Below, piece after piece: positions 1-32,927 of a stretch of 32,927 nt of DNA (within the stretch, counting starts at the first letter, position 1; every line of letters begins with the position of its first letter). A program made the position numbers and the translations under genes. A model generated the notes under the pieces. That model was not told the DNA's origin. It was given only the letters and a program-made list of their open reading frames with translations, and searched no databases. The DNA comes from Candidatus Saccharimonadota bacterium (GTDB taxonomy: Bacteria; Patescibacteriota; Saccharimonadia; Saccharimonadales; JACQNP01): assembly GCA_020428005.1 (NCBI GenBank), contig JAGQNP010000007.1, positions 1-32,927 of the forward strand. Direction: 5' to 3'.

Positions 1-383
1 GCGATAGTTTAAGAGAAGCAGTTGCGGCAGATGCAAATAAGCAACCAGACTCACCTGAACCTCCTGGCGGGGGTGGTGGGGGACCTGGGGCTAGTAATCA
101 GAGACCTGGCGGCGGTGGAAGCGGTATAGATGTAAGTACTCTTCCGAATTCAAGTGGGGTTGCAAGCAATTCAAAAGTGGGAGACACAATTACACTGGTT
201 CTGAATATCATGGGTGCCGTAAGTGTGCTTATCATTACAATAGCTGGGTTTAAATATGCAATGTCTATGGGGCATCCTGATGCGACGAAGAGAGCTAAAG
301 ACACTATACTTTACGCATTGATTGGGTTAGTGGTTATAATGTTTGCAAGAGTAATAGTAGGATTTGTGGTTACAAAGCTATGA
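1..383 (+). CDS. VirB2/TrbC-like pilin, 5' end outside the window
   Basis: The reading frame whose first full codon is at base 3 is open from the window edge to the TGA at 381, so the gene starts upstream and the GTG at 177 is not its start. The visible part begins with a flexible Pro/Gly-rich stretch encoded at about 48-120. Two hydrophobic segments follow, joined by a short loop with the signature seen in the next five genes (GFKYAMSMGHPDATKRAKDT, then ILYALIGL). This two-helix layout fits VirB2/TrbC-type pilins (T4SS_pilin family in CPR genomes, from memory). Pilins of this kind are inserted in the inner membrane and assembled into a type IV secretion-related surface fibre. The Pro/Gly-rich domain is absent from the other five copies. 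The gene overlaps the next by an ATGA, so translation is probably coupled. Confidence 0.8.
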   Translation, partial: DSLREAVAADANKQPDSPEPPGGGGGGPGASNQRPGGGGSGIDVSTLPNSSGVASNSKVGDTITLVLNIMGAVSVLIITIAGFKYAMSMGHPDATKRAKDTILYALIGLVVIMFARVIVGFVVTKL

Positions 384-802
384 CACCAAGAGCTATAAAT
401 ATAATCATTTCAGCACTACTCATATCCTTATTTGCCTTAACAATGGTGTTAGTTCTACCTAAATCAACAATGTCTTATGATCCATTTGACGATACATTAT
501 GTAGTGAGGCTAATACAAATGGCGGCGACACTCCATCGGCTTGCGATGCATCAAGTGATGACCCCTTTTCTAAAAAGAGTGGCCAAGACGGCTTAATAAT
601 AAAAGTAACCAATCTTGTATCAATTGGCGTGGCTATCGTGTCGACGATTATGATAATTCTTGGTGGTTTTACATATGTTATGTCTAGTGGTGATCCACAA
701 AAAATTAGTGCCGCAAAGAACACTATTATTTATGCTATAATTGGCCTAGCTGTTGCGTTGTTCGCACAATTAATACTTCAGCTAGTATTAACGAGATTAT
801 AA
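380..802 (+). CDS. VirB2/TrbC-like pilin, second of six
   Basis: The 140-residue product has an N-terminal signal or anchor helix (about residues 7-27), a polar segment of some 45 residues with two cysteines, and two C-terminal hydrophobic helices joined by the loop GGFTYVMSSGDPQKISAAKN. The N-terminal helix plus helical pair matches T4SS pilin precursors. Its ATG overlaps the TGA of the gene before it, and only 2 nt separate it from the next start. The two cysteines in the predicted extracytoplasmic part could form a disulfide (inference). Confidence 0.8.
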   Translation: MTPRAINIIISALLISLFALTMVLVLPKSTMSYDPFDDTLCSEANTNGGDTPSACDASSDDPFSKKSGQDGLIIKVTNLVSIGVAIVSTIMIILGGFTYVMSSGDPQKISAAKNTIIYAIIGLAVALFAQLILQLVLTRL

Positions 803-804
803 AA

Positions 805-1224
805 ATGAACATAACAAATCTACTTAATTTTAAGTCAATAACAAAGTTATTTTCTATTGCCGCCATATTGTTCGTAGTTACCCTAAGCACTGGAATTGCC
901 AGTGCTGCAACTACACCACCAACTCCACCCCCAGGTAGAGATTCGGTATGTGAAGGTATTGGAATAACAGGTGGCGACTGTGATGCTACGACTACACAAA
1001 CCAGTGTTTCTTCATTGGTTGCGAATGTTATTTCTATATTAAGCTGGGTAGTTGGCGTAGCTGCCGTAATTATGATAATGATAGGAGGTTTTAAGTATAT
1101 AACCTCTCAGGGCGATGCCAATTCCATAAATTCAGCCAAAAACACCATATTGTATGCAATTGTTGGTCTAGCTGTTGCGTTGTTCGCACAATTAATTGTA
1201 ATGTTTGTAGTTAACAAGGTATAA
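805..1224 (+). CDS. VirB2/TrbC-like pilin, third of six
   Basis: The product has 139 residues. A clear signal sequence (about residues 12-35, ending in an AxA-like STGIASAA) is followed by a short Pro/Thr-rich segment with two Cys, then the two-helix pilin core with the loop GGFKYITSQGDANSINSAKN. It sits 2 nt after the previous stop and 2 nt before the next start. No Shine-Dalgarno of its own is evident, so it is probably translated by coupling within the operon. Confidence 0.82.
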   Translation: MNITNLLNFKSITKLFSIAAILFVVTLSTGIASAATTPPTPPPGRDSVCEGIGITGGDCDATTTQTSVSSLVANVISILSWVVGVAAVIMIMIGGFKYITSQGDANSINSAKNTILYAIVGLAVALFAQLIVMFVVNKV

Positions 1225-1226
1225 AA

Positions 1227-1703
1227 ATGTATCAAGCTCTCTCATTTGAACAGATTAGAAAAATAATAACCCTACTTGTAGCTGGCTTATTACTAGCGGT
1301 TAGCTTATCAATATTTGCACCAGCTAAATCCAGTGCTTTTGATTGTCCAGATAATCTAACAGGAACAGATGCTACTAAGTGTCAAACATGTAAAGCTTCG
1401 GGTGCATCAAGCTATACTCCAGCAGCTCCAGGATCTCCTGGTACATGTGTTGATGATGCGTCTGGTGAAACTGCCGAGACAAAAGTTACAACTCTCACCG
1501 AACAAGTGATTAATATATTCTCTTGGGTTGTTGGTGTTGCTTCGGTTCTAATGATCATGGTTGGCGGCTTTAAGTACATAACCTCACAAGGAGATAGCGG
1601 TAACATTTCAAGTGCCAAAAACACCATATTGTATGCAATTATTGGTCTAGTTATTGTTGCTTTTGCCCAAGTTATAGTAAGGTTTGTAATAAATAAGATA
1701 TAG
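1227..1703 (+). CDS. VirB2/TrbC-like pilin, fourth of six, cysteine-rich
   Basis: At 158 residues this is the longest complete copy. The signal helix is followed by a variable region with four cysteines in the pattern C-x(n)-C-x2-C-x(n)-C, then the core with GGFKYITSQGDSGNISSAKN and the ending FAQVIVRFVINKI. The core is nearly identical to its neighbours, while the segment before the first core helix differs in length and cysteine number. The invariant membrane core probably carries assembly and the outer loop diversifies (inference). Confidence 0.82.
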   Translation: MYQALSFEQIRKIITLLVAGLLLAVSLSIFAPAKSSAFDCPDNLTGTDATKCQTCKASGASSYTPAAPGSPGTCVDDASGETAETKVTTLTEQVINIFSWVVGVASVLMIMVGGFKYITSQGDSGNISSAKNTILYAIIGLVIVAFAQVIVRFVINKI

Positions 1704-1708
1704 ATAAT

Positions 1709-2167
1709 ATGAGTTTTACAGCTAACTACACACTGAAACAAGTTTTCACAGTACTGATCGTCCTGCTTTCGTTAGTTTTATTTACAAACAAAGCATTTGC
1801 GTTGAATTTTGCATCTGGGGATACGTGTGCTAATGAGAGTGGCACTGCCAGATCAAAATGTGAAGCCTGTCAAGCAGCTGGAGCAGCAGGATTTGATACT
1901 TCAAATTCAAATTGTCAGGATGCAGCAGCTGGTACACCGACTGACAAGATAGATACCTTGGCTACCAAAATAGTTAACATAATATCTTGGGTGGTTGGTA
2001 TTGCTGCGGTCATCATGATTATGGTAGGAGGGTTCAAGTACATTACATCTCAAGGAGATGGCAATAGTATATCCGGTGCCAAGAACACTATACTGTATGC
2101 AATTATAGGTCTGGTTATTGTCTTGTTTGCTCAGATAATTGTCAGGTTTGTAATTAATAAGGTTTAG
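1709..2167 (+). CDS. VirB2/TrbC-like pilin, fifth of six, cysteine-rich
   Basis: The 152-residue product is the closest relative of the copy before it. It has the same four-cysteine layout in the variable region (CANESGTARSKCEACQ, with a later NC), the same loop GGFKYITSQGDGNSISGAKN, and the same FVINKV end, which suggests a recent tandem duplication of the pair. It is the last gene of the tightly packed run, because the next copy has its own promoter. Confidence 0.82.
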   Translation: MSFTANYTLKQVFTVLIVLLSLVLFTNKAFALNFASGDTCANESGTARSKCEACQAAGAAGFDTSNSNCQDAAAGTPTDKIDTLATKIVNIISWVVGIAAVIMIMVGGFKYITSQGDGNSISGAKNTILYAIIGLVIVLFAQIIVRFVINKV

Positions 2168-2209
2168 GCTAATTTTATTGTATTAGCATAAGGGTTTGTG
2201 ATATATAAT
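2168..2209 (+). promoter_or_regulatory. Hairpin and -10 element before the sixth pilin gene
   Basis: A small inverted repeat (GCTAAT 2168-2173 with ATTAGC 2182-2187) follows the stop of the fifth pilin. A consensus TATAAT lies at 2204-2209, giving a start near 2216 and a leader of about 26 nt with an AGGGGA ribosome site just before ATG 2242. The -35 is not clear. The sixth pilin can therefore be expressed separately from the first five. Confidence 0.45.
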
Positions 2210-2241
2210 TATCAAGAACTATAAAGAAAGGTTTAGGGGAA

Positions 2242-2658
2242 ATGTTAAAAAGAATCAAAAACTTACTACTAAGTAGCACATTATTGGCTTCTATATTAGT
2301 ACCTGCTGTACCAGTTGCTGTAACTGTTGCGGCAGCCGATATTGATGCGAGCTTGTGTGCAGGCGCAAATTTAAGTGCTGATGGTTCATGTGATGATGCA
2401 TCAATCGAGGAAGCTACCTCAAGTGTAAACAGCATAATGTCCACTGTGATTAATATCTTTTCACTTATCGTTGGTGTTGTGTCGGTCATCATGATTATCA
2501 TCGGTGGTCTTAAGTACATAACTTCTGGAGGTGATTCTGGTAATGTAACTGGCGCTAAGAATACAATTCTTTACGCAATTATCGGTTTAGTAATCGTTGC
2601 ATTAGCCCAGATAATTGTTCGCTTTGTTCTCGCAAAGGTCAGCACAGCTTCCGAATAG
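2242..2658 (+). CDS. VirB2/TrbC-like pilin, sixth of six
   Basis: The product has 138 residues: a signal helix (about 5-30) ending near VTVAAA, a short two-cysteine polar segment, and the conserved pilin core with GGLKYITSGGDSGNVTGAKN. It ends in a short extension (ALAKVSTASE type) lacking in the other copies. Unlike them it has its own promoter and a good Shine-Dalgarno, and it is followed at once by a strong terminator. It may be the major or the constitutively made subunit (inference). Confidence 0.85.
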   Translation: MLKRIKNLLLSSTLLASILVPAVPVAVTVAAADIDASLCAGANLSADGSCDDASIEEATSSVNSIMSTVINIFSLIVGVVSVIMIIIGGLKYITSGGDSGNVTGAKNTILYAIIGLVIVALAQIIVRFVLAKVSTASE

Positions 2659-2683
2659 AGGTTAACTTACATAAGAGTTTAGG

Positions 2684-2713
2684 AAAACGGGGTGAAACAA
2701 ACCCCGTTTTTTA
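2684..2713 (+). terminator. Intrinsic terminator of the pilin cluster
   Basis: A perfect 10-bp stem (AAAACGGGGT 2684-2693 with ACCCCGTTTT 2701-2710) with a 7-nt loop runs into a T tract. Confidence 0.9.
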
Positions 2714-2727
2714 TTATCAAACCAATA

Positions 2728-2754
2728 AAATACACCCCGTGATGGGGTGTATTT
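2728..2754 (-). terminator. Intrinsic terminator of hsp20 (possibly bidirectional)
   Basis: An 11-bp perfect stem (2728-2738 with 2744-2754) and a 5-nt loop lie 22 nt past the hsp20 stop. On the minus strand it continues into a T-rich run (TTTTATTGG type). It sits back to back with the pilin terminator, so the two convergent units are insulated. Confidence 0.8.
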
Positions 2755-2776
2755 GTATAACGATAAAATCCTTTCT

Positions 2777-3262
2777 TTAAAGAACGTGAATTTTCTTGAC
2801 GCTGTCTTGCTTGAGTTTAGTAAACGAGATGGTTAAAACACCATCTTTGAGCACAGCTTCAATTTCGTCTTCTTTGACAGCTACTGGCAAAGCAATACTT
2901 CTTGAAAACTCTCCCCAATAACACTCTTGCACAAAGTAGTTTTCGACGCCTTCTTCGTTGCCGGCAGAAAGTGTACCTCGGATACTTAGGGTGTTATCGG
3001 CTATGCTTACATCTAGATCACTTTTGTTTACGCCAGCAGTTCTAGCTTTTACCACCAATTTTTCCTTAGTTTCATAAACATCAACAGCCAATTGACCGGG
3101 TACTGCCTCTTCCTCATCCCATTCATCTTGCTGTCCCTGGTCTGTAGCGGGGTCAGCCGCTTGTCCAGCTGGTTCTTCTGTCATGAGTTCTTCTTCGCCT
3201 AGGAATGCTGCAGTCAGCTCGTCTTCCATAAGCAAATCTTCATCGCGGCTTCTTCGCGCCAT
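2777..3262 (-). CDS. Hsp20 / alpha-crystallin family small heat-shock protein
   Basis: The 161-residue product is an ATP-independent holdase that keeps unfolding proteins soluble in the cytoplasm as large oligomers. The alpha-crystallin domain spans about residues 57-150 and includes the hallmark DGVLTISF. The C-terminal IHV resembles the IxI/V anchor used for oligomer assembly. The N-terminal 55 residues are very acidic and rich in Glu, Asp and Gln, unlike the hydrophobic N-terminal arm of most relatives. GGAGGG about 10 nt upstream supports the ATG at 3262. It is divergent from comF, with 124 bp between them. Confidence 0.93.
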   Translation of the reverse strand: MARRSRDEDLLMEDELTAAFLGEEELMTEEPAGQAADPATDQGQQDEWDEEEAVPGQLAVDVYETKEKLVVKARTAGVNKSDLDVSIADNTLSIRGTLSAGNEEGVENYFVQECYWGEFSRSIALPVAVKEDEIEAVLKDGVLTISFTKLKQDSVKKIHVL

Positions 3263-3299
3263 AAGTTGTTACCCTCCAAGTACTTATTTTTGAATTGAT

Positions 3300-3328
3300 T
3301 TGCAATTTTTGTTACTACCCAGTATAGC
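3300..3328 (+). promoter_or_regulatory. Probable sigma-70-type promoter for the ComF-like gene
   Basis: TTGCAA at 3300-3305, a 17-bp spacer and TATAGC at 3323-3328 give a start near 3335 and a leader of about 50 nt. No good Shine-Dalgarno is seen before ATG 3387. Confidence 0.5.
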
Positions 3329-3386
3329 TTAGAGTGTTAATGAGGCGCAACCATACCCCAATAATTACAACAGTAGTAATAACAAC

Positions 3387-4052
3387 ATGAGAATATTAGA
3401 AGACATTTTAAACATTTTGGCACCTAACGAATGTATTGTTTGCCAAGAAGAAGGCACAACAATATGTGAGCAATGTTCTGAGCAAGCAATCTTCCCTGTC
3501 CCTTCCAGATGTTATCGTTGTAAAAAACTCACTAATGATTTTGCAGTATGTAAGAAATGTAAAAATAGTAGCAAGTTAAGTAATGTATGGGTTAGGTCAG
3601 AATATTCAAATGTCTCAAAACAACTGATATATAAAATGAAGTTTGATAGTAATCGACAGACTGCACACGATATAGCTCGACTGGATATAGAAGTTCTTCC
3701 CTATTTCCCAAAAGACGTTATTGTTTGTCCAATACCAACTGCCACAATGAGAGTAAGGCAAAGAGGCTACGACCATACCATGGAAATTGCAAAAGAAATC
3801 TCTAAAATAACAGGTTTGCATAAAGCAAATCTACTGGTTAGAGTTGGAAAGTCTAGACAAGTAGGTGCCAGGAAAGAAGCAAGAATTAATCAGTTAAAAG
3901 ACAGTTTTATTGTGACCAAGGATGTTAAAAATAGAAAAGTAATACTTGTCGATGATGTCGTGACTACGGGAGGTACGCTTGAATCCGCTGCTTCGGAACT
4001 AAAAAGGTTTGGGGCATCAAGGGTGTATGCGGTTGTGTTTGCTCAAAAGTAG
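3387..4052 (+). CDS. comF: ComF family phosphoribosyltransferase-like protein
   Basis: The 221-residue product has the full ComFC layout. An N-terminal cysteine cluster forms zinc knuckles (C16/C19, C27/C30, a CYRCKK at about 42-45 and a CKKC). The conserved CPIPTATMRVRQRGYDHTME segment follows, and the PRPP-loop motif VILVDDVVTTGGT lies near residue 190. In naturally competent bacteria ComFC acts in the cytoplasm to help incoming single-stranded DNA enter recombination. Saccharibacteria are thought to be competent, which fits a role in DNA uptake. Length and motif order are normal for the family. The nearest neighbours are tRNA genes, so no com operon is visible here. Confidence 0.88.
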   Translation: MRILEDILNILAPNECIVCQEEGTTICEQCSEQAIFPVPSRCYRCKKLTNDFAVCKKCKNSSKLSNVWVRSEYSNVSKQLIYKMKFDSNRQTAHDIARLDIEVLPYFPKDVIVCPIPTATMRVRQRGYDHTMEIAKEISKITGLHKANLLVRVGKSRQVGARKEARINQLKDSFIVTKDVKNRKVILVDDVVTTGGTLESAASELKRFGASRVYAVVFAQK

Positions 4053-4055
4053 TAC

Positions 4056-4084
4056 TTCATAACATCGGTGATAACTGATATAAT
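4056..4084 (+). promoter_or_regulatory. Promoter of the tandem tRNA-Ser genes
   Basis: TTCATA at 4056-4061, a 17-bp spacer and a consensus TATAAT at 4079-4084 lie 11 nt before the first tRNA base. Confidence 0.7.
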
Positions 4085-4095
4085 CACCTAGTCGC

Positions 4096-4188
4096 GGAGG
4101 AGTACCCAAGTGGCTGAAGGGGACGGTTTGCTAAATCGTTAGTGGGGAGCAATCTCCAGCGAGGGTTCGAATCCCTCCTCCTCCGCCA
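4096..4188 (+). tRNA. tRNA-Ser(GCT)
   Basis: A 7-bp acceptor stem (GGAGGAG with CTCCTCC), anticodon stem ACGGT/ATCGT with loop TTGCTAA (anticodon GCT, reading AGC/AGU), a long variable arm typical of class II tRNA, and a GAGGG/CCCTC T-stem are all present. The CCA end is encoded (4186-4188). The next tRNA begins at the very next base. Confidence 0.97.
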
Positions 4189-4278
<90 letters not shown>

Positions 4279-4283
4279 ATATT

Positions 4284-4313
4284 AAGATCATTTTTGGATG
4301 GTCTTTTTATTTT
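4284..4313 (+). terminator. Intrinsic terminator of the tRNA-Ser pair
   Basis: An 8-bp stem (4284-4291 with 4298-4305, one T-G pair) and a 6-nt loop run into TTTATTTT. Confidence 0.8.
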
Positions 4314-4317
4314 GCTG

Positions 4318-4323
4318 TACAAT
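4318..4323 (+). promoter_or_regulatory. -10 element predicting a leaderless mRNA
   Basis: TACAAT at 4318-4323 is followed by 6 nt and then ATG 4330, so transcription should start at or within a base of the start codon. There is no Shine-Dalgarno. The -35 would fall in the terminator loop and is weak. Confidence 0.6.
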
Positions 4324-4329
4324 ACGCTT

Positions 4330-4932
4330 ATGGCTGTAGAAGAAAAAAACAAAGAAATGCCTAAAGGCATGGCTGAGCCCGAAGCAAATTGGTCATACAA
4401 TTCAGATGTTCCGCAGGAGCACGAATATAATGATGTGCCACAAAGTAATGGATTGCAGACAAATAATACTGATGGCGTAAGTTGGACTGCTTCTGAATAC
4501 ATTGCTCACGAAAAAGACGTAGGGTGGTTTTTGGCTATTAGCTTAGCAATAATTGTAGTTGCAGGCATAGTTTACGCTTTGGACAGTAATCACAGCTTGA
4601 TTTCTCCGATATTGATAGTTATCGCTGGTATTACTTTCATGGTTGCGGCAAATAGGTCGCCAAGGGTACTTGATTATGTTGTAGATGCGTCTGGAATATA
4701 TGTGGGTCAAAAATTATACAGGTTCTCACAATTTAAATCATTTTCTATGGTAGAAGAAGGGCCAATTTACTCAATTAATTTTTCTCCACTGCAGAGATTT
4801 GTACCAAGCTTAACCATATATTTTGACCCTAAGGATAAAGAGAAGATCACTAATGCTATTAGTATATATTTGCCTCACGAGGTGAAAAAACAAGATCCTG
4901 TCGATATTTTGATGAGAAAAATAAGGTTCTAA
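4330..4932 (+). CDS. Two-helix membrane protein with a C-terminal PH-like domain
   Basis: The frame is open back into the tRNA gene, but ATG 4330 is the believable start because it lies after the tRNA terminator and 6 nt past a -10. The 200-residue product has a polar, Asn/Gln/Glu-rich N-terminus (1-60), two membrane helices (about 66-83 and 90-107) and a roughly 85-residue soluble C-terminal part. That part starts YVVDASGIYVGQKLYRFSQF and has the strand pattern of bacterial PH-like domains attached to membrane helices. No enzyme motif is seen, and the function is unknown. Confidence 0.8.
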   Translation: MAVEEKNKEMPKGMAEPEANWSYNSDVPQEHEYNDVPQSNGLQTNNTDGVSWTASEYIAHEKDVGWFLAISLAIIVVAGIVYALDSNHSLISPILIVIAGITFMVAANRSPRVLDYVVDASGIYVGQKLYRFSQFKSFSMVEEGPIYSINFSPLQRFVPSLTIYFDPKDKEKITNAISIYLPHEVKKQDPVDILMRKIRF

Positions 4933-4935
4933 CAT

Positions 4936-5109
4936 ATGAAGTCTTTGATGTATATAGGTGCCATTATTGGTGGCACAGCCGGTGCTTACTTGCCTGCGTT
5001 GTTTGGTGATAGCAATATATTTTCATTTTGGAGTATTGTCGGGTCACTAGTGGGTGGTCTTTTTGGTATCTGGGCAGGTTATAAAATACAAGACTATTTT
5101 GAAATATAA
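4936..5109 (+). CDS. Small glycine-rich membrane protein (57 aa)
   Basis: ATG 4936 starts 3 nt after the previous stop and runs 57 codons to TAA. The product begins MKSLMYIGAIIGGTAGAYLP and has two hydrophobic segments, each with a glycine-zipper pattern (GAIIGGTAGA, then GSLVGGLFGIWAGY), and ends YKIQDYFEI. Spacing, frame and composition suggest a real gene co-transcribed with the preceding membrane protein. Function unknown. Confidence 0.72.
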   Translation: MKSLMYIGAIIGGTAGAYLPALFGDSNIFSFWSIVGSLVGGLFGIWAGYKIQDYFEI

Positions 5110-5141
5110 TACATAACTAGTAAAAACTCTCTTTTTAGTGG

Positions 5142-5147
5142 TATACT
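5142..5147 (+). promoter_or_regulatory. -10 element of tRNA-Arg
   Basis: TATACT lies 17 nt before the first tRNA base. No convincing -35 is seen. Confidence 0.5.
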
Positions 5148-5164
5148 CTCCCCTGTTATTGTGA

Positions 5165-5241
5165 GCACCCGTAGCTCAGCTGGATAGAGCGTTGGCTTGC
5201 GGAGCCAAAGGTCACAGGTTCGAATCCTGTCGGGTGTACCA
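5165..5241 (+). tRNA. tRNA-Arg(GCG), overlapped by the recombinase gene
   Basis: The 77-nt gene folds as a standard class I tRNA: acceptor GCACCCG/CGGGTGT, D-stem GCTC/GAGC, anticodon stem TTGGC/GCCAA with loop TTGCGGA, T-stem ACAGG/CCTGT, and an encoded CCA. The body resembles bacterial tRNA-Arg(ACG), but the first anticodon base is G, giving GCG for CGU/CGC codons. Its last 30 bases are shared with the antisense 3' end of the recombinase gene, so this is probably the integration site of the island. Confidence 0.95.
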
Positions 5242-6816
5242 GTCTTGAATCAATGCCTCGAAAGAGGCTTTTTTCATCTGTTCTGGCAAGGTTCTGACGC
5301 TTAATAAGCGTGATTCCATTTCTTGCTTTGATTCAATCACTGGTACAAGGTACTTAATTGGTTGAAACACTAGTTTTCCGTCTAAAAGCACTAGGTTCTC
5401 ACTCAAATCTATTAACACCTGTCGTTTTTTAGTATCATCGTCACTTTCAAAGTCTTCTTTTGCATACCGTGCAAAGTTAAACAGCTTATAGGTCGCATCT
5501 CTCCAGGATTTATTGCCAGACTCTTGCTCGTTAAACTGTTTACGTTGCATAAGAAGTCTATTCTCAAGTTTTTGATTCTCTTTATCAAAGAAATCTTCGT
5601 CACATCTACCTTGATATAACATTCTTTGCAGGTTTCTTATTTCATTCTCGGTTAAATCTATTGCTTTTGACTGACTCTCGAATATTGCCTGTTGCTTGCT
5701 TGATTCGTTTGCGTAGTATTGGTCTAAGTACTTAACTGCCAATTCGAAGAATTCAGGCATTATCGTGTACTTCTCTAACTCGATTCTTACCATTCTAGTT
5801 AATTCCTCTGGTTTTATTGTGTTTACTTGACTGCATTCGTAGTCTTTCTTGCGTCTAGTACAGTAACAGTATTCAAAATCTTGCTGGTTACCGTTCTTGT
5901 AATGTCTGGTTTTCTTGCTGTAAGTTACTAAACAATTACACTCACCACAATGAATTAAACCTCTGTATGGAAATGGATCTACTTCTATCTTGGTACTTGG
6001 ACGCTCCCTGTCTCTCTTATTGATTAGCTGTTGTGCGGTATCAAACTCAGCTTGTGTGACCATTTGTTCGTGTTTTCCCTCGTAGACTTTACCACCGTAA
6101 GTAAGCCAGCCTGCGTAAAATGGGTTTTGCAGCATAGCATACATTCCAGCTGTACTTAAAGATTTACCGCCTTTCTTACGTCTTTGTATGGTCTTTAGGG
6201 ATAGCTCTTTCTCGGCAATTCTTGCTAATTTGCTTACTGTGTATCTCTCAGAGAGGAACAAGTCCCAAACTTTTCTTACCAGTAACCATCTGTCAGGGTC
6301 TATTACTATGGTCTTTGTCTCACGATCGTTCATGTAGCCAATGGGTGGTACGCCAGGTAGCCAACCTTTCTCGGCTTTACTATGCATACCACGTCTAACA
6401 TTCTTCATAAGATCACGGATGAATTGATTTGACATGCCTGCTTCTACGCTAAATATCAAAGCGTTATCACTAGGTAGATAGCACCTATCGTGTGTCTGGA
6501 TGCTTAACATTTCCTCATCTTGCAATAGTTGCTGCAAAACACCACTTTCGGTCGGGTTTCTAGATAGTCTATTTAATTGCCAACATAATATACCGTTTGC
6601 TTTAGAAGATCGAATATCTTCGATTAGCTGAGTGAAAACTGGTCTAACAAAGGGTTTCTTAGCTGATTTTTCTTCTGTGTAAATATCTACTATGTCGAGT
6701 TTATTCTTAGCAGCAAAGTCTTTCATTGCGTCTACTTGATCTTTTATTGATTGCACCTGCTTGTCTTCATCTTCTGTTGACTTACGGGCATATAGTATGT
6801 ACTTGATTGTGCTCAT
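5212..6816 (-). CDS. Large serine recombinase (site-specific integrase)
   Basis: The 534-residue product catalyses DNA strand exchange through a 5'-phosphoserine intermediate. Its N-terminal resolvase domain starts [20 protein letters not shown] with catalytic Ser13, followed by NRLSR. A recombinase domain follows with [10 protein letters not shown], then a zinc ribbon (HCGEC, later CYC and C in KKDYEC) and a long coiled coil, as in large serine integrases. ATG 6816 is preferred over 6828 because GGAGAAAG sits just before it. The last codons (WYTRQDSNL) are encoded by the antisense strand of tRNA-Arg, so the gene's end depends on the integration junction. Its leader is strongly structured (see separate entry). 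Confidence 0.93.
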
Positions 6817-6832
6817 TTCTTTCTCCATTCAA

Positions 6833-6945
6833 AAAGGACGACTGGTTGTTGAAACATCCAGCAGCACAAAGCTACTTTCCGTACCAGCCGCCCTTTAAGA
6901 ACGGAATAAAAATACTCTGTGCTTGTTATTACTGAATGTTTCAAC
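6833..6945 (-). promoter_or_regulatory. Structured leader RNA of the recombinase gene
   Basis: On the minus strand, 6896-6883 pairs with 6846-6833 in a 14-bp stem with two G-U pairs, enclosing a 6-bp inner hairpin (AGTAGC/GCTGCT), and runs into TTTTT just before the ribosome site. This looks like an intrinsic terminator. A second perfect 10-bp pairing (6945-6936 with 6857-6848) interleaves with it, so the two must compete or form a pseudoknot. The first arm would be the transcript's own 5' end. A 43-codon frame starting TTG 6944 and ending in an ATGA overlap with the recombinase start crosses the leader, but its composition is unlike a protein. Confidence 0.5.
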
Positions 6946-6951
6946 TCCTTT

Positions 6952-6980
6952 ATTATATAACTTAGTATGCTAGTGTTAAA
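6952..6980 (-). promoter_or_regulatory. Promoter of the recombinase transcript
   Basis: On the minus strand TTTAAC (6980-6975), a 17-bp spacer and a consensus TATAAT (6957-6952) predict a start near 6945. Confidence 0.7.
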
Positions 6981-6988
6981 TAGTTGAT

Positions 6989-7132
6989 TTAAGGTGGCTT
7001 TGGTTGAATAATGCTAATTATTTTTGCAAGCAAATGTAGTTGTTGCTCTGCCTCTTTGTAGGAAATCTCGTTGCCGAAAACCTTTTTATGAACTCTTTGA
7101 AACTCTAGTACTATAGGGTTATCATTTTTCAT
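6989..7132 (-). CDS. Small conserved-looking protein (47 aa) before the recombinase
   Basis: ATG 7132 lies inside the last codons of the gene before it and the frame ends at 6989, just before the recombinase promoter. The product contains EFQRVHKKVFGNEISYKEAE, then QQLHLLAKIISIIQPKPP. Short helical proteins with a 'fG.eIs..EA...a..L..l' pattern occur beside recombinases in CPR and firmicute elements, as I recall. The overlap suggests translational coupling. It may be an accessory or directionality factor, which is inference. Confidence 0.65.
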   Translation of the reverse strand: MKNDNPIVLEFQRVHKKVFGNEISYKEAEQQLHLLAKIISIIQPKPP

Positions 7133-7427
7133 TATCAGTTACCCTTAGTTTCTTGCGACAATCAGTCACGATTTTACTAAAAAGTTTTCCTGGTTCTTTG
7201 CTATCAGAAACACGTCTCTTCCACTCGTGCACCTGATTTGGACCAAAGTCGTAGATTACTCCACAGTAGTAGCTGACATACTTAAGGTTATTAAACGCAA
7301 TTGCCAGTTCAAGAGCTAATTTGTCGACATCTTCAGCACTTAGTTTATCCCTAAAGCCACGGTTGCTTGTTCTATTGTCATTCTCAAACGCATTAGGGTT
7401 TAATAATTCATTTATTACATTCATCAT
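7122..7427 (-). CDS. Hypothetical protein of the island (101 aa)
   Basis: The frame is well formed with a charged, helical product and no motif I recognise. The C-terminal half is basic (VHEWKRRV, CRKKLRV). TAGAAT (7439-7434 on the minus strand) lies 6 nt before ATG 7427, so it is probably the first gene of a leaderless transcript reaching the 47-aa gene. Small DNA-binding or regulatory roles are possible but not shown. Confidence 0.65.
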   Translation of the reverse strand: MMNVINELLNPNAFENDNRTSNRGFRDKLSAEDVDKLALELAIAFNNLKYVSYYCGVIYDFGPNQVHEWKRRVSDSKEPGKLFSKIVTDCRKKLRVTDNEK

Positions 7428-7480
7428 AATGCCATTCTAGGCTTATGATATTTAGACATCTTTGGTGTTTTAAGTTGGGG

Positions 7481-8095
7481 TTAAAGCACCTTTTCAGGAT
7501 TTCGTTTATTGTAGTAGCTAGCCATTTCTTCTTTTGTATCAAACATTCGATTTGCTCTTATATAGCCCTTGAGCTTATTAGCTTTATAATCCGAAAAAAT
7601 TGTTTCCCATTTTTCACTTATAAGTCTTTGTTTATATATTGCCCATAATAGTTCGAGATTTTCATATGGTCTGTCTTTGGCTTTATAGTTATCGGACTGA
7701 CTTTGCACGCTACTAATAACCTCTTTATACTCACTTAAGCTTTCAAAGCTCATTCTGGGGCTAATTATTATGTGAACTTTTTCATCTTTAAGGAATATTT
7801 GGGGTACTTCTCCGTAGTCTAAGTATCCAGTAGAGAGGTATCTAATATATTTTATGATGGTTGATACCTTTACTTTGTTTTTCCGTGCACATTCTTCAAT
7901 AAGCAGCATATCTTGTAGGTCAGCACATAAAAAATCCCCTTTTTCATTCTGAAAAAAAGTAATGGATAATGACTTGTGCTTGTCCTTTAATAACTTAATG
8001 TAAGGTTCTGATATTTTTATGAAGTCAGGATCATTGAATAGATAAGAAAAAACCCATTCATAGCTATAGTTGATATGATTTTTACTAAGCTTCAT
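7481..8095 (-). CDS. Hypothetical protein of the island (204 aa)
   Basis: A soluble protein rich in Lys, Tyr and Ser, with no signal peptide or membrane segment. The middle part CADLQDMLLIEECARKNKVK, then VSTIIKYIRYLSTG, has the look of a helix-turn-helix region, but I cannot assign a family. It is transcribed away from the gene at 8146, with 50 bp and a palindrome between them. A regulator or replication-type role would fit but is not supported further. Confidence 0.65.
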   Translation of the reverse strand: MKLSKNHINYSYEWVFSYLFNDPDFIKISEPYIKLLKDKHKSLSITFFQNEKGDFLCADLQDMLLIEECARKNKVKVSTIIKYIRYLSTGYLDYGEVPQIFLKDEKVHIIISPRMSFESLSEYKEVISSVQSQSDNYKAKDRPYENLELLWAIYKQRLISEKWETIFSDYKANKLKGYIRANRMFDTKEEMASYYNKRNPEKVL

Positions 8096-8099
8096 AATA

Positions 8100-8114
8100 T
8101 TACTACATTAGTAA
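8100..8114. promoter_or_regulatory. Palindrome between divergent island genes
   Basis: TTACTA-CAT-TAGTAA, an inverted repeat with 6-bp arms, lies 4 bp from the start of the leftward gene. It is a candidate operator for both genes. Confidence 0.35.
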
Positions 8115-8145
8115 TTATTAACGATTTTGGGTTTTTACATCAAGC

Positions 8146-8556
8146 ATGAATCAACTTTATCCATACGAAAATAGATCAAAGAGACACATACAGCAGTATG
8201 TTAGGATTAATGCGTCTGACTATATTTATGATTTGCTACAAGAAGTTAATAAGTCAGATTTTGCCATGCCAAAGGGTGTTGATTTTAGTGATATGAGAAT
8301 AAAGAATGACGACGAGGCTAGTTGGATTAAAAGAATAATTAATAACTATGAGGTAAACTCGCAAATTGTTTTTTCTCTTCAGGCTTCAAATCAATACTGG
8401 CAAACTTTCGATTACGTTAAATCTAATTTAGGCAAAGGCTATATTTTTTACTTCATATGTATTATGTGCGAGAAAAAGAGAAAATATCTATACAAACGCT
8501 TCAACACGATTGGAAATAACTACTTATGTAGAATTTGTCACGGACTAAACTACTAA
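8146..8556 (+). CDS. Hypothetical protein with a C-terminal CxxC zinc-knuckle motif (136 aa)
   Basis: The C-terminus carries CIMCEKKRKYLY, about 14 residues, then LCRICHGLNY. Two CxxC pairs around a basic YLY/CHGL core are a zinc-ribbon pattern that I know from short proteins of phage and integrative elements. The first 90 residues are polar and unrecognised. The product may bind nucleic acid (inference). No clear Shine-Dalgarno precedes ATG 8146. Confidence 0.65.
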   Translation: MNQLYPYENRSKRHIQQYVRINASDYIYDLLQEVNKSDFAMPKGVDFSDMRIKNDDEASWIKRIINNYEVNSQIVFSLQASNQYWQTFDYVKSNLGKGYIFYFICIMCEKKRKYLYKRFNTIGNNYLCRICHGLNY

Positions 8557-8572
8557 AATTACAAGATAAGTA

Positions 8573-8599
8573 ACTCCTTAGGTGCTATTATTAAGGAGT
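8573..8599 (+). repeat. Inverted repeat after the zinc-knuckle gene
   Basis: An 8-bp perfect stem (ACTCCTTA/TAAGGAGT) with an 11-nt loop. No T run follows on either strand, so it is not a typical terminator. Confidence 0.4.
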
Positions 8600-8697
8600 C
8601 TAGATTAGCAATAGGAAATCCCTACTTTCAGGGTGATTTGCATCAAAATGAGGCAATTCATTCGAAAACAGTAGATGCAAATTCTATTGCTGATCTA

Positions 8698-8724
8698 GAC
8701 AATCTAGAGTGGATTGTCTCTTTT
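8698..8724 (+). terminator. Weak terminator-like hairpin before the gene at 8741
   Basis: GACAATC 8698-8704 pairs with GATTGTC 8712-8718 around a 7-nt loop and runs into TCTTTT. It stands 17 nt before the next start, so it might act as an attenuator. Confidence 0.35.
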
Positions 8725-8740
8725 AAATTGGGAGGATTTT

Positions 8741-9115
8741 ATGGTTGGAGCAGCAATATGGATAATTTCGGCAGTCGTAGTAATTTCGGCTGTATACCTC
8801 GTCGGAATACTATTCTTAGGTACTCTAGTGTCTGAAACTGGAAGAAAAGTGCTGGGGTTTATTGCAATAGCAATATTGGTTGGCGTTGTGTGGTTATACA
8901 ACGATGCAAACAAAAGTAACCAAGTTTATGAGGCTCGCAAAATGAATAATGCACCATTACAAGCACAATGTATTGAACAAGCCAACACTAAAGCTTTGGA
9001 GCTTGGAAGAGCAGCTATAGCAAATGGCACGTTTACAGAAAGCTACAGACAGCAATTAGACAACGCACTACGGCAGACTAAACTAAACTGCCAAATAAAA
9101 TACCCAGTAAATTAA
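8741..9115 (+). CDS. Small membrane protein of the island (124 aa)
   Basis: ATG 8741 is chosen because GGGAGG lies 5 nt upstream; an upstream in-frame start at 8714 falls in a hairpin. Two adjoining membrane helices (about residues 5-28 and 36-54) are followed by a soluble, helical, Ala/Gln/Asn-rich tail with two Cys. No known domain is recognised. It forms a two-gene unit with the next frame, 16 nt away. Confidence 0.7.
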   Translation: MVGAAIWIISAVVVISAVYLVGILFLGTLVSETGRKVLGFIAIAILVGVVWLYNDANKSNQVYEARKMNNAPLQAQCIEQANTKALELGRAAIANGTFTESYRQQLDNALRQTKLNCQIKYPVN

Positions 9116-9131
9116 GCTGAAAGGAGTCGGT

Positions 9132-9536
9132 GTGTACAAATTATATTTAACAATGAGGCTCGTTCACTATAAAAAAGAAACGACTAATGTAGATGCAGTA
9201 TTAGAGCTTAAGAAAGTTAAGAGTATAAGCTTTGTCCCACAAAAAGACATTCCTTTAGAGTTTAAGAAAACCAGCGTGAGAGAGGGGACGGATTCTAGTA
9301 ACACCTATACATTCCCTATTATTGGCATTAGTAACTCAACGAGATCTTACATTAATTGGAATGAATCTGATGATAGCTTCAGTTGGGAAGTACTTGATGA
9401 AATGGACTTTATGAATGTCGATTTGGCTAAAGATTACATAGATGAAGGCTGGAAGATTACTAAGTGCACAATTAAGGATATTGGTAACAAAGTTACTTAT
9501 GATGAAATGAAAGAGTACGTATCCAGTAACGATTAG
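9132..9536 (+). CDS. Hypothetical protein of the island (134 aa)
   Basis: The start is GTG 9132, with AAGGAG 5 nt upstream. The product is soluble and mostly beta-like in its first two thirds, with no recognised motif (VLELKKVKSISFVPQKDIP region). It follows the small membrane protein closely and is convergent with the PIN gene. Function unknown. Confidence 0.65.
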   Translation: MYKLYLTMRLVHYKKETTNVDAVLELKKVKSISFVPQKDIPLEFKKTSVREGTDSSNTYTFPIIGISNSTRSYINWNESDDSFSWEVLDEMDFMNVDLAKDYIDEGWKITKCTIKDIGNKVTYDEMKEYVSSND

Positions 9537-9570
9537 CCAGTAATCTTTGGAATTATTAGGTATATATAAC

Positions 9571-10101
9571 CTATTTCGTTGTAGGGTAACAGTTCTTTAT
9601 CTCTTGGTTAAAATATTTGTAGTTAGGAGATAGCTCAGTTATGTGGATGATTGTCGATGTATTCTTTTTCTTCGATGTCTTTATGATTTCATAGTGATTT
9701 TTTTCAGTAAAGAACGGTGAGGGAAAATCATCTCGATTTGAAGTGATGATCACAGTATTAAATACAAATCCTGAAGCTCCTATTAAGATATCTCCATCAC
9801 TAATCGACTTCAGTCTAGGCTTTATGGACTCTGATTTCTCATAGCATGTATAAAGTGCGGCCGCAGTATCAATGCATTTTTTATTTACGGGTGCAGTGCC
9901 TAAATGCTCAAAAACAGACTTAATTAACCCCGCTGTTACATTATTTGTGCCACGATATGCTTCAAAACGAGTAAATAAAGATATGCCAAGACTGTGCGTT
10001 TTATTTAATTGTGACAAAAGATCTGCACAAGAAATTCTGGTTGCGTCTTTTGCTGCATAATCTATGATGCATGAGTCAAGAAGAGTTAGAGTCGAATTCA
10101 T
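9571..10101 (-). CDS. PIN-domain protein, probable VapC-like toxin
   Basis: The 176-residue product shows the acidic residues expected of PIN ribonucleases: Asp9 in LLDSCIIDY, Glu47 in SLFTRFEAYRG, Asp102/Asp104 in SDGDILIGAS, and a later TSNRDDF where family members have T-x-[ND]-x-D-F. VapC-type toxins cleave tRNA or rRNA in a metal-dependent way. It is somewhat longer than typical VapC (about 130 aa). The short gene ahead of it overlaps its start, the usual antitoxin-toxin arrangement. It probably stabilises the island. Confidence 0.8.
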   Translation of the reverse strand: MNSTLTLLDSCIIDYAAKDATRISCADLLSQLNKTHSLGISLFTRFEAYRGTNNVTAGLIKSVFEHLGTAPVNKKCIDTAAALYTCYEKSESIKPRLKSISDGDILIGASGFVFNTVIITSNRDDFPSPFFTEKNHYEIIKTSKKKNTSTIIHITELSPNYKYFNQEIKNCYPTTK

Positions 10102-10210
10102 GGTAACTAGTCTTCAATATTTCAACAATTTTCGGAACATTACTCTTAATAATTAAGGGCTCAACCTTAATATTTTGGTTTGGTAGTTTAATTTGCTTTT
10201 CCTTAGACAT
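10076..10210 (-). CDS. Probable small antitoxin of the PIN protein (44 aa)
   Basis: ATG 10210 follows AAGG at a suitable distance, and the frame runs 44 codons to TGA 10078, overlapping the PIN start (10101) by 26 bp in another frame. The product contains KLPNQNIKVEPLIIKSNVPK, then IVEILKTSYHEFD. It is short and lacks a recognisable DNA-binding domain, so it could be only a toxin-binding peptide. Gene order, overlap and shared promoter are the support. Confidence 0.6.
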   Translation of the reverse strand: MSKEKQIKLPNQNIKVEPLIIKSNVPKIVEILKTSYHEFDSNSS

Positions 10211-10233
10211 AGTATTACCTTATCACCATACTC

Positions 10234-10261
10234 ATTCTATACCATAAGCGTAAACACTCAA
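10234..10261 (-). promoter_or_regulatory. Promoter of the antitoxin/PIN pair
   Basis: Minus strand TTGAGT (10261-10256), a 16-bp spacer and TAGAAT (10239-10234), about 17 nt before the predicted transcript start. Confidence 0.5.
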
Positions 10262-10295
10262 ATTTTAATCACTATACGTATACTATTTGATTTAG

Positions 10296-10315
10296 AACTT
10301 CCCTAGCTCGGTTAC
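10296..10315 (+). repeat. Degenerate copy (R0) of the 28-bp island repeat
   Basis: AACTTCCCTAGCTCGGTTAC shares its first 10 bases and CT...TAC spacing with the repeats at 11787 and 12536. It stands before the nuclease gene and looks like an eroded third copy. Confidence 0.35.
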
Positions 10316-10372
10316 TTTTTAATATCCTGATAAAATATTCATAATGAATATAAAGCTTATGAAAGGTTGATA

Positions 10373-11362
10373 ATGGAAGCAATCTACACCCTACTGTCAT
10401 TTCTCGTTACTATACTGATAATTGCTGTATTTGTTGGACTAATAAAACCTAAATTATTCACTAAGTTTCTTAAAGAAAAAGCTACTAGAAAACACATAGC
10501 TATCTTTGGCTTCTCGGCTATATTTGGATTAGCTATCCTTGTTACTATCACTGAACCTCAAAGTGTTAAACAAGCACGAATAGACAGAGAAAATGCAGCT
10601 AAGATTGCTAAACTAGAGGAAGAGAATAGAAAGCAGCAAGAACAGTTAGCAAAAGAAGCTGCGGAAAAACAACAAGCTGAGCAACAACAAGTTCAAGAAC
10701 CCGAACCAGAACCTGACCCCCGCTACTATTGGCACGAAGTTATTCGTGTAGTTGATGGAGATACAGTAAAAGCTCGTGTAGATGGAAGAGAAGAGTCCAT
10801 ACGTATCATTGGTATTAACTCCCCTGAATCAACTACATCTACTGAATGCTTTGGAGCTGAAGCCAGTGCTAAGGCTAAAGAGTTCCTTGAAGGTAAGTGG
10901 ATTCAACTTGAAAAAGATGAATCACAAAGTGACAGAGATAAATATGGAAGACTCCTACGTTATATATGGTTTGATGAAGGCACAGACTTTGGTAGACGTA
11001 TGATTGAAGAGGGCTATGCTCATGAATATACCTATGACATTCCATATAACAAGCAGGCACAGTACAAAGAGACAGAAGAGTCATCTAAGAACGCTAGTAG
11101 AGGCTTATGGTCTCCAGATACATGTAGCGGACAAGCCCAAAAGCCTGCAGCAACTACAACACAATCCAATACGACGTATACAGCCCCTGCGCCAGCTCCC
11201 GCCCCTGCGCCCTCTTCTACGGGTTCTGGTGTAGTTAAAATGAGTACGACAGGAATATGTCATGCTCCAGGCACTACTTATTACGACAGAACCACTAATT
11301 ACACCGCATATTCAACCATAGATGCCTGTTTAGCTGCGGGTGGAAGGTTGCCTAAAAGATAG
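10373..11362 (+). CDS. Membrane-anchored SNase-type (thermonuclease) nuclease
   Basis: The 329-residue product has two N-terminal membrane helices (about 5-25 and 44-60), a Glu/Gln/Ala-rich coiled-coil linker (75-115), an SNase domain (about 120-250), a Pro/Ala-rich linker and a small C-terminal module with CHAPGTTYYDRTTNY and a second Cys. The SNase motifs VVDGDTVK, IRIIGINSPE and DKYGRLLRYIW hold the metal and catalytic Arg/Glu positions, though the Asp of VDTPE is Asn here. SNases cut DNA and RNA with Ca2+. The start is ATG 10373, with GAAAGG upstream. Placed outside the membrane, it could degrade host or environmental nucleic acid for salvage, or act as an effector (inference). Confidence 0.88.
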   Translation: MEAIYTLLSFLVTILIIAVFVGLIKPKLFTKFLKEKATRKHIAIFGFSAIFGLAILVTITEPQSVKQARIDRENAAKIAKLEEENRKQQEQLAKEAAEKQQAEQQQVQEPEPEPDPRYYWHEVIRVVDGDTVKARVDGREESIRIIGINSPESTTSTECFGAEASAKAKEFLEGKWIQLEKDESQSDRDKYGRLLRYIWFDEGTDFGRRMIEEGYAHEYTYDIPYNKQAQYKETEESSKNASRGLWSPDTCSGQAQKPAATTTQSNTTYTAPAPAPAPAPSSTGSGVVKMSTTGICHAPGTTYYDRTTNYTAYSTIDACLAAGGRLPKR

Positions 11363-11439
11363 GTATTTCTAATGTATACTTTAGATTGAAGTATATGAAG
11401 GATATATGAAATGCCTGGGCACTAACATTTTCATAATGA

Positions 11440-11445
11440 TACAAT
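11440..11445 (+). promoter_or_regulatory. -10 element predicting a leaderless mRNA
   Basis: TACAAT with 7 nt to ATG 11453 and no Shine-Dalgarno. Confidence 0.5.
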
Positions 11446-11452
11446 CTCTGTT

Positions 11453-11653
11453 ATGGAAATAGTAAAAACAATTGTGTTTTTTGGCAGTATTGCGTTAGCT
11501 ATTGAGTTATTGATACTTCTCTACAATTATTTGAGTAAGCGTACTGGTAATAGGACTACTGACATTGACTCAGGAACAGTATTATTATTGTTGTTTGTTG
11601 CGTTTATCGCCTTCGTTTTTATTGGAGAATTATATAAATCGCTTACTCAATAG
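11453..11653 (+). CDS. Small two-helix membrane protein (66 aa)
   Basis: The product has two hydrophobic helices (about 5-26 and 42-62) joined by a polar loop (SKRTGNRTTDIDSG). No family is recognised. It has its own -10 immediately upstream, so it is probably a separate leaderless gene. Confidence 0.6.
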   Translation: MEIVKTIVFFGSIALAIELLILLYNYLSKRTGNRTTDIDSGTVLLLLFVAFIAFVFIGELYKSLTQ

Positions 11654-11786
11654 TAACGCCACCAAACACACGGATACATTACTTTGGAAAAATGAAGATG
11701 GTACTAACGGTATCACCAGCCTTCAAAGAAGAGAATGAACGACACGTTAAGTTCATTGATAAGTCTCACAGTCCGTATAATAAGTT
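11654..11786 (+). other. Gene-poor stretch with possible gene remnants
   Basis: Only short frames are seen. One (ATG 11692 to TAA 11799, 35 codons) ends inside the 28-bp repeat and contains HVKFIDKSHSPYNKLQLP. Another in a different frame contains DTLLWKNEDGTNGITSLQRR. Both look protein-like and might be two frames of one broken gene whose 3' end was replaced at the repeat. This is a weak reading. Confidence 0.25.
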
Positions 11787-11814
11787 ACAACTTCCCTAAC
11801 TACGCTGTACCACG
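11787..11814 (+). repeat. 28-bp direct repeat, copy R1
   Basis: ACAACTTCCCTAACTACGCT followed by GTACCACG, identical over 28 bp to 12536-12563. The two copies bracket one promoter, a structured leader and one gene (about 720 bp). Confidence 0.9.
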
Positions 11815-11816
11815 TA

Positions 11817-11845
11817 TTGACAAATACCTAATAATAATCTAAAGT
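11817..11845 (+). promoter_or_regulatory. Promoter next to repeat R1
   Basis: A perfect TTGACA at 11817-11822, a 17-bp spacer and TAAAGT at 11840-11845 give a start near 11852. The -35 begins 3 nt after the repeat. Confidence 0.65.
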
Positions 11846-11851
11846 ATATTT

Positions 11852-11968
11852 CATGTTCAAAAGTATTAATAATACATATTATCTAAGCTCTACTTATTCC
11901 GAAGAGCGGTATTATTAATTTTGTCTTAAGAAAGATACATAAGCCGCCCTCGGGCGGTTTTTTATTTT
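11852..11968 (+). ncRNA. Candidate small RNA or attenuating leader
   Basis: The predicted transcript starts near 11852. It folds into a long hairpin (11-bp perfect stem 11865-11875 with 11909-11919, enclosing GCTCT/AGAGC) and ends in a strong terminator (11941-11968). The ribosome site GAAAGG of the next gene lies only 10 nt past the T tract and no second promoter is visible. The unit is therefore either a free RNA of about 110 nt or a leader in which readthrough controls the gene at 11991. It matches no riboswitch class I know. Confidence 0.5.
11941..11968 (+). terminator. Intrinsic terminator 22 nt before the next start codon
   Basis: An 8-bp GC-rich stem (11941-11948 with 11953-11960, one G-T) with loop CTCG overlaps a TTTTTTATTTT tract. 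Confidence 0.85.
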
Positions 11969-11990
11969 ACAAATTTTGAAAGGATTAATT

Positions 11991-12524
11991 ATGAATAATG
12001 ATATTGAAAAATTAGTATTACCAGTTTCATTTGAGTGTACACCTGGTTGGACATGGTCGCCTGGTATTGCCCAATGGCAAATTGGTGAAGCAAATGATGG
12101 ATTTGGTATGAGTCCTCCAGACGTAACAGTTGGCAATATCTCTGTTATATCAGGCCCTATTGGGCTTCAACAGCACTCAATAGTGTGTTTTGTTGAACTG
12201 CCCTCTGGAGATTCTATAGACCCACCGTGTCATGAAGATACGGAGCTTATCCGTAGTTGGTTTGGCAATGATGTCGCTGACTGCATTAAAAATCAAGACA
12301 ACATGGTTGATGGATTTAAGACTCTTTGTGTAGTTGATTCAAAAAAACTACCAAATTTGACAAAGCTTGGTAGGCTTGCAGTCATAAATGATATGTTTGT
12401 TTTTGACGAAATGCTCGTTGATATTGGAAGGTCAGAATCGACCAAGATTAGACCAGAGGTTATCGAGGCACTTTCACTCGCAAATGAGCTTGGCTGGACT
12501 GAGTTAATTGATACTAAGAGCTAG
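11991..12524 (+). CDS. Hypothetical protein in the repeat-bounded cassette (177 aa)
   Basis: ATG 11991 is chosen over a TTG at 11976 because GAAAGG lies 7 nt upstream of the ATG. The product is soluble, with strand-rich N-terminal sequence (WTWSPGIAQWQIGEANDGFG) and an acidic C-terminal helix, and has four Cys spread along it. No family is recognised. It is the only gene between the two identical repeats and is preceded by a structured leader. Accessory cargo is the best description. Confidence 0.7.
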   Translation: MNNDIEKLVLPVSFECTPGWTWSPGIAQWQIGEANDGFGMSPPDVTVGNISVISGPIGLQQHSIVCFVELPSGDSIDPPCHEDTELIRSWFGNDVADCIKNQDNMVDGFKTLCVVDSKKLPNLTKLGRLAVINDMFVFDEMLVDIGRSESTKIRPEVIEALSLANELGWTELIDTKS

Positions 12525-12535
12525 TATATAGAGTC

Positions 12536-12563
12536 ACAACTTCCCTAACTACGCTGTACCACG
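12536..12563 (+). repeat. 28-bp direct repeat, copy R2
   Basis: Identical to 11787-11814. Read as GTCACA-N16-TGTACCA (12533-12561), its ends also match the last 31 nt of tRNA-Arg (GTCACA-N18-TGTACCA). It may mark the right edge of the island (inference). Confidence 0.85.
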
Positions 12564-12608
12564 CTGTAACACTTATTTTTACCTCTGTTAATTCAGAGTT
12601 AATTTTAT

Positions 12609-12614
12609 TAGAAT
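12609..12614 (+). promoter_or_regulatory. -10 element predicting a leaderless mRNA
   Basis: TAGAAT, 7 nt before ATG 12622; no Shine-Dalgarno. Confidence 0.5.
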
Positions 12615-12621
12615 TAGGTTT

Positions 12622-13521
12622 ATGTGGTTTTTCCTTTCTATAGTTGCACTTCTTATGTTGTCTGGCAGAAGGACAGCGGAAAAGAAGGCTGCAGTAAATA
12701 TAGATAGTATGGCTATGGCGTGGCTTCAGCAAGCAGTGGCTATGCCCCTTATAGTTGCTTCATTATTTATTACAAAATTTTACTGGCCATATCAGCTTCC
12801 ACCATTATTTTGGGAGTTGATGGTTATTTATATTGCTCTACAAGCGATATACTTGTATTGCTATTTTAGGGCTATCTCGATTGCTGATATTAGCTTTGTT
12901 GCGCCACTGATGACCTTATTTTCAGTAGCAAATATGGTGGGTGCATACATAATATTAGGTCAAATTCCTACTATAACAGGTGTTATTGGCGCAGGATTTA
13001 TAGTAGCGGGTTCTTGGTTTATTGCTCGATCCAAGCAGTACGATTCAGAGTCGTCTGCTGAGGCTCACAGAAAAGCTTCAATATTAGTCATAACTGCTAT
13101 TATCGTCTGTAGTATTTTTGCAAATATTGAGGTGATAATGCTACGTATGAGCAATCCAACCACATACAACTTTTATACTTCCATATTAACCGTTCCATTT
13201 GTTATTTTTGTCACCGTGCTAATAATAAAAAGTCGACGGCGAAATACTAGAGTTTACTGGACTTCGGTATCGAAGAGCATCAAGAATAATCTGTGGCCGT
13301 TATCAATAGTGGGGCTAACATACACAGTTAATATGTTAGCTACCTATCAAGCCAAAATAACAGCACCAAATCAAGCTTACGTAGGTTCGATCAAGGCAGC
13401 ATCAGTATTACCTGTTGTTATACTAGGAGTTTTGTTTTTTAATGAAAAAGTTTCATCAAAGCAATGGGCAGGAATTAGTGCCATATTAATTGGCTTAGTT
13501 TTAATATCAGTAAACGTATAA
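12622..13521 (+). CDS. EamA/DMT-type transporter
   Basis: The 299-residue product is almost wholly hydrophobic, with about 10 predicted membrane helices in two halves joined by a polar loop near residues 140-152. The second half ends with the family-like pattern KAASVLPVVILGVLFFNEKV, then AGISAILIGLVLISV. DMT transporters move small metabolites such as amino acids or nucleotide precursors across the inner membrane; the substrate cannot be told from sequence. Size and layout are normal. Confidence 0.82.
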   Translation: MWFFLSIVALLMLSGRRTAEKKAAVNIDSMAMAWLQQAVAMPLIVASLFITKFYWPYQLPPLFWELMVIYIALQAIYLYCYFRAISIADISFVAPLMTLFSVANMVGAYIILGQIPTITGVIGAGFIVAGSWFIARSKQYDSESSAEAHRKASILVITAIIVCSIFANIEVIMLRMSNPTTYNFYTSILTVPFVIFVTVLIIKSRRRNTRVYWTSVSKSIKNNLWPLSIVGLTYTVNMLATYQAKITAPNQAYVGSIKAASVLPVVILGVLFFNEKVSSKQWAGISAILIGLVLISVNV

Positions 13522-13601
13522 GTTATAATTCAGAAACTTTACCAAACCCTACATAGTTTATACTTACTGCTATACTTTGTTTATAAATAAGGAGATTTAT
13601 T

Positions 13602-13994
13602 ATGCCAACTAACTCAAAGAAACAACCAAAGCCTAATGACACTACGCTAATTTTTACTAAAGTTGCAAAGGTTGTAACTTACGTCATCTACGCCTATACC
13701 ATAGTTGCCTGTGTATTTTTGTCACTGGGGTTTGTAATGCTATTATTCGGAGCCAATCCGGATGCAGGATTTAGTAAACTAGTATACGAAGTGGCATCCG
13801 AATTCCTGCAACCGTTTAGGGGTATATTCCCTCTTCATCAAGTGTCGGAAACAGGGTACTTTAGCCCATCAATTCTGTTTGCAATAATCATATACTTCAT
13901 GACTGCGATGGCTTTGCACGCCCTTGTTACGTATATAACTAGCAAAATCATCGAACATGAAGCAGAGCTAGAAAGTATTACAAAAGACACCTAG
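13602..13994 (+). CDS. YggT-like membrane protein
   Basis: The 130-residue product has two membrane helices (about 25-50 and 88-112). The sequence between and into the second helix, EFLQPFRGIFPL...YFSPSILFAIIIYF, matches the YggT pattern in which P-x-R-x-x-P precedes a D/F-SP-x-x-A helix. YggT proteins are inner-membrane proteins of poorly known role, sometimes linked to division and osmotic tolerance. An AAGGAG ribosome site is present. The charged N-terminal extension of 17 residues is unusual. Confidence 0.6.
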   Translation: MPTNSKKQPKPNDTTLIFTKVAKVVTYVIYAYTIVACVFLSLGFVMLLFGANPDAGFSKLVYEVASEFLQPFRGIFPLHQVSETGYFSPSILFAIIIYFMTAMALHALVTYITSKIIEHEAELESITKDT

Positions 13995-14008
13995 TATTAA
14001 ATTTGACT

Positions 14009-14680
14009 TTAATTACTCAGCAAAGTCGGAATTCCCGAAGGGTTACTACATGGAAAAGCATATACCACCGGTTCTTCGCTTAGGCCAATTGCGTAGCTAT
14101 TAGCTTCTTGAAAAGATTGATCGTATTCATAGCCACAATCGCTCAAAGTTCCCATAAAAATTACATCACCAGTTAATTCATTATATGTAAATCCGATGTG
14201 ACTATTTATTCCATTTATTGTGCAACTGTAGTCATTTGCCATAAGTTCACTTGGTGAATCTTGTAGTTTCAATAGAAGGGATGAACTAAGCTCTGTAGGC
14301 CAAGCATCAGGGCCATCTTCATTTTCAAGAAAATCTACAATTGGGTCAATATATTCTGTCCTTGGGTTACTTGAATCAGCAGCACATAAATCAACAGCTA
14401 GTAACATATTGTCGATCACTGAAATCTTATCTTTATCAGTTGATGATTCTACGGTTGTAGATTGCTCATAGTCTTGATGTTTAACATTATTACTGTTGCT
14501 AGGTTCAGTGCTTATATCTTCTACAGGCAAACTCTGCTGATCAACATTTTCTGATCTACTTGAACAAGAACCTAATAGTATTGCTCCGCACAAAGCCGCC
14601 GCCCTTAATATTCTGCCAAATCTTGGCCTAATTATTTCTCCACCTTCTGTTTCTGCGCTACTTACTCTAGTTTTGAACAT
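14009..14680 (-). CDS. Probable lipoprotein of unknown function
   Basis: The 223-residue product has a basic N-region (RPRFGRILRAA), a hydrophobic core and a lipobox-like LLGSC near residue 39, so Cys39 is the likely lipidated residue. A Ser/Asn/Glu-rich linker follows, then a soluble domain with five more Cys that could pair outside the membrane. GGGAGG precedes ATG 14680. The N-region before the signal core is long (about 25 residues). No known domain is recognised. Confidence 0.7.
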   Translation of the reverse strand: MFKTRVSSAETEGGEIIRPRFGRILRAAALCGAILLGSCSSRSENVDQQSLPVEDISTEPSNSNNVKHQDYEQSTTVESSTDKDKISVIDNMLLAVDLCAADSSNPRTEYIDPIVDFLENEDGPDAWPTELSSSLLLKLQDSPSELMANDYSCTINGINSHIGFTYNELTGDVIFMGTLSDCGYEYDQSFQEANSYAIGLSEEPVVYAFPCSNPSGIPTLLSN

Positions 14681-14774
14681 TGCTTACCTCCCTACCATAT
14701 AAATATTATTTCATATGTGTCAAAAATTCATAATAATATAAATCACCAAACACCTTTTTAGGGCTATACGACTA

Positions 14775-14803
14775 TTGAAAAAAATGCATATATGTTGTAG
14801 AAT
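14775..14803 (+). promoter_or_regulatory. Promoter of the J-motif gene
   Basis: TTGAAA 14775-14780, a 17-bp spacer and TAGAAT 14798-14803, with ATG 14816 12 nt later, so the leader is only about 5 nt. Confidence 0.75.
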
Positions 14804-14815
14804 ACAGACCAAATT

Positions 14816-15958
14816 ATGGGATTGCCTGCTCTAACCACTGAACTACCTGAAAGATTTCGAGAAGATTTAGCTCGCCTTAACTTAGCGTTAGTGGAGCGGG
14901 AGGCTACTGAAAAGTTAAGAGTAGTTGTCGCCACAGATGAAGCAGCAGAAGCAATATTAATATCAAATATAGAAGATGCACCAGATTATGCAGAAAGAAT
15001 AGCAGGACTTAGCAGAGTCGAAACCGATGAAACAACCAGTATGACTATGGCGGAAGCCGTGCAACGAATTGCTGGCACGACCCAAAAACATAAAGCAGGT
15101 ATTTCGGATAAACGAGTAGCCAGAGATTTATTAGCAGAGTTACATCCTGATAGAGTTTCAGGCACTCAAGATTCTGTTAATCCAATTGAGGAAGATTTAG
15201 TCAAAGAACTGACAACTGCAAAAAAAGCAGACGACAAACCAAAAGTACAACTCAGATATGCTCAAGGCATGGCTCAAAGACACACAAGAGCTGAGGCTAC
15301 TACAAGCATGCTAGAAGATGCTTACTACAAATCGTTTGTTGCACTTAATTCTGTTGATTCTAGATTTGGTTCGGTAGAAGAAGTCGATGCATGGAGAGAT
15401 GACCAAATCGCTCGACTACCCTTCCAGCGAAGGGTTCATATACTCGTTGGCCTAACTAAGGTGACTGAACCTAGCATTGGAAACAGGATTGGAAGCTCTT
15501 TACAAATGACCCCAGAAGTTTATGAGGCGTTTGAACCATATGTAATGACTTTGCGTAGGTTAGGTGAAAGCACAGATGATGGCACACCACTAAGTGAAAT
15601 TGAGGGGGCAGATATAGAGGGATTTGATGAACTTGCCGAAGCATATATTTCTGGTCTTGAAGATAAAATGCAGCCAGCGAGTACTTTGTCGATTGATGAT
15701 ATTGTCATGAGAAGTGTAAGGTACAGTGCCATTGCATTAGTACGAAAACTACACGAACTTGCACGAAAACTTGATACACAGCCAATCTATGCCAGCCTTT
15801 CAATGAGCCTTGGACGATTAGCGCTTGGTACCGAGAGCCCACCTTTATCAAGAGACAAGGGCGAAGTATTCATGCGAGAACAAAGCTCAAGATATAAAGA
15901 TAGTCATTACAAAAATTATAATCGTTTTATTAATGAGGACTTGAATAAAAATTACTAA
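14816..15958 (+). CDS. Unknown 380-aa protein with a J-domain-like HPD motif
   Basis: The product is soluble and helical, with an acidic N-terminal part. Residues 98-140 read ISDKRVARDLLAELHPDRVS followed by about 25 residues and a helix ending in TTAKKA. The basic helix, HPD and following helix resemble helices II-III of DnaJ J-domains, which stimulate Hsp70 ATPase. Helix I and the usual N-terminal position are missing or not clear, so this is only a resemblance. The C-terminal two thirds (SSLQMTPEVYEAFEPYVMTL region) are unrecognised. The protein has no membrane segment. Confidence 0.8.
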   Translation: MGLPALTTELPERFREDLARLNLALVEREATEKLRVVVATDEAAEAILISNIEDAPDYAERIAGLSRVETDETTSMTMAEAVQRIAGTTQKHKAGISDKRVARDLLAELHPDRVSGTQDSVNPIEEDLVKELTTAKKADDKPKVQLRYAQGMAQRHTRAEATTSMLEDAYYKSFVALNSVDSRFGSVEEVDAWRDDQIARLPFQRRVHILVGLTKVTEPSIGNRIGSSLQMTPEVYEAFEPYVMTLRRLGESTDDGTPLSEIEGADIEGFDELAEAYISGLEDKMQPASTLSIDDIVMRSVRYSAIALVRKLHELARKLDTQPIYASLSMSLGRLALGTESPPLSRDKGEVFMREQSSRYKDSHYKNYNRFINEDLNKNY

Positions 15959-15960
15959 CC

Positions 15961-15976
15961 TGTGACAAATATCACA
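15961..15976. promoter_or_regulatory. CRP-type operator 1
   Basis: TGTGACAAATATCACA is a perfect TGTGA-N6-TCACA palindrome, about 55-65 bp upstream of the likely start for the small gene at 16051, where an activator would bind. Confidence 0.7.
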
Positions 15977-16050
15977 CATATGTGGTGAGGAAAAAGATAT
16001 TTTCACTTGCGTAAAATATGTATTCTATAGATGGAAGGGAGGAAACGAAG

Positions 16051-16134
16051 GTGTTCAGAATATTTCGTCGATTTATAAAACAGGCGCAAGTAAACCAAAG
16101 CAAGGAAAACTGGCGCCAGTTCATTACCTACTAA
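16051..16134 (+). CDS. Possible small basic peptide (27 aa) under Crp-type control
   Basis: GTG 16051 has a strong GGGAGG 10 nt upstream and runs 27 codons (MFRIFRRFIKQAQVNQSKEN, then WRQFITY). The N-terminus is basic and amphipathic. Its stop codon lies in the loop of a 7-bp hairpin (16123-16140). A -10-like TATTCT or TAAAAT and the perfect CRP-type site stand upstream. The length makes the call uncertain; the ribosome site and operator are the evidence. Confidence 0.4.
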   Translation: MFRIFRRFIKQAQVNQSKENWRQFITY

Positions 16135-16201
16135 GGTAATGTGTAAAGCGTATGAGTGCTAGTGGTATGTTTGTTTCTCTCCCAAAGCTTCGGGCGAGGA
16201 T

Positions 16202-16849
16202 CTAAAAGAAGGATTGTAATTTCTTGATGTCGGGCACTAGGATTAGGTTGCCTTTGTGCCCGATAATACCCTTTTTTGTGAGGTATGAAAGTTCCCTGCC
16301 AGTCGTTTCTCGACTGGCATTTATGGAACTAGCTATATCTTGCTGTCTTAAAGGTACATCAATTACAAAGCCATCCTTGGTTTCTTTACCGAATCGTTTG
16401 TACATTGTGTAAATAAAAGAAACCAAACGTTCACGGACAGTGCGGTATCCAAGGTTCATGATTCTTTCTGAGTGTATTCTATACATCTCAACTGTCATGT
16501 CTAGTATGGTAGCTAAGGCTTCAGGGCTAGTATCCAGAAAGTTAAGGTAGTCTTTCCTGCTAAGTCTGTAAACTTTAGTTGGTGCTAGAGTCTGGTAAAT
16601 GACGTTTCTTTCTTTGCCAGTGATTGCCCAAATTAATGGAAAAACCTCCCGTTCTTTTCGAACAATTAGGAGGTTTTCTTCACCATACTTTGTTATGTTG
16701 TAAGCCTTTACTAGTCCAGATTCTATGTAGAAAACTGCACTTGGCATTTCACCGGGCCGGATGATAAACTCCCCTTTCTTGTATGTAAGGGCAGTGCCGG
16801 TTTTGAAAGTCTCGGCAAGTGACTTTACGTCTGACTTGCTTGCGAACAT
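16202..16849 (-). CDS. Crp/FNR family transcription regulator
   Basis: The 215-residue product has a cupin-like sensor domain (about 10-125), a long dimer helix and a C-terminal winged helix with RQQDIASSINASRETTGREL. The recognition helix SRETTGREL keeps the Arg-Glu-x-x-x-Arg spacing that E. coli CRP uses to read TGTGA. The sensor lacks the GE(L/I)A...R-A phosphate cassette for cAMP and has no N-terminal Cys cluster for an iron-sulfur centre, so its signal is unknown. A TGTGA-N6-TCACC site lies in its own upstream region, pointing to autoregulation. Confidence 0.9.
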   Translation of the reverse strand: MFASKSDVKSLAETFKTGTALTYKKGEFIIRPGEMPSAVFYIESGLVKAYNITKYGEENLLIVRKEREVFPLIWAITGKERNVIYQTLAPTKVYRLSRKDYLNFLDTSPEALATILDMTVEMYRIHSERIMNLGYRTVRERLVSFIYTMYKRFGKETKDGFVIDVPLRQQDIASSINASRETTGRELSYLTKKGIIGHKGNLILVPDIKKLQSFF

Positions 16850-16890
16850 ATTATTATTATTTCACAAATAGCTTTTTGGGCCAAATCATT

Positions 16891-16906
16891 TGTGATAAAT
16901 ATCACC
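16891..16906. promoter_or_regulatory. CRP-type operator 2 upstream of the regulator gene
   Basis: TGTGATAAATATCACC, with AAATATCAC shared with operator 1, lies 42 bp before the regulator start and 75 bp before the divergent gene. Further half-sites TCACA (16862-16866) and TGTGA (16912-16916) flank it. Confidence 0.65.
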
Positions 16907-16924
16907 TTATTTGTGAGATTAGGT

Positions 16925-16937
16925 TAACAGACTGTTA
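16925..16937. promoter_or_regulatory. Palindrome before the gene at 16981
   Basis: TAACAG-A-CTGTTA, a perfect 13-bp inverted repeat near the expected promoter of the rightward gene; possible operator. Confidence 0.35.
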
Positions 16938-16980
16938 GCCCAAAACAACGTAAAGTAAATAGTGTAAAGAGGAGGTGGTC

Positions 16981-17583
16981 GTGGTAGATGTAAGAACTAT
17001 TAAGATGCAACTAGCTGCGATAGATGCTGACTTACCATTTTGGGTGAGTGCCGAAAGAAAGCAGCTATCCAACATTCTTGTTACAAACGAAGTTATTAAT
17101 CATGTCGTCGCTGGTCGTTATGAAGGCGGTTTTGCATTGCTCTGTGCGACTAACCTAAGAATGCTCATAATAGACAAGAAGCCAATGTTTTTGACGGTTG
17201 AAGATGTCCGTTATGACATGATTGCCGAAGTTAACTTCTCTCACCAGTTACTTGATTCTTCAATTCATCTGTCGACAGTAAGTAAGGAATTGTGGTTTTC
17301 AAGTTTTAGAAAACAACAACTAAAAGATGTCACAGACTATATTCAGCACAAGTTAACTGAAGCTAGACAGGCCATGGAAACGACTGATCAGCCCAACATA
17401 ATTAGTAATGTATTAGATGCAAAACGTAATGAATTATCTGATGGCCAAGCTAGAGAAATATTACCAAACACCCAGCAGGCTTGGGATCGCGTCACCCAAA
17501 AGCTTAACACTATAAACTCCTATCCAAAGGATCCACGTAATTTAGTACGAAGGCGTATAACTAAGTTTGATACTTTTCAGTAG
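16981..17583 (+). CDS. Protein with a YokE-like PH domain
   Basis: The start chosen is GTG 16981, 5 nt after GGAGG; GTG 16975 overlaps that site. The 200-residue product begins with a helical region and then ERKQLSNILVTNEVINHVVA, followed by ALLCATNLRMLIIDKKP. This pattern (helix, 'G.. ... l.lTn.Rllfi.k' strands, a hydrophobic strand ending SFRKQQ) is that of bacterial PH domains of the YokE/SHOCT-associated type. The C-terminal 70 residues are polar and probably disordered. Likely cytoplasmic; role unknown. Confidence 0.7.
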   Translation: MVDVRTIKMQLAAIDADLPFWVSAERKQLSNILVTNEVINHVVAGRYEGGFALLCATNLRMLIIDKKPMFLTVEDVRYDMIAEVNFSHQLLDSSIHLSTVSKELWFSSFRKQQLKDVTDYIQHKLTEARQAMETTDQPNIISNVLDAKRNELSDGQAREILPNTQQAWDRVTQKLNTINSYPKDPRNLVRRRITKFDTFQ

Positions 17584-17609
17584 CACAAAGCATTGTTATT
17601 CTTAGACAT

Positions 17610-17867
17610 ATGAATAGGATAATTATTGATGTGCGTGAGCCGAGTGAATATGCTTCTGGGCATGTTCAAGGAGCTATTAATATACCGCCTAGTGAGCTTA
17701 TGTCTGGGGCAAAAGCCTTAGATGACGTGCCAAAAGATACAGAGATAGTTTTATATTGTGTGAGCGGTAGTCGTTCAAATGTAGCCAAAAACATATTGCA
17801 AAACATGGGTTTTTCTAATCTAGTTAATGGCATAAATCGTCAGCATGTCGAATCAAAATACCAATAG
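17610..17867 (+). CDS. Single-domain rhodanese
   Basis: The 85-residue product opens IIIDVREPSEYASGHVQGAI and carries the active-site loop YCVSGSRS with the catalytic Cys that takes up the sulfane sulfur. Residue order and length match PspE/GlpE-type single-domain rhodaneses, which transfer sulfur from thiosulfate or persulfides in the cytoplasm. A TATTCT with 7 nt to ATG 17610 suggests a leaderless transcript. It overlaps the next gene by 23 nt. Confidence 0.88.
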   Translation: MNRIIIDVREPSEYASGHVQGAINIPPSELMSGAKALDDVPKDTEIVLYCVSGSRSNVAKNILQNMGFSNLVNGINRQHVESKYQ

Positions 17868-18513
17868 CAAAGAACTTGAGGATACAAAAACTGCTACGGT
17901 TTTCGGAGCAAATGGCAAGGTGGGTCAGCTTATAGTTAGCGAACTACTTAAAAGAAAGTACCATGTTCGAGCTTTTGTCTATAAAAAACATACTCTTGTT
18001 TCGAATAAAAGACTTAAAATCATTCATGGTGATGTAAGGAATATTAATAACGTCAACGAAGCTTTGCGTGGATCTAATATTGTTTTTAGTGCGCTTGGAA
18101 GTTGGGGAACTAAAAATAAAGATATCCTTTCATTTGGAATGAAAAATATAATTCCAACAATGCAAAAACAAAATATAAAGCGAATAATCTCCGTTACAGG
18201 TGCAGATGCATTATTGCTGCAAGAAACACAGACTTTTTTACAGAAAATGAGTCGTTCAATACTTAGGTTGTTGGCTCAAAAGATTTTGGATGATGGTGAG
18301 AAACATCTCGAGCTATTAAGTGGTAGTTTGCTTGAGTGGACGGTATTGAGATCTCCTATAATGAATTCAAGAAAAAAAGAGACCTTTGTTGTTGATAGCA
18401 GACCGTGTAAACCCTGGGAAACAGTCTCTAGAAAATCTGTGGCGTTGGCAATGGTTAGCCAGGCATACGAAAAATCTTTTATTGGTCAGGCACCATTCAT
18501 ACATAAAACATGA
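17845..18513 (+). CDS. Atypical SDR / NAD(P)-binding protein
   Basis: The 222-residue product has the NAD(P)-binding GANGKVGQ (about residues 20-27), the HGDVRN that follows strand 3, and FSALGSWGT. It resembles the NAD(P)H-binding family of atypical SDRs (NmrA/BVR-B type), which either reduce small molecules or sense redox cofactor. The Tyr-x-x-x-Lys of classical SDRs is absent. It overlaps the rhodanese gene, which suggests a shared redox or sulfur-stress task (inference). Confidence 0.8.
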   Translation: MSNQNTNSKELEDTKTATVFGANGKVGQLIVSELLKRKYHVRAFVYKKHTLVSNKRLKIIHGDVRNINNVNEALRGSNIVFSALGSWGTKNKDILSFGMKNIIPTMQKQNIKRIISVTGADALLLQETQTFLQKMSRSILRLLAQKILDDGEKHLELLSGSLLEWTVLRSPIMNSRKKETFVVDSRPCKPWETVSRKSVALAMVSQAYEKSFIGQAPFIHKT

Positions 18514-18537
18514 CTTCCCTGTGATAGGATGTAAAAT
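18510..18537 (+). promoter_or_regulatory. Promoter of tRNA-Ser(CGA)
   Basis: ATGACT 18510-18515 with a 16-bp spacer to TAAAAT 18532-18537, 8 nt before the tRNA. Confidence 0.45.
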
Positions 18538-18545
18538 TGAGGAAT

Positions 18546-18633
18546 GGAGAGGTGCAGGAGTGGTTGAACTGGCTGCTCTCGAAAAGCAGTAAGCCGCAAG
18601 GCTTCGAGGGTTCGAATCCCTCCCTCTCCGCCA
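18546..18633 (+). tRNA. tRNA-Ser(CGA)
   Basis: Acceptor GGAGAGG/CCTCTCC, anticodon stem CTGCT/AGCAG with loop CTCGAAA (anticodon CGA, reading UCG), a long variable arm, T-stem GAGGG/CCCTC, and encoded CCA 18631-18633. Its last 16 bases recur 309 bp downstream. Confidence 0.96.
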
Positions 18634-18634
18634 A
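18619..18634 (+). repeat. 16-bp direct repeat, copy in tRNA-Ser 3' end
   Basis: CCTCCCTCTCCGCCAA spans the T-stem, acceptor strand and CCA, and is identical to 18928-18943. Confidence 0.85.
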
Positions 18635-18670
18635 ATAAATATGCCCACCTTTTTGTGGGTATATTTATTT
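18633..18670 (+). terminator. Hairpin terminator after tRNA-Ser(CGA)
   Basis: A 16-bp stem (18633-18648 with 18655-18670, one G-T pair) with loop CTTTTT. There is no T run after it on the plus strand, so it may work mainly as a processing or weak termination signal. Confidence 0.55.
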
Positions 18671-18671
18671 G

Positions 18672-18927
18672 TAGGGAAGCAACTGAATTTATCAAGTTGC
18701 GTGGGATTCGAACAGGTGCAACGATGTCGAGTCATTCAGTGAGACAGTGAGCCGGGCTCGATAGCGAAAAACAAAGCTTTTCGACTACTGAATAGAATAT
18801 ATCTCTATTTCGGATTCGAAGTCACAGATATTCGGCTTTAGCCGTATTCTGCGACCCCTCCTCAGCTCGGGTGGCTGCCAAGCCACGCCGGGCTTCCGGC
18901 CTTGCAAAAGCCCACTGGCCTTTTTCA
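18672..18927. ncRNA. Structured, gene-free segment after tRNA-Ser(CGA)
   Basis: No believable protein is coded here; the minus frame 18785-19000 looks spurious. The segment holds a run of hairpins. One is long and imperfect (18821-18855, about 13 pairs, loop TTTA). GTGGCT/AGCCAC lies at 18871-18886 and GCCGG/CCGGC at 18887-18900. ATTCAGT/ACTGAAT is a long-range pair. Its end, GGCC then TTTTT, resembles a terminator. The last 90 bases are much richer in G+C than the surroundings. The minus strand has two T-arm-like TTCGAATCC copies. It may be a non-coding RNA, or the remains of an insertion at the tRNA. Confidence 0.35.
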
Positions 18928-18943
18928 CCTCCCTCTCCGCCAA
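18928..18943 (+). repeat. 16-bp direct repeat, downstream copy
   Basis: An exact copy of the tRNA-Ser 3' end (CCTCCCTCTCCGCCAA) with no tRNA body before it, as expected of an attachment-site duplicate or a tRNA fragment. Confidence 0.85.
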
Positions 18944-18951
18944 GAGTTGAG

Positions 18952-18979
18952 TTACACTTTTGTGATCGGAGCGTATAAT
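18952..18979 (+). promoter_or_regulatory. Promoter of the DUF6325-like/SHOCT pair
   Basis: TTACAC 18952-18957, a 16-bp spacer and TATAAT 18974-18979; the leader is about 55 nt with AAAGGGG before ATG 19041. Confidence 0.55.
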
Positions 18980-19040
18980 ATTGGGTAGAGTTAAGTCCAT
19001 TCGAACTTAGCCCTTAATAATTAAAAGAAAGGGGTAAAGT

Positions 19041-19457
19041 ATGCTAGGACCAATAGACTATATTATTGTTGGTTTTGAAGGTAATAAATTTGACGGTTCA
19101 ATTTTAAAAGCCATTGGTGAAGCTATCGATAGTGGAATAATAAGACTCGTCGATTTGTTACTAATAAGTAAGGATGCCGAAGGAAATGTAAAAGAGCTCA
19201 ATATTGCAGATCTTGGCGATGCTTATTCAGTTGATTTTCTGGAAAAGAATAAATCAGGTGATAGAAAAATTACCGAGGAAGATGTGAGTGAGATGGCTGA
19301 TCTGCTTGAGAATAACACCTCAGCCGGAATGCTTGTTGTTGAACAGTTATGGGCAAAACCCCTAAAACAAGCAATTCTTAATGCAAATGGAGTTTTGGTT
19401 GCAGAAGGACGAATACATCCTGATGCTTCTGCAGAACTCGAAAGTAAGGAGGGATAA
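19041..19457 (+). CDS. DUF6325-like protein
   Basis: The 138-residue product opens MLGPIDYIIVGFEGNKFDGS and continues with a helix, then IIRLVDLLLISKDAEGNVKE. It ends in a second alpha-beta unit with GMLVVEQLWAKPLKQAI and a C-terminal ANGVLVAEGRIHPD. This 'GPiDyvvvgFpgn.f.G.i...' form is what I recall of DUF6325, common in Actinobacteria next to a small SHOCT protein, just as here. Cytoplasmic; function unknown. Confidence 0.7.
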   Translation: MLGPIDYIIVGFEGNKFDGSILKAIGEAIDSGIIRLVDLLLISKDAEGNVKELNIADLGDAYSVDFLEKNKSGDRKITEEDVSEMADLLENNTSAGMLVVEQLWAKPLKQAILNANGVLVAEGRIHPDASAELESKEG

Positions 19458-19458
19458 G

Positions 19459-19731
19459 ATGCCAGGATTATTAAGAGGAATGGCGCGAACGGCAGTTGTT
19501 GCCGGTACAGCAACAGCAGTTTCTAATAATGTTAGTCGTCGTCAAGCACGAAGATGGTCTGAACAAGGACAGGTACAACCAGGTTATATGGAGCCGAGTC
19601 AGACTGTTGACCCTGCTCCGCAAGCTGATGATAGTGTCGCACAGCTACAACAACTTGCTCAACTCAAAGACCAAGGCATATTGACTCAGGAAGAGTTTGA
19701 CGCAAAGAAGAAGCAAATACTAGGCATATAG
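19459..19731 (+). CDS. SHOCT-domain protein paired with the DUF6325-like gene
   Basis: ATG 19459 starts 1 nt after the previous stop, with GGAGGG inside the end of that gene, so the upstream in-frame start at 19381 is rejected. The 90-residue product has an N-terminal RTAVVAGTATAVSNNVSRRQ (a short membrane-like helix), a Pro/Gln linker and a C-terminal SHOCT motif LAQLKDQGILTQEEFDAKKK. SHOCT ends usually mediate oligomerisation. Coupled spacing says the two proteins act together. Confidence 0.8.
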   Translation: MPGLLRGMARTAVVAGTATAVSNNVSRRQARRWSEQGQVQPGYMEPSQTVDPAPQADDSVAQLQQLAQLKDQGILTQEEFDAKKKQILGI

Positions 19732-19785
19732 ATCTCCTTTAAGTGCCATATAGAGTGTCTCGCAGACTCAATAACCACTAGTCAA

Positions 19786-20955
19786 CTAGTTATCGTTTTT
19801 TGTTTTGTCCGGTTCCGTGCTGTTTTCTTTTGTATCTGGCTTTTCTATCTCACGATTTTCTGGACTAACCTTATCCATGTCCGAAACTTCCGGCGCATTT
19901 GTTAGATTGTTGTCGTTATTTCGCTTTTGATCTTTAGGAACAGAGGGAGACAATCTCTTAGCAATGACCCAAAAGATTATCCCCAGGGTGATAAATAATA
20001 CACCCCCGATAAATATGTTTCGAAAAACAGTATCAAAGACATTATTTGCAGCTTGCAACACGCCCTTTTGTAACTCTGGGCTTGTTGAGTCACCAATTTT
20101 CAGATTTGGGCCTGATATCTTTTTAAACACTAGCCAAGCAATAATATAAAAGACCAATATTGATGCACCGATAGATATGTATATGCTACGAAGCCTCCTG
20201 AGCCCTTTTAATCTTGTGTCGTGCAAAAAGAACACAGCTATCGATAGAAGGACTGCGGTTAAAAATAGCAATAAGGGTAATCTTTTACCTAAGGTATATC
20301 CTTGCTGAACGGGGGCAAATTTTTCTTCAATTGTTTCATTGTTTTCGGACTGAAAATTGGTTGCAGTAAATACCTCATCTTCTCCAAATATCTCACTCTT
20401 GTTGGCCTCGTCAATTAGCTTTTGCTTAGTTTCCTCGGCATTAAAATCTGGGGGTTTACAAGCTAGGTTAAAAATATCATCAGGATCACCAATTTGTTCT
20501 GGCGAAGTACATACCGGCAGAGCCTCGGTTCTTTGGACAACATAGTCTCCCAAATTATTTATGAGATTTTGTTTTGGCTCACGCAAATCTACATTAAAAG
20601 CGATTACCTTTGAATCACCGTTCAACCAAACATATACACCATCAATAATTTCTTCCGCAGCATTTTGCCAAAACTCAGGTGGTAAAGCGTTCTTTATAGC
20701 AGTTTTAACCTCAGGATTATCAATTGGTAGTCCCTTGTTTCCTTTCTCGCCCTGCTCTGAAGCTCCGTCCTTGGTTACATTTAGCAACAAATTGTCGACG
20801 AGATTGTCGTATATTCCTGACTGATCTAGTGTTGATTTAACACTATCAGGCGAAGTAGCAAACCTCGTTATGGAGAAAGTTATTATCCCTATTATTGAGG
20901 TAAATGCAATTAATGGAGCAAAGAACGCAATAAGAATTTTTTTAAGTACATGCAT
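19786..20955 (-). CDS. Four-helix membrane protein with an extracytoplasmic domain
   Basis: The frame is open upstream to 21096, but ATG 20955 fits because a TACAAT lies exactly 6 nt ahead of it. The 389-residue product has one N-terminal membrane helix (about 7-30), an outside domain of about 190 residues with two Cys, three closely spaced helices (LPLLLFLTAVLLSIAVFF, IYISIGASILVFYIIAWL, IFIGGVLFITLGIIFWVI) and a charged C-terminal tail rich in Lys, Asp, Asn and Glu. The layout is common in Actinobacteria and Saccharibacteria membrane proteins without known function. Confidence 0.75.
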   Translation of the reverse strand: MHVLKKILIAFFAPLIAFTSIIGIITFSITRFATSPDSVKSTLDQSGIYDNLVDNLLLNVTKDGASEQGEKGNKGLPIDNPEVKTAIKNALPPEFWQNAAEEIIDGVYVWLNGDSKVIAFNVDLREPKQNLINNLGDYVVQRTEALPVCTSPEQIGDPDDIFNLACKPPDFNAEETKQKLIDEANKSEIFGEDEVFTATNFQSENNETIEEKFAPVQQGYTLGKRLPLLLFLTAVLLSIAVFFLHDTRLKGLRRLRSIYISIGASILVFYIIAWLVFKKISGPNLKIGDSTSPELQKGVLQAANNVFDTVFRNIFIGGVLFITLGIIFWVIAKRLSPSVPKDQKRNNDNNLTNAPEVSDMDKVSPENREIEKPDTKENSTEPDKTKNDN

Positions 20956-20961
20956 ATGCTT

Positions 20962-20976
20962 ATTGTACGCTACAAT
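20962..20976. promoter_or_regulatory. Back-to-back -10 elements of two divergent leaderless genes
   Basis: ATTGTA-CGC-TACAAT: the minus-strand TACAAT is 6 nt from ATG 20955 and the plus-strand TACAAT is 6 nt from ATG 20983. The -35 regions would lie in the opposite gene's coding start. Confidence 0.7.
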
Positions 20977-20982
20977 GAAAAT

Positions 20983-21381
20983 ATGCAAGACTCGATATTT
21001 AGTAAAATTATTAGGGGAGATATCCCCTGTCACAAAGTATATGAAGACGATAAGACATTCGCTTTTTTGGACATACACCCGATTCAACCAGGCCATGTAC
21101 TAGTAGTGCCTAAAAATCAGGTGGGATTTGTTTGGGATATGGAAAGCCAAGATTATCAAGCGCTTATGAAAACTGTTCAAAAAGTAGGGAGTAGGCTACG
21201 TGAAGTCATGGCAGAAAAAGATCGAGTTGGCGTGATGATTGAGGGCTTAGATGTTGCCGACCATGCTCATGTTAAAGTGTTTCCATTCAGTACAGCAGAA
21301 GAATATAGAAACGTGCCCGATATGGGAATCGAACCAGACCATGAAGCCCTAGCAGAAATCGCCAAAAAGTTAGCGTTCTAG
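20983..21381 (+). CDS. HIT-family protein
   Basis: The 132-residue product starts MQDSIFSKIIRGDIPCHKVY, has AFLDIHPIQPGHVLVVPK, and carries the family motif in ADHAHVKVFP. Hint-type HIT proteins hydrolyse nucleoside phosphoramidates or adenylates through the middle His of H-x-H-x-H. Here the first two His are kept and the third position is Lys. The start 20983 is set by the -10 spacing and by alignment to the usual N-terminus; the in-frame ATG at 20950 is too early. Confidence 0.92.
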   Translation: MQDSIFSKIIRGDIPCHKVYEDDKTFAFLDIHPIQPGHVLVVPKNQVGFVWDMESQDYQALMKTVQKVGSRLREVMAEKDRVGVMIEGLDVADHAHVKVFPFSTAEEYRNVPDMGIEPDHEALAEIAKKLAF

Positions 21382-21386
21382 TCTGA

Positions 21387-21392
21387 TACAAT
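21387..21392 (+). promoter_or_regulatory. -10 element predicting a leaderless mRNA
   Basis: TACAAT, 6 nt before ATG 21399. Confidence 0.55.
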
Positions 21393-21398
21393 AAGCTT

Positions 21399-21572
21399 AT
21401 GTCAAATGTTTTAGTAGCGTTTTTGATTGGTGTTGGTTTTGCCGGTTGGGTCTATTCCAAGATACAACGTCAAACTGGTGGTAATACTCAGACTTCCCTA
21501 ATTGCAGCAGGTGCATCGGGGTTTGTAGCATTCTTGCTCATGTGGATGATCATGGGCATGATTAGCGGTTAG
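21399..21572 (+). CDS. Small two-helix membrane protein (57 aa)
   Basis: The product begins MSNVLVAFLIGVGFAGWVYS and has a short basic loop (KIQRQTGGNTQ) and a second helix (LIAAGASGFVAFLLMWMIMG). Two helices, a positive loop, a -10 at the standard 6-nt distance and the empty neighbouring space support a real gene. Function unknown. Confidence 0.72.
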   Translation: MSNVLVAFLIGVGFAGWVYSKIQRQTGGNTQTSLIAAGASGFVAFLLMWMIMGMISG

Positions 21573-21635
21573 TTACCTAGCCTTTTACTGCTAGTTATAC
21601 TTCGTTTTTCAATAAAAATTGGTATTATATTGCTA

Positions 21636-22490
21636 ATGGGTGGAGAAAAAGCAGAAGTTGAGTTAGGTAAGCGTTTACAAATAGCACGCCAAAAAGCTGG
21701 ATTAACTCAGCAAGAAATGTGCCAAAAAGCTGGATTGTCTTATTCGACATTGGCTAAAATTGAGCGTGGTGCAATAAAATCACCGTCTATTTTTACAATA
21801 CAAAACATCGCAACCACACTTGGAATTAGTATTAATGAATTACTAGGGCTAGAGTCAACTAACTCAGTAAGTGATAAAAAAACATCGAAGAGTGGTGTTA
21901 AGTTTGTATATTTTGATATCAATGGTTGTTTAGTACGATTTTTCCATCGTGCGTTCGGCAAACTTTCATTTGATTCGGGTGTTCAAGCAGATCTAATTGA
22001 GACAACTTTCTGGCATTATAACGATGCTGTTTGTCGTGGCGAACTATCAATGTCGGAGTTTAACAAGTTGTTTGCTAATAAACTTCATATGCCAAACATG
22101 GATTGGATGGATTACTACCTCGAGGCTATTGACCCAATCGATGATATGAAAGATTTAGTTATATGGGTATCAAAAAACTACGGAGTCGGTCTTCTCAGCA
22201 ACATAATGCCAGGATTTATTGACAAGATGCTTGAACTTAAACTATTACCAGATGCCAAGTATGATTCAATTGTTGATTCGTCTGTTGTTGGGGCTATCAA
22301 GCCTGAACAGAAAATATATGAAATAGCTCAAGAGCAGAGTGGCAATATGCCCTCAGAAATACTGCTTGTTGATGACTCAAGGTCAAATCTAATGGCTGCA
22401 GAGAAGATGGGTTGGCACGTGCTTTGGTTCGATGATTATCGACCAGAGGAAAGTTCTGAAAAAATTAAAACAGCTCTAGAGTTTATTTAG
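21636..22490 (+). CDS. XRE-type HTH fused to a HAD-like hydrolase domain
   Basis: The 284-residue product has an N-terminal XRE/Cro helix-turn-helix (about 10-70; GLTQQEMCQKAGLSYSTLAK then IERG) and a C-terminal HAD domain. Motif I is VYFDINGCLV, motif II LLSN, motif III the Lys in GAIKPEQKIYE, and motif IV LLVDDSRSNL. In motif I the nucleophile Asp is kept, but the +2 acid/base Asp is Asn. HAD phosphatases need that Asp for turnover, so this may bind or slowly process a phosphorylated ligand and pass the signal to the DNA-binding domain (inference). TATTAT 7 nt before ATG 21636 suggests a leaderless mRNA. It overlaps the valS end by 4 nt. Confidence 0.88.
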   Translation: MGGEKAEVELGKRLQIARQKAGLTQQEMCQKAGLSYSTLAKIERGAIKSPSIFTIQNIATTLGISINELLGLESTNSVSDKKTSKSGVKFVYFDINGCLVRFFHRAFGKLSFDSGVQADLIETTFWHYNDAVCRGELSMSEFNKLFANKLHMPNMDWMDYYLEAIDPIDDMKDLVIWVSKNYGVGLLSNIMPGFIDKMLELKLLPDAKYDSIVDSSVVGAIKPEQKIYEIAQEQSGNMPSEILLVDDSRSNLMAAEKMGWHVLWFDDYRPEESSEKIKTALEFI

Positions 22491-25063
22491 GTATTAGTTT
22501 TTCCGAATCGTTTGGATTCTTCGGCTAGTTTAGCAAGAAACGCTTTTGCTTCTTCTAGCTGCGATTTTGTTTCGTCGACTAGCTTCTTTGGCGCCTTTTT
22601 TATGTAAGACTTGTTTTCCAACCTAGACTCTAATTGCTTGATAATCTGTTTTTGTTCGGATTGTTTTTGCTCTAACTTTACTAAAAAGTTCTGAATTGTT
22701 TCTTGGTCTACATCAAGCCAGCACTTTAGCTTGGTGGAGGTAAGATGAAGACCTCTGCCTGCCTCTACCTCCTTTACATTAGATACTTTAGCCATAGCGC
22801 AGATCAAAGATCCGTGTTCATTCAGAAACTTCTCGCCACCATGGTATAGATTAATCTCGCCCTTAAGGTGCATTTCCGAGCGTATGTATCGAATCTCTGT
22901 GACAATTGACTTAATAATCTCAAAATTTTCTACAGCAGCTTTGTTGTATTTAGGTGCAGATGGCCATTCACTAATCGCTAATATGCTATCGTCTTCCCAT
23001 TTAAAAGTTTGCCAAATAGTTTCAGTTACAAAAGGCGCAAATGGATGTGCTAACTTTAGTATTGTCTCTAGAATGTATCCTAAAATGCTGCTATTGGCAC
23101 TTCCCTTACTTGCTTCAATATACCAATCTGCAACGTCATCCCAGACTGTATGATAAACGGTATCATAGGCTTCATTGAACTTGTTATTCTCTAAATAAAA
23201 TGATGTCTTTTCTATAGAATGTTGTAACTTGCTCAACACCCAATGATCGGCAATAGTTTCTGCTTTCGGGCTGACTCGTAAATGTGATTTGTCGCCAACC
23301 TTATCTTCGATGAATCTAGCTATATTCCACAATTTGTTACAAAAATTTCTGGCGCCAACGAGCTTGCTTGGGTCAAACGGTCGGTTATTCCCGGCTGTCT
23401 CATTGGCAATCATACCCATACGAAATGCGTCAGTTCCGAATTCCTGGATTTTTTCCATTGGGTCGATGACATTCCCTTTACTTTTGCTCATTTTGGCTCC
23501 ATGCTCATCTTGTACAAGTCCATGCAAGTAGACAGCTTCAAAAGGTATCGTGTCGGTAACATAAAGCCCAAGCATGATCATTCGACTAACCCATGGGAAA
23601 AGAATGTCGGCTCCTGTTTCCATCAGACTAAGAGGATAGAACTTTTTAAAATCTTCGCCATCTGGATAATCTAAGGTAGAGTATGGCCAGCTTGAACTAG
23701 AAAACCAAGTATCAAAAACATCGGGGTCTCGAACATATTTTTTGCCATCAACAACAATGATTTCCTGGTCGACTCTAGTGTCAAAGATCCAGTGTTCTGG
23801 ATCTTCCTGACTTTGAAATGCTGGAATTGGAATACCCCAAGCAATTTGCCTACTAATATTCCAATCTTTCAAACCTTCTAAATATTCAATAAGCTGCTTT
23901 TTCTTCGAGCTAGGATAAAATTTTATCTTGTCGTCCCTAAGAACTTTAATGGCACGTGTTGCTAGTGGCTTCATGGTAATGAACCATTGCTCCCTAAGAA
24001 GAGGCTCGATAACAGTACCGCACTTATAACAGTGCCCAACACTGTGAGGATGATCTTTAACTTCTTCTAATAGTCCCTGCTCTTTCAGGTCATCAACAAC
24101 TGCTTTTCTAGCATCTGCAACGGTTAGTCCTCGGTATTTTTCTGGTGTTTGATGAGTCATTTTACCTTCATGATCAATAACGGAAATCATTGGTAAATCA
24201 TGTCGCAAAGCGGCGTCATAATCATTTGGGTCATGAGCAGGAGTAATCTTAACTGCACCAGTACCGAATTCCACATCAACAAAACCATCAGCAATTATTG
24301 GTATTTCCCTGTTAGTTAATGGTAATTTTATTGTTTTACCAACATAATTTTTGTACCTTTTGTCCTTCGGGTTGACAGCAACAGCGGTATCACCAAGCAT
24401 AGTTTCAGGACGGGTTGTAGCAACTGTGAGATTTCCAGAGCCATCAGTTAACGGATACTTGATACTCCAAATATGTCCAGGCACATCCTTGTAGGCGACT
24501 TCAATGTCGGCAAATCCGGTGCCATGATGAGTGCAGAAATTAACCAGTCTTTCGCCTCTGTAAACAAGGCCTTCATCCCACATTTTTTTGAATGTCTCGT
24601 AAGTTCTTTTGATAATTTTTTCATCGAGCGTAAATACGTAACGGCTCCAATCCACACTATCACCTAACTTGCGGAACTGAGTTTCGTAATTATCACGATT
24701 TTCTGCCACAAAGTCCCAAATTTGAGAGTAGAGTTCTTCCCTATTGAAATCAAAACGACTCTTTCCCTGTTCTGCCAGTTTCTTTTCGTATACAACTTGG
24801 GTTTCAAAACCTGCGTGATCGGCTCCTGGTAGCAATAATGAAGCCTCGCCTTTCATGCGATGATACCGGACTGCTATGTCCATTATGGTGTGGTTTAGTC
24901 CGTGTCCAAGATGCAGATTACCATTTGCATTTGGAGGTGGGACCACTATGCTATAGCTATTATCGCTACCTCTGTTTTTTGGTTTAAAAATTTCAGCTTT
25001 TTCCCAGAGTTCATAAATATCATTCTCATATTCATGTGGTTCATAAACCTTTGGAAGTTTCAT
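22487..25063 (-). CDS. valS: Valyl-tRNA synthetase
   Basis: The 858-residue class I enzyme charges tRNA-Val with valine. HLGH lies at residues 51-54 and KMSKS in the segment GAKMSKSKGNVIDP. The CP1 editing domain is shown by TTRPETMLGDTAVAV and AHDPNDYDAA, which removes mischarged Thr. A CYKCGTVIEP zinc-like element and a C-terminal coiled coil of about 70 residues (QKQIIKQLESRLENK region) are both typical of ValRS. AGGGA precedes ATG 25063. A short Val-rich leader frame stands upstream. Confidence 0.97.
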   Translation of the reverse strand: MKLPKVYEPHEYENDIYELWEKAEIFKPKNRGSDNSYSIVVPPPNANGNLHLGHGLNHTIMDIAVRYHRMKGEASLLLPGADHAGFETQVVYEKKLAEQGKSRFDFNREELYSQIWDFVAENRDNYETQFRKLGDSVDWSRYVFTLDEKIIKRTYETFKKMWDEGLVYRGERLVNFCTHHGTGFADIEVAYKDVPGHIWSIKYPLTDGSGNLTVATTRPETMLGDTAVAVNPKDKRYKNYVGKTIKLPLTNREIPIIADGFVDVEFGTGAVKITPAHDPNDYDAALRHDLPMISVIDHEGKMTHQTPEKYRGLTVADARKAVVDDLKEQGLLEEVKDHPHSVGHCYKCGTVIEPLLREQWFITMKPLATRAIKVLRDDKIKFYPSSKKKQLIEYLEGLKDWNISRQIAWGIPIPAFQSQEDPEHWIFDTRVDQEIIVVDGKKYVRDPDVFDTWFSSSSWPYSTLDYPDGEDFKKFYPLSLMETGADILFPWVSRMIMLGLYVTDTIPFEAVYLHGLVQDEHGAKMSKSKGNVIDPMEKIQEFGTDAFRMGMIANETAGNNRPFDPSKLVGARNFCNKLWNIARFIEDKVGDKSHLRVSPKAETIADHWVLSKLQHSIEKTSFYLENNKFNEAYDTVYHTVWDDVADWYIEASKGSANSSILGYILETILKLAHPFAPFVTETIWQTFKWEDDSILAISEWPSAPKYNKAAVENFEIIKSIVTEIRYIRSEMHLKGEINLYHGGEKFLNEHGSLICAMAKVSNVKEVEAGRGLHLTSTKLKCWLDVDQETIQNFLVKLEQKQSEQKQIIKQLESRLENKSYIKKAPKKLVDETKSQLEEAKAFLAKLAEESKRFGKTNT

Positions 25064-25116
25064 ATGTTTCCCTGCTCTATTTCAGATTAAATTTATTAGT
25101 TTTAGATAAAAGAAAA

Positions 25117-25179
25117 TTACTTGCCCGAAGGCACATTGCCTCGAACTGAACCAGATACAAGATAAACTAACATTTTCAT
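25117..25179 (-). CDS. Val-rich leader peptide before valS (20 aa)
   Basis: ATG 25179 lies 7 nt after a TATAAT and starts a 20-codon frame, MKMLVYLVSGSVRGNVPSGK. Four of its codons are valine (GTT, GTA, GTT, GTG). The frame ends next to a UUCG hairpin and about 50 nt before valS. A leader peptide rich in the cognate amino acid of the downstream synthetase is the hallmark of ribosome-mediated attenuation. It is short, so chance must be considered. Confidence 0.5.
   Translation of the reverse strand: MKMLVYLVSGSVRGNVPSGK
25122..25142 (-). promoter_or_regulatory. Alternative hairpins in the valS leader
   Basis: On the minus strand GAGGCA (25142-25137) can pair with TGCCTT (25133-25128) around ATG, or TGCC (25133-25130) can pair with GGCA (25125-25122) around a TTCG tetraloop. 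The two exclude each other. AATTTTCTTTT follows the second after 4 nt. Both overlap the last codons of the leader peptide, so ribosome position could choose between them. Confidence 0.4.
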
Positions 25180-25186
25180 CACAACG

Positions 25187-25216
25187 ATTATAACACCTTA
25201 CAAATATTCTTACTAA
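25187..25216 (-). promoter_or_regulatory. Promoter of the valS leader
   Basis: Minus strand TTAGTA (25216-25211), an 18-bp spacer and a consensus TATAAT (25192-25187). Confidence 0.6.
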
Positions 25217-25225
25217 TCTGTTTGT

Positions 25226-25237
25226 TTTCACGTGAAA
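25226..25237. promoter_or_regulatory. Palindrome 1, operator-like
   Basis: TTTCACGTGAAA, a perfect 12-bp palindrome 10 bp upstream of the valS-leader -35. Confidence 0.5.
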
Positions 25238-25259
25238 TTCGACAACTAAACACAATACT

Positions 25260-25271
25260 TTTCATGTGAAA
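25260..25271. promoter_or_regulatory. Palindrome 2, operator-like
   Basis: TTTCATGTGAAA matches palindrome 1 at 11 of 12 bases, with centres 34 bp apart, roughly three helical turns. Confidence 0.45.
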
Positions 25272-25381
25272 GCCTTCTGCTTAATTCTCGACTGATCGTT
25301 TGTTTTAGAAGGTACAAATTCCCACCACAAACGTTTTTGTTTTCATAAGCATTATAGTACTTGCCTTACAGAGGTACAATA

Positions 25382-25410
25382 TTGACATATTCTTGCACCA
25401 GTGTTAAAAT
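25382..25410 (+). promoter_or_regulatory. Near-consensus promoter of the archaemetzincin-like gene
   Basis: A perfect TTGACA at 25382-25387, a 17-bp spacer and TAAAAT at 25405-25410; the start is near 25417. Confidence 0.8.
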
Positions 25411-25443
25411 AACCAACAATAATATAGAGAAGTAATACTGATC

Positions 25444-26058
25444 ATGAATGTACGCATTGCAGCAGATGCTGAGGTTTTACAGCAAAACCCTGAAAGTGTA
25501 ACAGCAACTTGTGCTGGCATTGGGGATGTCCTAAGGGTTTCAGGGCGTGATTATATGTTCGATCAAGACTTTTTGTCTCAGGCAGAAAGTCTATCGTTTG
25601 TAGAACAGCATAGCTCGGGTTCAACAGGCCAAGTTGATGCAGACCAGTTTTTTATGAATATTAGAGAGCTTGCTGACGCTCAGGAGCCTCTTTTTGTATT
25701 ATTGAGTAAAGATCTTAGGGCCGAGGGTACTAATTTTATATTTGGCTTTGGTATTAAAGAGGCAGGTATATGTGTACAGTCACTTTACAGGTATGTTAGA
25801 GAAGTTCGACAAGTTGAGTTACCAGTTATTGTGCGTCATATAGCTAGGCATGAGTTTGGACATATGCTTGGTCTGGACGGGACCTCAATTCGTAATCAAG
25901 ACACGAGAGGCGGATTGTATCGGGGACATTGCGCTAACGACTGTACTATGCAGCAAGTTATGACCGTAGTAGAAGCGAATCAGAGAGCCCAACGTTTACA
26001 GACGCGACCAAACGCAGGATTTTGCAGTGGTTGTGTTGAAGTACTCCAATCACATTGA
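25444..26058 (+). CDS. Archaemetzincin-like zinc protease with a displaced third ligand
   Basis: The 204-residue product holds the metzincin start HEFGHMLG (His136, Glu137, His140, Gly143), then GHCANDCTMQ (162-171) and a C-terminal CSGC (194-197). Archaemetzincins read HExxHxxGxxHC-x4-C-x-M ... CxxC. All these parts are present in order, but about 16 residues (LDGTSIRNQDTRGGLYRG) separate the Gly from the HC. His162 may still be the third zinc ligand after a loop insertion. There is no signal peptide, so it is probably cytoplasmic. Its end overlaps tsaD by 9 bp. Confidence 0.8.
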   Translation: MNVRIAADAEVLQQNPESVTATCAGIGDVLRVSGRDYMFDQDFLSQAESLSFVEQHSSGSTGQVDADQFFMNIRELADAQEPLFVLLSKDLRAEGTNFIFGFGIKEAGICVQSLYRYVREVRQVELPVIVRHIARHEFGHMLGLDGTSIRNQDTRGGLYRGHCANDCTMQQVMTVVEANQRAQRLQTRPNAGFCSGCVEVLQSH

Positions 26059-27111
26059 TAAGTTTGGATTTGGGATCAGAGAGTAGGGGTCGGCGGCTGG
26101 CTGGTTTAGCGTAGCTTTGTAGCAACCCAGCGTGGCGACCATGGCACCATTATCAGTGCAGAGTTTCATATCTGTATAGTCAATAGAGCAGGGGAGTCTT
26201 TCGGCGAGTTGCTTGCGTAGTTCAGGGCTAGCCGCCACGCCTCCACCAATAACAACTGACTTTGGTTTAAACTCTTCAAAGGCTAACACGGTTTTATCAA
26301 CGACTGTTTCCGTAGCAACACGTTGGAAACTAGCTGCTATATTTGCTTTCTGAGCCTCTGAGAGTCGCTCTGCTAGTTTATGTGATGGAAATGTGTGATC
26401 TTCACCTATTTCTGTCTGAGCAGTCCTTAAAACGGCTGTTTTTACGCCGCTAAAGCTGAAATCATATTTTCCTGGCATCTTTGCCTTAGGGAAATTGAAT
26501 GATTCCGGATCTCCATTAAGAGCCTTTTTACCAACACTAGGCCCTCCGGGGTAGGGAAGTCCCAGAATCTTTGCAACCTTATCGAAAGCTTCACCTATAG
26601 CATCATCGTGAGTTTGTCCCAGCAGTTTGTAGTCGAAGTGATCACGCCAAAGGACTAACTGAGAATGACCGCCGGACACAATCAAGCCAAGCATCGGGAA
26701 TTCAGGCTGTTTTTTTGGCAATACAAAATCAGCCAAAGGAGTTTCGGTTAAAAAGTTGGCGTAAATATGACCCTCGACGTGATTAATAGCATATAAGGGT
26801 TTTTCTTTGGTTATAGCCAGTGTTCGCGCTGTCATTACACCTACTAGCAGTGAACCACCAAGTCCTGCGCCATAGGTAACAGCAATGGCGTCAATGTCAT
26901 TCCAAGTACATTTGGCTTGTTCCAAAGCTTGTTCGATGACAGGAGTGATAGATTCAATATGGCTACGAGCGGCTATTTCGGGTACAACTCCGCCGTAAGC
27001 TACGTGTAGATCCAAACTAGTCAGCGTGACAACGGATAGCAATATCTTGCCGTCTTTTACAACTGCGGCACTAGTTTCATCACAGCTAGTTTCTATTCCT
27101 AATACCTTCAC
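26050..27111 (-). CDS. tsaD: tRNA N6-adenosine threonylcarbamoyltransferase TsaD
   Basis: The 353-residue enzyme moves the threonylcarbamoyl group from its adenylate to A37 of ANN-reading tRNAs. It opens MKVLGIETSCDETSAA, has the metal-binding HVEGH near residue 110, IVSGGHSQL, the P-loop-like DDAIGEAFDKVAK, and GGGVAASPELR near the C-terminus. The start GTG 27111 gives the standard N-terminus and has TATCAT 6 nt ahead; the longer frame from 27150 adds unrelated residues. Length is normal. No other TsaB/C/E gene is in the window. Confidence 0.96.
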   Translation of the reverse strand: MKVLGIETSCDETSAAVVKDGKILLSVVTLTSLDLHVAYGGVVPEIAARSHIESITPVIEQALEQAKCTWNDIDAIAVTYGAGLGGSLLVGVMTARTLAITKEKPLYAINHVEGHIYANFLTETPLADFVLPKKQPEFPMLGLIVSGGHSQLVLWRDHFDYKLLGQTHDDAIGEAFDKVAKILGLPYPGGPSVGKKALNGDPESFNFPKAKMPGKYDFSFSGVKTAVLRTAQTEIGEDHTFPSHKLAERLSEAQKANIAASFQRVATETVVDKTVLAFEEFKPKSVVIGGGVAASPELRKQLAERLPCSIDYTDMKLCTDNGAMVATLGCYKATLNQPAADPYSLIPNPNLSM

Positions 27112-27167
27112 CACTGTATGATAACAGAAAATAAAACCAGAACATTGCAAAACTAACCAAAATATGC

Positions 27168-27173
27168 TACAAT
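27168..27173 (+). promoter_or_regulatory. Extended -10 element
   Basis: TGCTACAAT (TGN plus TACAAT). A nearly identical ATATGCTAGAAT lies before the gene at 30228. Confidence 0.5.
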
Positions 27174-27198
27174 GTTCAGGTTAGGTAAAAACAAAAAA

Positions 27199-27918
27199 AT
27201 GCACAATCCAGAAATGTCATCACCAGAATCTTTAGAGGCCCTAGAAGGTCTAGAAGGTTTGAGTGCCCAAGAGATTCAAGAATTAAACCAATTAAATCAG
27301 CAACAAGCAGATGTTTTGAATCCAGGTATGACAAGTACTGACGAAGTCGAGAATGCTAAGTCTGATTTTTCAGTGACAGCGGGACGAAAATTAGAAGGGA
27401 TTGATGGTGAAGCCGTAGATGCCGACGATGAAGAAAAGAGACGATTAGCCGGTGAGTTAACAGGTATAGAAAGCGCAGACAAAACTAAAGTTCACAAACT
27501 TGCCAAACAGTCAGAGTATGTTGTCAAAGAAGCTCTCGGAGGTATTGATATTGATGTCAATAAAGTTGGGGGTAGTAGTGAGCTACTGGCTCAACTTGAA
27601 ACAGATTTTGCCCAAAAAGGGGCTAAACAACAGGAAGCAAGTGGCGCTGCAGAACTGAGCCCAACCCAGGCAAAAGAACTAAGAGACACAGTACTAGAAG
27701 AAACAGCAAGAGAAACCATTAGAGCACTACACGAATCACCTGATGTTAGACAACAATTAATTGAAAATGATCCTGAACTTGCAAGTCACCTTGCTCCGTT
27801 TGAGGCCATCAATGCGCAAAATGATGGTTTAAGCGAATTAGCTGCTAAGCAGGCTGGTGAAGAAATATTTAAGAGCAAGGGTGGCAACTCAGACGTTCAA
27901 CTGCCAAAAGCAGCCTAA
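27199..27918 (+). CDS. Acidic, Gln/Glu-rich protein of unknown function (239 aa)
   Basis: The in-frame ATG at 27172 overlaps the -10, so ATG 27199 is preferred. The product is very acidic and low in hydrophobic and aromatic residues, with SLEALEGLEGLSAQEIQELN at the start and many helix-forming Ala/Glu/Gln stretches. It has no Cys, no membrane helix and no known motif. It looks extended or coiled-coil. Function unknown. Confidence 0.75.
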   Translation: MHNPEMSSPESLEALEGLEGLSAQEIQELNQLNQQQADVLNPGMTSTDEVENAKSDFSVTAGRKLEGIDGEAVDADDEEKRRLAGELTGIESADKTKVHKLAKQSEYVVKEALGGIDIDVNKVGGSSELLAQLETDFAQKGAKQQEASGAAELSPTQAKELRDTVLEETARETIRALHESPDVRQQLIENDPELASHLAPFEAINAQNDGLSELAAKQAGEEIFKSKGGNSDVQLPKAA

Positions 27919-27961
27919 ACTATCATTGTCAAAATCGTACTAAAGTTGTAAAGTAGGTGGA

Positions 27962-28582
27962 ATGTCAGATAGAAAAGGTATATTCGATCGGGCTTTCGAT
28001 TGGATGAGTAGTTCGTTTGAAAGGCTTGAACAAATCGGTCAGTCTAGATCCTCGAACACTGAAATTGTGTTTCGAAATGGGGTTAGTTCTACCCAACTTC
28101 TACGTTTATTTAAGGTTGCTAAAAACGTTGTTGAGTCTAGTGTTTTGTTTGCAGAGCAGGAAGGGGTATGTGTATCTATTGATCCCTACAAATCAGTAGA
28201 TGTAGTTTTTGTTGACCGAGTAGGCTTTCGTGATGTTTTGTCTGGTTGTTGTAGCATAATAGAGCCAAATTTCAGAGGATTTATTGCTCGTAACAGAAGT
28301 CTAGCTGGTACGGCTATTAGGCTAGGTACTTCCGCTGATATTGCTAGCAGTATTTTTATTGGTTCTTATGATATCAATGCCGAATCACCTGTAGCATTCA
28401 CCGATCGTATTTCTATTGATGATAGCGCACCACCTAATCTATTCCATGAAAATGATAGTGGAACCTGCCTTATCCCAAATCAGGAGATTATGGCTGTTAC
28501 CTCAGAACTACTTGGTGCAGTAGCTAGTACTCCAGCAATAAATTTATGTATGGTTGATGGGTACGAAATTAAACCATATTAA
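27962..28582 (+). CDS. Hypothetical protein (206 aa)
   Basis: AGGTGG lies just before ATG 27962. The product is soluble and alternates strands and helices. It has several Cys (SGCCSIIEP, TCLIPNQE), no signal peptide and no family I can name. It is separated from the acidic protein by 43 bp and may be co-transcribed with it. Its last codons overlap the murE promoter region. Confidence 0.65.
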   Translation: MSDRKGIFDRAFDWMSSSFERLEQIGQSRSSNTEIVFRNGVSSTQLLRLFKVAKNVVESSVLFAEQEGVCVSIDPYKSVDVVFVDRVGFRDVLSGCCSIIEPNFRGFIARNRSLAGTAIRLGTSADIASSIFIGSYDINAESPVAFTDRISIDDSAPPNLFHENDSGTCLIPNQEIMAVTSELLGAVASTPAINLCMVDGYEIKPY

Positions 28583-28592
28583 CAAAAATAGC

Positions 28593-28598
28593 TATAAT
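28593..28598 (+). promoter_or_regulatory. -10 element of murE
   Basis: A consensus TATAAT, 9 nt before ATG 28608, leaving a leader of only about 2 nt. Confidence 0.6.
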
Positions 28599-28607
28599 CA
28601 TTTGGGT

Positions 28608-29903
28608 ATGAATGTTCGAAGAATTGTAAAAACCTTTATTCCAATAAGCTTGTTCAAAAAAATTGAGCCAATTGGCCACCTATGTGAAGCAGTTTTGTTT
28701 AATATCTTATATGGTTTTCCTGCGCGCAATATGAAGGTAATAGGTGTAACGGGAACAAACGGCAAGACTACCACAACATTTATGATCCATCGTATGTTAC
28801 AAGATGCGGGGTATAAAACAGGACTTATGACAACCGTGGCCTATGGAGCAGGGGAGGACATTAAGCCGCAAATTCATCATATGACCAACGTAACAGTTCC
28901 AGAACTGATGAAGCGATTAAAGTGGCTAAAGTCGCAAGACATCGATTGGCTTGTTTTCGAAGTAACTAGCCAAGGGTTAGCACAGAATAGAGTTTGGGGA
29001 GTGCCGTTCTCTGTTGCGGTTATGACAAATATTACCCATGAGCATTTGGATTATCATGGTACGTTTGAGAAATATCGCGACGCCAAAAAGAAGTTATTTT
29101 CTTTAGCTGACGGAAATAAGAAGGGCCTTAGGACTGGAATTATCAATGCCGAAGATCCGAGTGCAGATTTGTTTGCAGCGGCGGTAGAAAATCCTGTAAC
29201 TTATGGTGAAAAGGCGGGCGATTTACGAGCAACAAAGGTAAAGCTAACGCCGGCTGGTAGTCGATATGTCGTTAAAACTGACGAAGAAGAGTATCACATA
29301 CAATGTCACATTCCTGGTAGTTTTAATATTGCCAACTCTTTGGCAGTTGTAGCTGTTGGAAGAGTATTAGATTTGTCCAAAGAGCAGATTGAAAAGGGGA
29401 TTGCAGCAACTCGCGAAGTAGAAGGGCGCATGACTCGCATTGATGAAGGTCAGGACTTTGATGTGATAGTCGATTTTGCCCATACACCCGACAGCTTCGA
29501 AAAGTTGTTTAAGGATTTGCGGCCTGTGGTTAGGGGTAAATTAATTGCAATGTTTGGGTCTGCTGGGCGACGTGATGAGGCGAAGCGCGCTGTTCAGGGC
29601 AGGTTAGCTGGCGAATATTGCGACGAAATAGTTATTACCGAAGAGGATGATCGTGATATTGACGGCATGGAAATTATGAACCAAATTGCCGAAGGTGCTG
29701 AATCTGCTGGCAAAGTGCGATATAAGGATCTATTTTTGGTACATGATAGAACAGAAGCGATTGAGTTTAGCCTAAAACGCGCCAAAAAAGGTGACACGGT
29801 TATATTACTTGGTAAAGGCCACGAAAAGACCATCGAGCGAGCCGATGGCGAACATCCGTGGGACGAAATCCATACAACCCATAAACTTCTCAAAATACTA
29901 TAG
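28608..29903 (+). CDS. murE: MurE-type UDP-N-acetylmuramyl peptide ligase, short N-terminus
   Basis: Mur ligases add amino acids to the UDP-MurNAc peptide with ATP in the cytoplasm; MurE adds the third residue. The 431-residue product has the P-loop GVTGTNGKTTT at 46-56, TNITHEHLDYHGT, the carbamylated-Lys region YRDAKKKLFS, EVEGRMTRI, DFAHTPDS and the C-terminal LLGKGHEKT. The first 43 residues are too short for the usual substrate-binding domain 1. The DNPR motif of meso-DAP enzymes is replaced by EEDDRD, so the third residue is probably not meso-DAP (inference). ATG 28608 is preferred to 28554 because of the -10. Confidence 0.9.
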   Translation: MNVRRIVKTFIPISLFKKIEPIGHLCEAVLFNILYGFPARNMKVIGVTGTNGKTTTTFMIHRMLQDAGYKTGLMTTVAYGAGEDIKPQIHHMTNVTVPELMKRLKWLKSQDIDWLVFEVTSQGLAQNRVWGVPFSVAVMTNITHEHLDYHGTFEKYRDAKKKLFSLADGNKKGLRTGIINAEDPSADLFAAAVENPVTYGEKAGDLRATKVKLTPAGSRYVVKTDEEEYHIQCHIPGSFNIANSLAVVAVGRVLDLSKEQIEKGIAATREVEGRMTRIDEGQDFDVIVDFAHTPDSFEKLFKDLRPVVRGKLIAMFGSAGRRDEAKRAVQGRLAGEYCDEIVITEEDDRDIDGMEIMNQIAEGAESAGKVRYKDLFLVHDRTEAIEFSLKRAKKGDTVILLGKGHEKTIERADGEHPWDEIHTTHKLLKIL

Positions 29904-29929
29904 ACAAAAATACAAAAATGTGTTAGTAT
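29901..29929 (+). promoter_or_regulatory. Promoter of the 77-aa gene
   Basis: TAGACA 29901-29906 (sharing the murE stop), a 17-bp spacer and TAGTAT 29924-29929; ATG 29939 is 9 nt later. Confidence 0.6.
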
Positions 29930-29938
29930 GTATCGTTG

Positions 29939-30172
29939 ATGAATAGTATAGTGGATTTGCAGGCTTTCAGAGTAAGTGGTCAAGTAGTTGATCAACAATT
30001 GCCAGTCGTGCCAGATGCTTTACCAGACGACCCTGGTGTCACATCCGAAACCAGAGTCATTACTCAACTTGAATCCTGTTCTGATGGTTCCGTAGATGCA
30101 GATGTGGTGATGGCAACCTCACTTATGAATTTGGCAAGACGTCTTCATCAGCAAAACCAAGACAACAGATAG
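29939..30172 (+). CDS. Hypothetical protein (77 aa)
   Basis: The product is soluble, acidic and valine-rich (RVSGQVVDQQLPVVPDALPD) with a C-terminal helix. No motif is recognised. Promoter placement supports a real gene. The next gene has its own -10 (TAGAAT at about 30193). Confidence 0.55.
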   Translation: MNSIVDLQAFRVSGQVVDQQLPVVPDALPDDPGVTSETRVITQLESCSDGSVDADVVMATSLMNLARRLHQQNQDNR

Positions 30173-30227
30173 ACAAATAATCAAAAATATGCTAGAATAA
30201 CGATATAACAAGCATTAGCTATTTATT

Positions 30228-31328
30228 ATGAAAAAAGACGACCCACTAAATCTTGAAGTTTTGCCAAGGGGCTTTGATTATCCAGAGCCTATTTCTCCTT
30301 CTGGGGATTTATCAGTTGATACGAATTCGGTCGGTAGTCGTTTACCGGGTGTTGAAATTATAGATACTTTTGAAGCTGCCTTGGACAGTATGGATATTCA
30401 TGGTTATGCTGAGCTTGCACCAAGATTCGGCGACATTCTATTTGATGAAACAAGGACAAATACATTTACGTATAAAGCAACAGCAAACGATATCGGCGCA
30501 AAAGGCTTTTCAGACTCTTCTCCCAATGTAAGGACAATGACGGAGTATGAAGGGTTGAGAGGACTATTTACATTTTTGAAGGATGCACATGATGCATTGA
30601 TTTCTACAACTAGACCAGAAGACGCATCATTAGCGGTACTTACCGAAGGCATTTCTCAGAACTTGACATTTATTGGTGAAAAAGAGCTAAAACAATCAAC
30701 AGCCGGTATTGCTGAGTACTGGAAAAAGCTCCTAAGAGAGAATCCCAGCATGCAGTTATGCATTTTTAATGAAGCTAGCTCTAATCAAGGCGAAGGAAAG
30801 AGTGATAGGTTTATTCTTGAAAAGATTATTGAGAATTTTAGCGAGGATGATGCAGAGGAGTTTGATGGCCGTGTTAAATTAGATGTGAATGAGATAACTT
30901 CTGACCCTGAAGACACAAAAGTCATCATTTTAGATGACTGGAGTATTAGCGGTGGCCAGGTTCGAAGGTCCTTCGGAAGGATTTTCCCTGATCTCAAAGA
31001 AAAGGGATTACTAGACAGAGTTGAGGTTCATTTGCTGACTGCTTCTCAAAAACAGATTGAAAAGGGCATACTTACCAGTAATGTCAAGCGAGGGGGTGGA
31101 GAAATAGTACGACTTCCTGTTAAGGCGTATTATCTTGCTCATTCAGCACCAACAGCTCGTAAACCAGCAGGTGCAATAATCAGCGGAACTCACTCAGCTG
31201 TAAATTATGATTTTGAAATTTCAATTCATGACATTGTTCGTCGTTTGAGATCCATAGAGGCAGAAGACGTGGATGGCCCTAGTACTGTAATGCCTCCACT
31301 GACTAATATACGAAGGATGTACAGGTAA
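30228..31328 (+). CDS. Phosphoribosyltransferase-fold-like protein
   Basis: The 366-residue product has a variable N-terminal half and a C-terminal part with VIILDDWSISGGQVRRSF near residue 235. This matches the PRPP-loop shape of type I PRTases (hydrophobic strand, [DE]D, two residues, S/T-x-GG) with an altered SISGGQ in place of TTGGT. A later HLLTASQKQ would be the next strand. No flood or hood region is identifiable, so the substrate is unknown and catalysis is not assured. It sits 4 nt before a BtpA-like gene, which suggests a shared pathway. Confidence 0.6.
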   Translation: MKKDDPLNLEVLPRGFDYPEPISPSGDLSVDTNSVGSRLPGVEIIDTFEAALDSMDIHGYAELAPRFGDILFDETRTNTFTYKATANDIGAKGFSDSSPNVRTMTEYEGLRGLFTFLKDAHDALISTTRPEDASLAVLTEGISQNLTFIGEKELKQSTAGIAEYWKKLLRENPSMQLCIFNEASSNQGEGKSDRFILEKIIENFSEDDAEEFDGRVKLDVNEITSDPEDTKVIILDDWSISGGQVRRSFGRIFPDLKEKGLLDRVEVHLLTASQKQIEKGILTSNVKRGGGEIVRLPVKAYYLAHSAPTARKPAGAIISGTHSAVNYDFEISIHDIVRRLRSIEAEDVDGPSTVMPPLTNIRRMYR

Positions 31329-31332
31329 GTAT

Positions 31333-32133
31333 ATGGTTGACCCAGTGGAAGTAGGAGAATATACACCAGACTGCTATGATGATGATATGTCAATGGAAGT
31401 TTTTCCTGTAGTGCATGTTGTCGATGAAGAGCAGGCAGCTCAGCAAACTCAGGTAGCGATTGATAGTGGTGCCGACGGGGTCTTCCTTATTGAGAAAAAC
31501 AGGAAAGAACCGCCAGAACGACTCACGGCGATATTCAGAAGGGTTGCAGATAAATTTCCTAATACTTTTGTAGGAGTAAACTATCTCTCGATTGATCATC
31601 CTGTTGATGTGTTTGAGTATGTTCTTGATCAGTACCAAAAGGGAGAAATTCCCAGACTACCGGATGGGATATGGGTAGGAAATACCACAAGAGAGCTAGC
31701 TCGAAAGTCAGAGTTTACATCAGTAGAGCTGTTCAGACATCAACACCCAGAGCTTAACAGGATCAGGTATCTAGGCGGGATCGCATTTAAGTATAACCCT
31801 CTATATACGGATGACCCCGAATCAGCTGCGGAACAAGTCGAAGCATTCAGTTATGATATGGATGTTGTAGTTACTAGTGGTCCTGGCACTGGCAAAGCTC
31901 CTTCCAAGGAAAAAATTACTGCAATGAAAAGGGCAGCCGGAGAAATGCCGCTAGCTATTGCTAGTGGCGTGAATGAAACTAACATTGATGATTATGATAA
32001 TGTTGCTGATATGATCTTGGTCTCAACAGCAGTAGAAACAGAACCATACTCAGGTATATTTGATACAGAAAAACTAACTCATCTAATTGAAAAAGCCCAC
32101 AATGTAGCACCAGGATTGCCTAACCAAGAGTAA
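31333..32133 (+). CDS. BtpA-like TIM-barrel protein
   Basis: The 266-residue product has a repeating beta-alpha pattern: HVVDEEQAAQQTQVAIDSGA then DGVFLIEK, NTFVGVNYLS, PDGIWVGNT, MDVVVTSGPGTGKAPSKEKI, MPLAIASGVNETNIDDY and ADMILVSTAVE. The late SG.gTG...s.e.i and sGV...N...y..vAD...V.Ta steps fit the BtpA/SgcQ group of TIM barrels. BtpA itself was linked to photosystem I assembly in cyanobacteria, but the wider family has no settled reaction. Coupled to the PRTase-like gene; overlaps the end of the opposite gene by 14 bp. Confidence 0.7.
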   Translation: MVDPVEVGEYTPDCYDDDMSMEVFPVVHVVDEEQAAQQTQVAIDSGADGVFLIEKNRKEPPERLTAIFRRVADKFPNTFVGVNYLSIDHPVDVFEYVLDQYQKGEIPRLPDGIWVGNTTRELARKSEFTSVELFRHQHPELNRIRYLGGIAFKYNPLYTDDPESAAEQVEAFSYDMDVVVTSGPGTGKAPSKEKITAMKRAAGEMPLAIASGVNETNIDDYDNVADMILVSTAVETEPYSGIFDTEKLTHLIEKAHNVAPGLPNQE

Positions 32134-32927
32134 GAGTGCTACAGCGAATATAACCACCACCTTTGGCTAGCTCGGTAATAGTTGGAGTGACAACTTTGAA
32201 ACCTCTGTTCTCGAGTTTCTTTTTTAATTCTGGGGCATTTGCACTCATGATAACCGTTGACCCAGTCGAAACTAGGTTACAGGCAAATCCTTTCGTTGCT
32301 TCTTCGTACGATACTTTAATTTTCTCAACATTAAGGTTTCGAATTCTTGCTTGGCTTTCTGGTACAAATGCTTCTGGACACCAAGCAATCAGATCTGGAG
32401 AAAGCACGGCAATTGCGAGGTCTAAATCATAGAAAAAGCTGTCAGGCCAACCAGTAACTTCGTTAAGCTTTGGATTACCGTCTTTATCAACGTAAGGGAT
32501 AGTTTGTACACTAATTGTCTCAAATCCAAGATGCTGTCGCACAAAATTATGAGCGTTGAGGTCTGTGCGGTAATCTGTACCGATAAAGAGGTAGCCTCCA
32601 CATTGCAGGGCATCACCTTGGCCACTAAATCTATAAGGGCACTCTATTGTTTCAAAACCTAGATCCTGTAGAATTTTTTTGGCGTATGGCTCCTCATTTT
32701 TTCTTTTGTTCGGAAGGTTGGAAAGTACGACTTTATTGTTATGAACCAGTCCCCAATTAGCTGTATACACCCCATCTTGGCAATCAACAGGGGGACGAAC
32801 CTTGATAATCTCAACCCCTGCAGACTCTAATGCTGATAGGATTTCCTGATGTTCTTGAGCAGCAATCTTATTATCTATGTCTACCGAAGAGTCCATATAG
32901 GCGTTAATAGCGAATTCATCACTAAAG
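32120..32927 (-). CDS. DDAH/amidinotransferase-like enzyme, 5' end outside the window
   Basis: The frame continues past ATG 32896 to the window edge. The extra codons read SDEFAINAYMDSSVD, the conserved 'F.v.y.iN..M' N-terminus of the family, so the real start lies beyond. Visible motifs are NKVVLSNLPNKRKNEE, FSGQGDALQCGGYLFIG, VTGWPDSFFYDLDLAIAVLS, FACNLVSTGSTVIMS, and the C-terminal GGGYIRCSTLTLG with the catalytic Cys. Such enzymes act on guanidino groups of arginine or methylarginine through a Cys-thiouronium intermediate. The exact substrate is not shown. Confidence 0.85.
   Translation of the reverse strand, partial: FSDEFAINAYMDSSVDIDNKIAAQEHQEILSALESAGVEIIKVRPPVDCQDGVYTANWGLVHNNKVVLSNLPNKRKNEEPYAKKILQDLGFETIECPYRFSGQGDALQCGGYLFIGTDYRTDLNAHNFVRQHLGFETISVQTIPYVDKDGNPKLNEVTGWPDSFFYDLDLAIAVLSPDLIAWCPEAFVPESQARIRNLNVEKIKVSYEEATKGFACNLVSTGSTVIMSANAPELKKKLENRGFKVVTPTITELAKGGGYIRCSTLTLG

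What the first reader, a model, noticed from the sequence alone, without database searches (positions are those of the whole stretch)
6833..6980. Structured leader with competing stems controls the serine recombinase
Downstream of a good promoter, a 14-bp stem with G-U pairs ends in TTTTT just before the ribosome site. A second perfect 10-bp pairing interleaves with it and uses the transcript's 5' end. The layout suggests a terminator/antiterminator switch or a pseudoknot gating excision or integration. A coupled leader frame (TTG 6944 to TGA overlapping the start) is an alternative.
Basis: partly seen in the sequence, partly recalled or inferred. Interest (0 to 1): 0.55.

Follow-up and report, generated by a model that had tools for sequence, protein, structure and literature searches.

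The report
Pseudoknot leader RNA of recombinase genes
In tiny Patescibacteria, the messages for gene-integrating enzymes, and for some defence genes on the same mobile islands, begin with a previously uncatalogued folded RNA that looks built to stop its own transcription early, pointing to a shared on/off control for these islands.

Summary
In detail: on the minus strand a promoter, an interleaved pair of helices and a U-tract precede the serine recombinase. Related loci show it is one member of a large structured-RNA family. In 65 aligned sequences all 29 nested pairs show two-sided changes (92.4% paired; shuffles 51.9%), and the crossing helix H2 covaries too. No Rfam family matches. The -10 box ends 5-6 nt before the first base of helix H1 in 59 of 67 leaders, so the RNA probably starts at H1; H2 ends in a U-tract. 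With the final model, 39 of 379 phylum genomes carry it. 34 of 41 places lie directly before a serine recombinase, mostly on islands whose recombinase gene ends inside a tRNA gene. Six more head operons on recombinase-bearing islands, including a Type III restriction-modification pair; another, from a follow-up scan, heads a Lamassu-like operon. Best reading: a default-off attenuator in which H2 plus H4 form a pseudoknotted terminator opposed by a local hairpin H5. Termination and any signal are inferred, not shown. Guide-RNA, DNA-palindrome and leader-peptide readings fit poorly.

The parts
6974..6979 (-). -35 box TTAACA
   Evidence: -35 weakly conserved in the family
6952..6957 (-). -10 box TATAAT; ends 6 nt before H1, so transcription start predicted at about 6945
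   Evidence: spacing 5-6 nt in 59 of 67 family members
6931..6945 (-). H1 5' arm GUUGAAACAUUCAGU, predicted 5' end of the transcript
   Evidence: covariation
6914..6923 (-). H3 5' arm AGCACAGAGU
   Evidence: covariation
6906..6913 (-). U-rich joining strand before H4 (AUUUUUAU), U-rich in many members; four of its bases pair in the fold of this member
6901..6905 (-). H4 5' arm UCCGU
   Evidence: H4 swap test
6898..6904 (-). H5 5' arm CCGUUCU (alternative hairpin that excludes H2 and H4)
6888..6894 (-). H5 3' arm AGGGCGG, the same bases as part of the H2 5' arm
6883..6896 (-). H2 5' arm AAAGGGCGGCUGGU in the apical loop
6878..6882 (-). H4 3' arm ACGGA
6863..6872 (-). H3 3' arm GCUUUGUGCU
6848..6862 (-). 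H1 3' arm GCUGGAUGUUUCAAC
6833..6846 (-). H2 3' arm ACCAGUCGUCCUUU
6831..6835 (-). U-tract UUUUU
   Evidence: family mean 5.1 U in 8 nt against 2.0
6823..6826 (-). GGAG ribosome site for ATG 6816
   Evidence: sequence
5212..6816 (-). large serine recombinase (longest ORF starts at 6828)
   Evidence: Pfam Resolvase + Recombinase; start inferred from the ribosome site
5165..5241 (+). tRNA-Arg(GCG), antisense to the 3' end of the recombinase gene; presumed integration site

Best explanation
The leader belongs to a new family of cis-acting RNAs on tRNA-integrated islands of Patescibacteria. Transcription starts at the first base of H1 (inferred from -10 spacing). As RNA emerges, the local hairpin H5 forms, then H3 and H1. 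When the H2 3' arm emerges next to the base of H1, it pairs from its free end with the apical loop, displaces H5 and lets H4 close. This gives a pseudoknot (H1+H3+H4+H2) whose last helix runs into a U-tract, so transcription stops by default. If H5 persists, because of a signal, a bound factor or fast polymerase, transcription reads through into the recombinase or another first gene. The helices, their conservation and the U-tract are shown; termination, direction of the switch and trigger are inferred.
For: Covariation: 8 leaders aligned by sequence alone, 91.7% of cells paired, 20 of 42 pairs with two-sided change, slid controls 1-5; 65 rows, all 29 nested pairs with two-sided change, 714 cells against 213.9 shuffled, on an alignment fitted to these helices; H2, not used in the fit, 84.6% against 72.3% shuffled, 118 against 46.5 two-sided cells. 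RNA-level selection: H2 has 78 G-U against 4 A-C cells. H4 pairs far better with its own partner than with others' (-5.90 against -2.90 kcal/mol, n 70, p 1.5e-10). H5 at or below -5 kcal/mol in 58 of 70, better than shuffled at p<0.05 in 38 of 70, own against swapped p 2.5e-5. U-tract 5.1 U in 8 nt against 2.0. With a +7 kcal/mol pseudoknot penalty the H2 state beats the no-H2 state in 64 of 70; H2 as a plain hairpin does so in 8 of 70. Tight junctions: H1-H2 linker 0-1 nt in 57 of 61, loop before H2 7-8 nt in 48 of 61. Position: all 27 R2 matches in 80 named loci are on the sense strand just upstream of the recombinase match.
Against: No expression or termination data. U-tracts are short in part of the family: longest run 3 or less in 19 of 70. 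H5 is weaker than -5 kcal/mol in 12 of 70. H1 and H3+H4 lengths do not covary (rho -0.12, p 0.36), so the fold-back geometry that the pseudoknot needs is not independently supported. Sliding H2 by +3 columns gives as many paired cells (85.4%), though little covariation (0.141 against 0.339). Many related recombinases lack it: the strict descriptor finds it in 43 of 168 loci, R2 in 27 of 80 named loci and 2 of 60 viral loci; the closest relatives of the window protein by bit score (L006-L009) lack it. The pseudoknot energies are sums with an assumed penalty. No ligand or regulator is known.
Confidence: 0.62

Rival explanations
1. The same pseudoknot acts after transcription: it governs ribosome access or shields the buried 5' end from decay, without termination.
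For: The RNA start is predicted inside the H1-H2 junction; in some members the H2 3' arm lies a few nt before the ribosome site.
Against: The distance from H2 to the start codon varies widely, up to about 50 nt, and U-rich tracts after H2 are kept in most members.
Confidence: 0.15
2. The attenuator is set by an antisense RNA or another trans-acting RNA that binds the leader, as in plasmid copy control.
For: Structure is kept while most sequence drifts, and some islands carry two leaders.
Against: The promoter scan shows no + strand site between 6830 and 6960 of the window; antisense promoters were not examined in other members.
Confidence: 0.08
3. The terminated RNA of about 115 nt is the real product and acts in trans, for example with the recombinase.
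For: Own promoter at a fixed place and a terminator-like end.
Against: The leader also heads operons whose first gene is not the recombinase, which suits cis control better.
Confidence: 0.08
4. A guide RNA comparable to IS110 bridge RNA that chooses the integration site.
For: Structured RNA upstream of a recombinase of islands integrated at varied tRNA genes.
Against: Longest shared word with the own attachment region is no longer than with other loci (7.60 against 7.56, n 35, p 0.47); almost all of the RNA is paired.
Confidence: 0.02
5. DNA-level inverted repeats (attachment or operator sites) or a leader peptide.
For: The repeats are long; leader frames of 25 or more codons occur in 38 of 70, against 32% of shuffles.
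Against: 78 G-U against 4 A-C cells in H2 shows RNA-strand selection; in the window the ribosome-like site lies upstream of the predicted transcript start.
Confidence: 0.03

Closest known systems
Pseudoknotted riboswitches with terminator platforms (preQ1, fluoride, SAM-II classes; details recalled)
   Same: 5' leader, pseudoknot, alternative pairing, U-tract
   Different: No ligand known; the pseudoknot helix itself forms the terminator stem; no Rfam match; genes are recombinases and island cargo rather than metabolic genes
Antisense-controlled attenuators of plasmid rep genes (pT181, pIP501; recalled)
   Same: Mobile-element leader with a terminator and a pre-empting hairpin
   Different: No antisense promoter seen in the window; pseudoknot with abutting helices
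ColIb-P9 repZ pseudoknot (recalled)
   Same: Apical loop with GGCG-type sequence pairs with a downstream strand upstream of the gene
   Different: There a short pseudoknot aids translation after leader-peptide translation; here 11-14 bp, a U-tract and no conserved peptide found
IS110 bridge RNA (abstract starts seen; rest recalled)
   Same: Structured RNA beside a recombinase gene
   Different: Different recombinase class; no match to target DNA

Membership tests
Any Rfam 15 family | Score at or above the gathering score | tested here: not met
   Window and 14 loci with members: tRNA only; best sub-threshold match to the leader E 0.037, a microRNA model
Intrinsic transcription attenuator | GC-rich helix running into a U-tract before the gene | tested here: met
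   H2 plus 5.1 U in 8 nt, n 70; short tracts in some members
Intrinsic transcription attenuator | Mutually exclusive alternative helix | tested here: met
   H5 shares its 3' arm with H2 in most members; weaker than -5 kcal/mol in 12 of 70
Intrinsic transcription attenuator | Measured termination and regulated readthrough | not testable with these tools
   No expression data
Riboswitch | Specific ligand | not testable with these tools
   None known
Bridge/guide RNA | Sequence match to target or donor DNA | tested here: not met
   Own 7.60 against other loci 7.56 nt, n 35
Large serine recombinase | Resolvase plus Recombinase domains in the downstream protein | tested here: met
   Window protein, 10 of 10 proteins had Resolvase and 8 of 10 also Recombinase (L079 just under the Recombinase cut-off)

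The most novel reading that the evidence does not exclude
A phylum-wide RNA switch that coordinates integrase and anti-phage cargo (restriction-modification, Lamassu-like systems) on tRNA-integrated islands of Patescibacteria, reading one shared signal, perhaps island entry or host state, through a pseudoknot that is itself the terminator.
Probability: 0.3. Interest if true: 0.87.

Novelty: new variant of a known kind. Interest (0 to 1): 0.72.

Why it matters
How mobile islands of Patescibacteria control integration and defence genes is, as far as my searches showed, not described (listings and abstract starts; passages of PMC12884075). A covarying RNA family with one transcript start, one architecture and linked genes makes this testable, and adds a terminator that is itself a pseudoknot to the known leader designs. 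It also gives a handle for finding such islands.

Tried and rejected
Rfam weak search of the leader: best E 0.037, microRNA models, far below gathering scores; taken as chance.

H1 against H3+H4 length matching as support for a fold-back pseudoknot: no correlation.

Guide-RNA test: negative. Leader peptide: mild excess of long frames (38 of 70 against 32% in shuffles), but no usable ribosome site in the window; not pursued.

Second attachment site of the window island: no second copy of the tRNA 3' end in the window; in the draft genome only partial, weaker matches to the tRNA stretch; island length not settled.

Covariance-model matches judged not to be members or unclear: L059, L060, L081, L084, L257, L264. 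L062 looks like a member, but no recombinase lies in the stretch of its contig that I listed.

Outside Patescibacteria: of the named loci whose titles give another phylum, none had a model match; the looser descriptor flags L186 (Bacteroidetes MAG) and L218 (Mucilaginibacter); left open.

Rows dropped: 74 matches gave 71 distinct cores, L187 lost its anchor (70 left); 9 of 70 did not parse; 3 of 70 lacked upstream sequence for the -10 count. Model alignments hold training members by construction. Alignment A9 also holds the second L066 match.

Full report
Setting. The window is contig C78 of a 1.05-Mb draft genome. Genome G151 of the same order has a contig of 113453 bases with a leader; the named contig of L172, titled Candidatus Saccharibacteria, has that length and a leader of the same 94.2-bit score, so the window is most likely of that group. 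The recombinase gene (minus strand, Pfam Resolvase and Recombinase) ends inside tRNA-Arg(GCG) on the other strand.

Observation. Promoter, H2 with U-tract and interleaved H1 are all present. The 132-nt stretch folds at -44.6 kcal/mol against -26.0 for shuffles, 0 of 200 as good.

Homologues. Upstream regions of related recombinases (68 of 392 class genomes at E 1e-60 or better; the best 30 places fetched) show the same layout in L002 and 12 others, while L006-L009, L013-L015, L022 and L025 lack it. A model from 8 of them (R1) searched in 392 class genomes gave 26 places at E 0.01 or better; 25 lie directly before a serine recombinase and one (L059) looks like chance. Eight of these are the training members. 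R2, from 27 members, on 379 phylum genomes gave 25 genomes and 26 places; of 19 new loci, 17 lie before a serine recombinase (16 by BLAST, L079 by Pfam) and L081 and L084 do not. R3, from 65 rows, on 379 phylum genomes gave 39 genomes and 41 places. 34 of the 41 are directly before a recombinase, six before other first genes and one (L257) inside coding sequence. Named genomes: of 80 recombinase loci, 27 had an R2 match at E 0.1 or better, all on the sense strand just upstream of the recombinase match; titles include Parcubacteria, Falkowbacteria, Magasanikbacteria, Berkelbacteria, Uhrbacteria, Pacebacteria and Saccharibacteria. Of 60 viral-contig loci 2 match.

Sequence-free check. A descriptor of only two abutting perfect helices (H1, then H2 within 0-2 nt) at score 48 finds 43 of 168 recombinase upstream regions, 1 of 168 on the antisense strand and 0 of 168 shuffles.

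Covariation. Aligned by sequence alone, 8 leaders keep 91.7% of pairs, with 20 of 42 pairs changed on both sides; slid controls give 1-5. On 65 rows aligned to the model, all 29 nested pairs have two-sided changes and 92.4% of cells pair against 51.9%; that alignment leans to the structure. H2 was not part of the model: 84.6% against 72.3%, covariation 0.339 against 0.174, no shuffle as high. Against it, a slide of +3 also pairs 85.4% of cells, with covariation 0.141. A G-U pair in the H2 core is kept in 42 of 61 rows.

Anatomy. In 70 distinct leaders the U-tract holds 5.1 U in 8 nt (background 2.0); H2 core cells are 695 Watson-Crick, 78 G-U, 4 A-C and 4 other. In 67 leaders with upstream sequence, all 67 have a -10-like hexamer 5-14 nt before H1 (shuffles mean 27.1, maximum 38), and in 59 it ends 5-6 nt before. 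It is exactly TATAAT in 43 of the 67; the -35 box is only weakly kept (4-5 of 6 in 23 of 44 against about 22% at random). In 61 parsed leaders the H1-H2 linker is 0 nt in 46 and 1 nt in 11; the step from H2 to H4 is 1 nt in 34; the loop before H2 is 7-8 nt in 48; H1 has a median of 14 bp.

Two states. The H2 5' arm begins with a GGGCGG-like core. The strand just before it can pair with that core (H5) or, through its first bases, with the strand after the H2 5' arm (H4). H4 and H2 fit together; H5 excludes both. H4 is well supported by the swap test (p 1.5e-10) and H5 moderately (p 2.5e-5); H5 is at or below -5 kcal/mol in 58 of 70 and beats its own shuffles in 38 of 70. A fold of the window RNA cut early in the H4 3' arm shows H5, though this short piece is not more stable than its shuffles. 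Energy sums favour the pseudoknot state in 64 of 70 with a +7 penalty and in 55 with +10; a plain H2 hairpin wins in 8 of 70. Hence the reading of a terminator that is completed inside a pseudoknot, with H5 as the brake. This is inference from sequence; nothing here measures termination.

Other first genes. Six places are not directly before a recombinase, yet each lies within about 7 kb of a recombinase gene or of a recombinase leader. In L267 and L268 the leader precedes a 139-aa membrane-type protein gene followed by the recombinase gene on the same strand. In L269 it heads a same-strand run with two DNA-methylase genes that ends at the recombinase gene. In L270 it heads a Type III methyltransferase and restriction enzyme pair (Pfam, PADLOC), a -10-like TAGAAT six bases before H1; the recombinase gene there has no detected leader. 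In L271 a second, divergent leader precedes a 57-aa frame and a helix-turn-helix gene. In L266 (also read as L066) a second leader precedes a small membrane protein. A seventh case, from the 40-genome scan rather, is L272: a second leader heads a 193-aa membrane protein gene and a Lamassu/ABC-three-component-like operon. So the RNA looks like an island-wide control element, with the recombinase as its main client. Which operons are truly co-transcribed was not tested.

Integration sites. Of 102 recombinase loci with the C-terminus seen, 80 end inside or within 60 nt of an antisense tRNA gene of 13 kinds (lists).

Prior reports. Rfam has no such family. Paper searches (listings and abstract starts only, and passages of PMC12884075) showed no description; subscription papers and preprints are mostly outside that library. 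Statements on pT181, pIP501 and ColIb-P9 are recalled.

Verdict. The conserved RNA family is, in my judgement, nearly certain; the attenuator mechanism is likely but unproven; the signal is unknown.

Noticed in passing
window 5165-5241 and 5212-5241; L145-L223: A clade of large serine recombinases whose genes end antisense inside or beside tRNA genes of many kinds (80 of 102 loci, 13 kinds), although tRNA integration is usually credited to tyrosine integrases (abstract of PMC4383910).
   Followed up: partly
L270 1635-6065; L272 4304-9720; L269 2935-9443: The same leader RNA heads a Type III restriction-modification pair, a Lamassu-like operon and a methylase run on islands with a serine recombinase.
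   Followed up: partly
L062 1501-1636 (L233 5596-5731): A leader copy before a 152-aa membrane-type protein, with no recombinase in the listed neighbourhood: a relic or another use.
   Followed up: partly
L186 and L218, upstream of the recombinase: Possible leaders outside Patescibacteria (Bacteroidetes MAG UBA6221, Mucilaginibacter): found by the two-helix descriptor, not by the model.
   Followed up: no
L178 and L180, upstream of the recombinase: A different arrangement of crossing inverted repeats before recombinases beside tRNA-Tyr, perhaps another switch design.
   Followed up: no
L086 3871-3999 and L088 3845-3969: Two IMG/VR contigs carry the leader before a recombinase, so some carriers may be phages.
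   Followed up: no
window 10367-11362: Staphylococcal-nuclease-like protein matching phage nuclease families, about 3.5 kb beyond the leader.
   Followed up: no
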